Positions 1-64,000 of a DNA stretch of 64,000 bases are shown here, one piece after another. The translations under genes were made by a program, and so were the position numbers. The notes under the pieces were generated by a model. It ran no database searches. It worked only from the letters and a program-made list of their open reading frames with translations, and was not told the origin of the DNA. The DNA is taken from positions 2,046,001 to 2,110,000 of the forward strand of contig NZ_VFQE01000001.1 in assembly GCF_006717095.1 (NCBI RefSeq). The letters are read 5' to 3'. The first letter of the stretch is position 1; each line of letters opens with the position of its first letter. This stretch comes from Blastococcus colisei. Lineage in GTDB: Bacteria > Actinomycetota > Actinomycetes > Mycobacteriales > Geodermatophilaceae.

Positions 1-159
1 ATCCTCGAGAAGATGTCCGATCCGTCGGACTTCACCAGCATCGACATGCTGCGGGCCATCCGTAGCTTCGACCCGTGCATGCCGTGCACCACACACGTCC
101 ACACCGGTGCCGGTGAGGTCGTGCGCGAGGTCAACACCTGCTCCTGCGGTGGTGACTGA
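1..159 (+). CDS. [NiFe]-hydrogenase large subunit, C-terminal end (partial)
   Basis: Frame 1 is open from the window edge to TGA at 157-159, giving the last 52 residues of a protein that begins outside. It contains DPCMPCTTH, the C-terminal DPCxxCxxH signature that supplies two Cys ligands to the Ni-Fe centre in hydrogenase large subunits. About 20 residues follow the His. In this family that tail is normally removed by a specific maturation protease once nickel is inserted, and two protease-family genes lie close by. The tail carries an additional CSC near the stop. The hydrogenase group cannot be decided from this fragment. The surrounding NifU-like, HypC and ATPase genes support a hydrogenase locus. 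Confidence 0.88.
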   Translation: MLEKMSDPSDFTSIDMLRAIRSFDPCMPCTTHVHTGAGEVVREVNTCSCGGD

Positions 160-163
160 CGGC

Positions 164-946
164 ATGGCGACTCACGGGCATGGGATGCCCGTGACCGTCC
201 TCGTCGGTGGGGTGAGCGAGCTGTTCCAGCGCGACCTCGACCTCGGCCGGCTGGCCGTCGAGCGGCTCCTCGGCGAAGGCCTCGGCTCCGGCGTCCTCGT
301 CGAGGACCTGTACTACGGGGCGGTGGCTGTCGCGCAGCGGTTGGAGGACCTGCGCCCCGACCTGCTCGTGCTCGTCTCGGCGGTCCGGCGCGGACGGAGG
401 CCCGGGACGGTCGAGCGCCGGCGGATCGATCCGCCGCGGCTGACACCGGAGAAGGTGCAGGCGGCGGTCGGGGACGCGGTCGTCGGCTACGTCCACGTGG
501 ACCTCGTCGTCGAGGTCGCCGTCGGGCTGGGGGCGCTGCCGGCGCGGACGGTGACGGTGGAGGTGGAGCCCGACGAGGTCGGGCCGGGGGAGGGGTTGAG
601 CCCGTCGGCCGCCGCCGCATTCGACGACGCTCTGGCGATCGTGCGGGCCGAGGTGCGCCGAGCCCCCTTGCTCGAACTCGCCGGCGAGCTGCGCACGCTC
701 CTCGAGGGGGATCGGCTCGGGGACTCGGCCGCGCTGCGCGCAGTTCGCGCGCTGCTGGACGAGCTGGTGCGCCTCGACCGGGACGCCCGCTGGGGTGCCA
801 CGTTCCGGTTGCGGGACGAGCTCCGGCTCCGGATCGCGGCGGGCGCGGGCAGCGACGGGATGGACCACCGCGACTGGGGCCTGTGGTGGGCGCTCGTCGA
901 GGAACTCGACCGCTTGACGGCGCTGGAGGCAGTGCGCACGCCGTGA
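164..946 (+). CDS. Hydrogenase maturation protease-like protein, degenerate
   Basis: This 260-residue protein starts 4 bp after the hydrogenase large subunit stop. ATG 164 was chosen; ATG 185 is an alternative. Residues 8-160 resemble the HyaD/HybD endopeptidase fold: an N-terminal beta strand, then LLVLVSAV near the middle, PGTV, and VEVEPDEVGPGEGLS near the end. A further 80 or so helical residues are absent from ordinary family members. The N-terminal G-x-G-N-x4-D-D-x-G motif is poorly kept, and the usual Asp of LVDAV is Ser here, so nickel-sensing ligands look incomplete. A canonical homologue lies at 5621. It may be a chaperone-like partner of the large subunit or a divergent protease. 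Confidence 0.6.
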   Translation: MATHGHGMPVTVLVGGVSELFQRDLDLGRLAVERLLGEGLGSGVLVEDLYYGAVAVAQRLEDLRPDLLVLVSAVRRGRRPGTVERRRIDPPRLTPEKVQAAVGDAVVGYVHVDLVVEVAVGLGALPARTVTVEVEPDEVGPGEGLSPSAAAAFDDALAIVRAEVRRAPLLELAGELRTLLEGDRLGDSAALRAVRALLDELVRLDRDARWGATFRLRDELRLRIAAGAGSDGMDHRDWGLWWALVEELDRLTALEAVRTP

Positions 947-974
947 CGGTCGGCGTGCGGGCGGCCCGCGGCTG

Positions 975-1589
975 TCAGGGGCCGGCCGGCGAGCCCGTCA
1001 CGGAAGGACGTTCGTGCTCGTGTTCGCCGAGCCATTCGGCGAGTTCGGTGTCGAGGCCGTCGATCTCGCGAGTACTGCCCGCCGCTGCACGGACGGCCGC
1101 GCGCCGGCGCCGGGCGGCGAGACCCAGGAAGACCACCAGGAGAGCGGCGAGTCCGGCCCCGACCTGCTTTCCCAGCGAAGACTCCGCCGTGGCCTGACCC
1201 GTGCTCACCGGCGCGGGCCGCGGCTCAACCACCGCGCTGGCGACCACCACGTCGGTCCAGGCGTGCAGGTCGACCGGCGACCCGGCCGCAGCGGCGGGGA
1301 CAGCGATGATCTTGTGCCGTCCGGCGGCGGTGGCGGGAATCTGGACGTCGACCGCCATCCGCCCGTCGAGCGTGACGGATGCGGAGCCGAGGATCTCGCC
1401 ACCCGAGCGGTCCCAGACCAACGTGAGCGGGCCTGGTTCGAGGCCGCCCCCGTGTACGGTCACCGGCGTCCCGGCTCCGGCTGCACCGCTGACCTGGAGC
1501 CAGGATCCGGTGTCGCAGGCCAGTGCTCCCGTGCCGCTGGTCACCAGGAACAGAGCGCTGCAGAACCCGATCACGATGCCGCGCATCAT
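975..1589 (-). CDS. Secreted, C-terminally anchored beta-sandwich-like protein
   Basis: The 204-residue product starts at one of two adjacent ATGs (MMRG). A signal peptide spans residues 1-25, with hydrophobic core IVIGFCSALFLVTSG and a likely Ala-x-Ala cut near GALAC. The next hundred residues have a rhythm of short beta strands (PVTVHGGGLEPG, LTLVWD, ASVTL), like Ig or IPT-type extracellular domains. Near the C-terminus VGAGLAALLVVFLGLAA forms a transmembrane helix followed by RRRR and a charged cytoplasmic tail. There is no LPxTG motif, so it is probably a bitopic membrane protein with its domain outside. It converges on the hydrogenase gene before it. No function is assigned. Confidence 0.6.
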   Translation of the reverse strand: MMRGIVIGFCSALFLVTSGTGALACDTGSWLQVSGAAGAGTPVTVHGGGLEPGPLTLVWDRSGGEILGSASVTLDGRMAVDVQIPATAAGRHKIIAVPAAAAGSPVDLHAWTDVVVASAVVEPRPAPVSTGQATAESSLGKQVGAGLAALLVVFLGLAARRRRAAVRAAAGSTREIDGLDTELAEWLGEHEHERPSVTGSPAGP

Positions 1590-1744
1590 GCACCTCCACC
1601 GACCTCGGCGTCCGGGTCGACCGTGCCACCACGAGCCGGGGCCGTCAAACCGTTCCGGACGACGCTCCGACGTGCGAGCATCCGGATCCGGCCGCCATAG
1701 GGGGTGACCCCGTCGTGACGCCTTCGCCACAAGGGAGAACAGCC

Positions 1745-2527
1745 ATGCCTCGCAGCGCACTGTCCGTGAGCCTCGTACTGGCTGCCAGCCTGCTGCTGGC
1801 GGCCTGCGGCAGCGGGGACGACGATCCGGCCGCCGAAGAACCGCCTGCCGCGACGGCGCCGGACAGCGCCGAGGAGGGCCGTCCGGTCCTGCAGCGGGAC
1901 GAGGACGAGATCCGCGGGTCGTTCAGCATGATCGAGATGGCTCACACGACTCCCTACGCCGGCGCCGGCGTCGAGGAACAGCAGCCGAACCCGTGGGACG
2001 GCACGGCCCAGGGCGAGGGCCCCTATCGCTACGCCGCCATTCCCTGCACCGGGAACGCACCGGTCAACAACATCTCCGGTGACCTACCCGCCTTCAACGG
2101 ACTGGTCGAGGGCAGCCGCGTCCCGGTGTCGAGCCGTTCCCATCCGCTGGAGTTCGAAGTCACGGAGGGGGATGACGGCGCGATGCAACTGGATGGCACG
2201 TTGGAGCTCACCGTCTGCCAGCTGCGACCGGGGGTGACGCCCGATCCCGACCCGGTGCCGGACCCGGAGAAGGACCGCATCCGCATCGAGTGGACCGCGC
2301 AGGCGGTGGAGGCCACGGCCGAGACCGTCGTGTGGGAAGGCTCTCTGGAGATTGTCGGCGGGACGGGGCCCTACGAGCAGCTGCGCGGGGAGGGCACCAT
2401 CGCCGGGTACTTCTTCTGCTTCGCCCCCGAGGGCTGCGCGGAGCTCGGCGAGTTCCGCGACGTGCAATTCGTCATGAGCGGCGACTACACGCTGCCGGCC
2501 GAGGCCCTGGAGCAGGCCGGCTCCTGA
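1745..2527 (+). CDS. Predicted lipoprotein, unknown function
   Basis: This is a 260-residue protein with start ATG 1745 preceded by AAGGGAG. The lipobox LLLAACGSG gives lipid-anchored Cys at about residue 20, followed by a short acidic and proline-rich linker. The mature region has regular beta-strand content (LEFEVTEG, DGTLELTVCQ, IRIEWTAQAVEA, GSLEIVGGTGPYEQLRGEG). The last of these resembles the ligand-poor barrels of allene-oxide-cyclase-like or dirigent-like secreted proteins, where a G-x-G-x-Y-x-x-x-x-G segment is common. That resemblance is only suggestive. Four Cys in the mature part could form disulfides. It lies between secreted and membrane proteins at the edge of the hydrogenase locus and faces the operon at 2555-5600. 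Confidence 0.65.
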   Translation: MPRSALSVSLVLAASLLLAACGSGDDDPAAEEPPAATAPDSAEEGRPVLQRDEDEIRGSFSMIEMAHTTPYAGAGVEEQQPNPWDGTAQGEGPYRYAAIPCTGNAPVNNISGDLPAFNGLVEGSRVPVSSRSHPLEFEVTEGDDGAMQLDGTLELTVCQLRPGVTPDPDPVPDPEKDRIRIEWTAQAVEATAETVVWEGSLEIVGGTGPYEQLRGEGTIAGYFFCFAPEGCAELGEFRDVQFVMSGDYTLPAEALEQAGS

Positions 2528-2554
2528 CCGGCCCTCGAGGCGGGATCCCGGAGG

Positions 2555-2785
2555 TCAGCCGCGCTCGAGTGCCGACGCGACGGCGTCGAGGTCGGTGTTC
2601 ACCTCCCGCAGCGCGGGTCCGATCGGCTCGGTCTGCCGCTCGATGGCGCGGACGCCCATGGTGATCCGGGCCAGCGTCTGGGAGACGTCTCGCAGGGTGC
2701 GGGTGATGGCGACGAGGTAGCCGGCCAGTGCGCCGACCAGGACGGCGACCTCGCCGAGGGTGAGTGCGATCAGACGCTTCTTCAC
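2555..2785 (-). CDS. Small single-TM protein, paralogue D of a four-gene cassette
   Basis: A 76-residue protein starts at GTG, which overlaps the TGA of the upstream gene (GTGA). The N-terminus is MKKRLIALTLG, then a transmembrane helix (VAVLVGALAGYLVAI), then a roughly 45-residue amphipathic stretch (RDVSQTLARIT...AIERQTEP...VASALERG). Helix, a mid-protein NT or QT pair and a terminal amphipathic helix also occur in the three genes upstream, so the four look like diverged copies. They are the last members of a minus-strand operon that begins with a TPR protein. A membrane scaffold for the hydrogenase is an inference from location only. Confidence 0.65.
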   Translation of the reverse strand: MKKRLIALTLGEVAVLVGALAGYLVAITRTLRDVSQTLARITMGVRAIERQTEPIGPALREVNTDLDAVASALERG

Positions 2786-3048
2786 CGAGCACGCTCCTTC
2801 GCGCCGTTCGCCGACTCCAGGTGATCGCGCAACGTCGCCGCCCGCGCCGTCGTCTGTCGCAGCAGGTGCCCCGCTTGGGTGTTCTGCGCGACCAGCTTCC
2901 CCGCCGTCCACACCCGGTCGACCGCCTCGTCGACGTTCACGACACTGCGGCGCAGCGTCTCCAGCAGCCCCGCGACCGCCAGGACGGCCACTCCGCCGCC
3001 GGCGAGGGTGGCGAGCCACCGCAGTTCGTTCGGATCCCGGTGCTTCAT
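2782..3048 (-). CDS. Small single-TM protein, paralogue C of a four-gene cassette
   Basis: This 88-residue protein starts at ATG in an ATGA overlap with the previous stop. After a short charged N-terminus (MKHRDPNELRW) there is a transmembrane helix rich in Ala, Gly, Val and Leu (about residues 13-30), then a long helix containing AQNTQAGHLLRQ and ending in charged residues. The NT motif about 30 residues after the membrane segment matches the other cassette members. It overlaps both neighbours, so the four proteins are likely made in fixed ratio, as expected for a hetero-oligomer. No family name is recognised. Confidence 0.65.
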   Translation of the reverse strand: MKHRDPNELRWLATLAGGGVAVLAVAGLLETLRRSVVNVDEAVDRVWTAGKLVAQNTQAGHLLRQTTARAATLRDHLESANGAKERAR

Positions 3049-3302
3049 CGACGCGCCCCTTCCGCCGCCGAACCGTCCGCGGCGGCACGGAGGCGGGCGG
3101 CCCCCGCTCCCAAGGTCGTCAGGTGCCCCGCGAGTTCGGTGTTGCCGCGCAGCGCGGAGGCGGCTGCCGCGATGTCGTCGGCGTACCGGCCGATCTCCTG
3201 GGCCACGGCCAGTGTGCGGTGCAGCAGCAGGCCCGCCACGCCGATGACCGCGGCCCCGGCACCCAGTCCGGCGACGGCGGCCAGGTGCTCGCCGCGGTTC
3301 AC
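3045..3302 (-). CDS. Small single-TM protein, paralogue B of a four-gene cassette
   Basis: An 85-residue protein starts at GTG 3302, overlapping the preceding TGA, with GGAGGAG just upstream inside the previous gene. The transmembrane helix is at residues 9-28 (AVAGLGAGAAVIGVAGLLL). It is followed by EIGRYADDIAAAASALRGNT and a basic C-terminus. The segment YADDIAAA...NTEL aligns with QADEITAALEGTRQNTAPL in the gene upstream, which is direct evidence of common descent. Function is unknown. Position in the hydrogenase locus suggests a membrane partner. Confidence 0.65.
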   Translation of the reverse strand: MNRGEHLAAVAGLGAGAAVIGVAGLLLHRTLAVAQEIGRYADDIAAAASALRGNTELAGHLTTLGAGAARLRAAADGSAAEGARR

Positions 3303-3583
3303 GGCTTCTCCTCCGATGGGGCGAGGATGCGCTCGAGGTGGCGATTGACCCCCACGAGGTCGAACAGCGGAGCGGTGTTCTGGCGCGTGCCCTCCAGCGC
3401 GGCCGTGATCTCGTCGGCCTGCCGGGCGATGCGGCGGGCGTACCCGATGATCGTCAGCAGCAGCCCGGCGCTGACGACCACGACCGCCCCACCCGCGCAC
3501 CAGCCGAGCTTCCATCGCACGGAGGCGCTGCTCAGCGCGGACCGGACCGTGGGTGCCGCCGCACCTGGTGTGACCAGCATCAC
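3299..3583 (-). CDS. Small single-TM protein, paralogue A of a four-gene cassette
   Basis: The 94-residue product is the first and longest of the four paralogues and starts at ATG 3583, 29 bp after the biotin-ligase-like gene. The N-terminal 28 residues are hydrophilic. A strong transmembrane helix follows (CAGGAVVVVSAGLLLTIIGYA), then ARRIARQADEITAALEGT, the NT pair, and a C-terminal helix with NRHLERIL. The basic ARRIAR after the helix would place the C-terminal region in the cytoplasm by the positive-inside rule. The downstream copies overlap by one to four bases, so the cassette is translationally coupled. Confidence 0.65.
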   Translation of the reverse strand: MMLVTPGAAAPTVRSALSSASVRWKLGWCAGGAVVVVSAGLLLTIIGYARRIARQADEITAALEGTRQNTAPLFDLVGVNRHLERILAPSEEKP

Positions 3584-3612
3584 GCCCGGACGCTACTACA
3601 TGACGCGCACAC

Positions 3613-4371
3613 CTACATGCCCTCCGCCGCGCCATCGAGATCGCCGTCGTCGCCCGGCCCGGACGGTTCCAGCAGGCCCAGGTTCGGCGGCCGGACGGCG
3701 ACGCGGTTGCCGCGCGCCGTGTGCAGGACGAGGGCTCCGTCGGTCAGCACGTCGACGGCCTGGCCGGCGACGCTGGGCCCCGTCGGACCCAGCGGGATCA
3801 TCCGCGCACGGACGGATCGGCCCAGCGTCGTGCACCGGGGCGTGTAGGCCTCGAGCACGGCGTCCGCGGCTTGGGCCAGTCGCTCCTCGACCGCCGCGGC
3901 CAGCCCGGCCAGCAGCGGCCCGCGCGGTGGGAGCGCGTCCTCGACGAGCACCGTGGCCACGGCCCACTCCGTCCGCTGGGGCCCCAGCTGGACGAAGGCG
4001 CCCAGCCGGGCGAGCACGGTGTCCCCGTCCTGCGCCAGAACGGTGTCCGGCCACCCGAAGCGGACGTCGCCCAGCGCGTCGGCCAGGGCGACGGATGCGG
4101 TCACGTAGAGCCAGCCCTCCCGCTCCGGCGGCAGATCAGGGTGCAGGACCATCGAGAAGCCCAGTCCCCGCCCGGGACGGACGTGCCACGGCCAGCCGCC
4201 GCGGCCCCGCGGCGAGGCCTGGTAGTCGGCGACGACGACGGCACCGGCCGGTGCACCGGACCGTGCCCAGGCCATCGCCTCCGGCTCGGTGGACAGCAGG
4301 GCCGGATAGCTGCGGACCGGACGCGGGCCGAGCAGCTGCGCCAGCTCCCCGGCGACCAGGTCGTCGCTCAT
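3613..4371 (-). CDS. Biotin-protein-ligase-fold protein lacking the catalytic lysine
   Basis: This 252-residue protein has ATG start within ATGA of the TPR gene. Residues 45-170 follow the biotin/lipoate ligase fold. VVVADYQASPRGRGGWPW matches the nucleotide-binding loop of BirA-type ligases, GLGFSMVLHP matches the next strand, and GWPDTV stands where ligases have KWPND. The Lys of KWPND is Gly, and the downstream Lys of the KLAGILVE motif is not evident (ARLGAFVQ). Biotinylation activity is therefore doubtful. A C-terminal part resembles the small SH3-like domain. It lies inside an operon beside hydrogenase genes. A scaffold or cofactor-binding role is possible but unproven. Confidence 0.62.
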   Translation of the reverse strand: MSDDLVAGELAQLLGPRPVRSYPALLSTEPEAMAWARSGAPAGAVVVADYQASPRGRGGWPWHVRPGRGLGFSMVLHPDLPPEREGWLYVTASVALADALGDVRFGWPDTVLAQDGDTVLARLGAFVQLGPQRTEWAVATVLVEDALPPRGPLLAGLAAAVEERLAQAADAVLEAYTPRCTTLGRSVRARMIPLGPTGPSVAGQAVDVLTDGALVLHTARGNRVAVRPPNLGLLEPSGPGDDGDLDGAAEGM

Positions 4372-5600
4372 CGCCAGCCGAGCGTCGCACCGCTCCCGGC
4401 GGCGGCCCCCTCGAAATCGGCCGCCAGCCGGTCCCATTGCGGGACGGGGAACCGGGCCATGGCCGACTGCATCGTGCGGGCGAGCGCATCCCGGTCCTCC
4501 GCCGACAGCCCCGGATCACCGGCGGCCGCGACCACGGCGCGCACCATCGGGTCGTATGCCGCGGGTGGCAGTTCGAGCAGCACGTGCAGCAGGTTCTGCA
4601 CGAGGGGCAGGGTCGCGGCCGGGCGGCCCAGCGCGCCTTCGAGGAAGCCGGCCACGGCGGCCTGCCGCTCGGGAGCCGGGGCCTCGACCAGACGGAGCAC
4701 CTCCTCGCGCACCGTGGCCGTCCAGCGGTCGGGCGGCTCGTCGTCCAGCACGTCCAGCAGGTCGTTCCCGGGTGGCGGCGGCAGTCCGGCGAGCACCTGC
4801 CGGGCCTGCGAACGCACCGTGCCGGCCGCGGCCGGCACGGCGAGCGACTGCCGGGCGGCCAGGCGGGCCCGGGCCTCCTGCCCGGCCTGCGCGGCGGCGA
4901 GGGCCACATTGGCCTTGGCCATCGCGTACTCCGCGGGGCGCACGGTGCGGGGGAAGGCGCCCAGCGCCCGGCGGAACGTCTCCACGGCCTCGCTCGGCCG
5001 GTGGGTGGCGAGCAGCGCCAACCCCAGGACGTTGAGCGCGGCCCCGAGCCCCGGCAGGTCACCGGCGCGTTCAGCGAGCACGGCGGCTTCCTCGAGCAAC
5101 CGGCGCGCCGCCTCGGGATCGCCGGACGTGAGCAGGCAGCTGCCGTGCTCCCGGGCGCAGGCCGCCGCCTGCGCCGGCCGGCCGACGGTCAGGAAGGACT
5201 CGCCGGCGGCCGTCCAGGCGACCTGTGCACCGGCGGGATCCCCGGCGTCGCGGAGAACCAGCCCGAGGTTGTATGACGCCGCGGCCTGCTCCGCGGGTTG
5301 GCCGAGCGCCGCGAACGACTCCGCGACCGCCCGGAACGCCGTCGCGGCCTCCGCCCGGCGGCCCGACTCCCGCAGCGCGATGCCGAGCATGTTGCCGGCC
5401 TTCGACTCCTCCAGGCGCAGGCCCGCTTCGCCGAAGATGCGGCGGGCCACGGTCAGCGCCTCGCGTGCGGCAGCCGGTTCGCCGGCGGCCAGGAGCGCGG
5501 AGCCGAGATGGAACTGCGTCGTGGCGTGCTGCACCGGATAGCGCGAGACGGGATAGCGCGCGAGTCGCGCGGTGAGCGGTTCCGGCCGGCCTGCTGTCAT
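4368..5600 (-). CDS. Tetratricopeptide-repeat protein
   Basis: The 410-residue protein heads a six-gene minus-strand operon running to 2555. Start ATG 5600 lies 20 bp from the divergent protease start at 5621. Residues 25-260 consist of helical repeats of about 40 residues with TPR-type small residues (HLGSALLAAGEPAAAREAL, NMLGIALRESGRRAEAATAF, NYNLG-like SYNLGLVLRDAGDPAGA, NVLGLALLATHRPSEAVETF). The C-terminal 140 residues are helical without clear repeats. TPR proteins act as assembly platforms. Here it may organise hydrogenase maturation, but the partner cannot be read from sequence. Confidence 0.75.
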   Translation of the reverse strand: MTAGRPEPLTARLARYPVSRYPVQHATTQFHLGSALLAAGEPAAAREALTVARRIFGEAGLRLEESKAGNMLGIALRESGRRAEAATAFRAVAESFAALGQPAEQAAASYNLGLVLRDAGDPAGAQVAWTAAGESFLTVGRPAQAAACAREHGSCLLTSGDPEAARRLLEEAAVLAERAGDLPGLGAALNVLGLALLATHRPSEAVETFRRALGAFPRTVRPAEYAMAKANVALAAAQAGQEARARLAARQSLAVPAAAGTVRSQARQVLAGLPPPPGNDLLDVLDDEPPDRWTATVREEVLRLVEAPAPERQAAVAGFLEGALGRPAATLPLVQNLLHVLLELPPAAYDPMVRAVVAAAGDPGLSAEDRDALARTMQSAMARFPVPQWDRLAADFEGAAAGSGATLGWR

Positions 5601-5620
5601 GGCCCGCCTACCCTGCTGCC

Positions 5621-6115
5621 GTGACCGCGATCGTCGCCTGCTTCGGCAACGTCCTGCGGGGTGACGACGGCTTCGGCCACGCGGTCGCCGAGCGCCTGGC
5701 CGCGGAGGACCTGCCGGAGGGCGCCGTCGTCCTCGAGGTCGGCATCGGCGGCATCCACCTGGTGCAGGAACTGCTGCGCGGGGTCGACGTGCTCCTCGTG
5801 GTCGACGCCGTCGATCTCGGCCGCCCCCCGGGCACCGTGGTCGTCCAGCGCCCCGACGTGCTCGACGTGGCGACGCTCTCGCCCGAGCGGCGGCGCGACG
5901 AGCTGGCCGACATGCACCTGGCGACACCGGAGAAGGCCCTGATGGTGGCGCGTGCCCTCGACGTGCTCCCGGGGGCGACCCTCGTGGTGGGCGTCCAGAC
6001 GGTCGACACCGACCGGCTGGGCCAGGGGCTGTCCCCGGCGACCGGACGCGCCGTGGAGGTGGCCGCGGCGGAGGTCCTCCGGCTGCTGGCCGAGCACCTC
6101 CCCGGCGGGGACTGA
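5621..6115 (+). CDS. Hydrogenase maturation protease (HyaD/HybD family)
   Basis: This 164-residue protein is the usual length for the family. Start GTG 5621 leads directly into the diagnostic GxGN-type motif, here CFGNVLRGDDGFGHAVAERL. Asp of LLVVDAVDLG and the PGTV turn follow. HLATPEKAL supplies the conserved His, and TDRLGQGLSPATG is the C-terminal family signature. These Glu/Asp/His positions bind nickel in the large-subunit precursor before cleavage of its C-terminal tail. The substrate is presumably the large subunit ending at 159. It is transcribed divergently from the TPR operon, so the 20-bp gap must hold both start regions. Confidence 0.85.
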   Translation: MTAIVACFGNVLRGDDGFGHAVAERLAAEDLPEGAVVLEVGIGGIHLVQELLRGVDVLLVVDAVDLGRPPGTVVVQRPDVLDVATLSPERRRDELADMHLATPEKALMVARALDVLPGATLVVGVQTVDTDRLGQGLSPATGRAVEVAAAEVLRLLAEHLPGGD

Positions 6116-6131
6116 CGGTCCGGCGGTCCCC

Positions 6132-6683
6132 TCATGCGGGTCGCGGCTGGATCTGCAGCAGCACCGGGCCCGGCGGGGGATGTGATGCGGCACCGCTGTC
6201 CGGCGCGACGTCCATCGCGACGAATCCGGGCAGGTTCTCCCGCAGCGCCTCCTCCACCCCGTACCGGAGGGTCTGGGCGGCCGAGGTGCACCCCGAGCAG
6301 GCGCCGCTGAGCCGCACCCGCACCACGCCACGCGCGACGCCGAGCACCTCGACGTCCCCGCCGTGCTCGGTGATGTACGGGCGGACGGGCTCGAGCGCTG
6401 CGCTGGCGGCCGCGATGTCGTCCACCCCGACCCCGTAGGCCTCGAACAGCCAGGCGACCGCGGGATCGCTCGACCGCACCGTCTCGGCGCTCTCGCCGAG
6501 CGCATCGGCCAGGTGGGTGACCGCCAGCCGGTGGATCGCGTCGACGCCGTCGAGGAGTTCGAACACCCGCTCCTGGACGGGTTCGTCGAAGCTCTCGACC
6601 TCGCCGAGCAGCTCCTCGAGCCGGTCCAGCAACGGGCCGAGCTCGGCGAGTGACTCCTCCGGCGTCGGCACCGTGTCAGCCAC
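6132..6683 (-). CDS. NifU-like Fe-S scaffold domain protein
   Basis: A 183-residue protein whose C-terminal half is a NifU C-terminal (Nfu-type) domain: YITEHGGDVEVLGV, then VRVRLSGACSGCTSAAQTLRYGVEEAL. The CxxC pair in GACSGC carries a transient [4Fe-4S] cluster in this family. The N-terminal 90 residues are helical and acidic, with no Cys, and could be a docking region. NifU-like genes are common companions of actinobacterial uptake hydrogenases, whose small subunit needs Fe-S clusters. It converges with the maturation protease and diverges from the ATPase at 6808 across a 124-bp gap that should hold promoters for both. Confidence 0.82.
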   Translation of the reverse strand: MADTVPTPEESLAELGPLLDRLEELLGEVESFDEPVQERVFELLDGVDAIHRLAVTHLADALGESAETVRSSDPAVAWLFEAYGVGVDDIAAASAALEPVRPYITEHGGDVEVLGVARGVVRVRLSGACSGCTSAAQTLRYGVEEALRENLPGFVAMDVAPDSGAASHPPPGPVLLQIQPRPA

Positions 6684-6807
6684 GAGCGCGGCGGACCTTG
6701 GTCATGTGTGCAGTCTCCTGCGTGTCGACGGTTCGGCTGCGTGGTGGCAGTCTGCCTCTGCCGGATGACCTGCGCCACTATCGAGCGCCCGCAGCGAGGA
6801 GCACCGG

Positions 6808-7596
6808 ATGACGACGGTGGCACGCTCTACCGCCCTCACGGTCGGCGTGGTGGGCAAGGGCGGGGTCGGCAAGACGACGGTCGCGGGTCTGCTGGCCGGC
6901 GCCTGGGCCGGGCAGGGACGGGCCGTGGTGGCCATCGACACCGACTCCAATCCCAACCTGGGCCTCTCGCTCGGACTGTCGCTGGAGGACACCGAGGCCG
7001 TTCCGGAGCTGCCGCGCAGCGCGGTGGTGGGCGGCGGGGGTGGGCTGTCAGCGGCCGAACTGGTCGAGCGGTACGGCCGGCCGACACCGGCCGGACCGAC
7101 GCTCCTCTCGGCAATCAAGGTGGCACAGGCCGGGGCAGGGTGCACCTGCGGCGGGCACGCCACCGTCCGCAGCCTGCTCGCCGACGCCCTCGCGGACGTC
7201 GACGTGACGCTGGTCGACATGGAGGCGGGGCTGGAGCATCTGAGCCGGTCCGGCGGCACGCTGGCCCATGCCGATCTCCTGCTGGTCGTCTGCGAACCCA
7301 CCCGCAAGTCGGTGGTGACCGCCGCGCGGACCGCCGCGCTGGCGGCCGAACTGGGCATCCCGCGCCTGCTCGCCGTGGGAAACAAGGCGCGCACGCCGGC
7401 GGACGAGGAGTACCTGCGGGCCGCGCTGGCGGAGGAGGGACTAGCGGTCGCCGGTGTGCTGCCGTACGAGGAGCGGATCGTCGCGGCGGATCGCGCAGGC
7501 GATCTCGGCATCCGGGCACCCTCGCCGGCGATGCTGCCTGCCCTCGAGGAGGTCCTGAGCGCGGTGGACGCCCTCGCCGAGGACGCGCCTGCCTAA
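6808..7596 (+). CDS. CooC-like nickel-insertion ATPase with CxC motif (copy 1)
   Basis: The 262-residue product is a SIMIBI-class P-loop ATPase. It has a deviant Walker A, VVGKGGVGKTT (residues 15-25, with signature Lys17), a switch DTDSNPNLGLSLG and a Walker B-like TLVDMEAGLEHL. The CxC motif Cys112-Thr-Cys114 corresponds to the metal-binding dimer-interface motif of CooC proteins, which load nickel into CO dehydrogenase. No CO dehydrogenase gene is visible, so the client here may be the hydrogenase or another nickel enzyme. It converges on copy 2, and their stop codons overlap (TAA here, TAG on the other strand). Confidence 0.82.
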   Translation: MTTVARSTALTVGVVGKGGVGKTTVAGLLAGAWAGQGRAVVAIDTDSNPNLGLSLGLSLEDTEAVPELPRSAVVGGGGGLSAAELVERYGRPTPAGPTLLSAIKVAQAGAGCTCGGHATVRSLLADALADVDVTLVDMEAGLEHLSRSGGTLAHADLLLVVCEPTRKSVVTAARTAALAAELGIPRLLAVGNKARTPADEEYLRAALAEEGLAVAGVLPYEERIVAADRAGDLGIRAPSPAMLPALEEVLSAVDALAEDAPA

Positions 7597-8339
7597 TGCG
7601 TCCCGGCCGAGTGCGGCAGCAGGCCTTCGGCCAGGCGGACCAGGGCCTGGACGCCCGGAGAGTCGGCCGCCGCGTCGAACGGGGCCTCGCCGCGCCGTTC
7701 CGCCGCGACGATCGCCGGCTCGTCCGGCACCAGCACCGGGTCCAGGCCGGGGAAGGCCGCGCGCACCCGGGACTCGTCGTCCGCGTCGCGGATCCGGTTG
7801 GCCGTGACGACCACGCGGCCCAGCCCGCCGGCCAGCACCGCCTCCGCCGCGCGGCGACCGACCTCGAGCGACTTGGCGGTCGGCTCGACGACGACGACCA
7901 CGACGTCGACCGGTTCCCCGTCCATGCGCAGGACGGTGCCGAGGCCCGCCTCGAAGTCGGCGACGACGATCCGACCGGGACGTTCCAGCTGCCCGAGCAA
8001 CTGCTCAGGTGAGATGCCGCACTACGGGCAGCCCGGCTCCGGGTTCTGGATCGCCGAGACCACGGCGAGCCGCACGCCGTCCGGGCCCGTCGTGCCGAAC
8101 CGCTCGACCAGGTCGTCCGCGCTGCCGGCGTGCGCCTCGTCGCCGGCGTTGACGGCGTCGCGCACGGTGACCAGGTGCTCGGTCACCTCCTCGCTCAGTC
8201 CGAGCGAGATGCCGAGGTTCGGGTTGGTGTCGCAGTCGAGGGCCAGCGTCTCGTGCCCATGGCGGGCCAGTGTCCGGGCCAGCACCGCGGACGTCGTCGT
8301 CTTGCCCGAGCCGCCCTTGCCCACCACAGCGATCTTCAC
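7593..8339 (-). CDS. CooC-like ATPase with in-frame UAG at a Cys-equivalent site (probable selenoprotein, copy 2)
   Basis: Read through one in-frame TAG (8022-8024), the gene encodes 248 residues homologous over its whole length to the ATPase at 6808. It has MKIAVVGKGGSGKTTTSAVL with Lys8 of the deviant Walker A, DCDTNPNLGISLG, and after the TAG VADFEAGLGTV and VVVVEPTAKSLEVGRRAA. The TAG is codon 106 in Gly-Cys-Pro-[UAG]-Cys-Gly. Aligned to copy 1 (Gly-Cys-Thr-Cys-Gly) it falls on the second Cys of CxC. A 7-bp hairpin follows 12 nt later. Sec is the simplest reading; a nonsense mutation is the alternative. Start GTG 8339 overlaps the stop of copy 3. The final stop is also TAG. Confidence 0.85.
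7992..8009 (-). promoter_or_regulatory. Probable bacterial SECIS hairpin of the CooC-like gene
   Basis: On the minus strand, 12 nt after TAG, CCTGAGC (8009-8003) pairs with GCTCGGG (7998-7992). This gives seven base pairs, one of them a U-G wobble, around a four-base loop AGTT. Bacterial SECIS elements are hairpins at this distance inside the coding region, usually with G among the first two loop bases, which holds here. The geometry closely matches the formate dehydrogenase hairpin at 16246 (spacer 11 nt, stem 7 bp). It would be bound by SelB carrying the Sec tRNA. Confidence 0.75.
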
Positions 8340-9094
8340 GAGGCCTCCTCGCGGTTGCGCAGGTCGTCCACCAGCGACCGTACTGCCGCGACGGCCGGCG
8401 TGTCCGGCCCGGCGTCGACCACGGCACGGCCCAGCCGGTCGGCGTCGCCCACCGCGGGGTCGAACGGGACGGCGCCGACCACGGGCAGGCCGGTGCCGGC
8501 AGCGACTCGCTCCGCGTCGTCGGGATTCCGCACCTTGTTGGCCACCGCGACGACCTGCGGCGCGCCGGCAGTCGCGGCCAGCCGGGCCAGGCGCCGGCCG
8601 GAGAGCAGCGACGCAGGGGAGGGCTCCACCACGACGAGGAACGTGCGCGCGTAGCGGCCCCAGGTCAGGAACGGCTGGCGGGTGCCTCCCGGGAGGTCTC
8701 CGACGATGCTCCACCCGTCGCCGGGCAGGTCGTCCAGCACCCGCTGGTACGCCCAGTGCGGGCGGGTGTTGCTCCACCGGGGCCCGCGGGCCTTGCCCAG
8801 CTGGAGGAAGCGCAGCCCGTCCGGCCCCCGCACCGCGTACCGCTCTATGGCGTCGGGCCCGGTCAGGCCCGGGCGCAGGCGGTACCGGCGCCGGCCGGCC
8901 TCCTCGTACTCCTCCACCGCGTCGTCGGGCAGCCCGGCGTCCGTCGGGTCGACGCCCAGGGCGAACGCCAGCCCGGGCATGGGATCGGAGTCCAGCGCCA
9001 GCACCCGCTCGCCGCTGCCGGCCAGCAGCCGGGCGAACGTCCCGGCCAGGGACGACTTCCCGGCGCCGCCCTTGCCCACGAAAGCCACCCGCAT
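8336..9094 (-). CDS. CooC-like ATPase without CxC motif (copy 3)
   Basis: This 252-residue protein starts at ATG 9094 and is the promoter-proximal gene of the pair with copy 2 (GTGA overlap). MRVAFVGKGGAGKSS is a deviant Walker A with the signature Lys8. LALDSDPMPGLAFALG and IVGDLPGGTRQPF correspond to the switch regions, and VVVVEPSPASLLSGRRLARL matches the same segment in copies 1 and 2. The region that holds CxC in copy 1 and Cys-Pro-Sec in copy 2 has no Cys here (LQLGKARGPRWSN), so it cannot bind metal the same way. It may form heterodimers with copy 2 or have another client. It diverges from hypC across about 100 bp. Confidence 0.8.
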   Translation of the reverse strand: MRVAFVGKGGAGKSSLAGTFARLLAGSGERVLALDSDPMPGLAFALGVDPTDAGLPDDAVEEYEEAGRRRYRLRPGLTGPDAIERYAVRGPDGLRFLQLGKARGPRWSNTRPHWAYQRVLDDLPGDGWSIVGDLPGGTRQPFLTWGRYARTFLVVVEPSPASLLSGRRLARLAATAGAPQVVAVANKVRNPDDAERVAAGTGLPVVGAVPFDPAVGDADRLGRAVVDAGPDTPAVAAVRSLVDDLRNREEAS

Positions 9095-9193
9095 GGCTGG
9101 ACTGTAGGGCTGGGTGCGGGAAAGGTGGCTAGTGGTACCGCACACCTACCGGACCGCTCGCGGCCGCGCAGCGATCCACGCGAGGAGACCTGC

Positions 9194-9484
9194 ATGTGCC
9201 TGGGCGTTCCCGGTCAGATCGTGGCCATTCCCGATCCCGCGGCGGCGCACGCGGAGGTGCACGTCGGCGGCGTCGGCCGGGAGGTGTCGCTGGCCCTGCT
9301 CGGCCCCGGAGCAGCCCGCGTCGGCGACTGGGTGGTCGTCCACGTCGGATTCGCGATGGAGGTCATCGACGAGGCGGAGGCGCGCGCGACGCTGGAGGAG
9401 ATGCAGCGGCTGGACGACATGTACGCGAGCGCGCTGTCCGACGCGCCCGTCGTGGACGCGGGCGAGGAGTACCGCCGTGGCTGA
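9194..9484 (+). CDS. hypC: Hydrogenase maturation chaperone HypC
   Basis: The 96-residue protein starts MCLGVPGQIVAI. HypC/HybG proteins begin with MC-[LI]-[GA]-[VI]-P, and the N-terminal Cys2 carries the Fe(CN)2CO precursor together with HypD and holds the large subunit precursor. VGGVGREVSLALLG and VGDWVVVHVGFAMEVID match the remaining beta-barrel strands, and the C-terminal helix is EAEARATLEEMQRL. A GAGGAGACC ribosome-binding site precedes ATG 9194. Its stop overlaps the next gene by 8 bp, so the two are co-translated. Confidence 0.93.
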   Translation: MCLGVPGQIVAIPDPAAAHAEVHVGGVGREVSLALLGPGAARVGDWVVVHVGFAMEVIDEAEARATLEEMQRLDDMYASALSDAPVVDAGEEYRRG

Positions 9485-10265
9485 GCGGAGGCCGGGGGCG
9501 GTTCCCGGACCGGTCCTCTTCGCCCGGTACGCCTTCGCGCCCAATTCACACGGCTACTGCGGGCCGGCCGACTCCGGCGGGCTCTTCGAGTACGGCGTCG
9601 CCGGCCGGGACGACGGCGGCCTGCGCGCGATGGCGCAGCAGTTCGCCGGCGCATGGCCGTACCTGCAGCTGATCGCGGGCGCCACCGGTCTGGCCGACCC
9701 GCTGGACCGCCGGGTGGTGGAGGCCTACTGGGTGGGCAGTCCCCGGCTGGACCTGGTGAGCACCCGTGCGGTGGGCGATTCCATGGAGGACCGGTTCCGC
9801 GCCGTCACAGGGGCGACGTTCTCGACCCTCACCGAGGGCGTGCTCGCCGGCGGGGTGCCGCACCACAGTTTCGCGGTGTTCTGCATCTACCCCTACACCG
9901 GCCTGCTGACCGACGGGCGCAAGGCGCCGCACGCGCTCACCGTGCTGGACCGGTGCCGGATCCGCTGGGGACGGGTGCAGGCGGTCCAGGGCGACCAGGT
10001 CGTGGTGGAGAGCCAGCCACTGAGCTGGGACGGTCGCACCCTCCAGCTCGGGCCGCCCGTGCCCGAGACCGTCGTGCAGTCGGTCGACGGGGTCGGGATG
10101 GTGGGCACCGTGCAGCCCGGCGACTGGGTGTCCCTGCACTGGGAGTGGGTGTGCGACCGGCTGACCGAACGGCAGGTCGCCCGGCTGCGCCACTACTCGG
10201 ATCGGCACCTGGCCATCGTCAACGACCGGCAGACCCGTTCGCGGGTGCCTGCGCTCCTCGACTGA
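9477..10265 (+). CDS. Hydrogenase-associated conserved protein (DUF6390-like)
   Basis: This 262-residue protein starts at GTG 9477 inside the end of hypC. The N-terminus FARYAFAPNSHGYCGPADSG, followed by LQLIAGATGLADPLDRRVVEAYWVGSPRL, matches my memory of the DUF6390 family, found with actinobacterial hydrogenase genes. The middle contains GGVPHHSFAVFCIYPYTGLL, with paired His and a Cys that could be functional. The C-terminal third is beta-rich (VQAVQGDQVVVESQPLSWDG, PGDWVSLHWEWV). No catalytic family is recognised. Coupling to hypC argues for a hydrogenase maturation or quality-control role. Confidence 0.72.
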   Translation: MAERRPGAVPGPVLFARYAFAPNSHGYCGPADSGGLFEYGVAGRDDGGLRAMAQQFAGAWPYLQLIAGATGLADPLDRRVVEAYWVGSPRLDLVSTRAVGDSMEDRFRAVTGATFSTLTEGVLAGGVPHHSFAVFCIYPYTGLLTDGRKAPHALTVLDRCRIRWGRVQAVQGDQVVVESQPLSWDGRTLQLGPPVPETVVQSVDGVGMVGTVQPGDWVSLHWEWVCDRLTERQVARLRHYSDRHLAIVNDRQTRSRVPALLD

Positions 10266-10269
10266 AGCG

Positions 10270-11235
10270 TCACCCGATGGGCCAGCTGCGCTCCAGGGTC
10301 CACCCGACCCGGGCACCGACCGGGTGACGGGGGGCGCCGGGCTCCCGGATCAGGAGCTCGCCGAGCGGGCTGTCGACCAGGTAGTCCGAGTGCGGCCCCC
10401 GGAACCAGACCGCGCGCAGGTCGCCGTCGACGTCGCCACCGAGCCGGGCCCAGCCCGGCCGGACGAGCAGCTTCGCGGAACCGTCCGGAGCGTCCACCAC
10501 GGAAGCGGGGCCGGTGAGCCGGGCGGCGAACAGATCCACGGGCTCGCCGTAGATCTGCTGCGGCGTGCCGACCTGCAGCAGCCGCCCCTCGCGCAGCAGC
10601 GCGACCCGGTCCGCCAGGCCGAGTGCCTCCTCCGCGTCGTGCGTGGCGTAGACCGCGGCCGCACCGCTGTCGCGCTGGCGGGCGACGAGCTCCTCGAGGA
10701 AGACACCGCGGACGTGCGTGTCCAGGTGCGCCGTCGGCTCGTCGAAGAGGTAGACCGACGCCCGCCGGGCGAGGGCCCGTGCCAGTCCCACGCGCTGTTG
10801 TTCCCCGCCGGAGAGCTCCGCGGGCTTCCGGTCGGCCAGGTGGGCGATCCGAAGCCGGTCCAGGATGGCCAGCGCCTCGGCGCGGGCCTGCTTCCGGCCC
10901 GTGCCGCGACGTCGCGCGGGATAGGCCACCGTGTCCAGCGCGGACAGGTGCGGCCACAACGCGTAGTTCTGGAACACCACGGCCAGGTCGCGGCGCTCCG
11001 GTGCCACCGGGCGGCCGTCGCCGGCGACCGTCGTGCCGGCGAGACGGACGGTGCCGGACCTGGGCAGGAGGAAACCGGCCACGGTGTGCAGCAGGGTGGA
11101 CTTGCCCGATCCGGAGGGCCCCAGCAACGCCAGCACCTCCCCGGAGCGGACCTCCAGAGTCACTCCGGCCAGCGCCGTCGTGCCGTCGTATTCCACGACG
11201 AGATCGGTGACCTCGAGGACGGGCTCAGCCGGCAC
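10270..11235 (-). CDS. ABC transporter ATP-binding protein (iron/thiamine/phosphonate-type)
   Basis: A 321-residue ATPase with Walker A LLGPSGSGKSTLL, Q-loop VVFQNYALWPHL, signature LSGGEQQRVGLARAL, Walker B VYLFDEPTAHLD and switch His in YATHDAEEAL. About 85 residues after the ATPase core form a TOBE-type regulatory extension (ASVVDAPDGSAKLLVRPG). This arrangement fits the FbpC/PotA/ThiQ subclass of importers. The last of three genes, it starts 11 bp inside the permease gene. The substrate cannot be fixed from the ATPase alone. Confidence 0.85.
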   Translation of the reverse strand: MPAEPVLEVTDLVVEYDGTTALAGVTLEVRSGEVLALLGPSGSGKSTLLHTVAGFLLPRSGTVRLAGTTVAGDGRPVAPERRDLAVVFQNYALWPHLSALDTVAYPARRRGTGRKQARAEALAILDRLRIAHLADRKPAELSGGEQQRVGLARALARRASVYLFDEPTAHLDTHVRGVFLEELVARQRDSGAAAVYATHDAEEALGLADRVALLREGRLLQVGTPQQIYGEPVDLFAARLTGPASVVDAPDGSAKLLVRPGWARLGGDVDGDLRAVWFRGPHSDYLVDSPLGELLIREPGAPRHPVGARVGWTLERSWPIG

Positions 11236-12904
11236 TGGGCCCCTCCGTTCGAGTGCCGGCCGACGGAGCCCCGCGCCCGCCGCGGAGCGCGCGGAACACC
11301 GGCCACAGCGCGAGGGCCGGTACGGCGAGCAGCAGGGACAGCACCACCGACAGCGCGGCGGTCGGCCCGATCCGGCCCAGCTCCTGACTGTTCAGCACGA
11401 CGACCGCCAACGTCTCCGTCCCGGGCCCGTAGAGCAGGCTGGACATGGTGACCTCGTACAGGGCGGTGAGGAAGCAGATCAGCCACGCCGCCAGCAGCGC
11501 GGGGGCGAGCGGCCGCAGTGCGACGGTGCGGACGGTGGTGAGCGCGCCGGCGCCGCTGACCCGTGCGGCGCGCAGTTCATCGGGGGGCAGGCGGTCGAGC
11601 GCACCGGCGATCGGCCGGTGCGCGAACGCCCAGAGCTTGGCCACGTAGGCCAGCAGGATGAGCGTGAGGGTGCCGGACAGCCATCGCCCGTAGGCGAGCA
11701 GCAGGCCGACCGCGAGGGTGGAGCCGGGCAGCACGAGGGTGAGTGTGACGAGGGTGCCGATCGCGCGGCCGGCCCGGCGGCGCTCGAGCACCGCGACGAG
11801 GGCGCCGAGCAGCACGAGCAGCGAGGCCGCGGCGAGCGCGAGGCCGACGCTGCGGCCGACCGCCTCGACGGTGCGCGGGGTGAGGATCTCGCGGAAGTGG
11901 TCCAGGGTCCAGTTGCCGGGCGTCGGCGGGATCCCGAGCGCGCGGGTGACCGAGGCGAGGGCGAGGGCGGCCAGCGGCAGCGCCACGGTGAGCACCAGGT
12001 AGCCGGCCAGGGCGGTGGCCTGGGCCCGCCGTACCGGCCGGCTCCCGGCCACGGCGCTCGTGCCCTGCGCACCTGCCGGGCGCTCCGCCCGCAGCCGCGG
12101 ACCGAGCAGCGCGTCCGCCGGGGCCACGCATACGGCGGCGAGGACGACCAGCAGCAGGGCGAGGGCGACCGCCTCGAGGAAGGAGGCGGGATCGCCACCG
12201 ATCGACAGGTCGGCGTAGATCCGTGTGGTCACCGTGCTGAACCCGGCGGGTGCGCCGAGGACGTGCGGAATGGCGAAGGAGCCGAGTGTCAGCACGAACA
12301 CCAGGACGGCTGCCGCCGACAGCGCGGGCAGGAGCAGCCGGAGCGTGATGGTGAGCAGCACCGTGCCGCTCCTTGCGCCCGACACCCGGGCCGCGCGCTC
12401 CAGGTCTGGCTCGGCGCGCGCGGCCAGGCCGGCAGCGACGACCAGGTAGGCCAGCGGCGCGGCGTTCACGACCAGGACCACCCACACCCCGACGGGGCCC
12501 AGCAGTCCCGGCCAGTGCAGCCCCGCGACGGTGTCGGTGAAGCCGGCCCGCGCGTAGGCCTGCGTCCAGCTGTAGCCGAGCACGAAGTCGGGCACGACCA
12601 CCGGCAGCAGCACCGCCACCCGCCAGAGGGCCCGGCCGGGCAGGTCGGGCCGGCGCAGGACCAGCGCGATCGCGACGCCGAGCGGAACGGCGGCGGCGGT
12701 CACGGCCGCGGCGAGGAGGAGGGAGTTGCGCACCGCCGTGCCCAACCGGGCCGAGCCGAGGACGCCGGCGAGGTCGCCGTCGCTCTCCTGCCACAGCACC
12801 GCGCCCAGGCGCAGCAGCGGCAACGCGACGAGCGCGGCGACGACGGCGAGCACGGCGACGACGGCGCTCCACCGGACCAGCATCGGCGCACCGCCTGGGT
12901 GCAT
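11225..12904 (-). CDS. ABC transporter permease, fused double-domain
   Basis: The 559-residue membrane protein has about twelve helices and two copies of the binding-protein-dependent transport inner-membrane domain, as in FbpB-type iron permeases. The two EAA-like loops are seen at RAARVSGARSGTVLLTITLR in the first half and ELRAARVSGAGALTTVRTVA in the second. ATG 12904 starts just after the binding-protein stop; ATG 12883 (MLVRW) is a credible alternative with a better upstream AGG. Fusion of both domains into one chain is normal for this subclass. It is co-transcribed with its neighbours. Confidence 0.85.
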   Translation of the reverse strand: MHPGGAPMLVRWSAVVAVLAVVAALVALPLLRLGAVLWQESDGDLAGVLGSARLGTAVRNSLLLAAAVTAAAVPLGVAIALVLRRPDLPGRALWRVAVLLPVVVPDFVLGYSWTQAYARAGFTDTVAGLHWPGLLGPVGVWVVLVVNAAPLAYLVVAAGLAARAEPDLERAARVSGARSGTVLLTITLRLLLPALSAAAVLVFVLTLGSFAIPHVLGAPAGFSTVTTRIYADLSIGGDPASFLEAVALALLLVVLAAVCVAPADALLGPRLRAERPAGAQGTSAVAGSRPVRRAQATALAGYLVLTVALPLAALALASVTRALGIPPTPGNWTLDHFREILTPRTVEAVGRSVGLALAAASLLVLLGALVAVLERRRAGRAIGTLVTLTLVLPGSTLAVGLLLAYGRWLSGTLTLILLAYVAKLWAFAHRPIAGALDRLPPDELRAARVSGAGALTTVRTVALRPLAPALLAAWLICFLTALYEVTMSSLLYGPGTETLAVVVLNSQELGRIGPTAALSVVLSLLLAVPALALWPVFRALRGGRGAPSAGTRTEGPSAG

Positions 12905-12907
12905 CGC

Positions 12908-13933
12908 TCAGCCGCCGAAGACCTGCTGGTACTCGCCGACGATCGCGTCCTTGTCACTGCCGATCGCGGCCCAGTCGGGGAAGACGATCGGCGCGCCCTG
13001 GGGGATGGTCGGCGTGGGCGCCCCAGGCCGGGTGGGGTAGGAGCCGGACTCGCCGACCACCGCCTGTCCGTCGTCCCCGACGACGAAGGAGATGAAGTCC
13101 TTCGCGACCTGGGAGTCGGCGCTGCCGGTGGCCAGCGCGATCGGCCCGTAGATGGCCACGGCTCCGGGCTCGGGCCAGGCGACAGCCACCGGGGAGCCGT
13201 CTTCGACGGCCGCGTAGGCCGCGTTGGCGATCGTGATGCCGGCGTCGTAGATGCCCTGGGAGACCCCGGCGGTGACGTCGTTGGGCGTGCCCACCTGTAC
13301 CGCGCCGTTGCCGCGGAGCTGGACGTAGAAGTCCAGGCCGTAGTCCGGCTCGGAGGCGAACCAGCCCAGCGCGCCCAGCGCCGAGGCGGCCACCGAGGGG
13401 TCGGGCACGGCCACCGCGTAGTCGCCGGCGGCCAGGTCTGACCACGTCTGCGGGGCCGGGACGTCCGTGCGGTGCAGCGCGAGCATGTAGAGCACGGCGA
13501 CGCCGACGTAGTCGTCCGTGCGGAACTCCCCGGGGATGGCCGCGGCCTCGGGCGGCGTCCACCCGCCCACGAGCCCCTCGTCGACGAAGGCCTGCACGGT
13601 CAGGGGATCGCAGCCCCAGATGACGTCCGCCCGCAGCCCGCCCGAGCGCACATCGGCCGCCACCCGTGCGTTCAGCTCACCGGTGGGCGCGCGGAACAGC
13701 TCGACCTGCGCGCCGTCGGCGCGGTCCTCGAAGGCGTCGATCAACGGCTGGATCGTCGTGTCGCTGACGCAGGTGTACAGGGTGATCGTCTCGGCCGCTC
13801 CAGCCCCGGCCTCGCCGGCCTCCGCGCTACAGGCCGGGACGGCCACGAGAACTGCCGACAGCAGTCCGCATGCTCGTCGCCGGCTGCCACGTGCGACGCG
13901 TCCGGCAGGTCGCCCGACCGGCCTCGTCCTCAT
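12908..13933 (-). CDS. ABC transporter substrate-binding lipoprotein (Fe3+/2-aminoethylphosphonate-type)
   Basis: A 341-residue periplasmic-binding-protein-fold lipoprotein. The signal has an RGSRRRACGLLSAVLVAV core and lipobox VPACSAE. The mature domain begins ITLYTCVSDTTIQPLIDAFE, matching the FbpA/PhnS class in which the first strand is followed by a helix of similar spacing. GLRADVIWGCDPLTVQAFVDEG and AIPGEFRTDDYVG are further class features. FbpA-type iron-binding Tyr pairs are not obvious, so iron is not assured. It is the first gene of the importer operon, separated by 76 bp from the flavoprotein gene ending at 14010. Confidence 0.82.
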   Translation of the reverse strand: MRTRPVGRPAGRVARGSRRRACGLLSAVLVAVPACSAEAGEAGAGAAETITLYTCVSDTTIQPLIDAFEDRADGAQVELFRAPTGELNARVAADVRSGGLRADVIWGCDPLTVQAFVDEGLVGGWTPPEAAAIPGEFRTDDYVGVAVLYMLALHRTDVPAPQTWSDLAAGDYAVAVPDPSVAASALGALGWFASEPDYGLDFYVQLRGNGAVQVGTPNDVTAGVSQGIYDAGITIANAAYAAVEDGSPVAVAWPEPGAVAIYGPIALATGSADSQVAKDFISFVVGDDGQAVVGESGSYPTRPGAPTPTIPQGAPIVFPDWAAIGSDKDAIVGEYQQVFGG

Positions 13934-14009
13934 CGAGTGATCACCCGGGACAGGCTAGGGCGACCGCCTGCACCTGTCAGCTCCTGGAGCCGCGTAGGCT
14001 GACGGCGGG

Positions 14010-15488
14010 TCAGACGCGGGCCGGGCGCAACCGGGGTGCTTCCCGGATGCCGAAGATCTCGCGCAGCGCCACGCGGGCGGCGTTGTCCCCGCACATCCCG
14101 TGCACCGCGGGTCCCGGCGGGGTCGCCGCGGACGCCAGATACGTGCCCCGCACGGGTGTCTTGTACGGATTCCACCGCGGTACCGGGCGGGCGAGCATCT
14201 GCCACATCGAGGCCTCTCCGTTGGAGATCTCGCCGCCGATGTTGTTGGGGTTGTACGCCTCCAGTTGGCGGGCGTTCGTCGTGTGCCGGTCGAGGACGGT
14301 GTCCCGGAAGCCGGGGGCGAACCGTTCGATCTGCGTCTCGATCCGGTCGGTCATGTCGACGTCGGAGCCGTGCGGGACGTGGACGTACGCCCAGAGGACG
14401 TGCCGGCCGGACGGTGCCCGGGTCGGATCCACCACGGTGGGCTGGACGGCGAGCACGAAGGGCCGCTCGGGGTTCCGGCCGGCTGCCGGAGCGGACTCTG
14501 CGGCGACGGTCTCGTCCAGCGTGCCGGCCAGGTGCACGGTGCCGGCCCGACGGACCTCGGGATTGGTCCAGGGGACCGGTTCGGACAGCGCCCAGTCCAC
14601 CTTGAAGACGCCGGGCCCGTGCCGGTAGCGGGCCACCCACCGCCGGTAGCCCTCGTGCACCCCGTCGCCGGCCATCCGGACGAAGGCCGACGGTGAGGTG
14701 TCGAGCAGGACGGCGGGCACGCCATCGAACTCCCTCAGGTCCGTCACCTCGTGCCCGGTGACCACCTCGCCACCCTGCTCCTCCAGCGCGGTCACCATCG
14801 CGTCGGCCAGCCGCTGCGATCCACCCTCCACCAGAGGCCAGCCGACGTGGTGCGCCAGCATGCCCAGCAACAGCCCCAGTCCTCCGGTCAGCCCCCGCGT
14901 CAGCGGCAGCATGCCGTGGGCGGCGGCGCCGGCGAGCAGGGCTCCCGGGTCATCGGTCCGGAACCAGCGACGCATCAGCCACCGGACGCTGGGCAGCCCG
15001 TTGACCGCGAAGAACGCGAGCGCCGGGATGCCGTGCACCGGCGGCCGGCGGAAGGCGCTGCCGAGGATGTAGTCGACCACCTCGTCCCCGTGCTCGACCA
15101 GTGGGCCGAGGAGCCGACGGTATGCCGGCCCGTCGGGGCCGAAGGCCTCCGCGGTCTCCTCGAGCGAGGGCTTGGCGAGAGCAGCCCGACCGCCGTCCAG
15201 CGGGTGTGCGTAGGGGATCTCCGGGTGGACCAGGCGCACGCCGCGGGCGGCGAGGTCGAACTCGTGGAAGAAGGGCGCCGCCGCGGCCATCGGGTGCGCC
15301 GCCGCACAGACGTCGTGGGCGAAGCCCGGCCGGGTCAGCTCGGCGGTGCGGAGCCCGCCGCCGGCCCGCGCGTTCCGCTCGAGGACCTGTACCCGCAGCC
15401 CGGCGGCGGCGAGACGCAGGGCCGCGGCCAGGCCGTTGGGCCCGGCGCCGACGACGACGGCGTCCGGCTTCCCGTTCATCTGCCCCAT
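14010..15488 (-). CDS. FAD-dependent oxidoreductase, phytoene-desaturase-related
   Basis: This 492-residue flavoprotein has an N-terminal Rossmann motif [21 protein letters not shown] and the second glycine-rich [12 protein letters not shown], both typical of the CrtI/PDS-like amine-oxidase superfamily. [20 protein letters not shown] matches the internal substrate-domain signature, and the C-terminal [12 protein letters not shown] and [15 protein letters not shown] close the FAD site. Members of this NAD(P)/FAD subgroup are not necessarily carotenoid enzymes, and there are no other carotenoid genes here. ATG 15488 or ATG 15479 could start it. It diverges from the formate dehydrogenase operon over about 170 bp. 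Confidence 0.8.
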
Positions 15489-15661
15489 GCTGGGTGAGCG
15501 GCGCGTCGTCGGCCACCGGGCCGGTCGGGGACGTGCGGGCGGGCCGGGCCGTGGCTAGGGTCGGCAACGTTGGGTCAGCGGCGGGCAGCACTGGCGTGAC
15601 CACGCCGGCAGGTCGGCGACTCGTCCGCCGTCCACGGGCAGCGCTGCCACGGGAGGGCTTC

Positions 15662-18600
15662 ATGAAGACCTGGCTGGACGCGTGGCCGGTGTTCCGGCAG
15701 CTGACCGGATCCGACCCTTCCGGGCGGGGCGAGGCGGTGCGCAGCAAGCGCACCGACACCCTCGTGCCGCGCACGGCGTCCGCGGACCGCGTCGTGCAGA
15801 GCATCTGCCCGTACTGCGCGGTGGGCTGCGGGCAACGGGTCTTCGTCCAGGACGAGGAGGTCACCCAGATCGAGGGCGACCCCGACTCGCCGATCAGCCG
15901 CGGCCGGCTGTGCCCCAAGGGCGCGGCGAGCAAGAGTCTGGTCACCAGCGCGACGCGGCAGAGGAAGGTCAGGTACCGCCGTCCGTACGGGACGGAGTGG
16001 GAGGACCTCGATCTCGACACGGCGATGGACATGATCGCCGACCGGGTGATCAAGACCCGCGGGGAGACCTGGCAGGACGAGGACGAAGTCGACGGACAAC
16101 CGCGCAGGCTGAACAGGACGATGGGGATAGCGAGCCTCGGAGGGGCGACCCTCGACAACGAGGAGAACTACCTCATGAAGAAGCTCTACACCGCCCTGGG
16201 CGCGGTCCAGGTCGAGAACCAGGCGCGCATATAGCACTCCTCCACGGTCCCCGGTCTGGGGACCTCTTTCGGCCGTGGCGGCGCCACGACGTTCCAGCAG
16301 GACCTGGCGAACGCCGACTGCATCGTCATCGAGGGCTCGAACATGGCCGAGGCCCACCCGGTGGGCTTCCAGTGGGTCATGGAGGCCAAGGCCAGGGGAG
16401 CGACGATCATCCACGTCGACCCGCGGTTCACCCGCACCAGCGCCCTGGCCGACCTGCACGTCCCGCTGCGTGCCGGGAGCGACATCGCCTTCCTCGGGGG
16501 GTTGATCAACCACGTGCTGCGGAACGAGAAGGACTTCCGCGAGTACGTCGTCGCCTACACCAACGCCGCGGCAATCCTGCGGGAGGACTTCCAGGACACC
16601 GAGGACCTCGACGGGCTCTTCTCCGGCTACGACCCGGAGACGGGTCGGTACGACGAGACGTCGTGGCAGTACGAGGGTGTTTCGGTCACCGCGGCGGCCG
16701 GTCAGCGCCAGTCGCCCAAGCCGGGGGCCTCGGGCAGCGCGCAGCCGGGGTCGGAGGCGTCGGACGCGGAGGAGCACGAGCAAGGCACGTCGGAGCAGAC
16801 CGGCAGCGGCGGGATCCCGGTCGGTGGGAAACCGCGGCGTGACGAGACGCTCCAGCACCCGCGGTGCGTCTACCAGGTGCTCAAGCGGCACTACGCGCGC
16901 TACACGCCGGAGATGGTGCACGAGGTGTGCGGCATCGAGCCGGCGGTCTTCCTGAAGGTGGCCGAGGCCCTGACGAGCAACTCCGGCCGCGAGCGCACCA
17001 GCGCCTTCGTGTACTCGGTCGGCTGGACCCACCACACCGTCGGCGTGCAGTACATCCGGGCGGCCAGCGTGCTGCAGGCCCTCCTGGGGAACATGGGGCG
17101 TCCCGGCGGCGGCATCATGGCGCTGCGCGGGCACGCCAGCATCCAGGGGTCGACCGACATCCCGACCCTCTACAACATCCTCCCCGGCTACATCCCGATG
17201 CCGCACGCCCGGCAGGACCGCGACCTCGACGACTTCGTCGCAGAGGCCGCCGGATCCGCGGGCTACTGGGGCAACATGAAGAAGTACACGGTCAGCCTGC
17301 TGAAGGCCTGGTGGGGCGACGCGGCGCAGCCGGAGAACGACTTCTGCTTCGACCACCTGCCGCGGCTGACCGGCGACCACAGCTCGTACCAGACGGTCGC
17401 CCAGCAGATCCAGGGCACCGTGCCCGGCTACTTCCTGGTCGGGGAGAACCCGGCGGTCGGGCACGCCAACGCCAAGATGGCGCGGCTCGGGCTGGCCAAC
17501 CTCGAGTGGCTGGTCGTCCGCGACCTGCAGCTGATCGAGTCGGCGACGTTCTGGGAGAACGGCCCGGAGATCGAGACCGGTGAGCTGGTCACCGAGCAGA
17601 TCCCCACCGAGGTGTTCTTCCTCCCCGCGGCGGCGCACGTGGAGAAGGACGGCTCGTTCACCAACACCCAGCGGCTCCTGCAGTGGCACTCCCAGGCCGT
17701 CGAGCCGACCGGGGACTGCCGCAGCGACCTGTGGTTCTACTTCCACCTCGGCCGGATCGTCCGCGAGAAGCTCGCCGGCTCCGCCGACCCGCGGGACCGG
17801 CCGATCCTGGACCTGACGTGGGACTACCCGACCCACGGCAGCCTCGACGAGCCCAGCGCCCACGCCGTGCTGCGGGAGATCAGCGGCACCGGACCGGACG
17901 GCACGGCGGTGAGCGGCTACACCGAACTGGAGGACGACGGGTCCACGTCGTGCGGCTGCTGGATCTACTCGGGTGTGTTCGCCGACGAGGTCAACCAGGC
18001 CAATCGCAAGAAGCCGCACACCGAGCAGGACCTCGTGGCCCCGGAGTGGGGCTGGGCCTGGCCGATGAACCGGCGGATCCTCTACAACCGGGCCTCGGCC
18101 GATCCGGACGGCCGGCCGTGGAGCGAGCGGAAGAAGTACGTCTACTGGGACGAGGACGCCGGGAAGTGGACCGGCCCCGACGTCCCGGACTTCCAGGCCA
18201 CCAAGCGGCCGGACCACGTACCCCCCGACGGCGCCCAGGCCGAGGACGCCATCGGCGGGGCCGACCCGTTCATCATGCAGAACGACGGCAAGGCCTGGTT
18301 GTTCGTGCCCTCGGGGCTCGCCGACGGGCCCATGCCGACGCACTACGAGCCGGCAGAGTCGCCGGTGCCCAACCCGCTGTACTCGCGCCAGGCCAACCCG
18401 GCGCGGCTGGAGCTGCGGGGCGCCTGGAACCGGGCGAACCCGGCGATGAACGAGACGTTCCCGTTCGTCGTCACCACCTACCGGCTGACCGAGCACCACA
18501 CCGCCGGTGGGATGTCCCGGACCCTGGAGTACCTGGCCGAGCTGCAGCCGGAGTTCTTCTGCGAGGTGAGCCCCCAGCTGGCCGCGGAGCGGGGGCTGGA

Positions 18601-18961
18601 GCACATGGGCTGGGCGACGCTGGTCAGCACGCGCAGCGCCATCGAGGCGCGGGTCCTGGTCACCGAGCGGATGCGGCCGCTGCGGGTCGCCGGGCGGGAG
18701 GTGCACCAGGTCGGGCTTCCGTACCACTGGGGCAGGAACGGCATCACGACCGGCGACTCGGCCAACGACCTGCTCGGCGTGGTGATGGATCCCAACGTGC
18801 ACATCCAGGAATCCAAGGTCGCCACGTGCGACATCCGGCCCGGTCGACGTCCGCGGGGACCGGAACTGGTCGAGTTCGTGGAGGGCTACCGCCGGCGGGC
18901 GGGGGTCGCGAGCGGTCGGCTGGGCCCGAACGGACGAGCACCGATCGAGGAGCGGTCATGA
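15662..18961 (+). CDS. fdhA: Formate dehydrogenase catalytic subunit, selenocysteine encoded by UAG
   Basis: Read through TAG at 16232-16234 the gene encodes 1099 residues of a FdnG-type molybdenum/tungsten bis-MGD formate dehydrogenase. The N-terminal [4Fe-4S] motif is CPYCAVGCG with Cys49, 52, 56 and CPKG at Cys84. Codon 191 is the TAG in VENQARI-[UAG]-HSSTVPGLG, where enterobacterial enzymes have NQARV-Sec-HGPTV. Downstream are NMAEAHPVGF, TLQHPRCVYQVLKRH and C-terminal YHWGRNGITTGDSANDLLG. A Ser/Gly/Glu-rich insert lies around residues 345-395. ATG 15662 follows GGGAGGG. There is no twin-arginine signal, so a cytoplasmic site is likely. Its end overlaps the next gene by ATGA. Confidence 0.95.
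16246..16264 (+). promoter_or_regulatory. Bacterial SECIS hairpin of formate dehydrogenase
   Basis: GGTCCCC (16246-16252) and GGGGACC (16258-16264) form a perfect 7-bp stem around loop GGTCT, starting 11 nt after the TAG codon. The loop sequence GGUCU is the same as the SelB-contacting loop core I recall for the E. coli fdhF SECIS, and the 11-nt spacing is also the classical one. The element lies wholly in coding sequence for Val-Pro-Gly-Leu-Gly-Thr, so it is constrained by both RNA and protein. Confidence 0.9.
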
Positions 18962-19995
18962 CGGCGATCAGTTCGGCCAGCGCGGCGTTCACCGGCGAGG
19001 ACCCGGGAAACCGGTTGTTCGGTCCGGTGCCCGACGTCACCGGCGACCGTGGTTACGCCGACGACCATCCTGCCCGGGTCGGCTTCTTCACCGACACCTC
19101 GGTGTGCATCGGCTGCAAGGCCTGCGAGGTGGCGTGCAAGGAGTGGAACCTCCTGCCGATGGACGACGCGAAAGGCACGGTCGATGCCCTGGGCCTGACC
19201 GGGGCGTCCTACGACAACACCGGGATGCTCGGTGCGAACAGCTGGCGGCACGTCGCCTTCGTCGAGCAGAGCCGTGCGGTGGACCTGCCGATGCCCACGG
19301 TCGGACTGCCGGGCGCCGACGGCGGGCAGCGACCGCTCGAGGATCCCCCCGTCGTCCACCCGGGGGTTCCGGCGTCGGCGACGACGGCGGAGCAGACCGA
19401 TCCGCAGCGGACGTCCTCGGGCGACCGGGAGATCCGCTGGCTGATGTCGTCCGACGTCTGCAAGCACTGCACCCACGCGGCCTGCCTCGACGTCTGCCCG
19501 ACCGGGTCGCTGTTCCGCACCGAGTTCGGCACCGTGGTGGTGCAGGAGGACATCTGCAACGGCTGCGGCTACTGCGTGCCGGCCTGCCCGTACGGGGTGA
19601 TCGACCAGCGCCAGGACGACGGCCGGGTGTTCAAGTGCACCCTCTGCTACGACCGGCTGACCGACGGGCTGCAGCCGGCCTGCGCGTCGGCCTGCCCGAC
19701 CGAGTCGATCCAGTTCGGTGACCTCGACGCGCTGCAGGCACGCGCCGACGAGCGGCTGGCCGCGCTGCAGACCAAGGGCGTGGAGGGGGCGCGGCTCTAC
19801 GGGCGGGACGAGACCGACGGCGTCGGGGGAGCCGGGGCGTTCTTCCTGCTGCTCGACGAGCCGGAGGTCTACGGGCTGCCACCGGACCCGGTGGTCACCA
19901 CCCGCGACCTGCCGGCGATGTGGCGGTCCGTCGGCGCGGGTGCGGCGATGGTGGTCGGGCTGGTCGCCTCGGCGTTCGTGGGGCGGCGGCGATGA
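18958..19995 (+). CDS. fdhB: Formate dehydrogenase iron-sulfur subunit
   Basis: The 345-residue electron-transfer subunit has four ferredoxin-type Cys clusters: CIGCKACEVACKEWN, CKHCTHAACLDVCPTG, CNGCGYCVPACPYG and CTLCYDRL...CASACPTES. This is the FdnH/HybA pattern. The C-terminus carries a hydrophobic helix (GAGAAMVVGLVASAFVG) preceded by a charged region, which would tether it to the membrane. It relays electrons from the formate site to the membrane subunit. Start ATG 18958 lies in ATGA with the catalytic subunit, and its own stop overlaps the next start in the same way. Confidence 0.93.
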   Translation: MTAISSASAAFTGEDPGNRLFGPVPDVTGDRGYADDHPARVGFFTDTSVCIGCKACEVACKEWNLLPMDDAKGTVDALGLTGASYDNTGMLGANSWRHVAFVEQSRAVDLPMPTVGLPGADGGQRPLEDPPVVHPGVPASATTAEQTDPQRTSSGDREIRWLMSSDVCKHCTHAACLDVCPTGSLFRTEFGTVVVQEDICNGCGYCVPACPYGVIDQRQDDGRVFKCTLCYDRLTDGLQPACASACPTESIQFGDLDALQARADERLAALQTKGVEGARLYGRDETDGVGGAGAFFLLLDEPEVYGLPPDPVVTTRDLPAMWRSVGAGAAMVVGLVASAFVGRRR

Positions 19996-21068
19996 CCACG
20001 GGGGAAGCGCCGGAGGGCGTCGGAGCGGGTGCCCCGGGTGCCGGCTGGCGGCGGGCCGACGGTCCGCCGGCCCAGGACCGCGAGCAGCGGCGCCGCGGGG
20101 GCGGCCGCCGCGGAGGCCGCGGGGAGATCCCGATGGTCGACGAAGCCGAGTTCACCTCGTACTACGGCCGGCCGGTCATCAAGCCACCGGTGTGGAAGAC
20201 GCCGGACGTGCCGCTCTACCTGTTCCTCGGAGGCGCCGCCGGGTCCTCCGCTGTCCTGGGCGCCCTGGCCGAGGGGACGCGCCGCCCGGCGCTGGCGCGC
20301 GTCGCCCACCTCACCGCGGGCGGCGGGGCGCTCGCCTCGGTGGCCTTCCTCATCCACGACCTGGGCAGGCCGAGCCGGTTCCTGAACATGCTGCGCGTGC
20401 TCAAGACGACCTCGCCACTCTCGGTGGGGTCCTGGATCCTGGCGCCGTTCAGCGCGCTGACCACCGCGACGGCCGGAGCCCACCTCCTGGGCTGGTTCCC
20501 GTTGCTGCGCCGGCTCACGGGCGTCGGAGCGGCGGTCCTGGGCGGGCCGATGACGACCTACACGGCGGCGCTGCTCGCCAACACCGCCGTCCCGTCGTGG
20601 CACGAGGTGCACCGCGAACTGCCGTTCGTCTTCGCCGGCTCGGCCATGGCCGCGGGTGGGGGGATCACCATGGCACTCACGCCCCTCGACGAGGCGGGGC
20701 CCGCGCGCAAGGTCGCGGCTCTGGGTGCGGTGATCGAGTTCGGGGCGATGCAGCGCGTCGAACACGGCCACGGGCTGGTCAGCGAGCCGTACCGGACCGG
20801 CCGGGCAGGGAAGCTGCTGAAAGCCGCGCGCGCCTGCACCTCCGCCGGTGCGGGCCTGACCCTGGTGGCCGGCCGCAGCCGGCCGGCCGCGGTGGTGAGC
20901 GGGGCCCTGGTGACGGCCGGGTCGGTGCTCACCCGGTTCGGCATCTTCGACGCAGGCATGGCCAGCGCGAAGGATCCCAAGTACACCGTCGAACCACAGC
21001 GGGCCCGGGCCCGTGCCCGGGACGCGGCCGGATCGCGCGAGGCTGCGTCCACCGGGACGAGGCCATGA
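19992..21068 (+). CDS. nrfD: NrfD/PsrC-type membrane subunit of formate dehydrogenase
   Basis: This 358-residue protein has about 55 hydrophilic residues first (rich in Arg and Gly), then a polytopic region beginning VPLYLFLGGAAGSSAVLGAL. That stretch, the following HLTAGGGALASVAFLIHDLGRP and SVGSWILAPFSAL are typical of NrfD-family quinone-interacting subunits, which lack haem. About eight helices are predicted by eye. It replaces the cytochrome b subunit of FdnI-type enzymes and should pass electrons to menaquinone. It is the last gene of the operon; a 104-bp gap follows. Confidence 0.88.
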   Translation: MTTGEAPEGVGAGAPGAGWRRADGPPAQDREQRRRGGGRRGGRGEIPMVDEAEFTSYYGRPVIKPPVWKTPDVPLYLFLGGAAGSSAVLGALAEGTRRPALARVAHLTAGGGALASVAFLIHDLGRPSRFLNMLRVLKTTSPLSVGSWILAPFSALTTATAGAHLLGWFPLLRRLTGVGAAVLGGPMTTYTAALLANTAVPSWHEVHRELPFVFAGSAMAAGGGITMALTPLDEAGPARKVAALGAVIEFGAMQRVEHGHGLVSEPYRTGRAGKLLKAARACTSAGAGLTLVAGRSRPAAVVSGALVTAGSVLTRFGIFDAGMASAKDPKYTVEPQRARARARDAAGSREAASTGTRP

Positions 21069-21172
21069 CGTCGTGCCCCGCCGGGCGCACAGCCCGCGGT
21101 CCGTCTGTCGACAAGGTGACGAATCGGGGTATCCGCACGTCGACCTGACGCCCCACCCCGGAGGAGGGTCCC

Positions 21173-21447
21173 ATGGGACATGCGGCCGACGGGTCCGATC
21201 GCCGGCGCGGGAACCGCCGGCCGGCCGATCCCGAGCAGCGCGCAGACCACGGTCGCTCGGGCGTTCTGCCGCGATCGCGAGCGGCATCGTCCTGGTGGTC
21301 CTGGTGGTCCTGGTGGTGTGGTTGGTCATCTACTTCGCCGCCCGGGAGCAGTCCACCGAGGGCAGCGGAGCCTTCGGTCCAGGGAGCGAGCCAGGGACGG
21401 GAACAGTGGTGAGCGACTCGACCGTGATCGCTCGGATCTCGAGGTAG
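21173..21447 (+). pseudogene. Small single-TM protein gene, apparently frameshifted
   Basis: GGAGGAGGG precedes ATG 21173 and opens MGHAADGSDRRRGNRRPADP, a hydrophilic start. In the same frame the sequence turns into an implausible Trp/Ser run after about residue 35. One frame over, the sequence reads IASGIVLVVLVVLVVWLVIY, a perfect transmembrane helix, followed by a Gly/Ser/Thr-rich tail to TAG at 21445-21447. Loss of one base around 21265-21285 would explain this. Both segments have GC-rich third positions in their own frames. It may be a sequencing error, a real mutation or, less likely, recoding. No family is recognised. Confidence 0.5.
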
Positions 21448-21700
21448 GTCATTGCAAGGCGGGAGCCTTGATCTGTCACCGGCAGGGCTGAGGGCTTGCT
21501 CTGAGCCCGCTACTCAGGACGGCACGCTTGGGCCGCCGCCGACCGGGTGGTCGTCGGCACGCTCGCCAGCGGGTCGTGGGCCGCTGCATGTCCGAGGTGT
21601 CGACGTGCTCCCTGCGCAACTGATCGGCGCATCCTGAGGTGCGGGCTTCCCGGTCGCCGGTGAGAATCAGGCCGATCGCCGTCCAGACCGAGGAGCTCCG
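21448..21700. other. Intergenic region after the formate dehydrogenase locus
   Basis: The 253-bp stretch holds the upstream region of the next gene. It was read on both strands for a Sec tRNA gene, because the operon needs one. No cloverleaf, CTA or TCA anticodon loop in an extended stem, or T-loop was seen. No hairpin strong enough to call a terminator was found. Confidence 0.4.
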
Positions 21701-22243
21701 GTGTCCGAAGCCACGCGCGGCGGCATTCGCAATGCCGACCTGCTGACCGTCTACTGCAACGACCACCTGGCCGCCTCGGTCGGCGGCATCGAGCTGGTCA
21801 AGCGGATGATCGGGGCGCACGCCGGCACCGTCTACGAAGCGCGGCTGCGGCAGCTGCTGAAGGAGTTGCACGAGGAGCACCATGCCCTGCGGGGGATCAT
21901 GGCCGAGCTGGGGCTGCCGATCCGGCGGTACAAGCAGCTCGGCCTCTGGCTGGGGGAGAAGATCAGCAGGGTCAAGTTGAACGGCCGGCTGGTGAGCCGG
22001 TCGCCGATGAGCTCGCTCGTCGAGTTCGAGTTCCTCGCCTCGGCCGTCCGGGCCAAGCGCAGCGGGTTCGAGACGCTGCGCGAGGTCGCGGCGATCGACG
22101 ACCGCGTGGACGTCGAGCTCATGGACGGGCTGATCGAGCAGGCCAACAAGCAGCACGATTGGGTCACCCATGCCCGCCGAGAGGTGGCCGCCGACGTCTT
22201 CGGTGGCCGGCCCGAGTCCGCGGACGAGGCCGCCGGCGACTGA
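21701..22243 (+). CDS. Helical protein, possibly ferritin-like, unknown function
   Basis: A 180-residue soluble, mostly helical protein. Start GTG 21701 follows GAGGAG. Repeating helices contain Glu and His at positions reminiscent of ferritin-like diiron bundles: NDHLAASVGGIELVKRM, LLKELHEEHHALRGIM, LVEFEFLASAV, and EQANKQHDWVTHARREV. The spacing has not been proven to match a diiron site. No signal peptide or membrane segment is present. It stands alone between the formate dehydrogenase locus and a hydrolase gene. Treat the ferritin suggestion as an inference. Confidence 0.6.
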   Translation: MSEATRGGIRNADLLTVYCNDHLAASVGGIELVKRMIGAHAGTVYEARLRQLLKELHEEHHALRGIMAELGLPIRRYKQLGLWLGEKISRVKLNGRLVSRSPMSSLVEFEFLASAVRAKRSGFETLREVAAIDDRVDVELMDGLIEQANKQHDWVTHARREVAADVFGGRPESADEAAGD

Positions 22244-22359
22244 ACGGGCGAGCGGTGGTCAGCCCGGGCGGTGTCGTGCCGGCTCGCGGCTCCGACCTGC
22301 TGGACCGGCAGTCAGGTGCCGACGGGCGCGGGGGACCGCCGGCGCGGTAGAACCGAGAC

Positions 22360-23118
22360 ATGTGCCACGACCACGACAGTCGCCCGCCCGCACCGCCCCG
22401 CAGTGGCGACGTCGCCGAACGCGGCGTCCTCACGCTGACCGCTGCCGACGGCACGGCGTTCTCTGCCGCTTACGCCGCGCCGGCCGCCACGCCGCGGGTC
22501 GGCGTCGTGGTGCTCCCGGACGTCCGCGGGCTGCACCCCTACTACGTGGCCCTGGCCGAGCGGTTCGCCGAGGCGGGCTTGTCTGCGGTGGCCATCGACT
22601 GGTTCGGCCGGACCGCCGGTGTCTGCGGGTCGACCGGTGTCCGTGACGAGGACTTCGACTGGCAGACGCACATCCCGCAGACGACCGAGGCCGGGATCGA
22701 TGCCGACATCACCACGGCGGTCGGGTACCTGCGGGAGCGCACGTCGCCCGACCTGCCGGTCGTCACGGTGGGCTTCTGCTTCGGCGGCAGCCACTCCTGG
22801 CGGCAGGCCGGCGGTTCGCTCGACCTGGCCGGCTGCGCCGGGTTCTACGGAAAGCCGTCGATCGTGGGGCACTCGGCCGCGGCGGCCCGTCTGCCCACGG
22901 TCATGGTGATCGCCGGTGCCGACTCCGCCACCCCCGTCGATGACCAGCTCGCGCTGGCCGACACCATGCGCGCCGCCGGTGCGGAGGTCGACGCGGTCGT
23001 CTACGACGGCGCGCCGCACTCGTTCTTCGACCGGGCCCACGGCGAGTGGGAGGACGCCTGCCGGGACGCGTGGGAGCACGTGCTGGCCCTCACCGATCGC
23101 GCGGCGCTCCGCTCGTGA
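22360..23118 (+). CDS. Dienelactone hydrolase family protein
   Basis: This 252-residue alpha/beta hydrolase has nucleophile Cys in GFCFGGSHSW, typical of dienelactone hydrolases, where most hydrolases use Ser. The N-terminal VGVVVLPDVRGLHPYYVALAERFAEAG forms the oxyanion-hole strand and helix. Catalytic Asp is probable in VIAGADSATPV and catalytic His in DGAPHSFFDRAH. It is cytoplasmic. A natural substrate such as a chlorocatechol-derived lactone cannot be assumed, since many actinobacterial members are general hydrolases. It overlaps the next gene by GTGA. Confidence 0.85.
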   Translation: MCHDHDSRPPAPPRSGDVAERGVLTLTAADGTAFSAAYAAPAATPRVGVVVLPDVRGLHPYYVALAERFAEAGLSAVAIDWFGRTAGVCGSTGVRDEDFDWQTHIPQTTEAGIDADITTAVGYLRERTSPDLPVVTVGFCFGGSHSWRQAGGSLDLAGCAGFYGKPSIVGHSAAAARLPTVMVIAGADSATPVDDQLALADTMRAAGAEVDAVVYDGAPHSFFDRAHGEWEDACRDAWEHVLALTDRAALRS

Positions 23119-23636
23119 CCTCCGGCCGGTCGGGCAGCGAGGGTCTGCCCGCGCCCCTGCCCCTCGACGGCGTGACGCTGCACCTGCGCCCCGCGGCTGT
23201 CACCGATCTCCCGGCCCTGGTCGCCCTGCTGGCCGACGACCCGCTCGGCATCGGCCGCCAGGACGCCGGCGGCGACCTGGGGCCCTACCGGCGGGCGTTC
23301 GAGCTGGTCGACGGCGATCCTGCGCATCTCCTCCTGGTTGCCGTCGACGGGGACGCCGTCCTCGGGACGATGCAGCTGTCCTTCATCCCCGGGCTCTCCC
23401 GGCGCGGTGCGCTGCGCGCGCAGATCGAGGCGGTGCGGGTAGCCGCCGGGGCCCGCGGTCGCGGCCTGGGCGCGGCCATGATCGGGTGGGCGATCGACGA
23501 GTCGCGCCGCCGGGGCTGCGCGCTGGTGCAGCTCACGACCGACAAGGCCCGAATCGACGCGCAGCGCTTCTACGAGCGGCTCGGCTTCGTCGCCTCGCAC
23601 GAGGGCATGAAGCTCCAGCTCCCCGGCGCCTCCTAG
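23115..23636 (+). CDS. GNAT-family N-acetyltransferase
   Basis: A 173-residue GNAT protein starting at GTG 23115 in GTGA with the hydrolase. VTLHLRPAAVTDLPALVALL opens the fold. The acetyl-CoA loop is VRVAAGARGRGLGAAMIGWA (motif A, Q/R-x-x-G-x-G/A). ALVQLTTDKARIDAQRFYERLGF is the C-terminal motif typical of small acetyltransferases such as those acting on amines or antibiotics. The acceptor is unknown. The stop is TAG, showing that UAG without a hairpin ends translation here. Confidence 0.83.
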   Translation: MTSGRSGSEGLPAPLPLDGVTLHLRPAAVTDLPALVALLADDPLGIGRQDAGGDLGPYRRAFELVDGDPAHLLLVAVDGDAVLGTMQLSFIPGLSRRGALRAQIEAVRVAAGARGRGLGAAMIGWAIDESRRRGCALVQLTTDKARIDAQRFYERLGFVASHEGMKLQLPGAS

Positions 23637-23645
23637 GCTGGGCCG

Positions 23646-24041
23646 GTGACTGGGAAGCCGATCGACCCGGGTGTCATCGAACTGGCCGGGCGGGTCTTCG
23701 ACCTGGCCCGCGGCGGCCACACCGAGGAGCTGACCGCGTACCTCGACGCCGGCGTCCCGGTGAACCTCACCAACGACAAGGGCGACACCCTGCTGATCCT
23801 GGCCGCCTACCACGGGCACCCGGCGACGGTGGGCGCCCTGCTCGACCGGGGGGCCGACCACTCGCGGGCCAACGACCGCGGGCAGACCGCGCTGGCCGCG
23901 GCCGTCTTCAAGCAGTCGGCAGCGACCGTGACCCGGCTGCTCGATGCCGGTGCCGACCCCGACGCCGGTGGCCCGAGTGCCCGGGCGACGGCGACGTTCT
24001 TCGACCTCCCCGCGATGGTCGAGCTGCTCGACGCGACATAG
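23646..24041 (+). CDS. Ankyrin-repeat protein
   Basis: The 131-residue protein is composed of about three ankyrin repeats. NDKGDTLLILAAYHGHPATVGALLDRGADHSRANDRGQTALAAAVFKQ... shows the G-x-TPLHxA-like turns and the LLxxGAD ends, and a third repeat ends LLDAGADPDAG. Start GTG 23646 lies 9 bp after the acetyltransferase stop. Ankyrin proteins bind other proteins; the partner is unknown. Terminal stop is TAG. Confidence 0.8.
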   Translation: MTGKPIDPGVIELAGRVFDLARGGHTEELTAYLDAGVPVNLTNDKGDTLLILAAYHGHPATVGALLDRGADHSRANDRGQTALAAAVFKQSAATVTRLLDAGADPDAGGPSARATATFFDLPAMVELLDAT

Positions 24042-24125
24042 CGCCTGGGACGCTCGGGTGGGCGCGCCCGGCACCATGGGGGCACGGTGTACGGGGTAGT
24101 ACGCGGCGACCTGGGGGAGGCGGGC

Positions 24126-25448
24126 ATGGCGGTGCGACCGGATGTACCCGGAGCCGACTCGGCCGTCGCCCGGACGGCGGCGCGCCACGAGTCCGGAATG
24201 CCCGCGGACGCCCTCCTGGCAGGGGCCGAGGAAGGACTCGACGCCGCGCCGGACGGGAACGCCGGGGAGAGCGGGTCGACCGCTGTCGAGCCGCAGGCCG
24301 CCCCGTCGGGCATCCCGCGCTGGCTGCTCCTGCTGGTCGGCCTGGCGGCGGCCACCATCGCCGTCGCGGGGCTGCGCGCGATCGCCTGGCTGGTGGCGCC
24401 GGTCCTGCTCGCCCTGGTCGTGGTCGTCGCCCTCGCGCCGGTCCAGAGCTGGCTGCGCAAGGTGGGCGTGCCGCGCTGGCTGGCGACGACGGTGCTCCTG
24501 CTGCTCGTCTGGGCGGTGCTCCTCGCCCTCGTCACCCTGCTCGTGGTCTCCGTCGCCCAGTTCGCCGCCCTGCTCCCGGACTACGCGCAGCGGGCGGAGA
24601 CCCTCATCAACGACGTCGTGCGGGACCTCAACGACGCCGGCATCGTGTCCGGGCAGCTCTCGGACCTGGTGCGCCAGATCGACTACGGCCAGTTCGTCGG
24701 CCTGGCCACGGACCTGCTGGGCCGGCTGACCAGCGCGGCCAGCACCCTGGTGCTGTTGCTGTCGGCACTGGTCTTCATGGCCATCGAGTCCAGCGGCTTC
24801 CCCCGGCGCATGGCGCTGGTGGGGGAGGACCGCCCGCACCTCCCGGTCGCGATGACCCTGTTCAGCCAGGGCACCCGCAGCTACCTGCTGGTCAGCACGG
24901 TGTTCGGCGCCATCGTGGCGGTCGGCGACTGGATCGCGCTGACGATCATCGGTGTCCCGGCGGCCGGCCTCTGGGGGCTGCTGGCGTTCATCACCAACTA
25001 CGTGCCCAACATCGGGTTCGTCCTCGGCGTCGTCCCGCCGGCGATCCTCGGGCTGCTGGCCGGTGGCTGGGGCGAGCTGATCGCGATCGTGGTCGTGTAC
25101 TCGCTGTTGAACTTCGTCGTCCAGACGCTGATCCAGCCCCGGTTCGTCGGCGACTCGGTGGGTCTGTCGATGACGGTCACCTTCCTCGCCCTGTTGTTCT
25201 GGGGCTGGGTGCTGGGCGCGCTCGGCGCCCTGCTGGCCATCCCGCTGACCCTGCTGGTCAAGGCGCTCCTGGTGGACGTCGACCCCGGCGGGCACTGGCT
25301 GGACGCCCTGCTGCGCGAGGAGCCCCGGGCGCCCCGGACGATGCGCGCCCGGCGCCGCATGCACGCCCGCCGGGCTGCGCTCGCGTCGGTCCGTCGGCTG
25401 CACCATCCCCGTCGCCCGGTCCCGCACCCCGGCGCCGATCCGGACTGA
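24126..25448 (+). CDS. AI-2E family transporter
   Basis: The 440-residue protein begins at ATG 24126 with GGGGGAGG upstream. After about 65 acidic residues comes a run of membrane helices, IPRWLLLLVGLAAATIAVAGL and AIAWLVAPVLLALVVVVALAPVQ, followed by a large soluble loop and FITNYVPNIGFVLGVVPPAILGLL. The PNIG(F/S) segment is the family signature. Despite the name, many members move ions or unknown small molecules, not AI-2. The C-terminal tail is Arg/His-rich and cytoplasmic. A second member is encoded at 55326. Confidence 0.85.
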   Translation: MAVRPDVPGADSAVARTAARHESGMPADALLAGAEEGLDAAPDGNAGESGSTAVEPQAAPSGIPRWLLLLVGLAAATIAVAGLRAIAWLVAPVLLALVVVVALAPVQSWLRKVGVPRWLATTVLLLLVWAVLLALVTLLVVSVAQFAALLPDYAQRAETLINDVVRDLNDAGIVSGQLSDLVRQIDYGQFVGLATDLLGRLTSAASTLVLLLSALVFMAIESSGFPRRMALVGEDRPHLPVAMTLFSQGTRSYLLVSTVFGAIVAVGDWIALTIIGVPAAGLWGLLAFITNYVPNIGFVLGVVPPAILGLLAGGWGELIAIVVVYSLLNFVVQTLIQPRFVGDSVGLSMTVTFLALLFWGWVLGALGALLAIPLTLLVKALLVDVDPGGHWLDALLREEPRAPRTMRARRRMHARRAALASVRRLHHPRRPVPHPGADPD

Positions 25449-25453
25449 GAGCC

Positions 25454-25942
25454 GTGCCCACCTCCGCTCCGGTCCCCGAGCTGGTCGTGATGGTCGGTCT
25501 CCAGGGCAGCGGGAAGACGACGTGGGTGAGCCGGCACCTCGCCGCCACGCACGTCGTGGTGAGCAAGGACCACTGGCCGCGCGCCCGCCGTCGCGAGGCG
25601 CGGCAACGCCGGGTCGTCGCCGAGCGGCTGGCCGCCGGGTGCAGCGTGGCCGTGGACAACACCAACCCGGCACCGGAGGACCGCGCCGCGCTGGTCGCCG
25701 CCGCCCGGGAGGCGGGGGTCCCGGTGCGGGCGGTGTGGATCGACACCCGGCCGGAGGTCTGCCTGGCCCGCAACGAGGCACGGGAGGGCCGGGCCCGCGT
25801 CCCGCTGCAGGGGATCTTCGCGACCCGCGCCCGCTTCGTCCCGCCCACCCTCGCCGAGGGCTTCGACCGGGTGGACGTCGTCCGCACGGACGAGGGAACC
25901 GGCACGTCGGCGGCGGCCGCGGGGTCCCGGCCGGGCGTGTGA
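25454..25942 (+). CDS. P-loop kinase (polynucleotide-kinase/zeta-like)
   Basis: This 162-residue protein has Walker A VGLQGSGKTTW at residues 13-23, then VVSKDHWPRARR and VDNTNPAPEDRAALV, where Asp-Asn-Thr-Asn is typical of the AAA_33/polynucleotide-kinase phosphatase-like group. VWIDTRPEVCLARNEAREG provides the lid arginines. Such small kinases phosphorylate nucleic-acid ends or small molecules; the substrate here is unknown. GTG 25454 starts 5 bp after the transporter. No antitoxin-like partner gene is present. Confidence 0.75.
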   Translation: MPTSAPVPELVVMVGLQGSGKTTWVSRHLAATHVVVSKDHWPRARRREARQRRVVAERLAAGCSVAVDNTNPAPEDRAALVAAAREAGVPVRAVWIDTRPEVCLARNEAREGRARVPLQGIFATRARFVPPTLAEGFDRVDVVRTDEGTGTSAAAAGSRPGV

Positions 25943-26036
25943 GGGGCCCGGTCCGTGCACCGGCCGGCCCCGTGCGGTAGACCTGGCACGCCCGCTGCCC
26001 GTGACTAGCCCCGTTCCCACCCAGGAGGTCCGCCCC

Positions 26037-26456
26037 GTGCTGGAGAGCATCGGCTATGCAGGCGCCTACACAGGGGTCGGCATCGCGCTGCTGGTCCTCG
26101 GCTTCTACGCCCTCGACCTGCTCACCCCGGGGCACCTGGGCCGGCACATCTACGAGGACCGGTCGGTCAACGCCGCCCTCACCCTCGCCGCCGGCTTCCT
26201 CGGCCAGGGCGCCATCGTCTTCGCCAGCATCTGGACCAACGCCACCAGCGGCTTCGGCGAGGCGCTCCTCTACACGGTGGTGTTCGGCGTCCTCGGCGTC
26301 GTGCTGCAGGCCGTCGCGTTCCTGATCCTGGACCTGATCACTCCCGGGAAGCTGGGCGCGCACCTCACCGACCGCGACTTCCACCCGGCCAGCCTGGTGA
26401 GCGCGGCCGTGCAGCTGGCGGTGGCGGCGATCATCGTCGCCTCGATCTGGCCCTGA
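26037..26456 (+). CDS. DUF350 membrane protein
   Basis: The 139-residue protein starts at GTG 26037, nine bases after AGGAGG; a GTG at 26001 is less likely. Four transmembrane helices are visible: YTGVGIALLVLGFYALDLL, ALTLAAGFLGQGAIVFASI, LLYTVVFGVLGVVLQAVAFLILDLI and the C-terminal LAVAAIIVASIW. Two DLxTPG segments (DLLTPGHLG and DLITPGKLG) follow helices 1 and 3 and show internal duplication, typical of DUF350 (YjfL-like). Molecular function is unknown. Confidence 0.8.
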   Translation: MLESIGYAGAYTGVGIALLVLGFYALDLLTPGHLGRHIYEDRSVNAALTLAAGFLGQGAIVFASIWTNATSGFGEALLYTVVFGVLGVVLQAVAFLILDLITPGKLGAHLTDRDFHPASLVSAAVQLAVAAIIVASIWP

Positions 26457-26610
26457 CCCCCGACCCGGGTCCGGGTTCGGGTCGGACGCGCGCCCGGACC
26501 TTGTGACGGCGGCCGCACGGCCCAGCCGTAACGTGTCGGGCGCAGCTCTCGGCCCGTCGCGGGGAGGACCCGCGGACGGCAGCCGGCATCACACGCGAAA
26601 GGGAACATTC

Positions 26611-27378
26611 ATGAGCGAGGCAAGTACCGCCACCCGGGTGGCCATCGTGACCGGGGCCGCGCGCGGCATCGGTGCGGCCACGGCCGTCCGCCTGGCCGAG
26701 GACGGGTTCGCCGTGGCCGTCCTCGACCTGGACGAGGCCGCCGCCAAGGGCACCGTCGAGGCCATCGAGGCCGCCGGCGGCCGGGCGCTCGCGGTCGGCG
26801 CCGACGTGAGCGACGAGGCCCAGGTCGAGGCCGCCGTCGAGCGGATCGCCACCGAGCTCGGCGCCCCGACCGTGCTGGTCAACAACGCCGGCGTCCTGCG
26901 CGACAACATGCTGTTCAAGATGTCGGCGTCCGACTGGGACATCGTCATGAACGTGCACCTGCGGGGTGCCTTCCTGATGACCCGGGCCGCGCAGAAGCAC
27001 ATGATCGACTCCAAGTGGGGCCGCATCGTCAACCTGTCGAGCACCTCGGCGCTGGGCAACCGCGGACAGGCCAACTACTCGACGGCGAAGGCCGGTCTGC
27101 AGGGCTTCACCAAGACCCTCGCGATCGAGCTCGGCAAGTTCGGCGTCACCGCCAACGCCATCGCCCCCGGCTTCATCCAGACCGAGATGACCAAGGCGAC
27201 CGCCGACCGCATGGGCGTTCCCTTCGACGACTTCATCAAGGGCGCGGCGTCCATGATCCCGGTGGCCCGCGTCGGTCAGCCCGAGGACATCGCGCATCTG
27301 GTGTCGTTCTTCGTCAGCGAGGGCGCCGGCTTCGTCTCCGGCCAGGTCGTCTACGCCGCCGGCGGTCCGAAGGCCTGA
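26611..27378 (+). CDS. fabG: Short-chain dehydrogenase, FabG-like (3-oxoacyl reductase)
   Basis: A 255-residue classical SDR. The cofactor motif is VTGAARGIGAATAVRLA, followed by NNAG in LVNNAGVLRD, catalytic Ser in VNLSSTSALGN and catalytic Tyr/Lys in YSTAKAG. AIAPGFIQTEMTKA follows. The sequence SGQVVYAAGG at the end matches FabG-type enzymes that reduce 3-oxoacyl-CoA or -ACP with NADPH. GAAAGGGA precedes ATG 26611. With the crotonase-type gene 129 bp downstream it may act on fatty acyl-CoA. Confidence 0.85.
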   Translation: MSEASTATRVAIVTGAARGIGAATAVRLAEDGFAVAVLDLDEAAAKGTVEAIEAAGGRALAVGADVSDEAQVEAAVERIATELGAPTVLVNNAGVLRDNMLFKMSASDWDIVMNVHLRGAFLMTRAAQKHMIDSKWGRIVNLSSTSALGNRGQANYSTAKAGLQGFTKTLAIELGKFGVTANAIAPGFIQTEMTKATADRMGVPFDDFIKGAASMIPVARVGQPEDIAHLVSFFVSEGAGFVSGQVVYAAGGPKA

Positions 27379-27507
27379 AACAGGACCTCTCTGCCTCCCG
27401 CCACCCGCCACCCGCCACTCGCGGCGGATCCTGCAGAGGGGCCACACCGCGGGGCCGGGGTCGCCATCGGCGCCCGGGCCCCGCGTCGTTCCCGTCGAGG
27501 AGGGCAC

Positions 27508-28284
27508 GTGCCGGACAGCGTGGATGACAGGGTCCTGGTCGAGCGCCGCGGCGCGGTGCAGGTCATCACGATCAACCGCCCGCAGGCACGCAACGCGCTC
27601 GATGCCGCCGTCGCGCGGGGAGTGGCCGACGCCGTCGACGAGCTCGACGCGTCCGACGACCTGCGGGCCGGCGTCCTGACCGGCGCCGGCGGCTTCTTCT
27701 CCGCCGGGATGGACCTCAAGGCGTTCCTGCGGGGCGAGACCCCCGCCATCGAGGGCCGCGGCCTGTGCGGCATCACCCTGACGCCGCCGCGCAAGCCGCT
27801 GCTCGCCGCCGTGGAGGGCGGGGCGCTCGCCGGCGGGTTCGAGCTCGTGCTCGCCTGCGACCTGGTCGTCGCCGGTCGTGGCGCGCGCTTCGGCGTCCCC
27901 GAGGTGAAGCGGTCCCTGGTCGCCGCCGGTGGTGCCGCGCTGCTGCTGCCGCAGCGGGTGCCGCGTGCGGTGGCCCTCGAGCTGCTGCTCACCGGCGAGC
28001 CCATGGACGCCGACCGGGCCGCGGCCGTCGGCCTGGTGAACCGCGTGGTCGACGACGGGACGGCGCTGGACGCGGCGGTCGAGCTGGCCGGCGTCATCGC
28101 TGCCAACGGGCCGCTGGCCGTCGCCGCCACCAAGCAGGTCGTGCTGTCGGCGCCGTCGTGGGGCCCCGAGGAGGCGTGGGACCGCCAGGACGAGATCGTC
28201 CGTCCGGTCTTCTCCTCGGACGACGCGCGGGAGGGATCGACCGCCTTCGCCGAGCGCCGCCCGCCGATCTGGCGCGGCCGCTGA
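27508..28284 (+). CDS. Enoyl-CoA hydratase/isomerase family protein (crotonase)
   Basis: This 258-residue crotonase-fold protein starts at GTG 27508 behind GAGGAGGG. RRGAVQVITINRPQARNALD is the N-terminal strand, GGFFSAGMDLKAF forms the oxyanion hole, and VEGGALAGGFELVLACDLVVA binds CoA. The position after FGVPEVKRSL corresponds to the region holding one catalytic Glu in hydratases. The other Glu of hydratases is not clear, so the exact reaction is open. It fits beta-oxidation-like use with the SDR upstream. Confidence 0.83.
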   Translation: MPDSVDDRVLVERRGAVQVITINRPQARNALDAAVARGVADAVDELDASDDLRAGVLTGAGGFFSAGMDLKAFLRGETPAIEGRGLCGITLTPPRKPLLAAVEGGALAGGFELVLACDLVVAGRGARFGVPEVKRSLVAAGGAALLLPQRVPRAVALELLLTGEPMDADRAAAVGLVNRVVDDGTALDAAVELAGVIAANGPLAVAATKQVVLSAPSWGPEEAWDRQDEIVRPVFSSDDAREGSTAFAERRPPIWRGR

Positions 28285-28302
28285 CAGGGGTCTGCGGCCC
28301 CC

Positions 28303-28392
28303 GATGATCAGGAAACCTGATCATCAGGGGACCTCCCTCACGGTCGACGGTGAGGGAGGACCCAGAACGACCAGGGAACCTGATCATCGGGG
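28303..28392. repeat. Cluster of nested palindromes between two genes
   Basis: Three elements lie in 90 bp. GATGATCAGG (28303-28312) and CCTGATCATC (28316-28325) form a 10-bp perfect stem with loop AAA. CCTCCCTCAC (28332-28341) and GTGAGGGAGG (28350-28359) form a second perfect 10-bp stem. A further CCTGATCATC followed by GGGG occurs at 28379-28392, so the first arm could pair with either copy. They sit between the crotonase and the SGNH hydrolase genes. They could terminate transcription or regulate the second gene by alternative folding. Confidence 0.7.
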
Positions 28393-28426
28393 AAGCCGCG
28401 GGCCGGCGCGGGGCGTTGGACGTGGT

Positions 28427-29050
28427 GTGACCCGCTCGTCTCTCCGTCTCGTCGTCCTCGGTGACTCCATCGCGTACGGAACCGGCGCCCTGCACGCCGA
28501 CGACACCCTCGGCCGCCGCCTCCGCAGGGCGCTGGAGGCGGACGGCTTCGACGTCGACCTGCACGTGCTGGCCGTACCGGGCGCCGTCTCGGCCGGCCTC
28601 ACCGCCCAGGTGCGCGGGGCCCAGCCACTGGACGCCGACCTCGCCGTCGTGGTCATCGGGGCCAACGACCTCGCCCGGTTCGTCCCGCCGGAGGAGGCGG
28701 CCGCCGCGCTGGGGGCCGCCGTCGGTGTCCTGCGGGCACGGGGCACCGACGTGGTCGTCGTCCCCGCGCCGGACATGTCGTCCGTGCCGTTCGTGCCGCC
28801 CGCGTTCCGGCCCCTCGTGCAGGCGGCCTGTGCGCGACTGCAGGCCCGGCAGGCCGCCGTCGTCGAGGCCGCGGGAGGGTCGGTCGCGGGGGTGGCCGCC
28901 GAGGTCGCGGGCGATTTCGCCGCCGATCCGGCGATGTTCTCCGCCGACCGCTTCCACCCGTCCTCGGCCGGCTACGCCCGCATCGCCGCGGCCCTCGCGC
29001 CCGTGGTGCTCGCCGCCGCCCGGCAGCGCCGGGACGAGGCTGCCGCCTGA
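28427..29050 (+). CDS. SGNH/GDSL hydrolase
   Basis: The 207-residue lipase/esterase-like protein starts at GTG 28427. Block I is VVLGDSIAYGTGA with the catalytic Ser. Block III VVVIGANDLARF has the conserved Gly/Asn, and Block V DRFHPSSAGYARIA carries Asp and His. No signal peptide is present, so it is cytoplasmic. Natural substrates of this group include acyl esters and acylated sugars; none can be inferred. The palindrome cluster is directly upstream. Confidence 0.83.
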   Translation: MTRSSLRLVVLGDSIAYGTGALHADDTLGRRLRRALEADGFDVDLHVLAVPGAVSAGLTAQVRGAQPLDADLAVVVIGANDLARFVPPEEAAAALGAAVGVLRARGTDVVVVPAPDMSSVPFVPPAFRPLVQAACARLQARQAAVVEAAGGSVAGVAAEVAGDFAADPAMFSADRFHPSSAGYARIAAALAPVVLAAARQRRDEAAA

Positions 29051-29056
29051 CGCCGA

Positions 29057-29162
29057 AACGGCACGTCGAGGCGCCTGAACGGCCGTTGGGCCGCACCATG
29101 ACCCGGCTCGACGGTCGGGCGCGCGGCTCGACCCGCTCGACGTCGATCGCCCCTGACCGGCG
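29057..29162 (+). repeat. Dispersed ~105-bp intergenic repeat, copy 1
   Basis: This stretch runs from AACGGCACGTC to CCCTGACCGGCG and closely matches, on the opposite strand, 51751-51854. Both copies contain a CCTGAACGGCCGT segment, an ATG, and two GGCTCGAC units. The two copies could each encode a short peptide (M-T/P-RLD then RARGSTR), but flanking contexts differ and there is no ribosome-binding site, so it reads as a repeat. Copy 1 lies in the gap between the convergent SGNH hydrolase and antiporter genes. Confidence 0.75.
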
Positions 29163-29221
29163 CCTACCGTCGGGCCGACAGGCTGATACCTGTAAGCAGC
29201 GGCCGAGCTTCCGGGCGCGGG

Positions 29222-30388
29222 TCAGCGCAGGGACGGCGCCGGGAGGAAGTGGGCGCTCAGCGGCTCGACGACCCGGGTGAGGACCGGGCCGGTCACCGCC
29301 AGGATCAGCACGTACCCGGTCGCGATCGGGCCGACGTCGGCCAGGCCGGTCGTCACCGCCAGCCCGGCGATCACGATGGAGAACTCGCCCCGGGCCACCA
29401 GCGCGGTCCCGGCCCGCAGCCGGCCGGGCACCGCGACACCGTCCCGCCTGGCCGCGAACCACCCCGTGCCTATCTTGGTCGCGGTCGTGACCGCGGCGAG
29501 CGCCAGCGCGGCCGGGAGCACCGGCAGGATCGCGCCCGGATCGGTCGCGAAGCCGAAGGCGACGAAGAAGAGGGCCGCGAACAGGTCCCGGAGCGGGCCG
29601 AGGATCGCCCGGGCCCGGTCGGCGAAGGACGCGGGCAGCGCCAGGCCGACCAGGAACGCGCCGACCGCCGCCGAGGCGCCCATCGCCTGGGCCAGCCCCG
29701 CGACGAGCAGGGTGAGGCCGACCAGCCGCAGCATCACCTGCTCGTCGTCGTCATGGGTGAGCAGCCGGCCCAGCCGGTGCCCGTGGCGCCGCGCGGCCAG
29801 GAGCACCACCAGCACCGCTCCCACGGCGAGGGCGATCCCGGCGGCCGCCGCGGTGGGGCCGCCGCCGGCCAGCGCGACGACCAGCAGCGGGAGGAACAGC
29901 GCCATGGCCAGGTCCTCGAGCACGAGGACGGAGAGCACCGCGGGCGTCTCGCGGTTGGCCAGGCGGCCGAGGTCGCCGAGCAGCCGCGCCACGATGCCCG
30001 ACGACGAGATCCAGGTGACACCGGCGAGGGCCAGGGCGCCCTGCCAGGGCAGGCCGAGCAGCAGGCCGGCGGCGAAACCCGGGGGCGCGTTGAGCACCAG
30101 GTCCACCACGCCGGAGGGGGCGTGCCGGCGGAAGGAGCTGAACAGCTCGGACGCGGAGAACTCCAGGCCGAGGGTGAGCAGCAGGAGGACGACGCCGATC
30201 TCGGCCGACGCCGTCAGGAACGGTTCCGCGGTGCTCAGCGGGACGATGCCGCCGTCGCCGAGCGCGAGGGCGGCGATCAGCACGAACGGCACCGGGGAGA
30301 GACCGAGTCGCCGGGCGGCCAGGCCGAGCAGGGACAGCCCGAGGAACAGCAGGCCGAGCTCGACCAGCAAGGCGGCGACGTGGTCCAC
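29222..30388 (-). CDS. khtU: Cation:proton antiporter, KhtU-like
   Basis: A 388-residue protein with about twelve membrane helices of the CPA2 sodium/proton exchanger family, starting at GTG 30388. LLLLTLGLEFSASELFSSFR and WISSSGIVARLLGDLGRLANRE are characteristic helix-loop sequences, and LVARGEFSIVIAGL is the conserved late segment with Arg-Gly-Glu. There is no C-terminal NAD-binding domain as in KefB/KefC. The gene upstream encodes a separate TrkA-C type protein, the arrangement of KhtT-KhtU K+/H+ antiporters. Confidence 0.83.
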   Translation of the reverse strand: MDHVAALLVELGLLFLGLSLLGLAARRLGLSPVPFVLIAALALGDGGIVPLSTAEPFLTASAEIGVVLLLLTLGLEFSASELFSSFRRHAPSGVVDLVLNAPPGFAAGLLLGLPWQGALALAGVTWISSSGIVARLLGDLGRLANRETPAVLSVLVLEDLAMALFLPLLVVALAGGGPTAAAAGIALAVGAVLVVLLAARRHGHRLGRLLTHDDDEQVMLRLVGLTLLVAGLAQAMGASAAVGAFLVGLALPASFADRARAILGPLRDLFAALFFVAFGFATDPGAILPVLPAALALAAVTTATKIGTGWFAARRDGVAVPGRLRAGTALVARGEFSIVIAGLAVTTGLADVGPIATGYVLILAVTGPVLTRVVEPLSAHFLPAPSLR

Positions 30389-30402
30389 CGGGACGCGCCC
30401 GG

Positions 30403-30894
30403 TCAGCCGGGGAGCCGGCCCGACAACCGCCGGTCCAGTTGTTCCAGTCCGGTCGAGGAGCCGATGGCGACGAGGACGTCACCGGCCCGCAGCGGGTCGC
30501 CGGGTGAGGGCGAGGGGACGACGTCGGCGCCACGCACGATGGCGACGATCGAGCACCCCGTCAGCGTGCGGGCACGGGTCTCGCCCAGGGTCCGGCCGGC
30601 GAAGGGGGAGCCCTCGGCGATCGGGAACCGGCCGGACTCCAGACCGGGGACCTCCCGGGAGAGATCGGCGAAGCGCTGGGTCAGCCGCGGCGCCCCGAGC
30701 ACCTCGGCGACCGCGTCGGCCTCCTCCGGCTCCAGCCGGAACATGCCGCGCGCACGGTCGGGGTCGCGCCGGTCGTAGACGGCGATCTCGGCACCACCCT
30801 CGCGCTGGACGACGATGCCCAGCACCTGTCCCGAGCGGGTCTGCAGTTCGTAGCGGACACCGACTCCCGGCAGCAGCGTCTCCTCGAGCTCCAT
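30403..30894 (-). CDS. khtT: TrkA-C domain regulatory subunit, KhtT-like
   Basis: This 163-residue protein begins MELEETLLPGVGVRYELQT, the typical start of KhtT-type subunits. A C-terminal RCK_C domain follows (FPIAEGSPFAGRTLGETRAR, TGCSIVAIVRG, PSPGDPLRAGDVLVAIGSS). In the family it controls the antiporter and binds nucleotides such as c-di-AMP. A probable c-di-AMP riboswitch occurs elsewhere in this window, so such signalling would be consistent, though binding is not provable by eye. It starts 30 bp after the next upstream gene's stop and precedes KhtU by 14 bp. Confidence 0.83.
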   Translation of the reverse strand: MELEETLLPGVGVRYELQTRSGQVLGIVVQREGGAEIAVYDRRDPDRARGMFRLEPEEADAVAEVLGAPRLTQRFADLSREVPGLESGRFPIAEGSPFAGRTLGETRARTLTGCSIVAIVRGADVVPSPSPGDPLRAGDVLVAIGSSTGLEQLDRRLSGRLPG

Positions 30895-30924
30895 GCGCGC
30901 ATGGTCGCAGAGGGTTCGCGGGCG

Positions 30925-33777
30925 TCAGGGGAGGCGGTCGGCGAGCAGCTCGGCGAGGTGCAGTCCCTGCCGGCCGGCGAGCTGGTCGAGCTGGGTGCGG
31001 CAGGAGAAGCCGTCGGCGAGCACCACGGCGTCCGGGCCGAGGCCCTCGACCGCGGGCAGCAGCTGCTGGCCGGCGATCGTCACCGAGACGTCGTGGTGGC
31101 CGCGCTCCACGCCCCAGTTGCCGGCGAGCCCGCAGCAGCCGCCCAGCCGGGTGACCGTCGCGCCGGCCGAGGCGAGTAGCCGCGCATCGGCCGACCAGCC
31201 CATGACCGAGGCGTGGTGGCAGTGCGGCTGGGCCACGACCTCCAGGCCGGCCATCGACGGCGGCGTCCAGCCGGGGGTGTCGGCCAGGAGTTCGGCGAGG
31301 GTGCGGGTGCCGCGCGCCACCCGCTCGGCTGCCGGCCCGCCCACCAGCTCCAGCGAGTCGCTGCGCAGCGCCGCGGTGCACGACGGCTCCACGCCGACGA
31401 CGGGGATGCCGGCGTCGACGAGGGGGACCAGCGCCTCGACCGTGGATCCGAGGATCCGGCGGGCGGTGTCCAGCTGGCCGGTGGTGATCCAGGTCAGCCC
31501 GCAGCAGGTGTCGGCTCCGGGCACCTGGACGCGGTAGCCGGCTGCCTCCAGCACCCGGGCCGCGGCGAGAGCCACCCCGGGTGCGAAGTGGTCGGTGAAC
31601 GAGTCCACCCACAGCGCCACCGGTGCGCCGTCCCCGCTGGGCGCCGGCCGCGCCGCCCACTCCTGCCGGAAGCTGCGGATGGCGAACGGCGGCACCTCCC
31701 GGCGCTGGTCCATCCCGGCCGACCACTTGGCCATCCGCCCGCCGAGCCGGGAGCGCAGCACCGCGTTCACCAGCCGCGGGGCGCGGGCGGCGAGATCGGC
31801 CCAGCGCGGCAGCCGCCCGAGGGTGTAGTGGGCCCGCGGCCGCAGGCGGCGCCGGTAGGACTGGTGCAGCACCTCGGCCTTGTAGGAGGCCATGTCGACG
31901 CCGGTCGGGCAGTCGCGCGAGCAGCCCTTGCAGGACAGGCAGAGGTCGAGGGCGTCGTGCACCTCGGGGGATCGCCATCCCGTCACCGGTCCGCCGGTGG
32001 CGAGCATCTCCTGGAGCACCCGCGCCCGGCCGCGGGTGGTGTCCTTCTCCTCGCGGGTGGCCGGCCACGACGGGCACATCACGCCACCGGAGGCCTGGAG
32101 GTCCGCGCGGCACTTGCCCACGCCGGTGCACCGGTGGACGGCGGCGGAGAAGTCGCCGTCGTCGTGCCGGTAGGCGAGCGCCAGGCCGGTCCGGGCCACC
32201 GGGGCGGCCGCCATCCGGACGTCGTCGTCGAGGGGGGCGGGCCGCACCAGCACGCCGGGGTTCAGCACGTCCGCGGGATCGAAGAGGGCCTTGACCCGCC
32301 CGAACAGGCCGATGACCTCCGGGGAGTACATGAACGGCAGCAGTTCGCTGCGCGCCCGGCCGTCCCCGTGCTCGCCGGAGAGCGAACCCCCGTACCCGGC
32401 GACCAGGCGGGCGGCGTCCTCGACGAAGGACCGGTACCGCGCCCGCCCCCGGTCGTCGCCCGAGCCGAACGGGAAGTCGATGCGGCCGTGCACGCACCCG
32501 TCGCCGAAGTGGCCGTAGGGCACGCACTGCAGGCCGTGCTCGTCGAGCAGGGCCTCGAACTCGCGGAGGTAGTCGCCCAGCCGCTCGGGCGGGACGGCGG
32601 CGTCCTCCCATCCGGCGTGCGCCGGGTGCCCGTCCGAGGTGCGGGCGGCGAGCCCGGCGCCGTCCTCGCGGATCCGCCAGATCGCCGCCGCCTCGACGAC
32701 GTCGGTGACCACCAGCGAGTCCAGCGCTCCCGCGTCCGCCAGCACGCGCCCGGCCTTGTCCCGCACCTCGGCCACGCTGTCGCCGGTGAGCTCGACGACC
32801 AGCCATGCCCCGCCCCGGGGCAGGTCGGGGACGACGGCGGCGGGCACGTCGCGCAGCCGCTGCACCATCCGGGCGTCCAGGCCCTCGACGGCGGTCGGCG
32901 AGTGGGGGAGGAGGCCGGGGGTGGCGTCGGCGGCGTCGGCCATCGTGGGGTAGCCGAGGACGACCAGCCCGCGGAACGGCGCGTCGGCGACCAGCCGCAC
33001 CGTGGCGCCGAGGACGAGCGCCAGCGTTCCCTCGCTGCCGACCAGGGCCCGGGCGACGTCGAAACCGCGTTCCGGGAGCAGGTGCTCCAGCGAGTACCCC
33101 GACACCTGGCGCCCGAAGCGGCCCAGCTCGGTGCGGATGGGACCGAGTTCCGCTCCCACCAGCCGGTGCAGGTCGGCCAGCACGCCGTCGGTGGGCTCGG
33201 CGCCCGGGCCCAGCCGCAGCCGGGCGCCGGTCCCGGTGACCACGTCGAGGCCGACGACGTTGTCCGACGTCCGGCCGTACCCGAGGGCCCGGGAGCCACA
33301 GGCGTTGTTGCCGATCATGCCGCCGACGGTGCAGCGGTTGTGCGTGCTCGGATCCGGACCGAACCGCAGGCCGTGCGGGCGGGCCGCCGTCTGCAGCGCC
33401 GCCTGCACCACGCCGGGGTCGACCGTCGCCGTCCCGGCTTCGGCATCGATCTCGTGGATGCGGGACAGGTACCGGCTGGTGTCCAGCACCACCCCGGGGC
33501 CGACGGCGTTGCCCGCGATCGAGGTTCCCGCGCCACGGGCGGTCAGGGGGACCCCCAGGGAACGGCAGACCTCGAGGGTGGCGACGATCTCGTCGACGTG
33601 CCGCGGGCGGACGACGGCGCGCGGCAGCACCCGGTACAGCGAGGCGTCGGACGAGTAGAGGGCCCGGGCCAGGCCCGAGTCGTCGACGTCGGCGATGCCG
33701 GCTCGGCGCAGGGCGGCGACCAGTTCCGGCCCGACGTCGCTGCGGTGCTGGTCAGGGATGGAGGTGATCGCCGTCAT
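30925..33777 (-). CDS. FAD-linked and Fe-S D-2-hydroxyacid dehydrogenase (D-lactate/glycolate-type)
   Basis: A 950-residue fusion. The N-terminal 460 residues are an FAD-binding PCMH domain (RPRHVDEIVATLEVCRSLG, LTARGAGTSIAGNAVGPG, GMIGNNACGSRALGYGRTSDNV) plus a FAD-oxidase C-terminal domain with GHFGDGCVHGRIDFPF. Then comes a ferredoxin-like pair of clusters, including CLSCKGCSRDCPTGVDMA, and a C-terminal CCG-type domain with two CCG motifs (ADTCCGLTW and LGGCCGLAGNWG). This is the GlcD-GlcF/Dld-II fusion that oxidises D-lactate or glycolate to the keto acid and passes electrons to quinone. Confidence 0.87.
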   Translation of the reverse strand: MTAITSIPDQHRSDVGPELVAALRRAGIADVDDSGLARALYSSDASLYRVLPRAVVRPRHVDEIVATLEVCRSLGVPLTARGAGTSIAGNAVGPGVVLDTSRYLSRIHEIDAEAGTATVDPGVVQAALQTAARPHGLRFGPDPSTHNRCTVGGMIGNNACGSRALGYGRTSDNVVGLDVVTGTGARLRLGPGAEPTDGVLADLHRLVGAELGPIRTELGRFGRQVSGYSLEHLLPERGFDVARALVGSEGTLALVLGATVRLVADAPFRGLVVLGYPTMADAADATPGLLPHSPTAVEGLDARMVQRLRDVPAAVVPDLPRGGAWLVVELTGDSVAEVRDKAGRVLADAGALDSLVVTDVVEAAAIWRIREDGAGLAARTSDGHPAHAGWEDAAVPPERLGDYLREFEALLDEHGLQCVPYGHFGDGCVHGRIDFPFGSGDDRGRARYRSFVEDAARLVAGYGGSLSGEHGDGRARSELLPFMYSPEVIGLFGRVKALFDPADVLNPGVLVRPAPLDDDVRMAAAPVARTGLALAYRHDDGDFSAAVHRCTGVGKCRADLQASGGVMCPSWPATREEKDTTRGRARVLQEMLATGGPVTGWRSPEVHDALDLCLSCKGCSRDCPTGVDMASYKAEVLHQSYRRRLRPRAHYTLGRLPRWADLAARAPRLVNAVLRSRLGGRMAKWSAGMDQRREVPPFAIRSFRQEWAARPAPSGDGAPVALWVDSFTDHFAPGVALAAARVLEAAGYRVQVPGADTCCGLTWITTGQLDTARRILGSTVEALVPLVDAGIPVVGVEPSCTAALRSDSLELVGGPAAERVARGTRTLAELLADTPGWTPPSMAGLEVVAQPHCHHASVMGWSADARLLASAGATVTRLGGCCGLAGNWGVERGHHDVSVTIAGQQLLPAVEGLGPDAVVLADGFSCRTQLDQLAGRQGLHLAELLADRLP

Positions 33778-33828
33778 GGGGCGAGTCTCCGTCCCCCCGC
33801 CCCGGTGAGCGAGCGCGGGGGGAGGAGC

Positions 33829-33863
33829 GGTCCACGCCGGGGGGCGACGCCCCGGCGTGGACC
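33829..33863 (-). terminator. Strong hairpin after the cupin gene
   Basis: A perfect 14-bp inverted repeat: GGTCCACGCCGGGG (33829-33842) with CCCCGGCGTGGACC (33850-33863), loop of 7. It lies 7 bp past the stop of the minus-strand cupin gene and 50 bp before the next minus-strand gene start. No U-tract follows, as is common in actinobacteria. Confidence 0.75.
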
Positions 33864-33869
33864 GTCGGC

Positions 33870-34271
33870 TCAGGACGTCGGGGGCTCGTCCTTCCCGGCC
33901 TCCTCCAGCTCGTCGGCCTCCTCCTTGGTCGTGTGGACCGCGCCGTCGGCGTGCTCCGGCGGACCGTAGACGGTGTAGAGGATCAAGGGGTTCGCGCCGG
34001 TGTTGACGAAGTTGTGCTTCTTGCCGGCCGGCACGACGACGAGGTCGCCCTGCGCCACGGTCTTCTCCGAGCCGGAGACGATCGCCTTCCCGGTGCCGCT
34101 GACGAAGGTGAGGATCTGGTCGACGTCGTCGTGGGTCTCCTCGCCGATCTCACCGCCGGGCGGGATGGTCATGATGACGAGCTGGCTGTGCTCCCCGGTC
34201 CAGAGGACGCGGCGGAAGTCCGGGCTCTTCTCGGCCTCGGTGGCGATCGTGTAGTGGATGACGGACGCCAT
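33870..34271 (-). CDS. Cupin domain protein
   Basis: The 133-residue single cupin begins MASVIHYTIATEAEKSPDF. Motif 1 is GGEIGEETHDDVDQILTFVSG, where HxH is replaced by THDD with a downstream Gln/Glu. Motif 2 is VVPAGKKHNFVNTG with the conserved His. The metal-binding set is therefore slightly altered. Such small cupins bind metals or sugars; no substrate can be named. The C-terminus is acidic (HTTKEEADELEEAGKDE). It stands alone, followed by a strong terminator. Confidence 0.82.
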   Translation of the reverse strand: MASVIHYTIATEAEKSPDFRRVLWTGEHSQLVIMTIPPGGEIGEETHDDVDQILTFVSGTGKAIVSGSEKTVAQGDLVVVPAGKKHNFVNTGANPLILYTVYGPPEHADGAVHTTKEEADELEEAGKDEPPTS

Positions 34272-34484
34272 GGACGGCGCTCCTCTCGTCGAGAACAGGA
34301 ACTGCCGCCCGGACGACGTGGTCGCGCCCGGGCGGGTGGCGAACTGCTCCTGCCCGTCCCGGACGGCGAGTAGTCGTCGGCGCCACCCGTGGTCGATCAC
34401 TCCCGCGGTCGACCGGCCACGGCCCGGCGCGACCGCAGCAGCCCTGCGCGGAGCCTCCGGCCGGCGGCTGACCGCAGGCACGGA

Positions 34485-35117
34485 TCAGCCGCGCCGCTCC
34501 AGCTGACCGATCACGATGTCGGCCGCCACGGCGATGTCCTCGGGAACCCGCTCGGCCTCGCCCCGCTCGACGCGCGCGAGCATCAGCTCGTTCACCCCGC
34601 CGACGGCGGCGACCAGCAGCTCCCGGCTCACCGGCCGCACCTCGTCGGGGTGCTCCACGGCGAGCCCGCCGGCGACCTCGCTGAGCAGGTCCACGTAGCG
34701 GTCGATCACGTCCCGGCGCAGCGCGAGCGCGGCGCGGCCGGCGGCCTGCACCTCGACCAGGGCCGCCCACGCGACGGCGGGGCCGGCGGCCAGCGTCTCC
34801 AGGTAGGCGCCGACGCCGGCGCGCAGCCGGTCCCGCCACGGCAGGCCCGCCCGGCGGGCGTCCTCCTGGGCCTGCCGCACGGTCGCGAGGACCTTGTCGT
34901 TGGCCCGCGCGTACAGCTCCAGCAGGCACTGTTCCTTGTCGCGGAAGTGCGCGTAGACCACGGTCTTCGAGACCCGGGCCGCGGCCGCGATGTCGGCGAT
35001 CGTGGTGGCCCGGTAGCCCTTGCTCGCCATGCAGGTGGCGAGCGCCCACAGGATCCGGCCGCGACGGTGGGCGTCGTCCACAGCCGGGTCGTCGGCGGGG
35101 TCGACCAGGTCGTGCAT
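34485..35117 (-). CDS. TetR-family transcriptional regulator
   Basis: A 210-residue regulator. The N-terminal helix-turn-helix reads RILWALATCMASKGYRATTIADIAAAARVSKTVVYAHFRDKEQCLLELY, the canonical TetR DNA-binding pattern. The C-terminal ligand domain is all helical and unspecific. It diverges from the MFS gene with an intergenic region of about 95 bp, so it probably represses that exporter and itself. The ligand is unknown. Confidence 0.85.
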   Translation of the reverse strand: MHDLVDPADDPAVDDAHRRGRILWALATCMASKGYRATTIADIAAAARVSKTVVYAHFRDKEQCLLELYARANDKVLATVRQAQEDARRAGLPWRDRLRAGVGAYLETLAAGPAVAWAALVEVQAAGRAALALRRDVIDRYVDLLSEVAGGLAVEHPDEVRPVSRELLVAAVGGVNELMLARVERGEAERVPEDIAVAADIVIGQLERRG

Positions 35118-35216
35118 CAGCGCGAACTGTAGTGGGCATGCCCGGGCGGGGTGAGCGAACTCACCGCGGCTCGTCGGAAGCTGCGGCGCCGGCCCGGCGT
35201 CCTCCCTGGGGTGACG

Positions 35217-36563
35217 ATGCAGCCAGCCGGCGAGGATGCGCCGATCGCCGTCCGGCCGTCGGCGCGGGCCTATGCGATCTGGCTCGTGGCGCTGACCGCC
35301 TACACGGTCGCGGTCTTCCACCGCGCGTCGCTGGGTGTGGCCGCCGTGCAGGCGCAGGAGCGCTTCGCCGCCGGGGCCTCCGTCGTCGCGTTCTTCCTCG
35401 TCGTGCAGCTGGCCGTGTACGCCGCCCTGCAGGTGCCCGTCGGAGTGGCGCTGGACCGGTTCGGTTCCCGGCGGATGATCCTGGCCGGTGCGGTCACGAT
35501 GGCCACGGGCCAGTTGGTGCTCGCGCTGGCCACCGACGTGCCGGCTGCCGTGGCCGCCCGTGTGCTGGTCGGCGCGGGCGATGCCATGACCTTCATCAGC
35601 GTGCTGCGGGTGATCTCCCTCTGGTTCCCCGGCCGGACCGTTCCGGTGATCACGCAGCTCACCGGGATCCTGGGACAGCTGGGCTCCATCGTCGCGGCCT
35701 ATCCGCTCGTCGCGCTGCTGCACGGCACCAGCTGGCGGGCCACCTTCCTCGGTGCCGCCGCGACCGGGATCGTGGTCGCCGTCCTCGTGCTGGTGGCGCT
35801 GCGGGACGCGCCGGCCGGCACCGGAGGGACCACGGCCGCGGGGCTGGCGGAAGTGCGTGGCAACCTGGCCGCGACCTGGCGGGAGCCGGGCACGCGGATC
35901 GGCCTGTACACGCACCTGGTCACCCAGTTCTCCGGCACGGTCTTCGCGCTGCTCTGGGGCTATCCGTTCCTCGTCGTCGGGCAGGGGCGCTCGCCGGCGG
36001 TCGCGGCCGCGCTGCTGACCCTGCTCGTGGTCGTCGGCATGGGCGTGGGCCCGCTGTTCGGCCGGCTCTGCGGCCGGTGGCCGCTGCGCCGGTCGGACCT
36101 GGTGTTCGGCATCCTGGCCGCCACCGTGAGCGTCTGGACGGTCGTCCTGCTGTGGCCGGGGCGGGCGCCGCTCCCGCTGCTGATCCTCCTCGTCGTGGTC
36201 CTGGGCACCAACGGCCCCGGATCGATGATCGGGTTCGACTACGCCCGTACCGAGAACCCCGCCGAGCGGTTGGGCAGTGCCAGCGGCGTGGTGAACGTCG
36301 GCGGCTTCGTCGCCTCCCTGCTCACCATCCTCGCGGTCGGGCTGGTCCTCGACGTGCTCACCCCAGGAGCGTCCACGGCCTACGAGCTCGACGCCTTCCG
36401 CACCGCCTTCGCGGTGCAGTACCTCTTCTGGGCCGTCGGGCTGATCGGCGTCCTGCGGCGCCGGCGCGAGCTGCGCGGCCGGCTGGCGCGGGACGGGATC
36501 GTGCTGGCACCGCTCAGCGTCGCGGTGCGCGCCCGCCTGCGGGGCGGCTCCGCCTACCGCTGA
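35217..36563 (+). CDS. MFS transporter
   Basis: The 448-residue protein has about twelve helices and the early pattern FHRASLGVAAVQAQERF. VPVGVALDRFGSRRMILAG is the classic loop 2-3 motif (G-x-x-x-D-R-x-G-x-R/K). The central loop around the sixth helix carries LRDAPAGTGG. ATG 35217 leaves room for a promoter shared with the tetR gene. GTG 35211 or GTG 35151 are other possible starts. Substrate is unknown; drug or organic-acid export is typical when paired with TetR. Confidence 0.8.
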   Translation: MQPAGEDAPIAVRPSARAYAIWLVALTAYTVAVFHRASLGVAAVQAQERFAAGASVVAFFLVVQLAVYAALQVPVGVALDRFGSRRMILAGAVTMATGQLVLALATDVPAAVAARVLVGAGDAMTFISVLRVISLWFPGRTVPVITQLTGILGQLGSIVAAYPLVALLHGTSWRATFLGAAATGIVVAVLVLVALRDAPAGTGGTTAAGLAEVRGNLAATWREPGTRIGLYTHLVTQFSGTVFALLWGYPFLVVGQGRSPAVAAALLTLLVVVGMGVGPLFGRLCGRWPLRRSDLVFGILAATVSVWTVVLLWPGRAPLPLLILLVVVLGTNGPGSMIGFDYARTENPAERLGSASGVVNVGGFVASLLTILAVGLVLDVLTPGASTAYELDAFRTAFAVQYLFWAVGLIGVLRRRRELRGRLARDGIVLAPLSVAVRARLRGGSAYR

Positions 36564-36639
36564 CCTGTGCGCGCGTCCGTCCGGGGTGGCGCGCTCGGTC
36601 GGGGAGGCGAAAGATCACCTCCCGAACCGGGGAGGCGTC

Positions 36640-38118
36640 ATGACCGAGGTGGAACCCGCTCTGGGAGCCGGCCCGCTGCTGCTCATCGCGGCCGCGGCAG
36701 TGCTGGTGCTGCTGTTCCTGATCATCCGGCTGAAACTGCACGCGTTCGTGGCGCTGGTGCTGGTCAGCCTCCTGACCGCGCTGGCCGCCCGGGTTCCGCT
36801 CGAGGACGTCGTCAGCACGCTCACCACGGGTTTCGGGTCCACCTTGGCCAGCGTCGCGCTGCTCGTCGGCCTCGGCGCCATGCTCGGCCGGCTCCTGGAG
36901 TTCAGCGGCGGCGCCCAGGTGCTCGCCGACAGCCTCATCCGGCGGTTCGGTGAACAGCGGGCGCCGCTCGCCCTGGGTGTGGCGGCGCTGCTGTTCGGCT
37001 TCCCGATCTTCTTCGACGCCGGCCTGGTCGTCTTCCTGCCGATCGTCTTCACGGTCGCGCTGCGGCTCGGGGGGTCGCTGCTGACCTACGGGCTGCCGGT
37101 CGCCGGCGCCTTCGCGGTGATGCACGCCTTCGTCCCCCCGCACCCCGGACCCGTCGCAGCCGCCGAGCTGATCGGCGCCGACATCGGGCTCGTCCTCGTC
37201 TTCGGGCTCCTGATCGGGCTGCCCACCTGGTACCTGGGCGGGTACCTGTTCGGCCTCTGGGCAGGGCGCAGGTACCAGGTCGCCGTCCCGGACATCCTCG
37301 GCGGTACCGGTGCCCCGGACGGCGGGGCGGGGGGCTCCTCCGGGGCGCCGGAAGCGGCCGTGGAGGGCACCTCGCCGGCGGTTGCGGACGCAGACCGGGA
37401 CACGCGGACGGCGGCGCGGACGGCCGGGCCGCCGTCGTTCGGCACCGTCGTCGGGATCCTGCTGCTGCCGCTGCTCCTGATCTTCCTCAACACCGGCATG
37501 AGCACCCTGGCCACGAACGGCACGGTCGACGAGGAGTCGACGTTCGTGCGATTCGCCCAGCTGATCGGCGCGACGCCGATCGCGCTGCTGATCACGGTCC
37601 TGGTCGCCATGTGGGTCCTGGGCAAGCACCGGGGCAGCGACGCCGCCGAGGTGGAGTCGGTGGTCAACAGCGCGCTGGGCCCGGTCTGCGCGATCATCCT
37701 GATCACCGGTGCCGGCGGCATGTTCGGGGGCGTGCTGCGGGCCAGCGGCATCGGCGAGGCGCTGGCCGACGTGCTCGGGGACATCGGCCTGCCGGTCATC
37801 GTCGCCGCGTTCGTCATCTCGGTGCTGCTGCGGGTCGCGCAGGGCTCGGCGACCGTGGCGCTGACCACCGCCGCCGGGCTGATCGCACCGGTGGTGGAGG
37901 CGACCGACGGGCTGTCGCGCATCGACCTCGCGCTGATCGTGATCGCCATCGCGGGCGGTGCGACGGTGCTCTCGCACGTCAACGACTCCGGGTTCTGGCT
38001 GGTCAGCCGGTTCTTCCAGATGGACGAGAAGACCACGCTCAAGACGTGGACGGTGATGGAGACGCTGCTCGGCACCATCGGCTTCGTGCTGGCCCTGGTG
38101 CTCAGCCTGCTGCTGTGA
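36640..38118 (+). CDS. GntP-family permease (gluconate/organic-acid:H+ symporter-like)
   Basis: This 492-residue membrane protein starts at ATG 36640 behind GGGGAGG. Family segments include FGSTLASVALLVGLGAMLGRLLE and FPIFFDAGLVVFLPI. The second half has GGVLRASGIGEAL and LRVAQGSATVALTTAAGLIAP, with HVNDSGFWLVSRFF, the conserved GntP C-terminal signature. A hydrophilic loop of about 60 residues around 225-280 is unusually Gly/Ala-rich. Substrate could be gluconate or another sugar acid. No gluconate-catabolism gene is adjacent. Confidence 0.85.
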   Translation: MTEVEPALGAGPLLLIAAAAVLVLLFLIIRLKLHAFVALVLVSLLTALAARVPLEDVVSTLTTGFGSTLASVALLVGLGAMLGRLLEFSGGAQVLADSLIRRFGEQRAPLALGVAALLFGFPIFFDAGLVVFLPIVFTVALRLGGSLLTYGLPVAGAFAVMHAFVPPHPGPVAAAELIGADIGLVLVFGLLIGLPTWYLGGYLFGLWAGRRYQVAVPDILGGTGAPDGGAGGSSGAPEAAVEGTSPAVADADRDTRTAARTAGPPSFGTVVGILLLPLLLIFLNTGMSTLATNGTVDEESTFVRFAQLIGATPIALLITVLVAMWVLGKHRGSDAAEVESVVNSALGPVCAIILITGAGGMFGGVLRASGIGEALADVLGDIGLPVIVAAFVISVLLRVAQGSATVALTTAAGLIAPVVEATDGLSRIDLALIVIAIAGGATVLSHVNDSGFWLVSRFFQMDEKTTLKTWTVMETLLGTIGFVLALVLSLLL

Positions 38119-38173
38119 GCGGCGGTGCCCGTCGCGCCGTCGCGACGGGTGCCCCGCGAGGAGGGGGACTGCC

Positions 38174-39748
38174 ATGAACCGCGTCACTCGTGCGGCCGCT
38201 GCCGGCCTGTCCGCGGTTGCCGCCGTCGCCGCCCGGGACCTGTTCCAGCGCGAGCACACGCTGCTGCGCAACTTCCCGGTGATCGGCCACGCGCGGTACC
38301 TGCTGGAGTCCATCGGCCCGGAGCTGCGGCAGTACCTGGTGGCGGGCAACAACGAGGAGCGGCCGTTCACCCGCGACCAGCGCCGCTGGGTCTACGCGTC
38401 GGCGAAGGCGGAGAACAACTACTTCGGTTTCGGCACCGACAACGACCTGGAGTTCTCCGCCGGCTATCCGGTGATCAACCACCGCACCTTCGGCCGGGCG
38501 GTCCCCGCGACGAACGTGCACGCCGGGCAGGGCGTCGACCTGCCCTCGGCCAAGGTGCTCGGCGCGGCCCGTGGCCGGGCCCGCGCCTTCCGGCCGTCGT
38601 CGGTGGTCAACATCTCGGCGATGAGCTACGGCTCGCTGTCCGGCCCGGCCGTCGAGGCGCTCAACCGCGGCGCCGCCCTCGCCGGCTGCCTGCACAACAG
38701 CGGTGAGGGCGGCATCTCGCGGTACCACCGGCACGGCGGGGAGCTCGTCTTCCAGATCGGGACGGCGTACTTCGGCTGCCGCGACGAGCACGGACGGTTC
38801 GACCTCGACCGGCTCAAGGACCTCGTCGCCTCCGCACCCGTCCGCGCGCTCGAGATCAAGCTCAGCCAGGGGGCGAAGCCCGGGCTTGGCGGCGTGCTGC
38901 CGGCGGCCAAGGTGTCGGCGGAGATCGCCGAGGCCCGCGGCGTGCGCGAGGGCGTCGACTGCATCAGTCCCTCCCGCCACGCCGAGTTCTCCGACGGCGA
39001 CAGCCTGCTCGACTGGGTCGAGCTGCTCGCCGCCGAGACGGGACTGCCGGTCGGGATCAAGTCCGCCGTCGGGGACATGTCCTTCTGGCACGAGCTGACC
39101 GATCTGATGACCCGCACGGGCCGGGGCGTCGACTTCGTCACCGTCGACGGGGGAGAGGGCGGCACCGGCGCCGCGCCGCTGATCTTCACCGACTCGGTGT
39201 CGCTGCCCTTCCAGCTGGGCTTCGCCCGGGTCTACTCCGTCTTTGCCCGGGCCGGACTGCACGAGCAGGTGACCTTCATCGGTGCCGGCAAGCTGGGGCT
39301 GCCCGACAACGCCACCGTGGCCTTCGCCCTGGGCTGCGACATGGTCAACGTGGCCCGCGAGGCGATGCTGTCCATCGGCTGCATCCAGGCGCAGAAGTGC
39401 CACGACGACACCTGTCCCACCGGGGTGGCCACGCAGAACGCGTGGCTGACCCACGGGTTGGACCCGCAGCTGAAGTCGGTCCGGGCGGCCAACTACATCC
39501 GCACGCTGCGACGGGACCTGGTCAAGGTGGCCGAGGCCTGCGGAGTCGAGCACCCGGGCCTGATCGACACCGGGTCGGTCGAGGTGCTCACCGGCCGGAC
39601 GACGTCACGGCCGCTGGTCGAGGTCTACGACTACGAGCCGGGCTGGGGCCTGCCGTCGTCCGCCGACCGCGCGGAGATCGCCCGCATCATGGCCGCCGAG
39701 GCACCGCAGGGCGGCTCGGCGCCGCCGTCCCCCGACGCCGTCGGCTAA
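38174..39748 (+). CDS. Glutamate-synthase-domain (FMN-binding) protein
   Basis: A 524-residue protein with an N-terminal hydrophobic stretch (residues 5-25) and a full Glu_synthase FMN-binding TIM barrel. SSVVNISAMSYGSLSGPAVEALNRGAALAG, NSGEGGISRYH, LKLSQGAKPGLGG-like IKLSQGAKPGLGG, and VDGGEGGTGAAPLIF bind FMN. CIQAQKCHDDTCPTGVATQN holds the Cys residues for a [3Fe-4S] cluster. There is no glutaminase domain, so true glutamate synthase activity is unlikely. The family is widespread and uncharacterised. Confidence 0.82.
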   Translation: MNRVTRAAAAGLSAVAAVAARDLFQREHTLLRNFPVIGHARYLLESIGPELRQYLVAGNNEERPFTRDQRRWVYASAKAENNYFGFGTDNDLEFSAGYPVINHRTFGRAVPATNVHAGQGVDLPSAKVLGAARGRARAFRPSSVVNISAMSYGSLSGPAVEALNRGAALAGCLHNSGEGGISRYHRHGGELVFQIGTAYFGCRDEHGRFDLDRLKDLVASAPVRALEIKLSQGAKPGLGGVLPAAKVSAEIAEARGVREGVDCISPSRHAEFSDGDSLLDWVELLAAETGLPVGIKSAVGDMSFWHELTDLMTRTGRGVDFVTVDGGEGGTGAAPLIFTDSVSLPFQLGFARVYSVFARAGLHEQVTFIGAGKLGLPDNATVAFALGCDMVNVAREAMLSIGCIQAQKCHDDTCPTGVATQNAWLTHGLDPQLKSVRAANYIRTLRRDLVKVAEACGVEHPGLIDTGSVEVLTGRTTSRPLVEVYDYEPGWGLPSSADRAEIARIMAAEAPQGGSAPPSPDAVG

Positions 39749-39756
39749 TTGGGGCC

Positions 39757-39817
39757 AGGCATAGGAACCTATGCATGCGTTTTCGACGCCGAAACGCATG
39801 TATAGGTTCCTTTGCCT
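39757..39817. terminator. Long near-perfect hairpin between convergent genes
   Basis: AGGCATAGGAACCTATGCATGCGTTTTCG pairs with CCGAAACGCATGTATAGGTTCCTTTGCCT to give about 27 pairs with few mismatches and a very small loop. Copies fold the same on both strands, so it can stop transcription from both convergent neighbours. It is much longer and less GC-rich than typical terminators in this window. Confidence 0.75.
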
Positions 39818-39830
39818 TGGTGCTGGCGGG

Positions 39831-40454
39831 TCAGTGGCCGCGGAGGAGGTCCTCGAAGGACGTCGTCGGGTCGGCGAACGGGTCCACCGGACGGGCGGAG
39901 GCGGGGCGGCCCGACACGAGGTCGGCGAGCTCGCCGGCGGCTCGGTCGATCCGGCCGGCCAGCGCCCGGTCGACGCCGCCCGCGCCGGCCCAGTCCTCCG
40001 TCGCGGCGAAGACGGCGGTGGGCACGGTCACCGCCCGCAGGTAGGTGAACAGCGGCCGGACGGCGTGCTCCAGCGCCAGCGAGTGCCGGGCGGTGCCGGC
40101 CGTGGCGCCGAGCAGCACCGGCGTCCCGACGAGTGCGTCCTTCTCCAGGACGTCGAAGAACGTCTTGAACAGGCCGCTGTAGGACGCCGAGAAGATCGGC
40201 GTGACCGCGATGAGGCCGTCGGCCCCGGTCACCGTGTCCACCGCCGTCCGCAGAGCCTGGTTGGCGAACCCGGTCACCAGGTTGTCGGCCAGGTCGCGGG
40301 CGTGCGAGCGCAGTTCGACGACCTCGACCGTGGTGTCCTCGCCGCGCGCCTTGAGCGAGGCGACGGTGGCGGCCGTGAGCCGGTCGCCGAGCAGCCGGGT
40401 GGACGACGGGTTGCTGAGTCCACCGCTGACGACGGCCAGGGTGCGGGTGGTCAT
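39831..40454 (-). CDS. NAD(P)H-dependent FMN reductase
   Basis: The 207-residue flavodoxin-like reductase has TLAVVSGGLSNPSSTRLLGDRL, the FMN phosphate loop. TPIFSASYSGLFKTFFDVLE is the second FMN-contacting loop typical of the CE1759/SsuE-related group. It is co-translated with the luciferase-like gene upstream (ATGA overlap), and so is the likely supplier of reduced FMN to that enzyme. The partner reaction is unknown. Confidence 0.85.
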   Translation of the reverse strand: MTTRTLAVVSGGLSNPSSTRLLGDRLTAATVASLKARGEDTTVEVVELRSHARDLADNLVTGFANQALRTAVDTVTGADGLIAVTPIFSASYSGLFKTFFDVLEKDALVGTPVLLGATAGTARHSLALEHAVRPLFTYLRAVTVPTAVFAATEDWAGAGGVDRALAGRIDRAAGELADLVSGRPASARPVDPFADPTTSFEDLLRGH

Positions 40455-41581
40455 CGGGCCTGGCCCGTGACCGAGTCGGCGGGGGCGTGCACGGTGGCGT
40501 CCTTCGCACCCCCGGCGGCGGCGACGAGGGAGGCGTGGGTGGGCGCGTCCGGGACGTGGGCGGGCTTCAGGGCGGCGAACTCGCGGCGGAGCACCGGGAC
40601 GACCTCCTCGCCGAGCAGGTCGAGCTGCTCGAGGACGGTCTTCAGCGGCAGGCCGGCGTGGTCGATGAGGAACAGCTGGCGCTGGTAGTCGCCCACGTAG
40701 TCGCGGAAGCCGAGGGTGCGCTCGATGACCTGCTCGGGGCTGCCCACGGTCAGCGGGGTCTGGGAGCTGAACTCCTCCAGGGACGGGCCGTGGCCGTACA
40801 CCGGGGCGACGTCGAAGTACGGGCGGAACTCAGCGAGCGCGTCCTGGCTGTTCCTCCGCATGAACACCTGCCCGCCGAGGCCGACGATGGCCTGGTCGGC
40901 GCTGCCGTGGCCGTAGTGCTCGAAGCGGCGGCGGTAGAACTCCACCATCCGCTGGGTGTGCTCCGGCGGCCAGAAGATGTGGTTGTGGAAGAAGCCGTCG
41001 CCGTAGTACGCGGCCTGCTCGGCGATCTGCGGGCTGCGGATGGAGCCGTGCCAGACGAACGGCGGGACGCCGTCCAGCGGCCGCGGGGTCGAGGTGAAGC
41101 CCTGCAGCGGCGTGCGGAACTTCCCCTCCCAGTTCACGACGTCCTCGCGCCACAGCTGCCGGAGGAGCGCGTAGTTCTCGACGGCGAGCTCGATGCCGTC
41201 ACGGATGTCCTTGCCGAACCACGGGTAGACCGGGCCGGTGTTGCCGCGCCCCATCATCAGGTCCACCCGGCCCTCGGCGAGGTGCTGGAGCATCGCGAAG
41301 TCCTCGGCGATCTTCACCGGGTCGTTGGTGGTGATCAGCGTGGTGGACGTCGACAGCTGCAGCTTCTGGGTCTTCGCGGCGAGGTAACCCAGCGTCGTGG
41401 TGGGGGAGGAGGAGAAGAACGGCGGATTGTGGTGCTCACCGAGGGCGAAGACGTCGAGCCCGACCTCCTCGGCCTTCTGGGCGATGGCCAGGACCGCCTT
41501 GATCCGTTCCGCCTCGGTGGGGGTGCGACCGGTCGTGGGGTCCGGGGTGATGTCGCTGACCGTGAAGATGCCGAACTGCAT
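40451..41581 (-). CDS. LLM-class flavin-dependent monooxygenase
   Basis: A 376-residue luciferase-like protein. ATG 41581 was chosen because GGAG is 8 bases upstream and the following MQFGIFTVSDIT is the usual N-terminus; a GTG 30 bp earlier is possible. FALGEHHNPPFFSSSPTTTLGYLAAKT and HLAEGRVDLMMGRGNTGPVYPWFGKD are FMN/substrate-site sequences of the CE1758 subgroup. It pairs with the FMN reductase downstream. The two are probably a two-component monooxygenase of unknown substrate. Confidence 0.85.
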   Translation of the reverse strand: MQFGIFTVSDITPDPTTGRTPTEAERIKAVLAIAQKAEEVGLDVFALGEHHNPPFFSSSPTTTLGYLAAKTQKLQLSTSTTLITTNDPVKIAEDFAMLQHLAEGRVDLMMGRGNTGPVYPWFGKDIRDGIELAVENYALLRQLWREDVVNWEGKFRTPLQGFTSTPRPLDGVPPFVWHGSIRSPQIAEQAAYYGDGFFHNHIFWPPEHTQRMVEFYRRRFEHYGHGSADQAIVGLGGQVFMRRNSQDALAEFRPYFDVAPVYGHGPSLEEFSSQTPLTVGSPEQVIERTLGFRDYVGDYQRQLFLIDHAGLPLKTVLEQLDLLGEEVVPVLRREFAALKPAHVPDAPTHASLVAAAGGAKDATVHAPADSVTGQAR

Positions 41582-41833
41582 GTCCGTCTCCGTTGCTGGT
41601 TGAGAGTGCAACTACTGTTCGGCACAACCGATCGTGCCCAGGATCTATGCCCGCGTCCTCCGGTCCCACCTCGCGGGAGGGGTGGTGGCGGTCTGCTACG
41701 GAACGTAGCCGTCCTTGTACAGCCTGCCGAACTACGCCGGTGCCATCTTCACGGTCCGGTCACGGTGGCCGACCCCGGTCGCTGGGGTCTGGCACTGTCC
41801 GCCTTGGCAGCGGTACGCGGCAGGGGGAGAACG

Positions 41834-42763
41834 ATGGTGCGGAGCGGGTCCGGTGGTGCCCTGGTCGACGCGGGTGGGGCGAACGGTCGTCCACCCGGTG
41901 AGCTGCCGGAGGCGCCGAATGTGCGCGGTGACCTCGAGGAGCTGATGGACCACCGCCCCGTGTTCCGGGTGCGGCTGCACGGTTACGACCGCCTCGAGGT
42001 CGACAACTACACGGCCTGGGCAGAGGGCGAGCTGATCGCCGTCCGACGGCAGGTCGACCACCTGCTGAGCCGGTTCGGCGAGTGCTCGGCGGAGCTGGAG
42101 ATCTCCCGTCGCCTGCTGGCCGACGTCCCGCGCGGCAGGGAGTCCTTCCCGGTCTCCGAGCGGGTCCAGGAGATGCTGCGGCTGGCCTCCGACGAGGCCG
42201 CCGCCCTCACCGAGGCCGGCGCGCAGGAGGCCGAGCGCATCGTCGCCGAGGCCCGCGCCGAGGCCGACGCCCGGCTGCGCAAGGCCCACCAGATAAAGGA
42301 GATGGCGGTCGACGCCGCTGACGAGCTGGTGGACCTCGCCCGCCGGGATCGGGCGACCGCCGCCCAGGCGATCGAGCGCGCCGAGTTCGAGGCGGCGGAG
42401 ATCCTGCGCCAGGCCGCTGCGGAGAGGGACCGGCTGGCCCAGCTGGCCGCGCGCGACCGCGACCGCGCGGCGGCGGACGCCTCGGCACGCCGGGCTGCCG
42501 TGCAGGCGGAGATCGACGACCTGCGCCGGCAGCGCGACCAGGCCCGGCAGTCGATGCGCGAGCTGATCGACCGGATCGGGGAGGCGCTGCAGGCGGTGGC
42601 CGGCATCGTGCCCGAGGACGTCCCGCGCACCCACGTGGTGCGAGGGAACGTGGCCGTCGAGGGCGATGGGTCGCACCCCGCGGCACAGGGCGCGGTGCCC
42701 GACGCCCGGGAGGAGCCCGACGTGGTGGTGATGACGGGCCGCCCGGCGCCCGTGCCGCACTGA
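41834..42763 (+). CDS. DivIVA-domain coiled-coil protein
   Basis: The 309-residue protein starts at ATG 41834 preceded by GGGGGAGA. Residues 42-75 (FRVRLHGYDRLEVDNYTAWAEGEL) resemble the N-terminal DivIVA motif, which senses negatively curved membranes. The central 170 residues form a continuous Ala/Glu/Arg coiled coil (EAAALTEAGAQEAERIVAEARAEAD...). It is not the canonical Wag31, whose N-terminus is different. It may organise polar growth or a division-associated complex. A 220-bp gap separates it from the divergent monooxygenase gene. Confidence 0.78.
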   Translation: MVRSGSGGALVDAGGANGRPPGELPEAPNVRGDLEELMDHRPVFRVRLHGYDRLEVDNYTAWAEGELIAVRRQVDHLLSRFGECSAELEISRRLLADVPRGRESFPVSERVQEMLRLASDEAAALTEAGAQEAERIVAEARAEADARLRKAHQIKEMAVDAADELVDLARRDRATAAQAIERAEFEAAEILRQAAAERDRLAQLAARDRDRAAADASARRAAVQAEIDDLRRQRDQARQSMRELIDRIGEALQAVAGIVPEDVPRTHVVRGNVAVEGDGSHPAAQGAVPDAREEPDVVVMTGRPAPVPH

Positions 42764-42857
42764 GACCAGCCGACCGGCGACGGGACGCCCCTGGGCCCTC
42801 CTCGCAGGCGCTGGTGGGAGGCTTCGTCGCAGGCAGCTGGAACCGAGGGAGGCAGCG

Positions 42858-43364
42858 ATGGACGACGTCTGTGAGGTCGTGCGCGTCGAGGGCGGGATCG
42901 TCGTGGGACACGACGGTTCGAAGTGCGCCCAGGAGGCGCTGGTGTGGGCCGGGCGGCTGGCCCGACGGGCAGACCTGGAGCTCCACGTGGTCCGGGCGTG
43001 GGCGATGATGACCGCCCCTCAGCCGAAGAGCTGGACGCCGGGCTACGTGCCGCCGCTCCCGGACTGGGAGAAGGCGGTGCACGACGAGCTGACCACGCAC
43101 GTGAAGGCTGCCGGTCTCGACCCGGCGGTCCGCGTGACCTGCCACGTCGTGCACAAGGCACCGGCGCAGGGCCTGATGACCGCCGCCGAGGGCGCGAACC
43201 TGCTGGTGATGGGTGCCCGGGGCCGCGGTGGCTTCCGCGGGCTGCTCCTCGGCTCGGTGAGCGACCAGCTCGTCCACCACTCGCCCTGCCCGGTGACCGT
43301 CGTCCGCACGGGTGCGACCGGACGGGAGATCGGGGCGGTGGGCGGCAGCGCGGTCACGGAGTGA
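42858..43364 (+). CDS. Universal stress protein (UspA) domain
   Basis: This 168-residue UspA-fold protein begins GGIVVGHDGSKCAQEALVWAGRLA, the ATP/adenosine-binding strand. LLVMGARGRGGFRGLLLGSVSDQLVHHSPCPVTVV is the classical G-x2-G-x9-G(S/T) ATP-binding loop and C-terminal strand. It likely binds ATP. A role in dormancy or desiccation is common in the phylum but is not shown by the sequence. Confidence 0.86.
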   Translation: MDDVCEVVRVEGGIVVGHDGSKCAQEALVWAGRLARRADLELHVVRAWAMMTAPQPKSWTPGYVPPLPDWEKAVHDELTTHVKAAGLDPAVRVTCHVVHKAPAQGLMTAAEGANLLVMGARGRGGFRGLLLGSVSDQLVHHSPCPVTVVRTGATGREIGAVGGSAVTE

Positions 43365-43416
43365 CGGTCCCGGGCGGCCCCGCGAATGCGGTGACGGCCG
43401 GCGCCGACCTGGACGG

Positions 43417-44064
43417 TCAGTCCGCCGGCGAGGCTCCGTAGATCGCCCGCAGCCACACCTCGAGCAGCACGTCGACCACTCCCGACTCGGCGAGGGCCGG
43501 CCCGTCGCCGCTGAACGTCCCGTACAGCACCCGCTCGTTGGTCGAGGTGAGGACGACGGCCAGATCGCGGGCGTCCGGGCCGGCGGGCGCGGCTCCCCGG
43601 GTGCGCTCGGCGTCGATGGCGGCCGCGCACCGCTGCACCCAGGTCTCCACCACACCGGCCCACAGGTCGCGGATCTCGGCGTTGGACGAGCGCGCCTCCG
43701 CCCCGGCCAGGGTCAGCCGGCGGTGGGCCCGGAAGGTCTCGTAGTAGGCGGTGATCACCCGCCGCCAGCCCTCCCGGATGCCGGTGGCCGGGTGCCCGAA
43801 GGCCTCGCGCGAAGCCGCGTCGGCCTCGGCCACGACCCGGTCGAGCAGCGTCAGCAGGACGGCGTCCTTCGAGGCGAAGTAGAAGTAGAAGGTCGGCCGG
43901 GAGATCCCAGCGCCGCGGGCCAGGTCGTCGACGGAGATCGCGTTGAGCGGCTTCTCGGCCAGCAGCCGTTCCGCCGTCGCCAAGATGGCCAGTTCCCGGT
44001 CGTCGCCCGACGGCCGGACGGCACGCCGTCCCCGGGGGGAGGAGTCGCTCGCCGGCACGGTCAC
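43417..44064 (-). CDS. ethR: TetR-family repressor EthR
   Basis: The 215-residue regulator matches mycobacterial EthR closely from memory. RPSGDDRELAILATAERLL and ISVDDLARGAGISRPTFYFYF, then SKDAVLLTLLDRVV, are nearly identical to EthR, and INDAERTRGAAP-like AAIDAERTRGAAPAG also matches. The helix-turn-helix spans about residues 22-65. GTG 44064 or GTG 44058 begin the reading; no strong ribosome-binding site is seen. It is divergent from the EthA-like monooxygenase, the same gene order as in mycobacteria, so it should repress that gene. Confidence 0.88.
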   Translation of the reverse strand: MTVPASDSSPRGRRAVRPSGDDRELAILATAERLLAEKPLNAISVDDLARGAGISRPTFYFYFASKDAVLLTLLDRVVAEADAASREAFGHPATGIREGWRRVITAYYETFRAHRRLTLAGAEARSSNAEIRDLWAGVVETWVQRCAAAIDAERTRGAAPAGPDARDLAVVLTSTNERVLYGTFSGDGPALAESGVVDVLLEVWLRAIYGASPAD

Positions 44065-44102
44065 CGCCGGAGAATAGCCGGACGGACCCGTTTCTCGACA
44101 CC

Positions 44103-44121
44103 CTGTTGACTCGTTCGACAG
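44103..44121. promoter_or_regulatory. Candidate EthR operator
   Basis: CTGTTGA (44103-44109) and TCGACAG (44115-44121) form a 7-bp inverted repeat with one mismatch in the 139-bp gap between ethR and ethA. A related half-site CGACA occurs at 44096-44100, so a tandem arrangement is possible, as in the mycobacterial operator. The assignment is an inference. Confidence 0.4.
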
Positions 44122-44203
44122 CGCGTCGATAGCGTCGTCGCCGCAGGTCGCGCGCCGACCCCTTCCGCCGGTCCCGGCCGGCCCAGCACCAGGAGTCCCG
44201 TAC

Positions 44204-45703
44204 ATGGCAGCGGAGCGCCGAGCAACGGAGCACGTCGACGTCCTCATCGTCGGAGCCGGCCTGTCCGGCATCGGCGCCGCCTGCCACCTGCAGCAGGAGT
44301 GCCCGGGCAAGACCTACGCCGTCCTCGAGTCGCGGGGGGCGATCGGCGGCACGTGGGACCTGTTCCGCTACCCCGGGATCCGGTCGGACTCGGACATGTT
44401 CACCCTCGGATACGCCTTCAAGCCGTGGAAGGACTCGACGGCCATCGCCGACGGCGCGGCGATCCGTTCCTACATCCGGGACACCGCGCGCGAGTACGGC
44501 GTCGAGGAGAAGATCCGCTTCCACCACCAGGTGCTCTCCGCCGAGTGGTCGGGCGACGAGGCGAGATGGACCGTGACGGCCCGCCGCACGGACATCGGCG
44601 AGACGGTGCGGCTGACCTGCTCGTGGCTGTCGGTGTGTTGCGGGTACTACCGCTACGACGAGGGCTTCCGGCCGGCGTTCGAGGGCGAGGACCGGTTCGC
44701 CGGCGAGATCATCCACCCGCAGCACTGGCCCGAGGACTTCGACGCCACCGGTAAGCGGATCGTGGTCATCGGCAGCGGCGCGACCGCCATGACCCTGGTG
44801 CCCAACCTGGCCGACGTGGCCGCGCACGTCACGATGCTCCAGCGCACGCCGAGCTACGTCATGTCACTGCCCGGCCGGGACCCGCTGGCGACCTTCCTGC
44901 GCGACAAGCTGCCGGGGAAGCTGGCCCATCCGATCGTGCGCTGGAAGAACGTCCTGGTCTCCACGGCCTTCTACCAGTTCAGCCAGCGCCGGCCGGCCGC
45001 CGCCCGCAGGGTCCTGCGGCGGCTGACGCAGAAGCAGGTGCCCGACGTCGACGTCGACACGCACTTCAACCCGCCGTACGGCCCGTGGGACCAGCGGCTG
45101 TGCCTGGTGCCCGACGGCGACCTGTTCCGCACCCTGCGTCGTGGGCAGGCGACCATCGCCACCGGCCGGATCGCGACCTTCACCGAGAAGGGCGTGCAGC
45201 TGGAGTCCGGCGAGCACCTCGACGCCGACGTCGTCGTCACGGCCACCGGGCTCAACCTGCTGGCCATGGGCGGGATGACGCTGACCGTCGACGGGACGCC
45301 GGTCGAGCTGGCCGGAACCGTCTCCTACAAGGGGATGATGCTGTCCGGCGTTCCCAATCTCGCGATGGTCATCGGCTACACGAACGCCTCCTGGACGCTC
45401 AAGGCCGACCTGGTCAACCGCTACGTCTGCCGGCTGGTCAACCACCTCGACGCCGAGGGCTACGCCTCGGCCACGCCGGTCGCGCCGCCGGAGGGCGCCG
45501 ACCAACCGTTCCTGGACCTGGCGTCGGGCTACGTGCAACGCAGCCTCGCCGGCCTGCCCAAGCAGGGGCGCCGCAGGCCCTGGAAGCTGCACCAGAACTA
45601 CCTCCGCGACGTCCGGCTGATGCGGCGGGGCCCGCTGGAGGACGAGGGCATGACGTTCCAGCGGCGCGTGCCCGCCACCACGACGGAGAAGGCGGTCGCC
45701 TGA
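44204..45703 (+). CDS. ethA: Baeyer-Villiger monooxygenase EthA-like
   Basis: A 499-residue FAD/NADPH flavoprotein. N-terminal VLIVGAGLSGIGAACHL, then GGTWDLFRYPGIRSDSDM, FAGEIIHPQHWPEDF (BVMO FxGxxxHxxxW type), VVIGSGATAMTLVPNLAD and NPPYGPWDQRLCLVPDGDLF are all close to M. tuberculosis EthA, as are TLKADLVNRYVCRLVNHLD and NYLRDIRLIRRG-like NYLRDVRLMRRGPLEDEG. It should oxygenate ketones and, in mycobacteria, activates thioamides. It is regulated by the divergent EthR-like repressor and coupled to an SDR gene (TGATG). Confidence 0.9.
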   Translation: MAAERRATEHVDVLIVGAGLSGIGAACHLQQECPGKTYAVLESRGAIGGTWDLFRYPGIRSDSDMFTLGYAFKPWKDSTAIADGAAIRSYIRDTAREYGVEEKIRFHHQVLSAEWSGDEARWTVTARRTDIGETVRLTCSWLSVCCGYYRYDEGFRPAFEGEDRFAGEIIHPQHWPEDFDATGKRIVVIGSGATAMTLVPNLADVAAHVTMLQRTPSYVMSLPGRDPLATFLRDKLPGKLAHPIVRWKNVLVSTAFYQFSQRRPAAARRVLRRLTQKQVPDVDVDTHFNPPYGPWDQRLCLVPDGDLFRTLRRGQATIATGRIATFTEKGVQLESGEHLDADVVVTATGLNLLAMGGMTLTVDGTPVELAGTVSYKGMMLSGVPNLAMVIGYTNASWTLKADLVNRYVCRLVNHLDAEGYASATPVAPPEGADQPFLDLASGYVQRSLAGLPKQGRRRPWKLHQNYLRDVRLMRRGPLEDEGMTFQRRVPATTTEKAVA

Positions 45704-46545
45704 TGGGCCCGTACCAGTTCGCCGGCGGCACCGCCGTCGTCACCGGAGCGGCCAGCGGGATCGGCGAAGCGCTCGCGGTCCAGCTGGCCGGGCGGGGGAG
45801 CCATCTCGTGCTCGTCGACCGGGACAGGGACCGGCTGGGCGACGTCGCCGACCGGATCCGGGCCGCCCATCCCGCGCTGGTCCTGGCCACCCACGTGGCG
45901 GACCTGTCCGACGACGAGCAGACCGAGGCACTGGCGGCGACGCTCGTCGCCGAGCACCCGGGGACGACGCTGCTGGTGAACAACGCCGGCGTGGCGCTGG
46001 GTGGTCGCTTCGACCAGGTGACCCTCGAGGAGTTCGACTGGGTCATGGCGGTCAACTTCCGCGCCGTCGTCCGGTTGACCCACGCGCTGCTGCCGGTGCT
46101 CAAGGCGCACCCCGGCGCACACCTGGTGAACGTCTCCAGCGTCTTCGGCATCTTCGCGCCGGCCGGGCAGGCGGCCTACTCGGCGAGCAAGTTCGCCGTC
46201 CGCGGGTTCTCCGAGGCGGTGCGGCACGAGCTGGCCGAGCACGCCGTCGGCGTGACCGTCGTGCACCCCGGCGGGATCAAGACCCGGATCGCCGAGAGCG
46301 CGCGCACCGGTTCCGGCGTCTCGGCCGAGGAGTACGAGGTGGGCCGCAAGCAGTTCGCCAAGCTGCTGACCATGCCGAAGGAGAAGGCCGCGGCCACGAT
46401 CATGGCGGCCGTCGAGCAGCGCCGTCCGCGGTTGCTCATCGGCTGGAGCGCGAAGGTCCCCGACGTCCTGGTGCGCCTCATGCCCGGGAGCTACTGGCGG
46501 GTGATCGCCCGGCGCGCAGCCACGGCGTTGCCGCCTGCGTCCTGA
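45703..46545 (+). CDS. Short-chain dehydrogenase
   Basis: The 280-residue SDR follows the BVMO with a TGATG overlap. VVTGAASGIGEALAVQLAGRG is the NAD(P)-binding loop, NNAGVALGGRF the structural motif, and VNVSSVFGIFAPAGQAAYSASKFAV contains catalytic Ser, Tyr and Lys. The C-terminal 60 residues (TMPKEKAAATIMAAVEQRRPRLLIGWSAK) resemble the DUF/lipid-associated SDRs with a C-terminal membrane-adjacent helix. It may supply ketones by alcohol oxidation to the BVMO, or reduce the product; both are inferences from operon context. Confidence 0.84.
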   Translation: MGPYQFAGGTAVVTGAASGIGEALAVQLAGRGSHLVLVDRDRDRLGDVADRIRAAHPALVLATHVADLSDDEQTEALAATLVAEHPGTTLLVNNAGVALGGRFDQVTLEEFDWVMAVNFRAVVRLTHALLPVLKAHPGAHLVNVSSVFGIFAPAGQAAYSASKFAVRGFSEAVRHELAEHAVGVTVVHPGGIKTRIAESARTGSGVSAEEYEVGRKQFAKLLTMPKEKAAATIMAAVEQRRPRLLIGWSAKVPDVLVRLMPGSYWRVIARRAATALPPAS

Positions 46546-46588
46546 CCGACCGGCCGGAAATCGGTTGCGCCGGGCGGTAGAACGAGGC

Positions 46589-47599
46589 GTGACCACGACG
46601 ACCACCGACCTCGTCGCCCTCGGCCCGGACGACGACCTCTTCACCGGCTGGTGCGAGGTCTGGACGGCGGCCTCGCTCGCCGACCGTCCCGACGATCCGC
46701 CCCGATCCGGAACCGAGCACGTGGCGCTCGGGCGTCAGCTCGTGGCACCCGGTGGCTCCCGGGACGGCGCGCACCGGGCGGCCATGGTGGACGGCGCCGT
46801 CGCGGGGGCGCTGCGCGTCATCCTGCCGGTCAGGGACAACCCCACCGTGGCGGTGCTCGACGTCGCCGTCCACCCCGCGCACCGGCGCCTGGGCATCGGC
46901 AGCGCGCTGCTCGCGGACGGCGTGCGGCTGGCCGCGGCGCGCGGTCGCACGGAGCTGATCGCCGAGGTGGACGAACCCGGCCCGGACACCGCCGGGCGGG
47001 CCTTCGCCCTGCACCACGGCTGGACCTGCGATCTGCTGGAGACGCACCGCGATCTGGTGTTGCCCGCCGACGAGGAACGGCTGTCCGCCGTCGAGACCGA
47101 GGCGGTACGGGCCGGTGCGGGCTACGAGATCGTGACCTGGCGGGACCGGACCCCGGACGGGCTGCTCGACGACCGGGCGCTGCTGGAACGGCGCATGACG
47201 ACCGATGCCCCGCACGGCGACCTCCCCGTCGAGGAGGAGCACTGGGACGGCGAACGGATCCGCGAGTACGAGGCCTCGCACGTCGCGCGCGGCCGGACGG
47301 TCCTCTCGGCCGGCGCCGTGCGGGGTGGGCGGCTGGTCGCCTTCACCGACCTGCAGATCCCGCTCGCCGCGCCGCAGCGCGCGCACCAGGGCGGCACGCT
47401 CGTGCTCCGGGAGCACCGCGGGCACCGGCTGGGGGCCCGGGTGAAGGTGGCCGTGCTGCGCGAGCTGCAGGGCTCCTTCCCGGAGGTGCGCCGCATCAGC
47501 ACCTACAACTCCGAGGGGAACCTGCCCATGGTCGCGGTCAACGAGGACCTGGGTTTCCGTCCCGCGGGTTTCCTGTCCTCGTGGTCCGTCCGTCTCTGA
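46589..47599 (+). CDS. Tandem GNAT acetyltransferase
   Basis: A 336-residue protein with two GNAT domains. The first has AVHPAHRRLGIGSALLADGVRLA as acetyl-CoA loop. The second has LVLREHRGHRLGARVKVAVLREL with YNSEGNLPMVAVNEDLGFRPAGF. The second-domain pattern is seen in mycothiol-synthase-like and related actinobacterial tandem GNATs, but MshD identity is not asserted. GTG 46589 follows GAGG. It is in a run of plus-strand genes after the SDR, with a 43-bp gap. Confidence 0.82.
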   Translation: MTTTTTDLVALGPDDDLFTGWCEVWTAASLADRPDDPPRSGTEHVALGRQLVAPGGSRDGAHRAAMVDGAVAGALRVILPVRDNPTVAVLDVAVHPAHRRLGIGSALLADGVRLAAARGRTELIAEVDEPGPDTAGRAFALHHGWTCDLLETHRDLVLPADEERLSAVETEAVRAGAGYEIVTWRDRTPDGLLDDRALLERRMTTDAPHGDLPVEEEHWDGERIREYEASHVARGRTVLSAGAVRGGRLVAFTDLQIPLAAPQRAHQGGTLVLREHRGHRLGARVKVAVLRELQGSFPEVRRISTYNSEGNLPMVAVNEDLGFRPAGFLSSWSVRL

Positions 47600-47642
47600 C
47601 GCCGGTCCGACCCCGGCTCTGCCGCTCGGGTTGACTGGGTCC

Positions 47643-48320
47643 GTGTCGAGCGACCGCGCCGTTCCTGCTCCGTCCGTCTCCCCGGACTTCGTGCGCCACC
47701 ACACCCGGCCGAGCCGGCCCTCGCTCGTGCCCGAGGTGACCCTGCACGTGGCAGCCGACGTGGTCGCCCTGTGGGGGGCGATCGAGGAGGAGCGGGGGAC
47801 CGCGCCGACGGAGCCGCCGTTCTGGGCGGCCGCGTGGCCCGGGGGACAGGCCCTGGCGCGGTACGTGCTCGACGAACCGGCGACGGTTTCCGGCCGGTCG
47901 GTGCTCGACCTGGGCGCGGGCAGTGGCCTGGTCGCGATCGCGGCGGCCCGGGCGGGAGCCTCCGACGTCCTGGCCAGCGACATCGACCCGTTCTCCCACA
48001 CCGCGATCGCCGTCAACGCCGAGGCCAACGGCGTTCCTCCGGTCGCCGTCCTGGGCGACGTCCTGGGGATGGAGCCGCCGGCCGTCGACGTCGTCCTGGC
48101 CGGGGACGTCTGCTACGACCGCGTGATGAGCGAGCGGGTGCTGCCCTGGCTCGAGGCCGCGCGCGCCCGCGGTGCCGAGGTCTACCTGGGCGATCCCGGC
48201 CGGCCCTACGTGCCCGTCGACCGGCTCGCCGCCGTGGCGGTGTACGAGGTGCCCGACACCGAGTCGTCGCCCGCCCTGCCCACGCAGATCCGGCGGACGA
48301 CGGTCTGGCGCCTGCCCTGA
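47643..48320 (+). CDS. Class I SAM-dependent methyltransferase
   Basis: The 225-residue protein has SAM-binding motif I VLDLGAGSGLVAIAAARAG, then DVLASDIDPFSHTAIAVNAEANG, and VDVVLAGDVCYDR. The N-terminal PFWAAAWPGGQALARYVLDEP is characteristic of the ETFBKMT/nicotinamide N-methyltransferase-like group that methylates protein lysines. Substrate in bacteria is not known. GTG 47643 starts 43 bp after the acetyltransferase. Confidence 0.82.
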   Translation: MSSDRAVPAPSVSPDFVRHHTRPSRPSLVPEVTLHVAADVVALWGAIEEERGTAPTEPPFWAAAWPGGQALARYVLDEPATVSGRSVLDLGAGSGLVAIAAARAGASDVLASDIDPFSHTAIAVNAEANGVPPVAVLGDVLGMEPPAVDVVLAGDVCYDRVMSERVLPWLEAARARGAEVYLGDPGRPYVPVDRLAAVAVYEVPDTESSPALPTQIRRTTVWRLP

Positions 48321-48441
48321 CGGGCCACAGCCGTCGCCCTGACGGGCGGACGAGCGGGCAGGAAGCCGACGGCGCGATTCCCGGACGTGGCGGCTGACGA
48401 GGCGCGGCCACCGAATGGTGTACCCGGCGGGGTGGGAGCCG

Positions 48442-49065
48442 TCAGGCGTCTTCTCCGCCGATGGCGCCGCAGGCCACACGTGAACCGGTGTCCTCGACGA
48501 CGGGGGCCTCGGCGTCGGGGTCGACGGGTGCAGCGGGCGGCGGCGGGATGTCCGCGAGGCTCTCCGCGGCCTCGGTGACGACGAGAGCGGTCCCGTCCTC
48601 CTCGAGCAGCTCCTCCAGAGGCATCGGTCCGGCGAGGGTGGTCGTCGACCCCTCGCCGTTCGCGAGCACCAGCACGGAGGGCAGTTCCTGGACGACGTCA
48701 CCCGCGGTGACGAACGGCCCGACCACGCCGGGGTCGTCCGAGGGAGGGCTCTCGGTGTCGCAGATCCCCGTGTCGTACAGGTACATGGGGTGGAAGCCCT
48801 GCGTCAGCCCGGCCACCTCCACCTCGACCTCCGTGCCGACGTCCGTGTCCCGGAACCAGACCCTTCCCACGGTGGTGCCCTCGCGATCGACGAGCTCGCT
48901 CGAGACCTCGACGGGCACCTCGACCGAAGCCGTGTCCTCGTCTCCTCCTGCGGCGGCGTCCAGCTGCTCGCGGAGGGCATCGTCGTCGCCGGACCCGCAG
49001 GCCGAGAGGGTCAGCACCGTCACGGCGACCACGGGCAGCACCCGCGCCGGTCGTCGCGCGGTCAC
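48442..49065 (-). CDS. SodC-like lipoprotein lacking metal-binding histidines
   Basis: A 207-residue lipoprotein with lipobox LTLSACGSG. The mature domain aligns with Cu/Zn superoxide dismutases of mycobacteria: VEVAGLTQGFHPMYLYDTGIC where SodC has GFHAVHVHEVGKC, and LADIPP...RVACGAIGG at the end. The HxH copper ligands are replaced by MYLYD, and the later HYH and the final His segments are gone. It keeps the disulfide Cys pair. It therefore keeps the SodC fold without the metals. The start overlaps the stop of the upstream lipoprotein (GTGA), so the two are coupled. Confidence 0.72.
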   Translation of the reverse strand: MTARRPARVLPVVAVTVLTLSACGSGDDDALREQLDAAAGGDEDTASVEVPVEVSSELVDREGTTVGRVWFRDTDVGTEVEVEVAGLTQGFHPMYLYDTGICDTESPPSDDPGVVGPFVTAGDVVQELPSVLVLANGEGSTTTLAGPMPLEELLEEDGTALVVTEAAESLADIPPPPAAPVDPDAEAPVVEDTGSRVACGAIGGEDA

Positions 49066-49565
49066 GATGCGCTCTCCAGGATGGTGGCGACGAGAAACGT
49101 CTCGTCCTCCCAGTCCTCGAGCTCATCCGGGTCGACGTCGAGGCCGAGCTCTTCGATCACGACGTCGGCCTGGAAGTCGCGCACCGGCGTGGCTGCTATG
49201 TACAGGGGCTGGCCGGCACGCGGGTCGGCGTCCCCGACGGTCGTGACCACCAGGACCGGGTCGACCTCGCCCCCCTCGGGGGAGGTCACGGTGAAGGCCT
49301 GTGGGGACAGCACCTCGGCCACGTCGGCGAGCAGGGTCACCTCCTGCCGTGCGTAGGCCTCCAGGTCCTCCCGGAAGGCGGCGTCCAGCAGGCCGATGTA
49401 CGGGTCGTCCGGGTCCTCGGCGCCGCGGAGGTCGGGCACCTCCACCTCGAGCTCTGGCGCCGTCGCCTCGTCGTCCGCGGCGCAGGCCGACAGACCACCT
49501 CCGGCGAGCACCAGGACGACGGCCAACGCCGGGCCGGCCTGCGGCCGGAAACGGTGCGCGCGCAT
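49062..49565 (-). CDS. Lipoprotein of a three-copy family (OB-like beta domain)
   Basis: The 167-residue protein has lipobox GGLSACAAD, followed by an acidic linker. The mature beta-rich domain reads VTLLADVAEVLSPQAFTVTSPEGGEVDPVLVVTTVG and VRDFQADVVIEELG. The pattern V-x-L-x-A-D/T-V-x-x-V followed by FTI/V, LLVV and a later DED-rich end also occurs in lipoproteins at 53718 and 59647. These may be OB-like domains in the envelope. It is the first gene of the pair with the SodC-like lipoprotein. Confidence 0.65.
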   Translation of the reverse strand: MRAHRFRPQAGPALAVVLVLAGGGLSACAADDEATAPELEVEVPDLRGAEDPDDPYIGLLDAAFREDLEAYARQEVTLLADVAEVLSPQAFTVTSPEGGEVDPVLVVTTVGDADPRAGQPLYIAATPVRDFQADVVIEELGLDVDPDELEDWEDETFLVATILESAS

Positions 49566-49774
49566 GACGGCGTCCTCTCTCGTGTCGTGGCCTTCCGCTG
49601 GGCGCGGCGGCACGCTGTGGGCTTCCTGCCCGGCACCGCGGGCGCGATCCGGGGATCGGCAGGTTCGACACCGAACCGTCATGTGTCCACTCTCGACTGT
49701 CGGACCGCCGGCCGCCTGGCGGGGCGCACAGGCTGGCGGACACCCCTCCTGACGTGCGGTCACCGCCCCGGTGA

Positions 49775-49972
49775 TCAGCGGGCGAGGAAGTGCACGCCGA
49801 GCCAGAACCAGGCGCCCAGGACCACCACGCGACCCGGGGTGGTGCGCATGGCCGCGCCGAGCGCCTGCGCGGCCGTCGCTCGGCCACGTTGTCGGCGGGC
49901 GGTCACCTCGAGAGCCAGAGCGGTGACCAGCAGGGCGGTGAATCCGAGGATTCCGGCCGCGCTGCCGATCAC
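49775..49972 (-). CDS. Small two-helix membrane protein
   Basis: This 65-residue protein starts at GTG 49972 overlapping the upstream stop (GTGA). It has two hydrophobic segments: VIGSAAGILGFTALLVTALALEV and RVVVLGAWFWLGVHFLA, separated by a basic loop (TARRQRGRATAAQ). The pattern resembles DUF6186-type small membrane proteins. No function is known. Confidence 0.65.
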   Translation of the reverse strand: MIGSAAGILGFTALLVTALALEVTARRQRGRATAAQALGAAMRTTPGRVVVLGAWFWLGVHFLAR

Positions 49973-50358
49973 GGTGGGTCCTCCCGGGGCCCGGGTCGCG
50001 TGATCAACCAGGCGCCGAGCAGCAGCCACCCCACCGCGGCTGCTGCGCGCACACCCGGTAGAGCGAGGACCGGATCGAGGAGGTCGCTCAGCGTGGGGAG
50101 GTTCTCGTCGCTCAGCATGAGCAGTTCCCACGTTCCCGCGGCTGTGAGCCAGGCCAGCCACGGCAGCCCGCGTGGACCCACTGTCGGAAGGGCCTGCCCC
50201 GCGCGGCGGGCGAGACCCATGGCGACGAGAGCCGCGCCGGGGACGGATACCGCGATCAGCGCTCCGGTGGACAACTCGCCATAGAGCATGACCCCCGCGA
50301 CACATGGCATCCCCACCGCGACCGGTGTGAGCCGCCGCGCAGACGGGAAGGAGGCCAC
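49969..50358 (-). CDS. Membrane protein, unknown function
   Basis: A 129-residue protein with about four hydrophobic segments: PVAVGMPCVAGVMLYG, ALIAVSVPGAALVAMGLA, WLAWLTAAGTWELLML and AAAAVGWLLLGAWLI. Start GTG 50358 is only 2 bp from the divergent GTG start at 50361. There is hence no room for a conventional leader on either side. The two minus-strand genes form a coupled pair. No family is recognised. Confidence 0.62.
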   Translation of the reverse strand: MASFPSARRLTPVAVGMPCVAGVMLYGELSTGALIAVSVPGAALVAMGLARRAGQALPTVGPRGLPWLAWLTAAGTWELLMLSDENLPTLSDLLDPVLALPGVRAAAAVGWLLLGAWLITRPGPREDPP

Positions 50359-50360
50359 CG

Positions 50361-51077
50361 GTGCATGGTCGCGCAGTTGGCCGACGGGGACTGATCGGGC
50401 TCACCGCGGGACTCGTCGCCGTGCTGGTCGCGTGGAACAACGTCGTCGTTCCCCGCCTCCCCGGCTATCCCGGGTCCTACGTGCTCGTCAACCTGGCCGC
50501 CGCCGTGGCGTTGCTCGCCGCGGCCAGATCGGTGGGGCTGGCCTGGGACGAGCTGGGGCTCGCCCGGCGGAGGGTGCCGGCCGGGCTCAGGTGGGGTGGG
50601 GTCTGCGTCGCGCTGGTCGCAGCGGGATACGCGATCGCCGTGGCCGTTCCTGCGCTGCGCCCTGTGCTGACCGATGCGCGGGTCGGCGGTATGGACGGTG
50701 CGGAGATCGCGTACCAGGCCGTGGTCCGCGTCCCGCTCGGCACGGTCCTGTGGGAGGAGGTCGCCTTCCGTGGAGTGCTGCTGGCGGCGTTCCTGCGGCT
50801 GCTCTCCCCGACGACGGCCACGGCTGCGTCGTCGGCAGTCTTCGGCGTCTGGCACATCCGCCCGACGCTCAGCGCGTTGGCGGCAAACGATGTCGTCGAC
50901 GGGTTCGTCCCTACTGCTGCCGCCGTCGTGCTGGCCTGTCTGGGCACGGCTGCCGCCGGCGCCCTCTTCACCTGGCTCCGTGTGCGCAGCGGCAGCCTCG
51001 TCGCTCCCACGTTGCTGCACCTGGCCACCAACTCGCTGGGCACGCTGGCCGCCGCCGCGGCATGGAAGCTCGCCTGA
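50361..51077 (+). CDS. CPBP intramembrane protease (Abi family)
   Basis: This 238-residue polytopic protein has the three CPBP/Rce1 motifs: EEVAFRG (EExxxR), FGVWHI (FxxxH) and HLATN (HxxxN) within membrane helices. These place metal and catalytic residues for a Rce1-like glutamyl intramembrane protease. There are about seven helices. The start GTG 50361 lies nose-to-nose with the minus-strand neighbour at 50358, so transcripts may be leaderless. Substrate is unknown. Confidence 0.82.
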   Translation: MHGRAVGRRGLIGLTAGLVAVLVAWNNVVVPRLPGYPGSYVLVNLAAAVALLAAARSVGLAWDELGLARRRVPAGLRWGGVCVALVAAGYAIAVAVPALRPVLTDARVGGMDGAEIAYQAVVRVPLGTVLWEEVAFRGVLLAAFLRLLSPTTATAASSAVFGVWHIRPTLSALAANDVVDGFVPTAAAVVLACLGTAAAGALFTWLRVRSGSLVAPTLLHLATNSLGTLAAAAAWKLA

Positions 51078-51306
51078 GCATCGCCGGAGGCTCCGGAGCC
51101 ACGGGGACGGCGGACGTGCGCTCGTCCTGCCATCCCGTGTCGATCTCCTTGCGGCTCGGTGTCAGTAAGGAGGCAAAGGCAGTGACAGCGCGAGGACAGG
51201 GAATCTCGGCGATGTCGCGCCAGACAGGTGCGCGTGGTGCCGGGTCTGCTGCTCGATCGCGAGCCGGAGGCTGCGCACTCGTGGGTACGTGAAGGTGGAG
51301 AAGGTC

Positions 51307-51615
51307 ATGTCCGAGCCCCCGCCCCGTCCGGTCGAGACCATCGACGCGGACCTCCGCTCCTGTCGTGCGCTCTGGCGCGATGCCGAGATGGAACTGGCAG
51401 AAGTGCGTCGGCGCCAGGCGGAACTGCTCGAGCTGGAGGCCACCCTCCTGGCCGCGATGGACATGCGTGGTTGGCGCGCCGATCGACTCCTCGACGAACG
51501 ACTGCTCGCCGCCGCCGTGGCCGATCCTCGAGGACCCGCCGGGCCGGAGCAGCGGCCCTGCCGCCAGGTCGCCACCCTGGACGGCCTCGGGGCGCCGCAC
51601 CCGGTCGGCCGCTGA
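51307..51615 (+). CDS. Small helical protein, unknown function
   Basis: The 102-residue protein starts at ATG 51307, preceded by GGAGAAGG. A central coiled-coil-like helix (LRSCRALWRDAEMELAEVRRRQAELLELEATLLAAMD) resembles short actinobacterial regulatory or DUF coiled coils. The remainder is rich in Arg, Leu and Pro. It has no signal or membrane segment. It is flanked upstream by 230 bp without a convincing gene. Confidence 0.55.
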   Translation: MSEPPPRPVETIDADLRSCRALWRDAEMELAEVRRRQAELLELEATLLAAMDMRGWRADRLLDERLLAAAVADPRGPAGPEQRPCRQVATLDGLGAPHPVGR

Positions 51616-52103
51616 ACCATGCCGTTCGGCGGTGTGCCGGCCAGGACGCCCTGCATGGCGTCGACGAGTCGCCGCACGCCCCGCGGTGCATGAGCGCATC
51701 GCCTCGGCGGCTGCCGGGTCCGGAGGACCCTGTCGCCCCCGGCGGTGGACGCCGGTCAGGGGCGCCGACGTCGTGCGGGTCGAGCCGCGCGCCCGGACGT
51801 CGAGCCGAGGCATGGCGCGGCCTGACGGCCGTTCAGGCGGCGTGACGTGCCGTTAATGCGCGGCGCCGGCGCTCCGTTGTGCGCGGTCGTGGCCAGGCGA
51901 CGGCGTGTACGGCAACACGCACGGCCGTAGGCCGACAGGTCCGGGAGACCGCCGCAGCGACGGGCGTGTCGCCGTCCGCTTTACGGTCCGGTGACCGTCG
52001 GCGCCCCGAGGCGTCCGGTCTCCCGCGGTGGGCAGACCCCGGTGTGGAAGGACAGCCCCCGGCCGGGCGGCAGCGCCCGGTCACACCCATCCAGGAGGAA
52101 ACC
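51616..52103. other. 488-bp intergenic region
   Basis: It contains copy 2 of the dispersed repeat (51751-51854) and the leader of the 52104 gene. The rest has no open frame with ribosome-binding site, and no hairpin strong enough to call. Confidence 0.6.
51751..51854 (-). repeat. Dispersed ~105-bp intergenic repeat, copy 2
   Basis: On the minus strand it reads AACGGCACGTC at the start and CCCTGACCGGC at the end, matching 29057-29162 with a small number of mismatches. Both copies hold an ATG followed by a similar RLD...RARGSTR reading, and the motif GGCTCGAC twice. It sits in a gap between two plus-strand genes. Confidence 0.75.
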
Positions 52104-52268
52104 ATGAGTCGCACGTCCCTGAGTCGTCGCTGGCGGACCGCCGCAGCCGGCGCCGCCATCGCAGCGGCGTCCTTCACCATGACCGCCTGCGGTGAGGAGG
52201 AGCCGCTCGACGAGCCCGGCGTCGAGGAGGTGGAGGAGGAGCCACTCGAGGAGGAAGAGGAGGACTGA
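52104..52268 (+). CDS. Small acidic lipoprotein
   Basis: A 54-residue protein, too short for many gene callers. AGGAGGAA lies 7 bases before ATG 52104. The signal MSRTSLSRRWRTAAAG is followed by lipobox FTMTACGEE. After lipidation the mature part is only about 25 residues and almost entirely Glu/Asp/Pro (EEEPLDEPGVEEVEEE). It may be a lipid-anchored polyacidic peptide that binds cations. It is followed by the 52366 membrane protein. Confidence 0.7.
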   Translation: MSRTSLSRRWRTAAAGAAIAAASFTMTACGEEEPLDEPGVEEVEEEPLEEEEED

Positions 52269-52365
52269 CTCTGCGTTCGGCCGGCGGGTCCGGGCGTCGG
52301 AAGGCTGTCAGGACCCGCCGGCTGCTCACCGAGTGGAATCCACGACCCTGCAGGAGGAAGCCAGC

Positions 52366-53052
52366 ATGGCCACGAACGTGTCCGCGCGCATGGCAGATGA
52401 CGCGCGAAGCCCAGGCCGGGTCGCCGACCTGATCCGATGGGGCCCGGTGTTCGCGGGGGTCATCATCGCCCTCGCCTTCTTCGCCCTGATGAACACCCTC
52501 TGGCTGGCGATCGCGTACAGCGCCGGCGACGGGTGGATCAGCGGCAACCTCGGCTGGTTCATCGCGCCGACCGCCGCCGTCGCCCTCATGCTGGCGGGTC
52601 TGCTGGCCGGGCTGTTCGCCGGGCCACGCGGCAAGGCGGCCGGCATCACCAACGGCGTGGCCGCGTGGGGACTCCTGTTCGTGCTGTCCCTGACGGCCCT
52701 GGTGCCCAGTGCCGTCAACCTGACCACCCAGTTGGGTGTCGGTCTCCGAGAGGGGAACACCACGGTCGGCGGTGCACTCGGCACCGACGGCGGCGGCTTC
52801 ACGATCGAGACCGCGCTGTGGGTCAGTTTCTGGTCGTTGCTGGCCGGGCTGCTGCTCGCCGCGCTCGGCGGGCTGCTCGGCGGGAAGATGCGCCGTCCGG
52901 TCGTGTCGGCCGAGACGGCGAGCCGCGACCAGCGGCCCACCACCGTGACGGAGAACTACGTGGTCGACCGGGAGCCGGTGGACCGGACCCCCGAGGCGAC
53001 CACGACGGAGATCCGCCCGGAGCTCCGGACGGAGGCAACCCACCGGTCCTGA
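52366..53052 (+). CDS. Four-helix membrane protein, unknown function
   Basis: This 228-residue protein starts at ATG 52366 behind AGGAGGAAG. Four hydrophobic segments appear: VFAGVIIALAFFALMNTLWLAI, WFIAPTAAVALMLAGLLAGLFAG, AAWGLLFVLSLTALV and WVSFWSLLAGLLLAALGGLLGG. The C-terminal 60 residues are hydrophilic and cytoplasmic. It resembles YrzE-type uncharacterised proteins. A GC hairpin terminator follows. Confidence 0.68.
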   Translation: MATNVSARMADDARSPGRVADLIRWGPVFAGVIIALAFFALMNTLWLAIAYSAGDGWISGNLGWFIAPTAAVALMLAGLLAGLFAGPRGKAAGITNGVAAWGLLFVLSLTALVPSAVNLTTQLGVGLREGNTTVGGALGTDGGGFTIETALWVSFWSLLAGLLLAALGGLLGGKMRRPVVSAETASRDQRPTTVTENYVVDREPVDRTPEATTTEIRPELRTEATHRS

Positions 53053-53075
53053 CGCGGGACGGCGGCCGTACGGGG

Positions 53076-53105
53076 CGGGGCCGGGGCCGTCAGGCTCCGG
53101 CCCCG
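53076..53105 (+). terminator. Hairpin terminator
   Basis: CGGGGCCGG (53076-53084) and CCGGCCCCG (53097-53105) form a perfect 9-bp stem with a 12-base loop, 24 bp after the stop of the plus-strand gene at 52366 and 25 bp before the next. Confidence 0.65.
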
Positions 53106-53130
53106 TCGTCATGGATCGGGGGCCGGGCAG

Positions 53131-53637
53131 GTGCAGAGCGAACTCCTGAAAGGCATGGGCCGCGCCCTGGCCGGGGCGCTGCTGTTCGCCATGCCGGTCC
53201 TGCTGACCATGGAGATCTGGCGGCTCGGCCTCTCCGTCGAGCGGTACCGGTTGATCACCCTGCTCGTGGTGACGGTCCTGCTGGTCGTCTGCCTGGCTGG
53301 GGAACTCGGCGGCGCCGCGGACCCGACCGGTTGGCGGTCGGCCGCCGTCGACGGTGGCGTGGCCTTCCTGGTGGCCGCGTTCGCTGCCGCGGTCGTCCTC
53401 ACGGCGGTCGCGGCGGTCAGCTGGCGCGGTGACTGGCGCGACGCCCTCTCCGTCGTGGCCGTCGAGACCGTCCCGGCCGCCATCGGCGCCTCGTACGCCC
53501 GCAGCCAGCTGGGGGAGAGCAGCGCCGATCCCGCATCCGTCCGGCCGGTTACCTCCTGCCCTGACCCGCCACTCGCCGTCGCGACGCGTTGCAGGTTCAT
53601 GTCAGAAGCCGTGCGCGCGGGCGGCGACGCCGTATGA
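53131..53637 (+). CDS. TIGR02587-like membrane protein, probably truncated
   Basis: The 168-residue protein starts at GTG 53131. MQSELLKGMGRALAGALLFAMPVLLTMEIWRLG and the following helices match, from memory, the TIGR02587 integral-membrane family, whose members are longer (roughly 260-290 residues). The last 35 residues (RPVTSCPDPPLAVATRCRF...) are not hydrophobic and do not resemble the family. A frameshift or truncation is likely near 53530. The gene may be a decaying pseudogene. Confidence 0.5.
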   Translation: MQSELLKGMGRALAGALLFAMPVLLTMEIWRLGLSVERYRLITLLVVTVLLVVCLAGELGGAADPTGWRSAAVDGGVAFLVAAFAAAVVLTAVAAVSWRGDWRDALSVVAVETVPAAIGASYARSQLGESSADPASVRPVTSCPDPPLAVATRCRFMSEAVRAGGDAV

Positions 53638-53717
53638 GGGGAACCCTGGCAGGAGACACCGATCGTCAGGCCGACGGGACGGCGTACGTCCGGTCGCCAC
53701 CGGTGAGAGGAGGCGCC

Positions 53718-54350
53718 ATGCCCAGCGGCACTGGGCGACCGCAGGGCGACCGGGCGGCGCGGGCACGCAGGACCGGCGGGGCCGTCGTGCTGGCCGCGCT
53801 GGGGGCCGTCGGCCTGGCGGCCTGTGGCGACTCCCCGGAGGGGGAGGTCTCGACCGTCACCCTGGAGGACCTGCGCGAGCTGGAGGACGACGTGGCCGCC
53901 CTCGAGGAACGAGTCGCCGTGCTGGAGGGAGCACAGCTGGGCCCGGCGACGACGACCTCGCCGGCCGCACCGTCCTCCGAGGCCGGGGACGGTCCGGACA
54001 CCACGTTCCTGAGCGACCCCAGTGGCTCGCTGGGGGAGGAGGTCACCGTCACCGCGACGATCCGGAGTGCGACCGTCAGCGACATCGGCAGCGTCTTCCG
54101 GCTGGCGGACGGGACCGGGCGGTCGGTCCCGGTGGTCTCCGCGACGCCGACGGGCGCACTGGCCGACGGGGACGTCGTCGAGGTGTCGGGCACCGTCCTC
54201 CGGATCGAGGAGAGCACGTTCGAGCAGGACTTCGGCATCGCGCCCGACGAGCTGGTCGAGGAGCCGGATCGGTGGCTTCGCGAGAACGAGGGGGACGTCG
54301 CGATCTCGGCCGACCGGGTCGCGATCGTGCAGGAGGAGCAGGGCAGCTGA
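53718..54350 (+). CDS. Lipoprotein with coiled coil and OB-like domain (three-copy family)
   Basis: A 210-residue protein. ATG 53718 follows GAGAGGAGG. Lipobox VGLAACGDS precedes a heptad-rich coiled coil (EDLRELEDDVAALEERVAVLEG) at residues 50-75. The beta-rich domain reads EEVTVTATIRSATVSDIGSVFRL and DVVEVSGTVLRIEESTFEQDFG, related to 49062 and 59647. SGTV then an acidic FE-rich turn is shared with the copy at 59647. Confidence 0.68.
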   Translation: MPSGTGRPQGDRAARARRTGGAVVLAALGAVGLAACGDSPEGEVSTVTLEDLRELEDDVAALEERVAVLEGAQLGPATTTSPAAPSSEAGDGPDTTFLSDPSGSLGEEVTVTATIRSATVSDIGSVFRLADGTGRSVPVVSATPTGALADGDVVEVSGTVLRIEESTFEQDFGIAPDELVEEPDRWLRENEGDVAISADRVAIVQEEQGS

Positions 54351-54364
54351 CTTCCGATCATGCT

Positions 54365-54418
54365 CCCCGCGGCGGGATGACGGGTGGCGGCCCAGTCGTC
54401 GCCCGCCCCGCCGCGGGG
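54365..54418. terminator. Bidirectional hairpin terminator
   Basis: CCCCGCGGCGGG (54365-54376) and CCCGCCGCGGGG (54407-54418) form a perfect 12-bp stem between the convergent genes ending at 54350 and 54436. Confidence 0.75.
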
Positions 54419-54435
54419 CCGATCAGGGCTTCCGC

Positions 54436-55329
54436 TCAGAGGCCGCCCTCGCCGGGGACGAGCTCGAAGAACGCGACCTGGGGCGGGGCGTTGATGCGCA
54501 CGGGGATGACGCTGAAGCCGATCCCGCAGGTGACGAACATGCGATTGCCGTCGGCACCGTGCCTGGCGGGTGCCCAGCCGTCGGCGACGATCTTCTCTTC
54601 GTCGGTGAGCGCGACGTAGGACCAGCGCGGCGTTCCGGGGAGCGCGATCTGGCCGCAGTGGGTGTGTCCGGCCAGGGTCAGCGGGGCGGTGCCGGCCGGG
54701 AGGGAGTCGAAGGTCGTCGGGTTGTGCACGAGGACGACGCGCGGCGCGTCGTCGGGAACATCGTCGAGGGCGGCCTCGATGTCGGCTTCGCCCGGTACGG
54801 CGGGCCCGATGCCGACCACGTAGAGCGGCCGCTCGTTCCCGGTGCCCTCTGGCGAGGGAACGGGCACGGCCGTGTTCTTCAGGACCGGCACCCCGGCGTC
54901 CTCCAGGGCCGTGGTGAGCTCGTCGGCCGCACCGACGGCGTAGTCGTGGTTACCGAGGACGGCGTACGTGGGGATGCCCGACTCCACCAGCGGATCGAGA
55001 AGTTCCATGACCCGGTCGACCTGGGTGGGGATGTCCGGCTCCTCGCTGTAGACGAAGTCGCCGCCCAGCAGAGCCACGTCCGGCTCGGCGGACACGATTT
55101 CCCCGATGGCCTTCTCCACCATGCCCTCGTTGGCCCACCACATGCCGATCTGCATGTCCGACAGCACGGCGACGTCGGTACCGGCCCACTCCTCGCCGAG
55201 TGACGGGATGGACACCCGCCACCGCTCTTCGTCCAGGATGAACCGTGGCTCCACGGCCACCCCGTACACGAGGAGCAGGACGAGCGTCGTGCCCAGAGCG
55301 ATCGCGATGCGGGTGATCCAGCGCTTCAC
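54436..55329 (-). CDS. Metallophosphoesterase, membrane-anchored
   Basis: This 297-residue protein starts at GTG 55329 and has an N-terminal membrane anchor (ITRIAIALGTTLVLLLVYGVAV). Calcineurin-like motifs follow: SDMQIG, GGDFVY, GNHDY, HNP and GHTHCGQ. The first motif is normally S-D-x-H-x-G. His is replaced by Gln in this protein, removing one metal ligand, while the others are intact. It may act on phospholipids or UDP-sugars outside the cell. It is translationally coupled to the AI-2E exporter upstream (GTGA). Confidence 0.82.
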   Translation of the reverse strand: MKRWITRIAIALGTTLVLLLVYGVAVEPRFILDEERWRVSIPSLGEEWAGTDVAVLSDMQIGMWWANEGMVEKAIGEIVSAEPDVALLGGDFVYSEEPDIPTQVDRVMELLDPLVESGIPTYAVLGNHDYAVGAADELTTALEDAGVPVLKNTAVPVPSPEGTGNERPLYVVGIGPAVPGEADIEAALDDVPDDAPRVVLVHNPTTFDSLPAGTAPLTLAGHTHCGQIALPGTPRWSYVALTDEEKIVADGWAPARHGADGNRMFVTCGIGFSVIPVRINAPPQVAFFELVPGEGGL

Positions 55330-56546
55330 CGGTTGTTCGTCTCTCGTGTCGGGACCGGACCGGCAGTGCCGGCCGGAGCATGGGCGAGCACCGCGGTGGC
55401 CGGGACGGCCTCCGCCGGGGCGGAGGCGCCGGCCGGGTGCGGCGCAGGCAGGTCGGCTGCGACCGGTCCCGGTTCCGTGCCTTCCGCCGGCCCCGAGGGG
55501 TGCGTGCGCAGGTACTCCAGGACTCGGTAGGCGATCGCCATGACCGGGACCGCCAGCAGGGCTCCCGGGATCCCGTAGAGCAGACCGCCGGCGGTCACCG
55601 CCACGAGGATCGCGGCGGGGTGCAGGTGGAGTGCGCGGCCCATGATCAGCGGCTGCAGCAGGTTGCCCTCCACCTGCTGCACCACCAGGACGACGACCAG
55701 CACGATGACCGCGTCGGTGAGGCCGTTCGTGACCAGCGTGACGAGCACAGCCACGGCGCCGCTGACCGTGGCGCCGAACAGGGGGACGAAGGCTCCGACG
55801 AACGTGAGCAACGTCAGCGACACCCACAGCGGCACTCCGAGCAGGAGCAGCGCGATGCCGATGCCCACCGCGTCGATGAGGGCGACCACGACGACACCCC
55901 GAACGTAGCGGCCCAGGGTGTCCCAGGCGGTCTGCCCCGCTCCGTCGATCTGTGCCCGGCGGCGCGCGGGCACGCGCTCGAGCAGCCAGTCCCACATCCG
56001 GCCGCCGTCCTTGAGCAGGAAGAACATCAGGAAGGCGACGAGGATCAGGGCACCGAGGACGTACACCGCCATGCGTGCCCCCGCGCCGGGGGTGGGGGCG
56101 GCCTGGTAGATCCAGGTGACGATCTCGTTGCGGACCTGCGCGACCTGCTGGGCGTCCAGCCCGAGCGGCCCCTCGATCAGCCACACCCTGATCCGGTCGA
56201 TGCCGGCGGCGAGGGGGCGGGTGAGGTCCTGCACCGCCGCGGCGGCTCGGAAGCCGACGAGGAAGCCGATGCCGATGAGCACGGCGAACAGGAAGAGCAC
56301 ACCCGCCAGGGCCGACAGCGCCGCCGGCAGTCCGGCACGGCGGAGTCGGCCGGTGATCGGTGCGGTGAGCGCGGTGAGGAACACCGCGATCGCGAGGGTG
56401 AACGTCAGCTGCGGGAGCAGGAAGAGGAACCAGCAGGCCAGCCACGCCACGGCGGCGACGGCGAGCACCGCGCCACTGACCGACAGGGCACGGACCGTCC
56501 AGGCCGGCACGGCGGCCGCCAGCTCCGCGCGCCGCGTTCGCTCCAC
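55326..56546 (-). CDS. AI-2E family transporter
   Basis: The 406-residue protein starts at GTG 56546 with GGAGG upstream. It has paired helices LLPQLTFTLAIAVFLTALTAPI and LIGIGFLVGFRAAAAV, then a soluble loop, then TFVGAFVPLFGATVSGAVAVLVTLVT, GLTDAVIVLVVVLVVQQVEGNLLQPLIMG and ALLAVPVMAIAYRVLEYL. GNLLQPLIMG is the family C-terminal signature. The C-terminal 60 residues are Pro/Ala-rich and likely cytoplasmic. It is the second member in the window and coupled to a phosphoesterase. Confidence 0.84.
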   Translation of the reverse strand: MERTRRAELAAAVPAWTVRALSVSGAVLAVAAVAWLACWFLFLLPQLTFTLAIAVFLTALTAPITGRLRRAGLPAALSALAGVLFLFAVLIGIGFLVGFRAAAAVQDLTRPLAAGIDRIRVWLIEGPLGLDAQQVAQVRNEIVTWIYQAAPTPGAGARMAVYVLGALILVAFLMFFLLKDGGRMWDWLLERVPARRRAQIDGAGQTAWDTLGRYVRGVVVVALIDAVGIGIALLLLGVPLWVSLTLLTFVGAFVPLFGATVSGAVAVLVTLVTNGLTDAVIVLVVVLVVQQVEGNLLQPLIMGRALHLHPAAILVAVTAGGLLYGIPGALLAVPVMAIAYRVLEYLRTHPSGPAEGTEPGPVAADLPAPHPAGASAPAEAVPATAVLAHAPAGTAGPVPTRETNNR

Positions 56547-56760
56547 GTTCAGCCTCCAGGTCCTCGAGGGGATCGTGCGCCGAACGGCAGGGAACAGACC
56601 CGGCCCCCCGGAACGCATGCCCGCGGGTGGAGCCAGGCCCGCCGCCGTGGATCCTCCGGTGGTCCATGCCCGTTCGTCGCAGCTCCGACCCGACCGGTCG
56701 TCACATGTCAGCGGATCGTCATCGGGAACGGCCGCTCCGCTCTCCGGAGGCTCGCTCTCC

Positions 56761-57378
56761 CTACTCGTCGGTCGACGATGGCGCGGTCGACACCGGGGGA
56801 GGAGGCGCGGGGGCGGCGGTGGGCGGTTCCGCCCCGGACGGGGCGACGGACAGGTAGTCGCTGCGGCCCACCGGTTGGTCGGTCAGCCCCTCGTCGGTGG
56901 GCACCTCCACCGGCTGCCCGTCGGAGGTGACGCGGACGAGATCCACCCCCGGGACCTGGGTCACCGTCCACACCACCTGCGCGACGGCGAGGAGCTGGTT
57001 GCCTCCGGCGACGTCGGTGAACTCACGCGTGACGGCGATGGTGACGACCGGACCGGTGGTTCCCGACGGCTCGGGCGTGAGGGACTGGGGCGCCAGCGCC
57101 GTCCGCAGTCCGCCGATGACCTCTCCCCGGGTGGGGCCGGCGACCAGGAGCTCCAGGACCGACGTCACGTCCGCCCGTGCCGACGAGCGTTCGGCCGGTT
57201 CCAGTCGGGCGCCGCGCACGAAGAACACCGTGACCTCCCGGCTGCCGCCGTCCGTGGCCGGGGGCGGATCGGTGGTCGAGGGCTCGGGGATGTCGATGCC
57301 CTCGGGCCGGTCCTGTGCGTCGACCCCGCAGCCGACCAGCAGGAGGAGAAGCACCAGTGCGGCGAGAACCCGGCGCAT
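56761..57378 (-). CDS. GerMN-domain lipoprotein
   Basis: A 205-residue lipoprotein starting in TGATG with the histidine kinase. Lipobox LLLVGCGVD precedes a short linker, then a GerMN domain: VTVFFVRGARLEPAERS, VLELLVAGPTRGEVIGGLRTALAP, and VTIAVTREFTDVAGGNQLLAVAQVVWTVTQ. LpqB partners of the MtrAB system are longer with a beta-propeller, and CseA-type lipoproteins are of similar size. The C-terminus is Pro/Thr-rich. It likely senses or controls signalling with the kinase. Confidence 0.75.
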   Translation of the reverse strand: MRRVLAALVLLLLLVGCGVDAQDRPEGIDIPEPSTTDPPPATDGGSREVTVFFVRGARLEPAERSSARADVTSVLELLVAGPTRGEVIGGLRTALAPQSLTPEPSGTTGPVVTIAVTREFTDVAGGNQLLAVAQVVWTVTQVPGVDLVRVTSDGQPVEVPTDEGLTDQPVGRSDYLSVAPSGAEPPTAAPAPPPPVSTAPSSTDE

Positions 57379-58849
57379 CAGGAGACCCCGTCCACGGGCA
57401 GGCGGACGACGAAGCGCGCACCGCCGTCCGGGTTGTCGGTCACCACGACCGTGCCTCCCATCATCTGTACGTGCCGGGTCACGAGGGCCAGGCCCAGGCC
57501 GCTGCCCTCGGTGCTGGCCCGGGTGCTGCGGCTGCCGCGGGCGAACCGTTCGAAGATGACGGCCCGCTCCTCGTCGGGCACGCCGGGGCCGCCGTCGTCC
57601 ACGGTGATGCACACGACGTCGCACCCCCGTTCCACGGTCACCGAGGTCAGCCCGCCACCGTGCTTGTCGGCGTTGTCGATCAGGTTGCTGATCACCCGTT
57701 CCAGGCGCCTCTTGTCGGCCAGGACGACGGCGTCGGAGGCCTCGTCTTCGATGGTCAGCCGCGCCGGCGGGACGCTGCCGGTGGCGCTGCGCCGCGACAG
57801 TGCCTCCTGCACCAGTGCGGCGAGCCGCACCTCCTCCAGGGAGAGGTCCTGGCTGCCGACGTCGGCCCGGGAGATCTCCAACAGGTCGGCGACCAGCCGT
57901 TCGAAGTGGTGCACCTCCGATCGCAGGAGGGCCAGGCCTTCCCTGCCGTCCTCGGGAAGCCGGTCCTCGTACGCCTCCACGAGCGCCATCGCGTTGAGCA
58001 TCGTGGTGAGCGGGCTGCGGAGCTCGTGGCTGACGTCGGCGGCGAATCGGGCATCGCTGCGTACCCGGCGCTCGAGGGCCGCGGCCGTGGCGTTGAAGGA
58101 CTCCGCGATCGGCACCAGCGCCGGGTCGTCGCGCGGATCGATGCGGGCGCCGAGATCGCCGGCGGCGATCGCCGCTGCAGCCGTGGAGAGGCGGGTCAGC
58201 GGGCGCAGGGTGGGTCGGGTGGCCCACCACCCCACGAACAGCGACACCGGGACGACCGCGACGGCGGCCAGTGCCAGGACCAGTCCGAGGATCCGGTAGG
58301 TGTTGTCCAGCTCCTGCAGCGGGAAGACCTCGAAGTAGGCGTCGTCGAGGCCGGCCAGGGGGATGCCGATGGCCAGCATGGCCTCGCCATCGACGGTGAT
58401 CCGCTGCCGCGACGGCTCACCGGCCAGGACGGCGTCCCGGAGTTCGCGGGGGAGGTCGTCGCGGCCGATGCGCAGCGAGGTGGTGCTCCACTCGCCGTCG
58501 TCGACGAGCAGCGACGTGGACCCCGTCTCCCGGGGCAGCTGGGAGAGCAGCTGGGCGGTCGACAAGCCGGACGTGGCCAGTCCCCGCTGGACCTGCGTCA
58601 CGTTGGCGACGGTCTGGCCGAGGGTGGTCCGCTCGCGCTGGACGAGCAGGTACTGCGACACCGACAGCCAGACGCCCACGACGAGCACCAGGGTGAGCGC
58701 GGCCGCCACGCCGGTGAAGGCCAGCGTGGCCCGGCTGCGCAGCGTTCGCGGGCCGTGGAGCGCCCACCGGCGCGCGGTCCCGCCGGGCCCGCCGTCCTCG
58801 CGCGCCCCGTCCCCGTCGACCGGCGCGCGGGCGCCGGCCCGAGCGGTGC

Positions 58850-58853
<4 letters not shown>
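57378..58853 (-). CDS. Sensor histidine kinase
   Basis: The 491-residue kinase has an N-terminal transmembrane helix (TLAFTGVAAALTLVLVVGVWLSVS), an extracytoplasmic domain of about 120 residues, a second helix (YRILGLVLALAAVAVVPVSLFVGWW), then HAMP-type, phospho-acceptor FAADVSHELRSPLTTMLNAM and ATPase boxes (VISNLIDNADKHGG, DDGGPGVPDEER, GSGLGLALVTRHV). GTG 58853 overlaps the response-regulator stop. The order RR-HK-lipoprotein resembles MtrAB-LpqB. Confidence 0.87.
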
Positions 58854-59527
<674 letters not shown>

Positions 59528-59646
59528 GTCGTCCAGTCTGCCCCCGAGGGCATGGTCGCCGACCATCGTCGTGCCGCGCGGCCGGCGGAGCCGCCACGGG
59601 AGCCGGTGGCCACACCGTGGAGCTCCGCCGTCCGGTCGCCGCCCCG

Positions 59647-60210
59647 TCAGCCCTGGTCGACCTCCTCGAGCACCTCCACGCTGTCGGCCATGACGTAGCG
59701 CTCGTCCTCGTACTCCTCGAAGAGCGCGTCCTCGAGGTCGACGCCCATCTCCTCCTCGACGTCGGTGACCGTGAAGCTCTCCATCACGGTGCCGCTCACC
59801 TCCACCGTGGTCTCCGGGGTCAACTCGGTGGGCGTCTCGGTGGCGCCGACGACCAGCAACGCCTCGACGGCGGTGTCGTCGGTCCCGGCGATGGTGAACG
59901 CGCTCGTGGTCAGCACCTCGTTGACGTCGGCGGAGAGGACGACCTGCTCGCCGACGTAGGAGTCGTACTCCCCGAAGAAGTCGCTGTCGTAGGCGCCGTC
60001 GTAGGGCTCGACGACGTCCTCGGCCGCCGCGTCGTCCTCGGCCGCCGCGTCGTCCTCGGCGATGGTGTCGTCCTCCACGACGTCCTCCACGTCGGCGCCC
60101 GCCTCGCCGCCGGCGGTGTCGCCGCACGCCGTGAGGCTGAGCGCGGAGGCGGCGAAGAGGGCCGCCGCGGCCTTCCGGGTGGTGGTGGTTCGGATGAGGG
60201 TCGATCGCAT
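59647..60210 (-). CDS. Lipoprotein with acidic repeats and OB-like domain (three-copy family)
   Basis: The 187-residue protein starts at ATG 60210 behind AGGAAAGGA. Lipobox ALSLTACGDT is followed by a very acidic linker with the repeat AEDDAA. The C-terminal domain contains GEQVVLSADVNEVLTTSAFTIAGTDDTAVEALLVVG and TTVEVSGTVMESFTVTDVEEE, like the lipoproteins at 49062 and 53718. The function is unknown. Its stop lies 120 bp from the two-component operon start. Confidence 0.7.
   Translation of the reverse strand: MRSTLIRTTTTRKAAAALFAASALSLTACGDTAGGEAGADVEDVVEDDTIAEDDAAAEDDAAAEDVVEPYDGAYDSDFFGEYDSYVGEQVVLSADVNEVLTTSAFTIAGTDDTAVEALLVVGATETPTELTPETTVEVSGTVMESFTVTDVEEEMGVDLEDALFEEYEDERYVMADSVEVLEEVDQG
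60014..60060 (-). repeat. 18-bp coding repeat (AEDDAA)
   Basis: Tandem 18-base units encode the acidic hexapeptide AEDDAA repeated in the linker of the 59647 lipoprotein. Copy-number change would lengthen the linker without altering frame. Confidence 0.7.
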
Positions 60211-60893
60211 GTGGGTGTCCTTTCCTGGCCGGCCCGGCCGATTCCGGGCGCTTCGGTCAGACCTCCCGTGCCCCGGCCGCGGACGGCTGATCGGCGGTGA
60301 GTCGGGTCGTCACCGGGGTGACACACAGCCGCCCCGATGCACCCCCCGGGTGTGACGGAACGATGACCGCTACCGCCGGCGGGAACCGGCGGGCGGTGCG
60401 GAGGCGAGATGCATCACGCCCCTGATCCCGGCTCCGGGATTGTCACGGCCCGATAACGACGGCTACCGTGACGCGGTCCGGTCGGAACGTTCCCGCCCCA
60501 TCCGGGGAGGCCGTGCCGGACGCCGCCGAGTCGCCCGAGGCCGAGACCGAGTCGCGGGCGAGCCGGGGACCCACCGCAGTACTGGGGTGAATCCTGCTCC
60601 GAGCTCCGCTCGGGGCGGGTAGGGCGCCTTCTGAGCCCGAATCCGTCAGCTAACTCGGTAGGCGGCCACGGAACAGTTCGAAGAAACGGAGAGCCGCAGC
60701 ACGCCGCGCCCCTGGGTGCGCCGTGCACGCAGCAGTCGACACGCACCGTCAGGCGGAACCGTCCCGCGCTGACCGGTGATCCGCTGGGCGCCCAGCCCGC
60801 GGTGCTGCCCCCTCGACCCACAGCGGTGGATCGCCTGCGCCCCCGAGCGCCGGCCGGTCCGCCCCGCCCTGTCATCCGGAGCACTCGCACCTC
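60211..60893. other. 683-bp intergenic region ahead of the transglycosylase gene
   Basis: It holds a probable c-di-AMP riboswitch (60600-60745) and, upstream, the promoter regions of the two divergent genes (lipoprotein at 60210 and transglycosylase at 60894). The rest, about 380 bp, has no gene I can support. Confidence 0.6.
60600..60745 (+). promoter_or_regulatory. Probable c-di-AMP riboswitch (ydaO/yuaA)
   Basis: The core reads CCGAATCCGTCAGCTAAC then TCGGTAGGCGG, followed by CACGGA and CGGAGAGCCGC. This closely resembles the actinobacterial c-di-AMP riboswitch consensus I remember (CCGAAxCCG, CAGCUAAC, CGGUAGGCG, CGGA). The location 150-300 bp ahead of a cell-wall lytic gene is typical, because c-di-AMP lowers expression of such genes in actinobacteria. 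Boundaries are approximate. Confidence 0.75.
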
Positions 60894-61697
60894 ATGAACC
60901 TGCGCACCCTCACGTCCTCGCACGCCCGGGCCACCCGTCGTGGACACCGCCCTCCCCTCGCCGGCCGCCGTCCGGCGATGTACCTCGCGACGGCCGCCGC
61001 CGGCGCGGTCCTGGTCGGTGTGGTCACCGCCGGGGAACCGGCCGCCGATGCCGCGCAGATGGAGTCGGTCAGCGTCGCCGAGCAGCTCGGCCTCCACGCC
61101 GAGGCGGCCCCGGTGGCCGAGGACCAGCTCCTCGCTCCGCTGGAGCAGCTCGCCGCCAGCCGCAGCGAGCGCGACGCCGAGCGTGCCGCGGCGGCGGCGG
61201 TGCAGGCCGCCGCCGACCAGGCCGAGGCCGACCGCCTCGCTGCCGAGGAGGCCGCACGGATCGCCGCCGAAGAGGCCGCCCGGATCGCCGCCGAGGAGGC
61301 CGCCCGCGTGGCTGCCGAGGAGGCCGCCCGCGTGGAGGCGGCTCGCGCCGCCGAGGCCGCCGCCGCGGCAGCGCGTCCGGGTCAGGGCACGTCCGCGCCC
61401 GTCGCTCCGGCCGGCTCCTACAAGGACTACGCCATGGGCAAGGTCGGCAGCGCGAGCGAGTTCAGCTGCCTGGAGAGCCTCTGGGGCAAGGAGAGCGGCT
61501 GGAACCCGAACGCGCAGAACCCCACCAGCACCGCCTACGGCATCGCCCAGTTCCTCGACTCGACGTGGGCCGGCACCGGGATCGCCAAGACCTCCGACGG
61601 CTACCGCCAGATCGACGCCGGACTCATCTACATCGAGAACCGGTTCGGCTCCCCCTGCGGCGCGTGGGAGCACTCGCAGAACAAGGGCTGGTACTGA
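60894..61697 (+). CDS. Secreted lytic-transglycosylase-like protein
   Basis: A 267-residue protein. ATG 60894 begins MNLRTLTSSHARATRRG, with a hydrophobic stretch MYLATAAAGAVLVGVVTAG at 29-47, then an Ala/Glu-rich helical linker with AAEEAARI repeats, then a C-terminal domain CLESLWGKESGWNPNAQNP...YGIAQFLDSTWAGTGIAK with catalytic Glu in KESGW, which matches the soluble lytic transglycosylase fold. The repeats form a coiled coil. The upstream riboswitch suggests control by c-di-AMP. Confidence 0.82.
   Translation: MNLRTLTSSHARATRRGHRPPLAGRRPAMYLATAAAGAVLVGVVTAGEPAADAAQMESVSVAEQLGLHAEAAPVAEDQLLAPLEQLAASRSERDAERAAAAAVQAAADQAEADRLAAEEAARIAAEEAARIAAEEAARVAAEEAARVEAARAAEAAAAAARPGQGTSAPVAPAGSYKDYAMGKVGSASEFSCLESLWGKESGWNPNAQNPTSTAYGIAQFLDSTWAGTGIAKTSDGYRQIDAGLIYIENRFGSPCGAWEHSQNKGWY
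61234..61336 (+). repeat. 24-bp coding repeat (AAEEAARI/V)
   Basis: Four to five tandem copies of a 24-base unit encode the octapeptide AAEEAARI or AAEEAARV in the linker of the secreted transglycosylase. They form a long helix. It is a protein-coding repeat, not a CRISPR. Confidence 0.8.
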
Positions 61698-61720
61698 TCA
61701 CCTGCTCGAAGTGACCGCTC

Positions 61721-61782
61721 CAGGGGTGTTGTCCGTGCTTCCGGGATCCGGCGGGACTCCGGAAGCACCGACAGCACCCCTG
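61721..61782. terminator. 29-bp near-perfect hairpin between convergent genes
   Basis: CAGGGGTGTTGTCCGTGCTT (start of left arm, 61721) pairs with the right arm ending GCACCGACAGCACCCCTG at 61782 with four mismatches and a 4-base loop. It lies between the transglycosylase (+) and glycosidase (-) stops and would end both transcripts. Confidence 0.75.
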
Positions 61783-61812
61783 AAGCCCGGGTAACGGCCC
61801 TGCCCGGCTGCA

Positions 61813-63009
61813 TCAGCCGGGCAGGAGGCCCGCCTCCTCCTTGGCGACGAGGGCGGTGCGCACGGCGGCGTCCACGGTCGTGGCGAACGCCGGGTCCGTG
61901 CGCTCGCGGTCGAGGACGGCGTCGATCATCTCCGGCACGAGGGCTCCGTCCACGGTGAGCACCAGGGTGCCGCCGGCGGCCAGGAACCGGACGGCGCGTT
62001 CGCCGGGCGGGAGGTCGCGGACGGCGAGGGCGTTGCTGAGGTCGTCGGAGATGACCACGCCGTCGAAGCCGAGCCGCTCCCGGAGCAGGTCGGTGACGAC
62101 GACCGGTGAGAAGGCGGCCTGGTCGGCCGGGTCGATCCTCGGATAGGTCGCCGACGAGACCATCACGAACGGGTCGGCGGGGGAGCGGGCCAGGTCGCCG
62201 AAGAGGGCCACCTGGGCGTCGTCGGCGCCGGTGACCGGATCGGTCACGTCGGCGGTGGTGTCGGTGTTGTCCGAGACCAGCCCGAGGCCCGGGAAGTGCT
62301 TGAGGGTCGCGGTCACCCCGGCCTGTGCCAGGCCGTCGAGGACCGTGCCCACAGCGGCCGCGACGGTCTCGGCGGTGTTGCCGTACTGGCGGTCGTAGTA
62401 GCCGATGGGCTCGTTGGCCGCCTCGGTGCCGGCCGGGACGACGTCGGCGACGGGCGCCAGGTTCAGGTTCACCCCGGCGTCGTGCAGGGCCGTTCCCATG
62501 CTCACGGCGAGGGCGGCCAGCTCGGCCGGCGGCAGGGCGCCCTGGGCCACGGCGGAGGGCAGCCGCTCGAAACCCGGTCCCTTGAGCGACTGGACCGCCC
62601 CGCCCTCCTGGTCGACGGCCACCCAGAGGGCGGGCCCGGGCGACAGGGACTGCCAGCGCGCGGCGGTGCCGGCGAGCTCCGCCGCCGGGGCCTCGGACCG
62701 ACCGGCCAGGAAGAGCCCGCCCAGTCCCGCCTGCGCCAGGGCGTCGCCGCGGCCGAGGTCGCCGAGCGGGACGCCGGCCACGAACAGCTGGGCCACCTGC
62801 GCACGCCGGTCGAGCCCGTCCAGCGCTGTCTCGACCCGCTCCTCGGGGCTCGCCGGCTCGCTGCTGGGGGCGGCGGTGCTCGGGGCGGTGCTCGGCGGCG
62901 CTGCCGCGGACCGGCTCGGCGCAGGGGCTGCCGAGGAACACGCGGTCGCCAGCGCGGTCAGCAGGCACAGCAGCGCGGCAGTGCCCTTGCGGCGGCCGGC
63001 GGTCGGCAA
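61813..63009 (-). CDS. nagZ: Beta-N-acetylhexosaminidase (GH3, NagZ-type) lipoprotein
   Basis: The 398-residue protein is taken to start at TTG 63009 because GAGGAG is 7 bases upstream and the lipoprotein signal (ALLCLLTALATACSS) begins there. The GH3 domain carries VAQLFVAGVPLG, ALWVAVDQEGGAVQSLKG, catalytic-site LKHFPGLG and the nucleophile Asp in VVISDDLSNAL. The general acid is expected as Asp-His in GH3 NagZ: the HFPG. It should remove GlcNAc from muropeptides outside the membrane. Confidence 0.83.
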   Translation of the reverse strand: MPTAGRRKGTAALLCLLTALATACSSAAPAPSRSAAAPPSTAPSTAAPSSEPASPEERVETALDGLDRRAQVAQLFVAGVPLGDLGRGDALAQAGLGGLFLAGRSEAPAAELAGTAARWQSLSPGPALWVAVDQEGGAVQSLKGPGFERLPSAVAQGALPPAELAALAVSMGTALHDAGVNLNLAPVADVVPAGTEAANEPIGYYDRQYGNTAETVAAAVGTVLDGLAQAGVTATLKHFPGLGLVSDNTDTTADVTDPVTGADDAQVALFGDLARSPADPFVMVSSATYPRIDPADQAAFSPVVVTDLLRERLGFDGVVISDDLSNALAVRDLPPGERAVRFLAAGGTLVLTVDGALVPEMIDAVLDRERTDPAFATTVDAAVRTALVAKEEAGLLPG

Positions 63010-63310
63010 GGGAACTCCTCGGGGTCGGGCGAGCGGGGGAGCCCGCCCAGTGTTGCGCGGCACGCGTCCGGCGAGACGTCGGGCGGCTCGGCACCGTCCC
63101 CAATGCGTGGCTCGCCGGTCGTCTGACCTGCGGAGAGTGGCGCGGGTGGTGATCGATGCGCATGGGTCGAATGTGGCGTGGTGAATCCGTATCGAGACTT
63201 TGTGCATCGTTGCTGTGACCCTCTGTGCCTGCCAGGTTTCTCTCGGACGCCGAACCGGCGCGTTCCGGGTCCTCGCGGGCCCGCTCGGTGGGCTGAACGG
63301 ATGACGTCTC
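63010..63310. other. Intergenic region between divergent genes
   Basis: The 301-bp gap separates the glycosidase (start 63009, minus) and the secreted protein (start 63311, plus). It should carry both promoters. I saw no riboswitch-like or repeat structure here. Confidence 0.5.
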
Positions 63311-64000
63311 GTGAGTGCTGGGTTCGGCTTCAGTCCTGTCCCGAAGTGGCGGAGCAAGGGCGTCATCGGTGTCGCGCTCGCGGGAGCGCTGATCGCGGAG
63401 ACGTTCGTCGTAGCCAGCGAGGCGTACGCGGCACCCGGCGAGGAGACGCCGAGCCAGGAGGAGGCGGCGACGCGTGGGCCCGACGGTGTGCTGCAGGCGC
63501 CGGACGCGGCAACGGCGTCGACCATCGCCCGGCTCGAGGGTGAGCGGGTGGAGATCGTCGGCGAGCGCACCGAGAGGTCGTCGTCGTGGGCCCTCCCGGA
63601 TGGGACCTTCGCCGCCGGTATGGCCAGTGGGCCGATCTGGGTGCGTCAGGGCGACGGTGACGGGACGTCGGCGGCGGACTGGGCGGCGGTCGATCTCACG
63701 CTCGAGCAGGCCTCCGATGGCACGGTGGCGCCGAAGGCGCACCCGGGCGGGCTGGAACTGGCGGGGGAGGGCACGCCCGAGGACGGGTTGCTGGTGGCCG
63801 TGCACGGCCCGGACGGGGAGACGGTGGGTCTGCAGTGGACCGAGGCGCTGCCTGCGCCGCGGCTGGAGGGGCCGCGGGCGATCTACCCCGATGTGCAGCC
63901 CGGTGTCGACATGGTGGTGGAGGCGACCCGCACCGGCTATGAGCAGTTCTTCGTCCTGACCGACCGGCCGGTGGCGGGAGAGGCGCCGGATCTGTCCTTG
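63311..64000 (+). CDS. Large secreted protein, N-terminus (partial)
   Basis: The frame from GTG 63311 is open to the window end, giving at least 230 residues. The start VSAGFGFSPVPKWRSKGVI precedes a signal peptide (GVALAGALIAETFVVASEAYA, cut near AYAAPG). The mature part, ERTERSSSWALPDGTFAAGMASGPIWVRQGD followed by YPDVQPGVDMVVEATRTGYEQFFVL, is a common N-terminal module of large actinobacterial secreted proteins with Rhs/YD repeats or LamG domains and C-terminal toxins. The remainder lies outside the window. Confidence 0.7.
   Translation, partial: MSAGFGFSPVPKWRSKGVIGVALAGALIAETFVVASEAYAAPGEETPSQEEAATRGPDGVLQAPDAATASTIARLEGERVEIVGERTERSSSWALPDGTFAAGMASGPIWVRQGDGDGTSAADWAAVDLTLEQASDGTVAPKAHPGGLELAGEGTPEDGLLVAVHGPDGETVGLQWTEALPAPRLEGPRAIYPDVQPGVDMVVEATRTGYEQFFVLTDRPVAGEAPDLSL

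Follow-up and report, generated by a model that had tools for sequence, protein, structure and literature searches.

We suggest that the in-frame UAG codon 106 of a CooC-like ATPase gene in Blastococcus colisei is, almost certainly, read as selenocysteine (Sec), and that the gene belongs to a hydrogenase-linked ATPase family in whose metal motif Cys appears to have been exchanged for Sec recurrently. Comparison of the relatives detected an interchange of codons at this site, a downstream hairpin with compensatory changes, tRNA-Sec anticodons matched to the codon, the Sec machinery and linkage to [NiFe]-hydrogenase genes. The protein is very probably a Sec-containing, CooC-like, nickel-handling ATPase and a part of the [NiFe]-hydrogenase maturation set. 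An earlier, sequence-only reading of this DNA had proposed a single such gene and understated the case: the family extends beyond this gene and beyond codon 106, and includes forms with Sec at two places of the motif (U-P-U) and Sec forms of two paralogues. The features of the window (the whole 64,000-nucleotide stretch analyzed) are listed in Table 1.

Table 1. Features of the Sec ATPase locus and of the second UAG selenoprotein gene in the window
Feature	Position	Strand	Basis
[NiFe]-hydrogenase large subunit, 3' end (start upstream of the window), C-terminal DPCMPC	1..159	+	family search
Conserved protein, family unknown, follows the large subunit in several such loci, start approximate	185..946	+	
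BirA-like protein, recurs in these hydrogenase loci, below family cut-offs	3613..4437	-	
TPR protein recurring in these hydrogenase loci	4368..5600	-	
Hydrogenase maturation protease (HycI/TIGR00072)	5621..6115	+	
NifU-like domain protein	6132..6683	-	
Type A CooC-like ATPase with intact CxC, sharing 37% identity with the Sec ATPase	6808..7596	+	translation, alignment
CooC-like P-loop ATPase (type B), UAG codon 106 predicted to be read as Sec, ends at UAG codon 249	7593..8339	-	translation, family search, alignments, 66 other type B loci
SECIS-like hairpin CCUGAGC-AGUU-GCUCGGG, with a 12-nt spacer to the UAG	7992..8009	-	sequence, fold, 54 Sec-form relatives
UAG codon 106, predicted to be read as selenocysteine, second position of the CxC motif	8022..8024	-	translation, 67-locus comparison, CooC1 alignment
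MinD/CooC-like ATPase without CxC (type C), overlaps the Sec gene start by 4 nt	8336..9094	-	family search, locus comparison
HypC hydrogenase formation chaperone	9194..9484	+	
DUF6390 protein, directly after HypC	9486..10265	+	
Formate dehydrogenase UAG-Sec codon, in the second UAG selenoprotein gene recognised in the window	16232..16234	+	sequence; arms GGUCCCC/GGGGACC start 11 nt downstream

The translated open reading frame 8339-7593(-) has 248 codons and a single internal TAG (8024-8022, ...PEPGCP-U-CGISPEQLL...), as had been claimed. The terminator of the gene (7593-7595, -) is also UAG; the four other UAG relatives examined end in UGA. UAG would thus serve as both Sec and stop in one gene, and the context must decide. 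Both halves of the frame align with the intact ATPase at 6808, as proposed, although the match is not quite gap-free, and the UAG aligns directly with the second Cys of its C-T-C motif, the supposed offset of one residue being absent. NCBIfam has no family at the curated cut-off for the Sec ATPase and Pfam gave broad P-loop families only, leaving the protein without a specific curated name there. ARAGORN found no tRNA gene in the window, and Rfam at gathering thresholds found no SECIS-type family in the 64 kb; the one family matched was the c-di-AMP riboswitch (RF00379, 64.2 bits) at 60535-60679 (+).

The best sequence match among solved structures was CooC1 (E 1.1e-12), whose Cys112 and Cys114 align with C104 and U106, confirming the CooC-like identity suggested from the letters. 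The CxC metal-binding pair of CooC is accordingly present in the alignment as Cys/Sec. The CooC1 structures (PDB 3kje, 3kjg, 3kjh, 3kji) are presumably those of the Carboxydothermus hydrogenoformans protein, and the CxC pair of CooC1 is held to bind nickel through thiolate ligands in the dimer. The structure predicted for the Sec ATPase is a good model of the MinD/NifH-type fold, and the deviant Walker A motif is present. By fold search, CooC was not separable from MinD and NifH, which score as well as CooC1. Together with the hydrogenase linkage described below, the CooC-like identity is well supported.

The Sec ATPase gene is located near the genes for the [NiFe]-hydrogenase small and large subunits, a HycI-type protease, a NifU-like protein, HypC and the DUF6390 protein. 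DUF6390 also occurs elsewhere, for example in the hydrogenase loci L043 and L046, and is possibly a hydrogenase accessory protein. The large subunit was considered as a further selenoprotein and rejected, its DPCMPC end having Cys and not Sec. Relatives of the ATPase were collected by a search of the bacterial family (112 genomes, 8 with a match at E 1e-20 or better and an orthologue), from a collection of named genomes (55 loci) and from a phylum sample (396 genomes; counting that of the window, 13 matched at E 1e-35 or better, and the match in one of these, G222, is of another type). Hydrogenase subunit genes were detected in 22 of the 55 named loci within the fetched stretches, some of which are short, and HypD in 20 of the 55, often with HypE and HypF; the family assignments were checked.

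HypB matched at E 1e-10 in 17, and over the cut-off in 9, of the 39 genome handles that carry these ATPases; with five handle pairs taken as one genome each (G380/G520, G008/G516, G026/G546, G043/G507, G104/G513), the latter count becomes 8 of 34 genomes. Two genomes without a HypB match, those of Haloechinothrix halophila (L059, G531) and Amycolatopsis marina (L045, G518), carry HypC, HypD, HypE and HypF in the locus, which suggests that the ATPases can do the work of HypA/HypB. In the window's genome the hydrogenase subunits and HypC are present, and the HypA, HypB and HypD models gave no match at E 0.001; HypD, HypE and HypF are in the locus of the close relatives L034 and L078. Given no HypD match, the hydrogenase of the window's strain may be dormant or matured otherwise; it may bypass the known route or stay immature.

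Nickel delivery is the function that best fits this setting, and we regard it as rather probable. The Sec or Cys could instead serve electron transfer or Fe-S cluster binding, as in a NifH-like reductase or redox switch, a role that we consider unlikely. It would agree with the fold scores of NifH and MinD, with the NifU-like protein in the locus, and with the redox roles supposed for most uncharacterised selenoproteins in the part of PMC13188914 used here. However, CooC1 is clearly the best match by sequence, with the CxC pair aligned, and HypB is over the cut-off in only 9 of the 39 genome handles. The CxC spacing is also unlike the ligand arrangement of NifH. Far less probable is the maturation of another nickel enzyme, CO dehydrogenase, with the hydrogenase neighbourhood arising by chance: CooC1 itself serves CO dehydrogenase, according to its PDB molecule name, but the window's genome gave no CooS-type CO dehydrogenase match (CO_DH_cata, TIGR01702), and the hydrogenase linkage recurs. 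CO dehydrogenase was rejected as the client on this ground, and the protein is for the same reason called CooC-like and not CooC.

The prediction of Sec rests first on the codon interchange. Among the eight orthologues of the family search, the site was UAG in five, UGA in two and not covered in one. Once duplicate rows, rows of other types and rows that could not be used had been removed, the searches together left 67 type B genes for comparison, and codon 106 was UGA in 49, UAG in 5 and Cys (TGC or TGT) in 13. Random sense codons without compensation were not seen in these loci. The sequence-only reading had anticipated that UAG, UGA and Cys would interchange here, with a hairpin only beside UAG or UGA, and this was the pattern of the 67 loci, with one exception (L035). 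The first Cys of the motif, codon 104, is also UGA in 35 of the 54 Sec forms, giving U-P-U-C; most of the named carriers belong to the Acidimicrobiia, alongside bins of Euzebyaceae and Egibacteraceae and a single bin of Chloroflexi. The protein tree requires at least six Sec/Cys changes at codon 106 and at least seven at codon 104. Its starred branches hold 4 independent Sec/Cys pairs, of which 3.5 agree and 0 are opposite, too few for a significant sign test.

The rows left out of the 67 were L009-L014 (the same contigs as L034, L078, L040, L037, L043 and L039), L015 (site not covered), L088 (type B copy truncated where the contig stops), L086 (which has UGA and the hairpin but is frameshifted against the rest of the family) and L103, L105, L106 and L108 of the phylum sample (motifs unlike type B, three with UGA). 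L092 and L047 encode identical proteins. A distant type B relative in L108 (1504-2220, -) has UGA and then Gly-Gly replacing CxCC, and the hairpin GGGC-AGTT-GCTC.

The hairpin proposed 12 nt after the TAG, with a stem of 7 bp and the loop AGUU, was found at 8009-7992; one of its pairs is G-U, and RNA folding placed it in the minimum-energy fold. The isolated hairpin is of ordinary stability for this GC-rich sequence (z = 0.19, equalled by 103 of 200 shuffles), and stability was dropped as evidence. Its conservation, unlike its stability, is beyond chance. With at least 6 of 7 pairs and the loop AGUU counted as presence, the hairpin was detected in 54/54 Sec forms versus 1/13 Cys forms of the type B loci (Fisher p 2.2e-12, relatedness ignored). 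Codons 112-115 are GAG CAG TTG CTC in every Sec form and variable, largely synonymously, in the Cys forms; codon 114, inside the hairpin, is TTG in 54/54 Sec forms, and TTG makes up 8.1% of the 1162 other Leu codons of these genes. Stem pair 1 is C-G or G-C and pair 3 is C-G, U-G or U-A, so that both sides change and mostly still pair. Altogether 374 of 378 cells pair, a value reached by 0 of 20000 shuffles; when each of the 9 distinct stems is counted once, the observed pairing is equalled by 667 of 20000 shuffles. The exceptional L035 has Cys at codon 106 and an intact hairpin, and the best tRNA-Sec match in its genome, at 45.5 bits, is below the family cut-off; a recent change from Sec to Cys would fit this.

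The bSECIS model of PMC13188914 (Fig. 2 legend) has a loop of 3-9 nt whose first two positions include a G, a stem of 4-16 bp, the loop 16-37 nt after the codon and an MFE of at most -7.5. We found the loop AGUU on the 7-bp stem 19 nt from codon 106 and -11.7 kcal/mol for the stretch. The loop of the U-P-U relatives is 25 nt from codon 104 and 19 nt from codon 106, both within the 16-37 nt range, so that one hairpin could decode both UGA codons, 6 nt apart. A likeness to the formate dehydrogenase element had been claimed as well. The 7-nt arms starting 11 nt after its TAG are indeed there, but the minimum-energy fold of the 42-nt stretch at that site picks another pairing.

The decoding machinery agrees with the codon. 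The window's genome has one strong match to the Rfam tRNA-Sec model (66.4 bits) with the anticodon CTA, and this tRNA-Sec(CUA) gene is located between selA/selB and selD, all three over curated cut-offs. ARAGORN labelled the same gene tRNA-Pyl, and a second tRNA-Sec match over the cut-off (48.2 bits) is tRNA-Ser by ARAGORN. For the named loci, the genomes of 45 of the 55 were tested at a threshold of 60 bits or more, and tRNA-Sec was detected in 30 of 35 Sec-form and 5 of 10 Cys-form genomes; the five Sec-form genomes in which it was not seen are all drafts or bins. The anticodon could be read in all 35 genomes with the tRNA, and was CUA in four UAG genomes and UCA in 26 UGA and 5 Cys genomes. 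With the window's genome included, the anticodon matches the codon in 5/5 UAG (CUA) and 26/26 UGA (UCA) genomes.

In the phylum sample, tRNA-Sec was present in 15 of the 22 genomes with any Sec ATPase, each time with UCA. It was not seen at E 1e-8 in the other seven, which are drafts or bins of 70 to 640 contigs. The handles G251, G311, G128 and G252, with a Sec-form ATPase and no tRNA-Sec match, are listed as 94-98% complete; three of the seven genomes are of this completeness, in two genera. The mere presence of tRNA-Sec was rejected as a predictor of the Sec ATPase, since it is also found in 15 of 18 genomes without one and says little; the match of anticodon and codon says more. The use of UAG for Sec was reportedly first described by Mukai et al. 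in 2016. The Geodermatophilaceae decode UAG as Sec in formate dehydrogenase, UGSC-motif proteins and AhpC, according to the part of PMC5330540 used here.

Standard annotation would take the UAG for a genuine stop (a pseudogene or a misread base, with the downstream half a relic), and the ordinary stability of the local hairpin would allow this. Such an explanation is highly improbable and is already contradicted by the comparison: 54 loci from several classes share a stop at this codon, the downstream frame is kept and is conserved in the rows aligned, and hairpin and anticodons track the codon. Least probable of all is readthrough by another suppressor, a pyrrolysine or glutamine tRNA, which would suit the ARAGORN label and the UAG terminator of the same gene, but the CUA tRNA matches the tRNA-Sec model and lies among the sel genes, the relatives carry UGA or Cys, and pyrrolysine at codon 106 was rejected because the PylS model gave 21.5 bits against a cut-off of 178 in the window's genome, i.e., none over the cut-off.

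Selenocysteine is probably not confined to type B. Up to four ATPases per locus were detected: A and D (CxC), B (C-P-C-C) and C (no motif). At the position of the first Cys, type D carries UGA (UxC) in 14 distinct loci of the phylum sample, and also in L084 and L071, which are Chloroflexi and Gemmatimonadales bins; among genes best matching type A, the motif is U-A-C in L206 and U-T-G in both L207 and L208. We compared 75 A and D sites, sampled by motif pattern with some Sec sites missed (such as L103 and L106). Stems of at least 6 bp with G in the first two loop places were found at 14/14 Sec versus 10/61 Cys sites (mean 4.2 bp at the latter; Mann-Whitney p 1.3e-6, relatedness ignored), 9 of the 14 Sec sites being close relatives with one kind of stem and the loop mostly at 15 nt. 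Several type D loops at 15 nt are just outside the bSECIS range of 16-37 nt. The type D stems GCCACG/CGUGGC and the type A stems GUCACG/CGUGAC are one paired change apart.

The type A-like U-T-G ATPases of L207 (850-1617) and L208 (1729-2481) have Sec first and Gly second, a one-selenolate motif, and the hairpin GUCACG-GUC-CGUGAC. In L211, a type B U-P-U and a type D U-M-C gene (464-1180, 16235-16990) flank the hydrogenase genes of one locus. The occurrence of Sec at either or both places of the motif and in three paralogous types points to a likely strong selective reason.

We propose the following mechanism. The tRNA-Sec(CUA), SelB and the hairpin 12 nt downstream would insert Sec at the UAG, so that the cell would make a protein in which Sec replaces the second Cys of the CxC metal-binding motif. 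The ATPase would dimerise, and the two motifs would hold a metal ion, probably nickel, through thiolate/selenolate ligands. ATP binding or hydrolysis may then drive the transfer of nickel to the large subunit of the hydrogenase, in many cases in genomes where no HypB was detected. The selenolate could provide both good soft-metal binding and easier recovery from oxidation, which would suit hydrogenases working in air. A broader scheme, for which the chances appear evenly balanced, is a selenium-dependent family of metal-insertion ATPases (CxC, CxU, UxC and UxU paralogues in a single kind of [NiFe]-hydrogenase locus) that would replace HypA/HypB in nickel delivery; in it the UxU dimer would offer four selenolates to one metal ion, and one SECIS would decode two UGA codons.

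These results raise the possibility that nickel can enter [NiFe]-hydrogenases by a route that needs neither HypA nor HypB. They widen the known use of UAG for Sec, and the U-P-U forms are a natural setting in which to ask how a single bacterial SECIS could act on two codons. The catalogue of prokaryotic selenoproteins lists 119 families and subfamilies (PMC13188914, Table 1), and this table has no CooC-, MinD- or NifH-like ATPase and no UxU motif. No CooC-, MinD- or NifH-like selenoprotein ATPase was found among the literature matches listed, a scope outside which the original UAG-Sec report falls. The predicted family is thus an addition to the 119-family catalogue, and a nucleotide-driven, probably metal-handling one, not a thiol oxidoreductase.

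The known UAG-Sec proteins of the Geodermatophilaceae share tRNA-Sec(CUA) and UAG with the ATPase, and AhpC has a described bSECIS, but they are of other protein families, and no ATPase is named among them in the part of PMC5330540 used here. Other prokaryotic selenoproteins also have two Sec close together in one protein; Table 1 of PMC13188914 has UxxU and UxxxxU for these, in contrast to the UxU of the ATPases. HypB (with HypA) is a candidate for a system that works alike, an NTPase handling nickel for the [NiFe]-hydrogenase, but it is a GTPase and belongs to another family; the window's genome gave no match to it, and it exceeds the cut-off in the minority of handles given above. CobW is a family of P-loop metal chaperones, and we regard the CobW-related selenoprotein as the nearest in kind in the catalogue. 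It has a predicted Sec in a protein named after the cobalamin synthesis protein CobW (NF041053, PMC13188914); the family is a different one, with UxxC, whereas the CooC-like ATPases have CxU, UxC and UxU. CooC1 has the same MinD/NifH-fold P-loop ATPase architecture, with its CxC aligned with C104 and the predicted Sec106, but it has Cys only and belongs to CO dehydrogenase, whereas the ATPases of the window are found in [NiFe]-hydrogenase loci.
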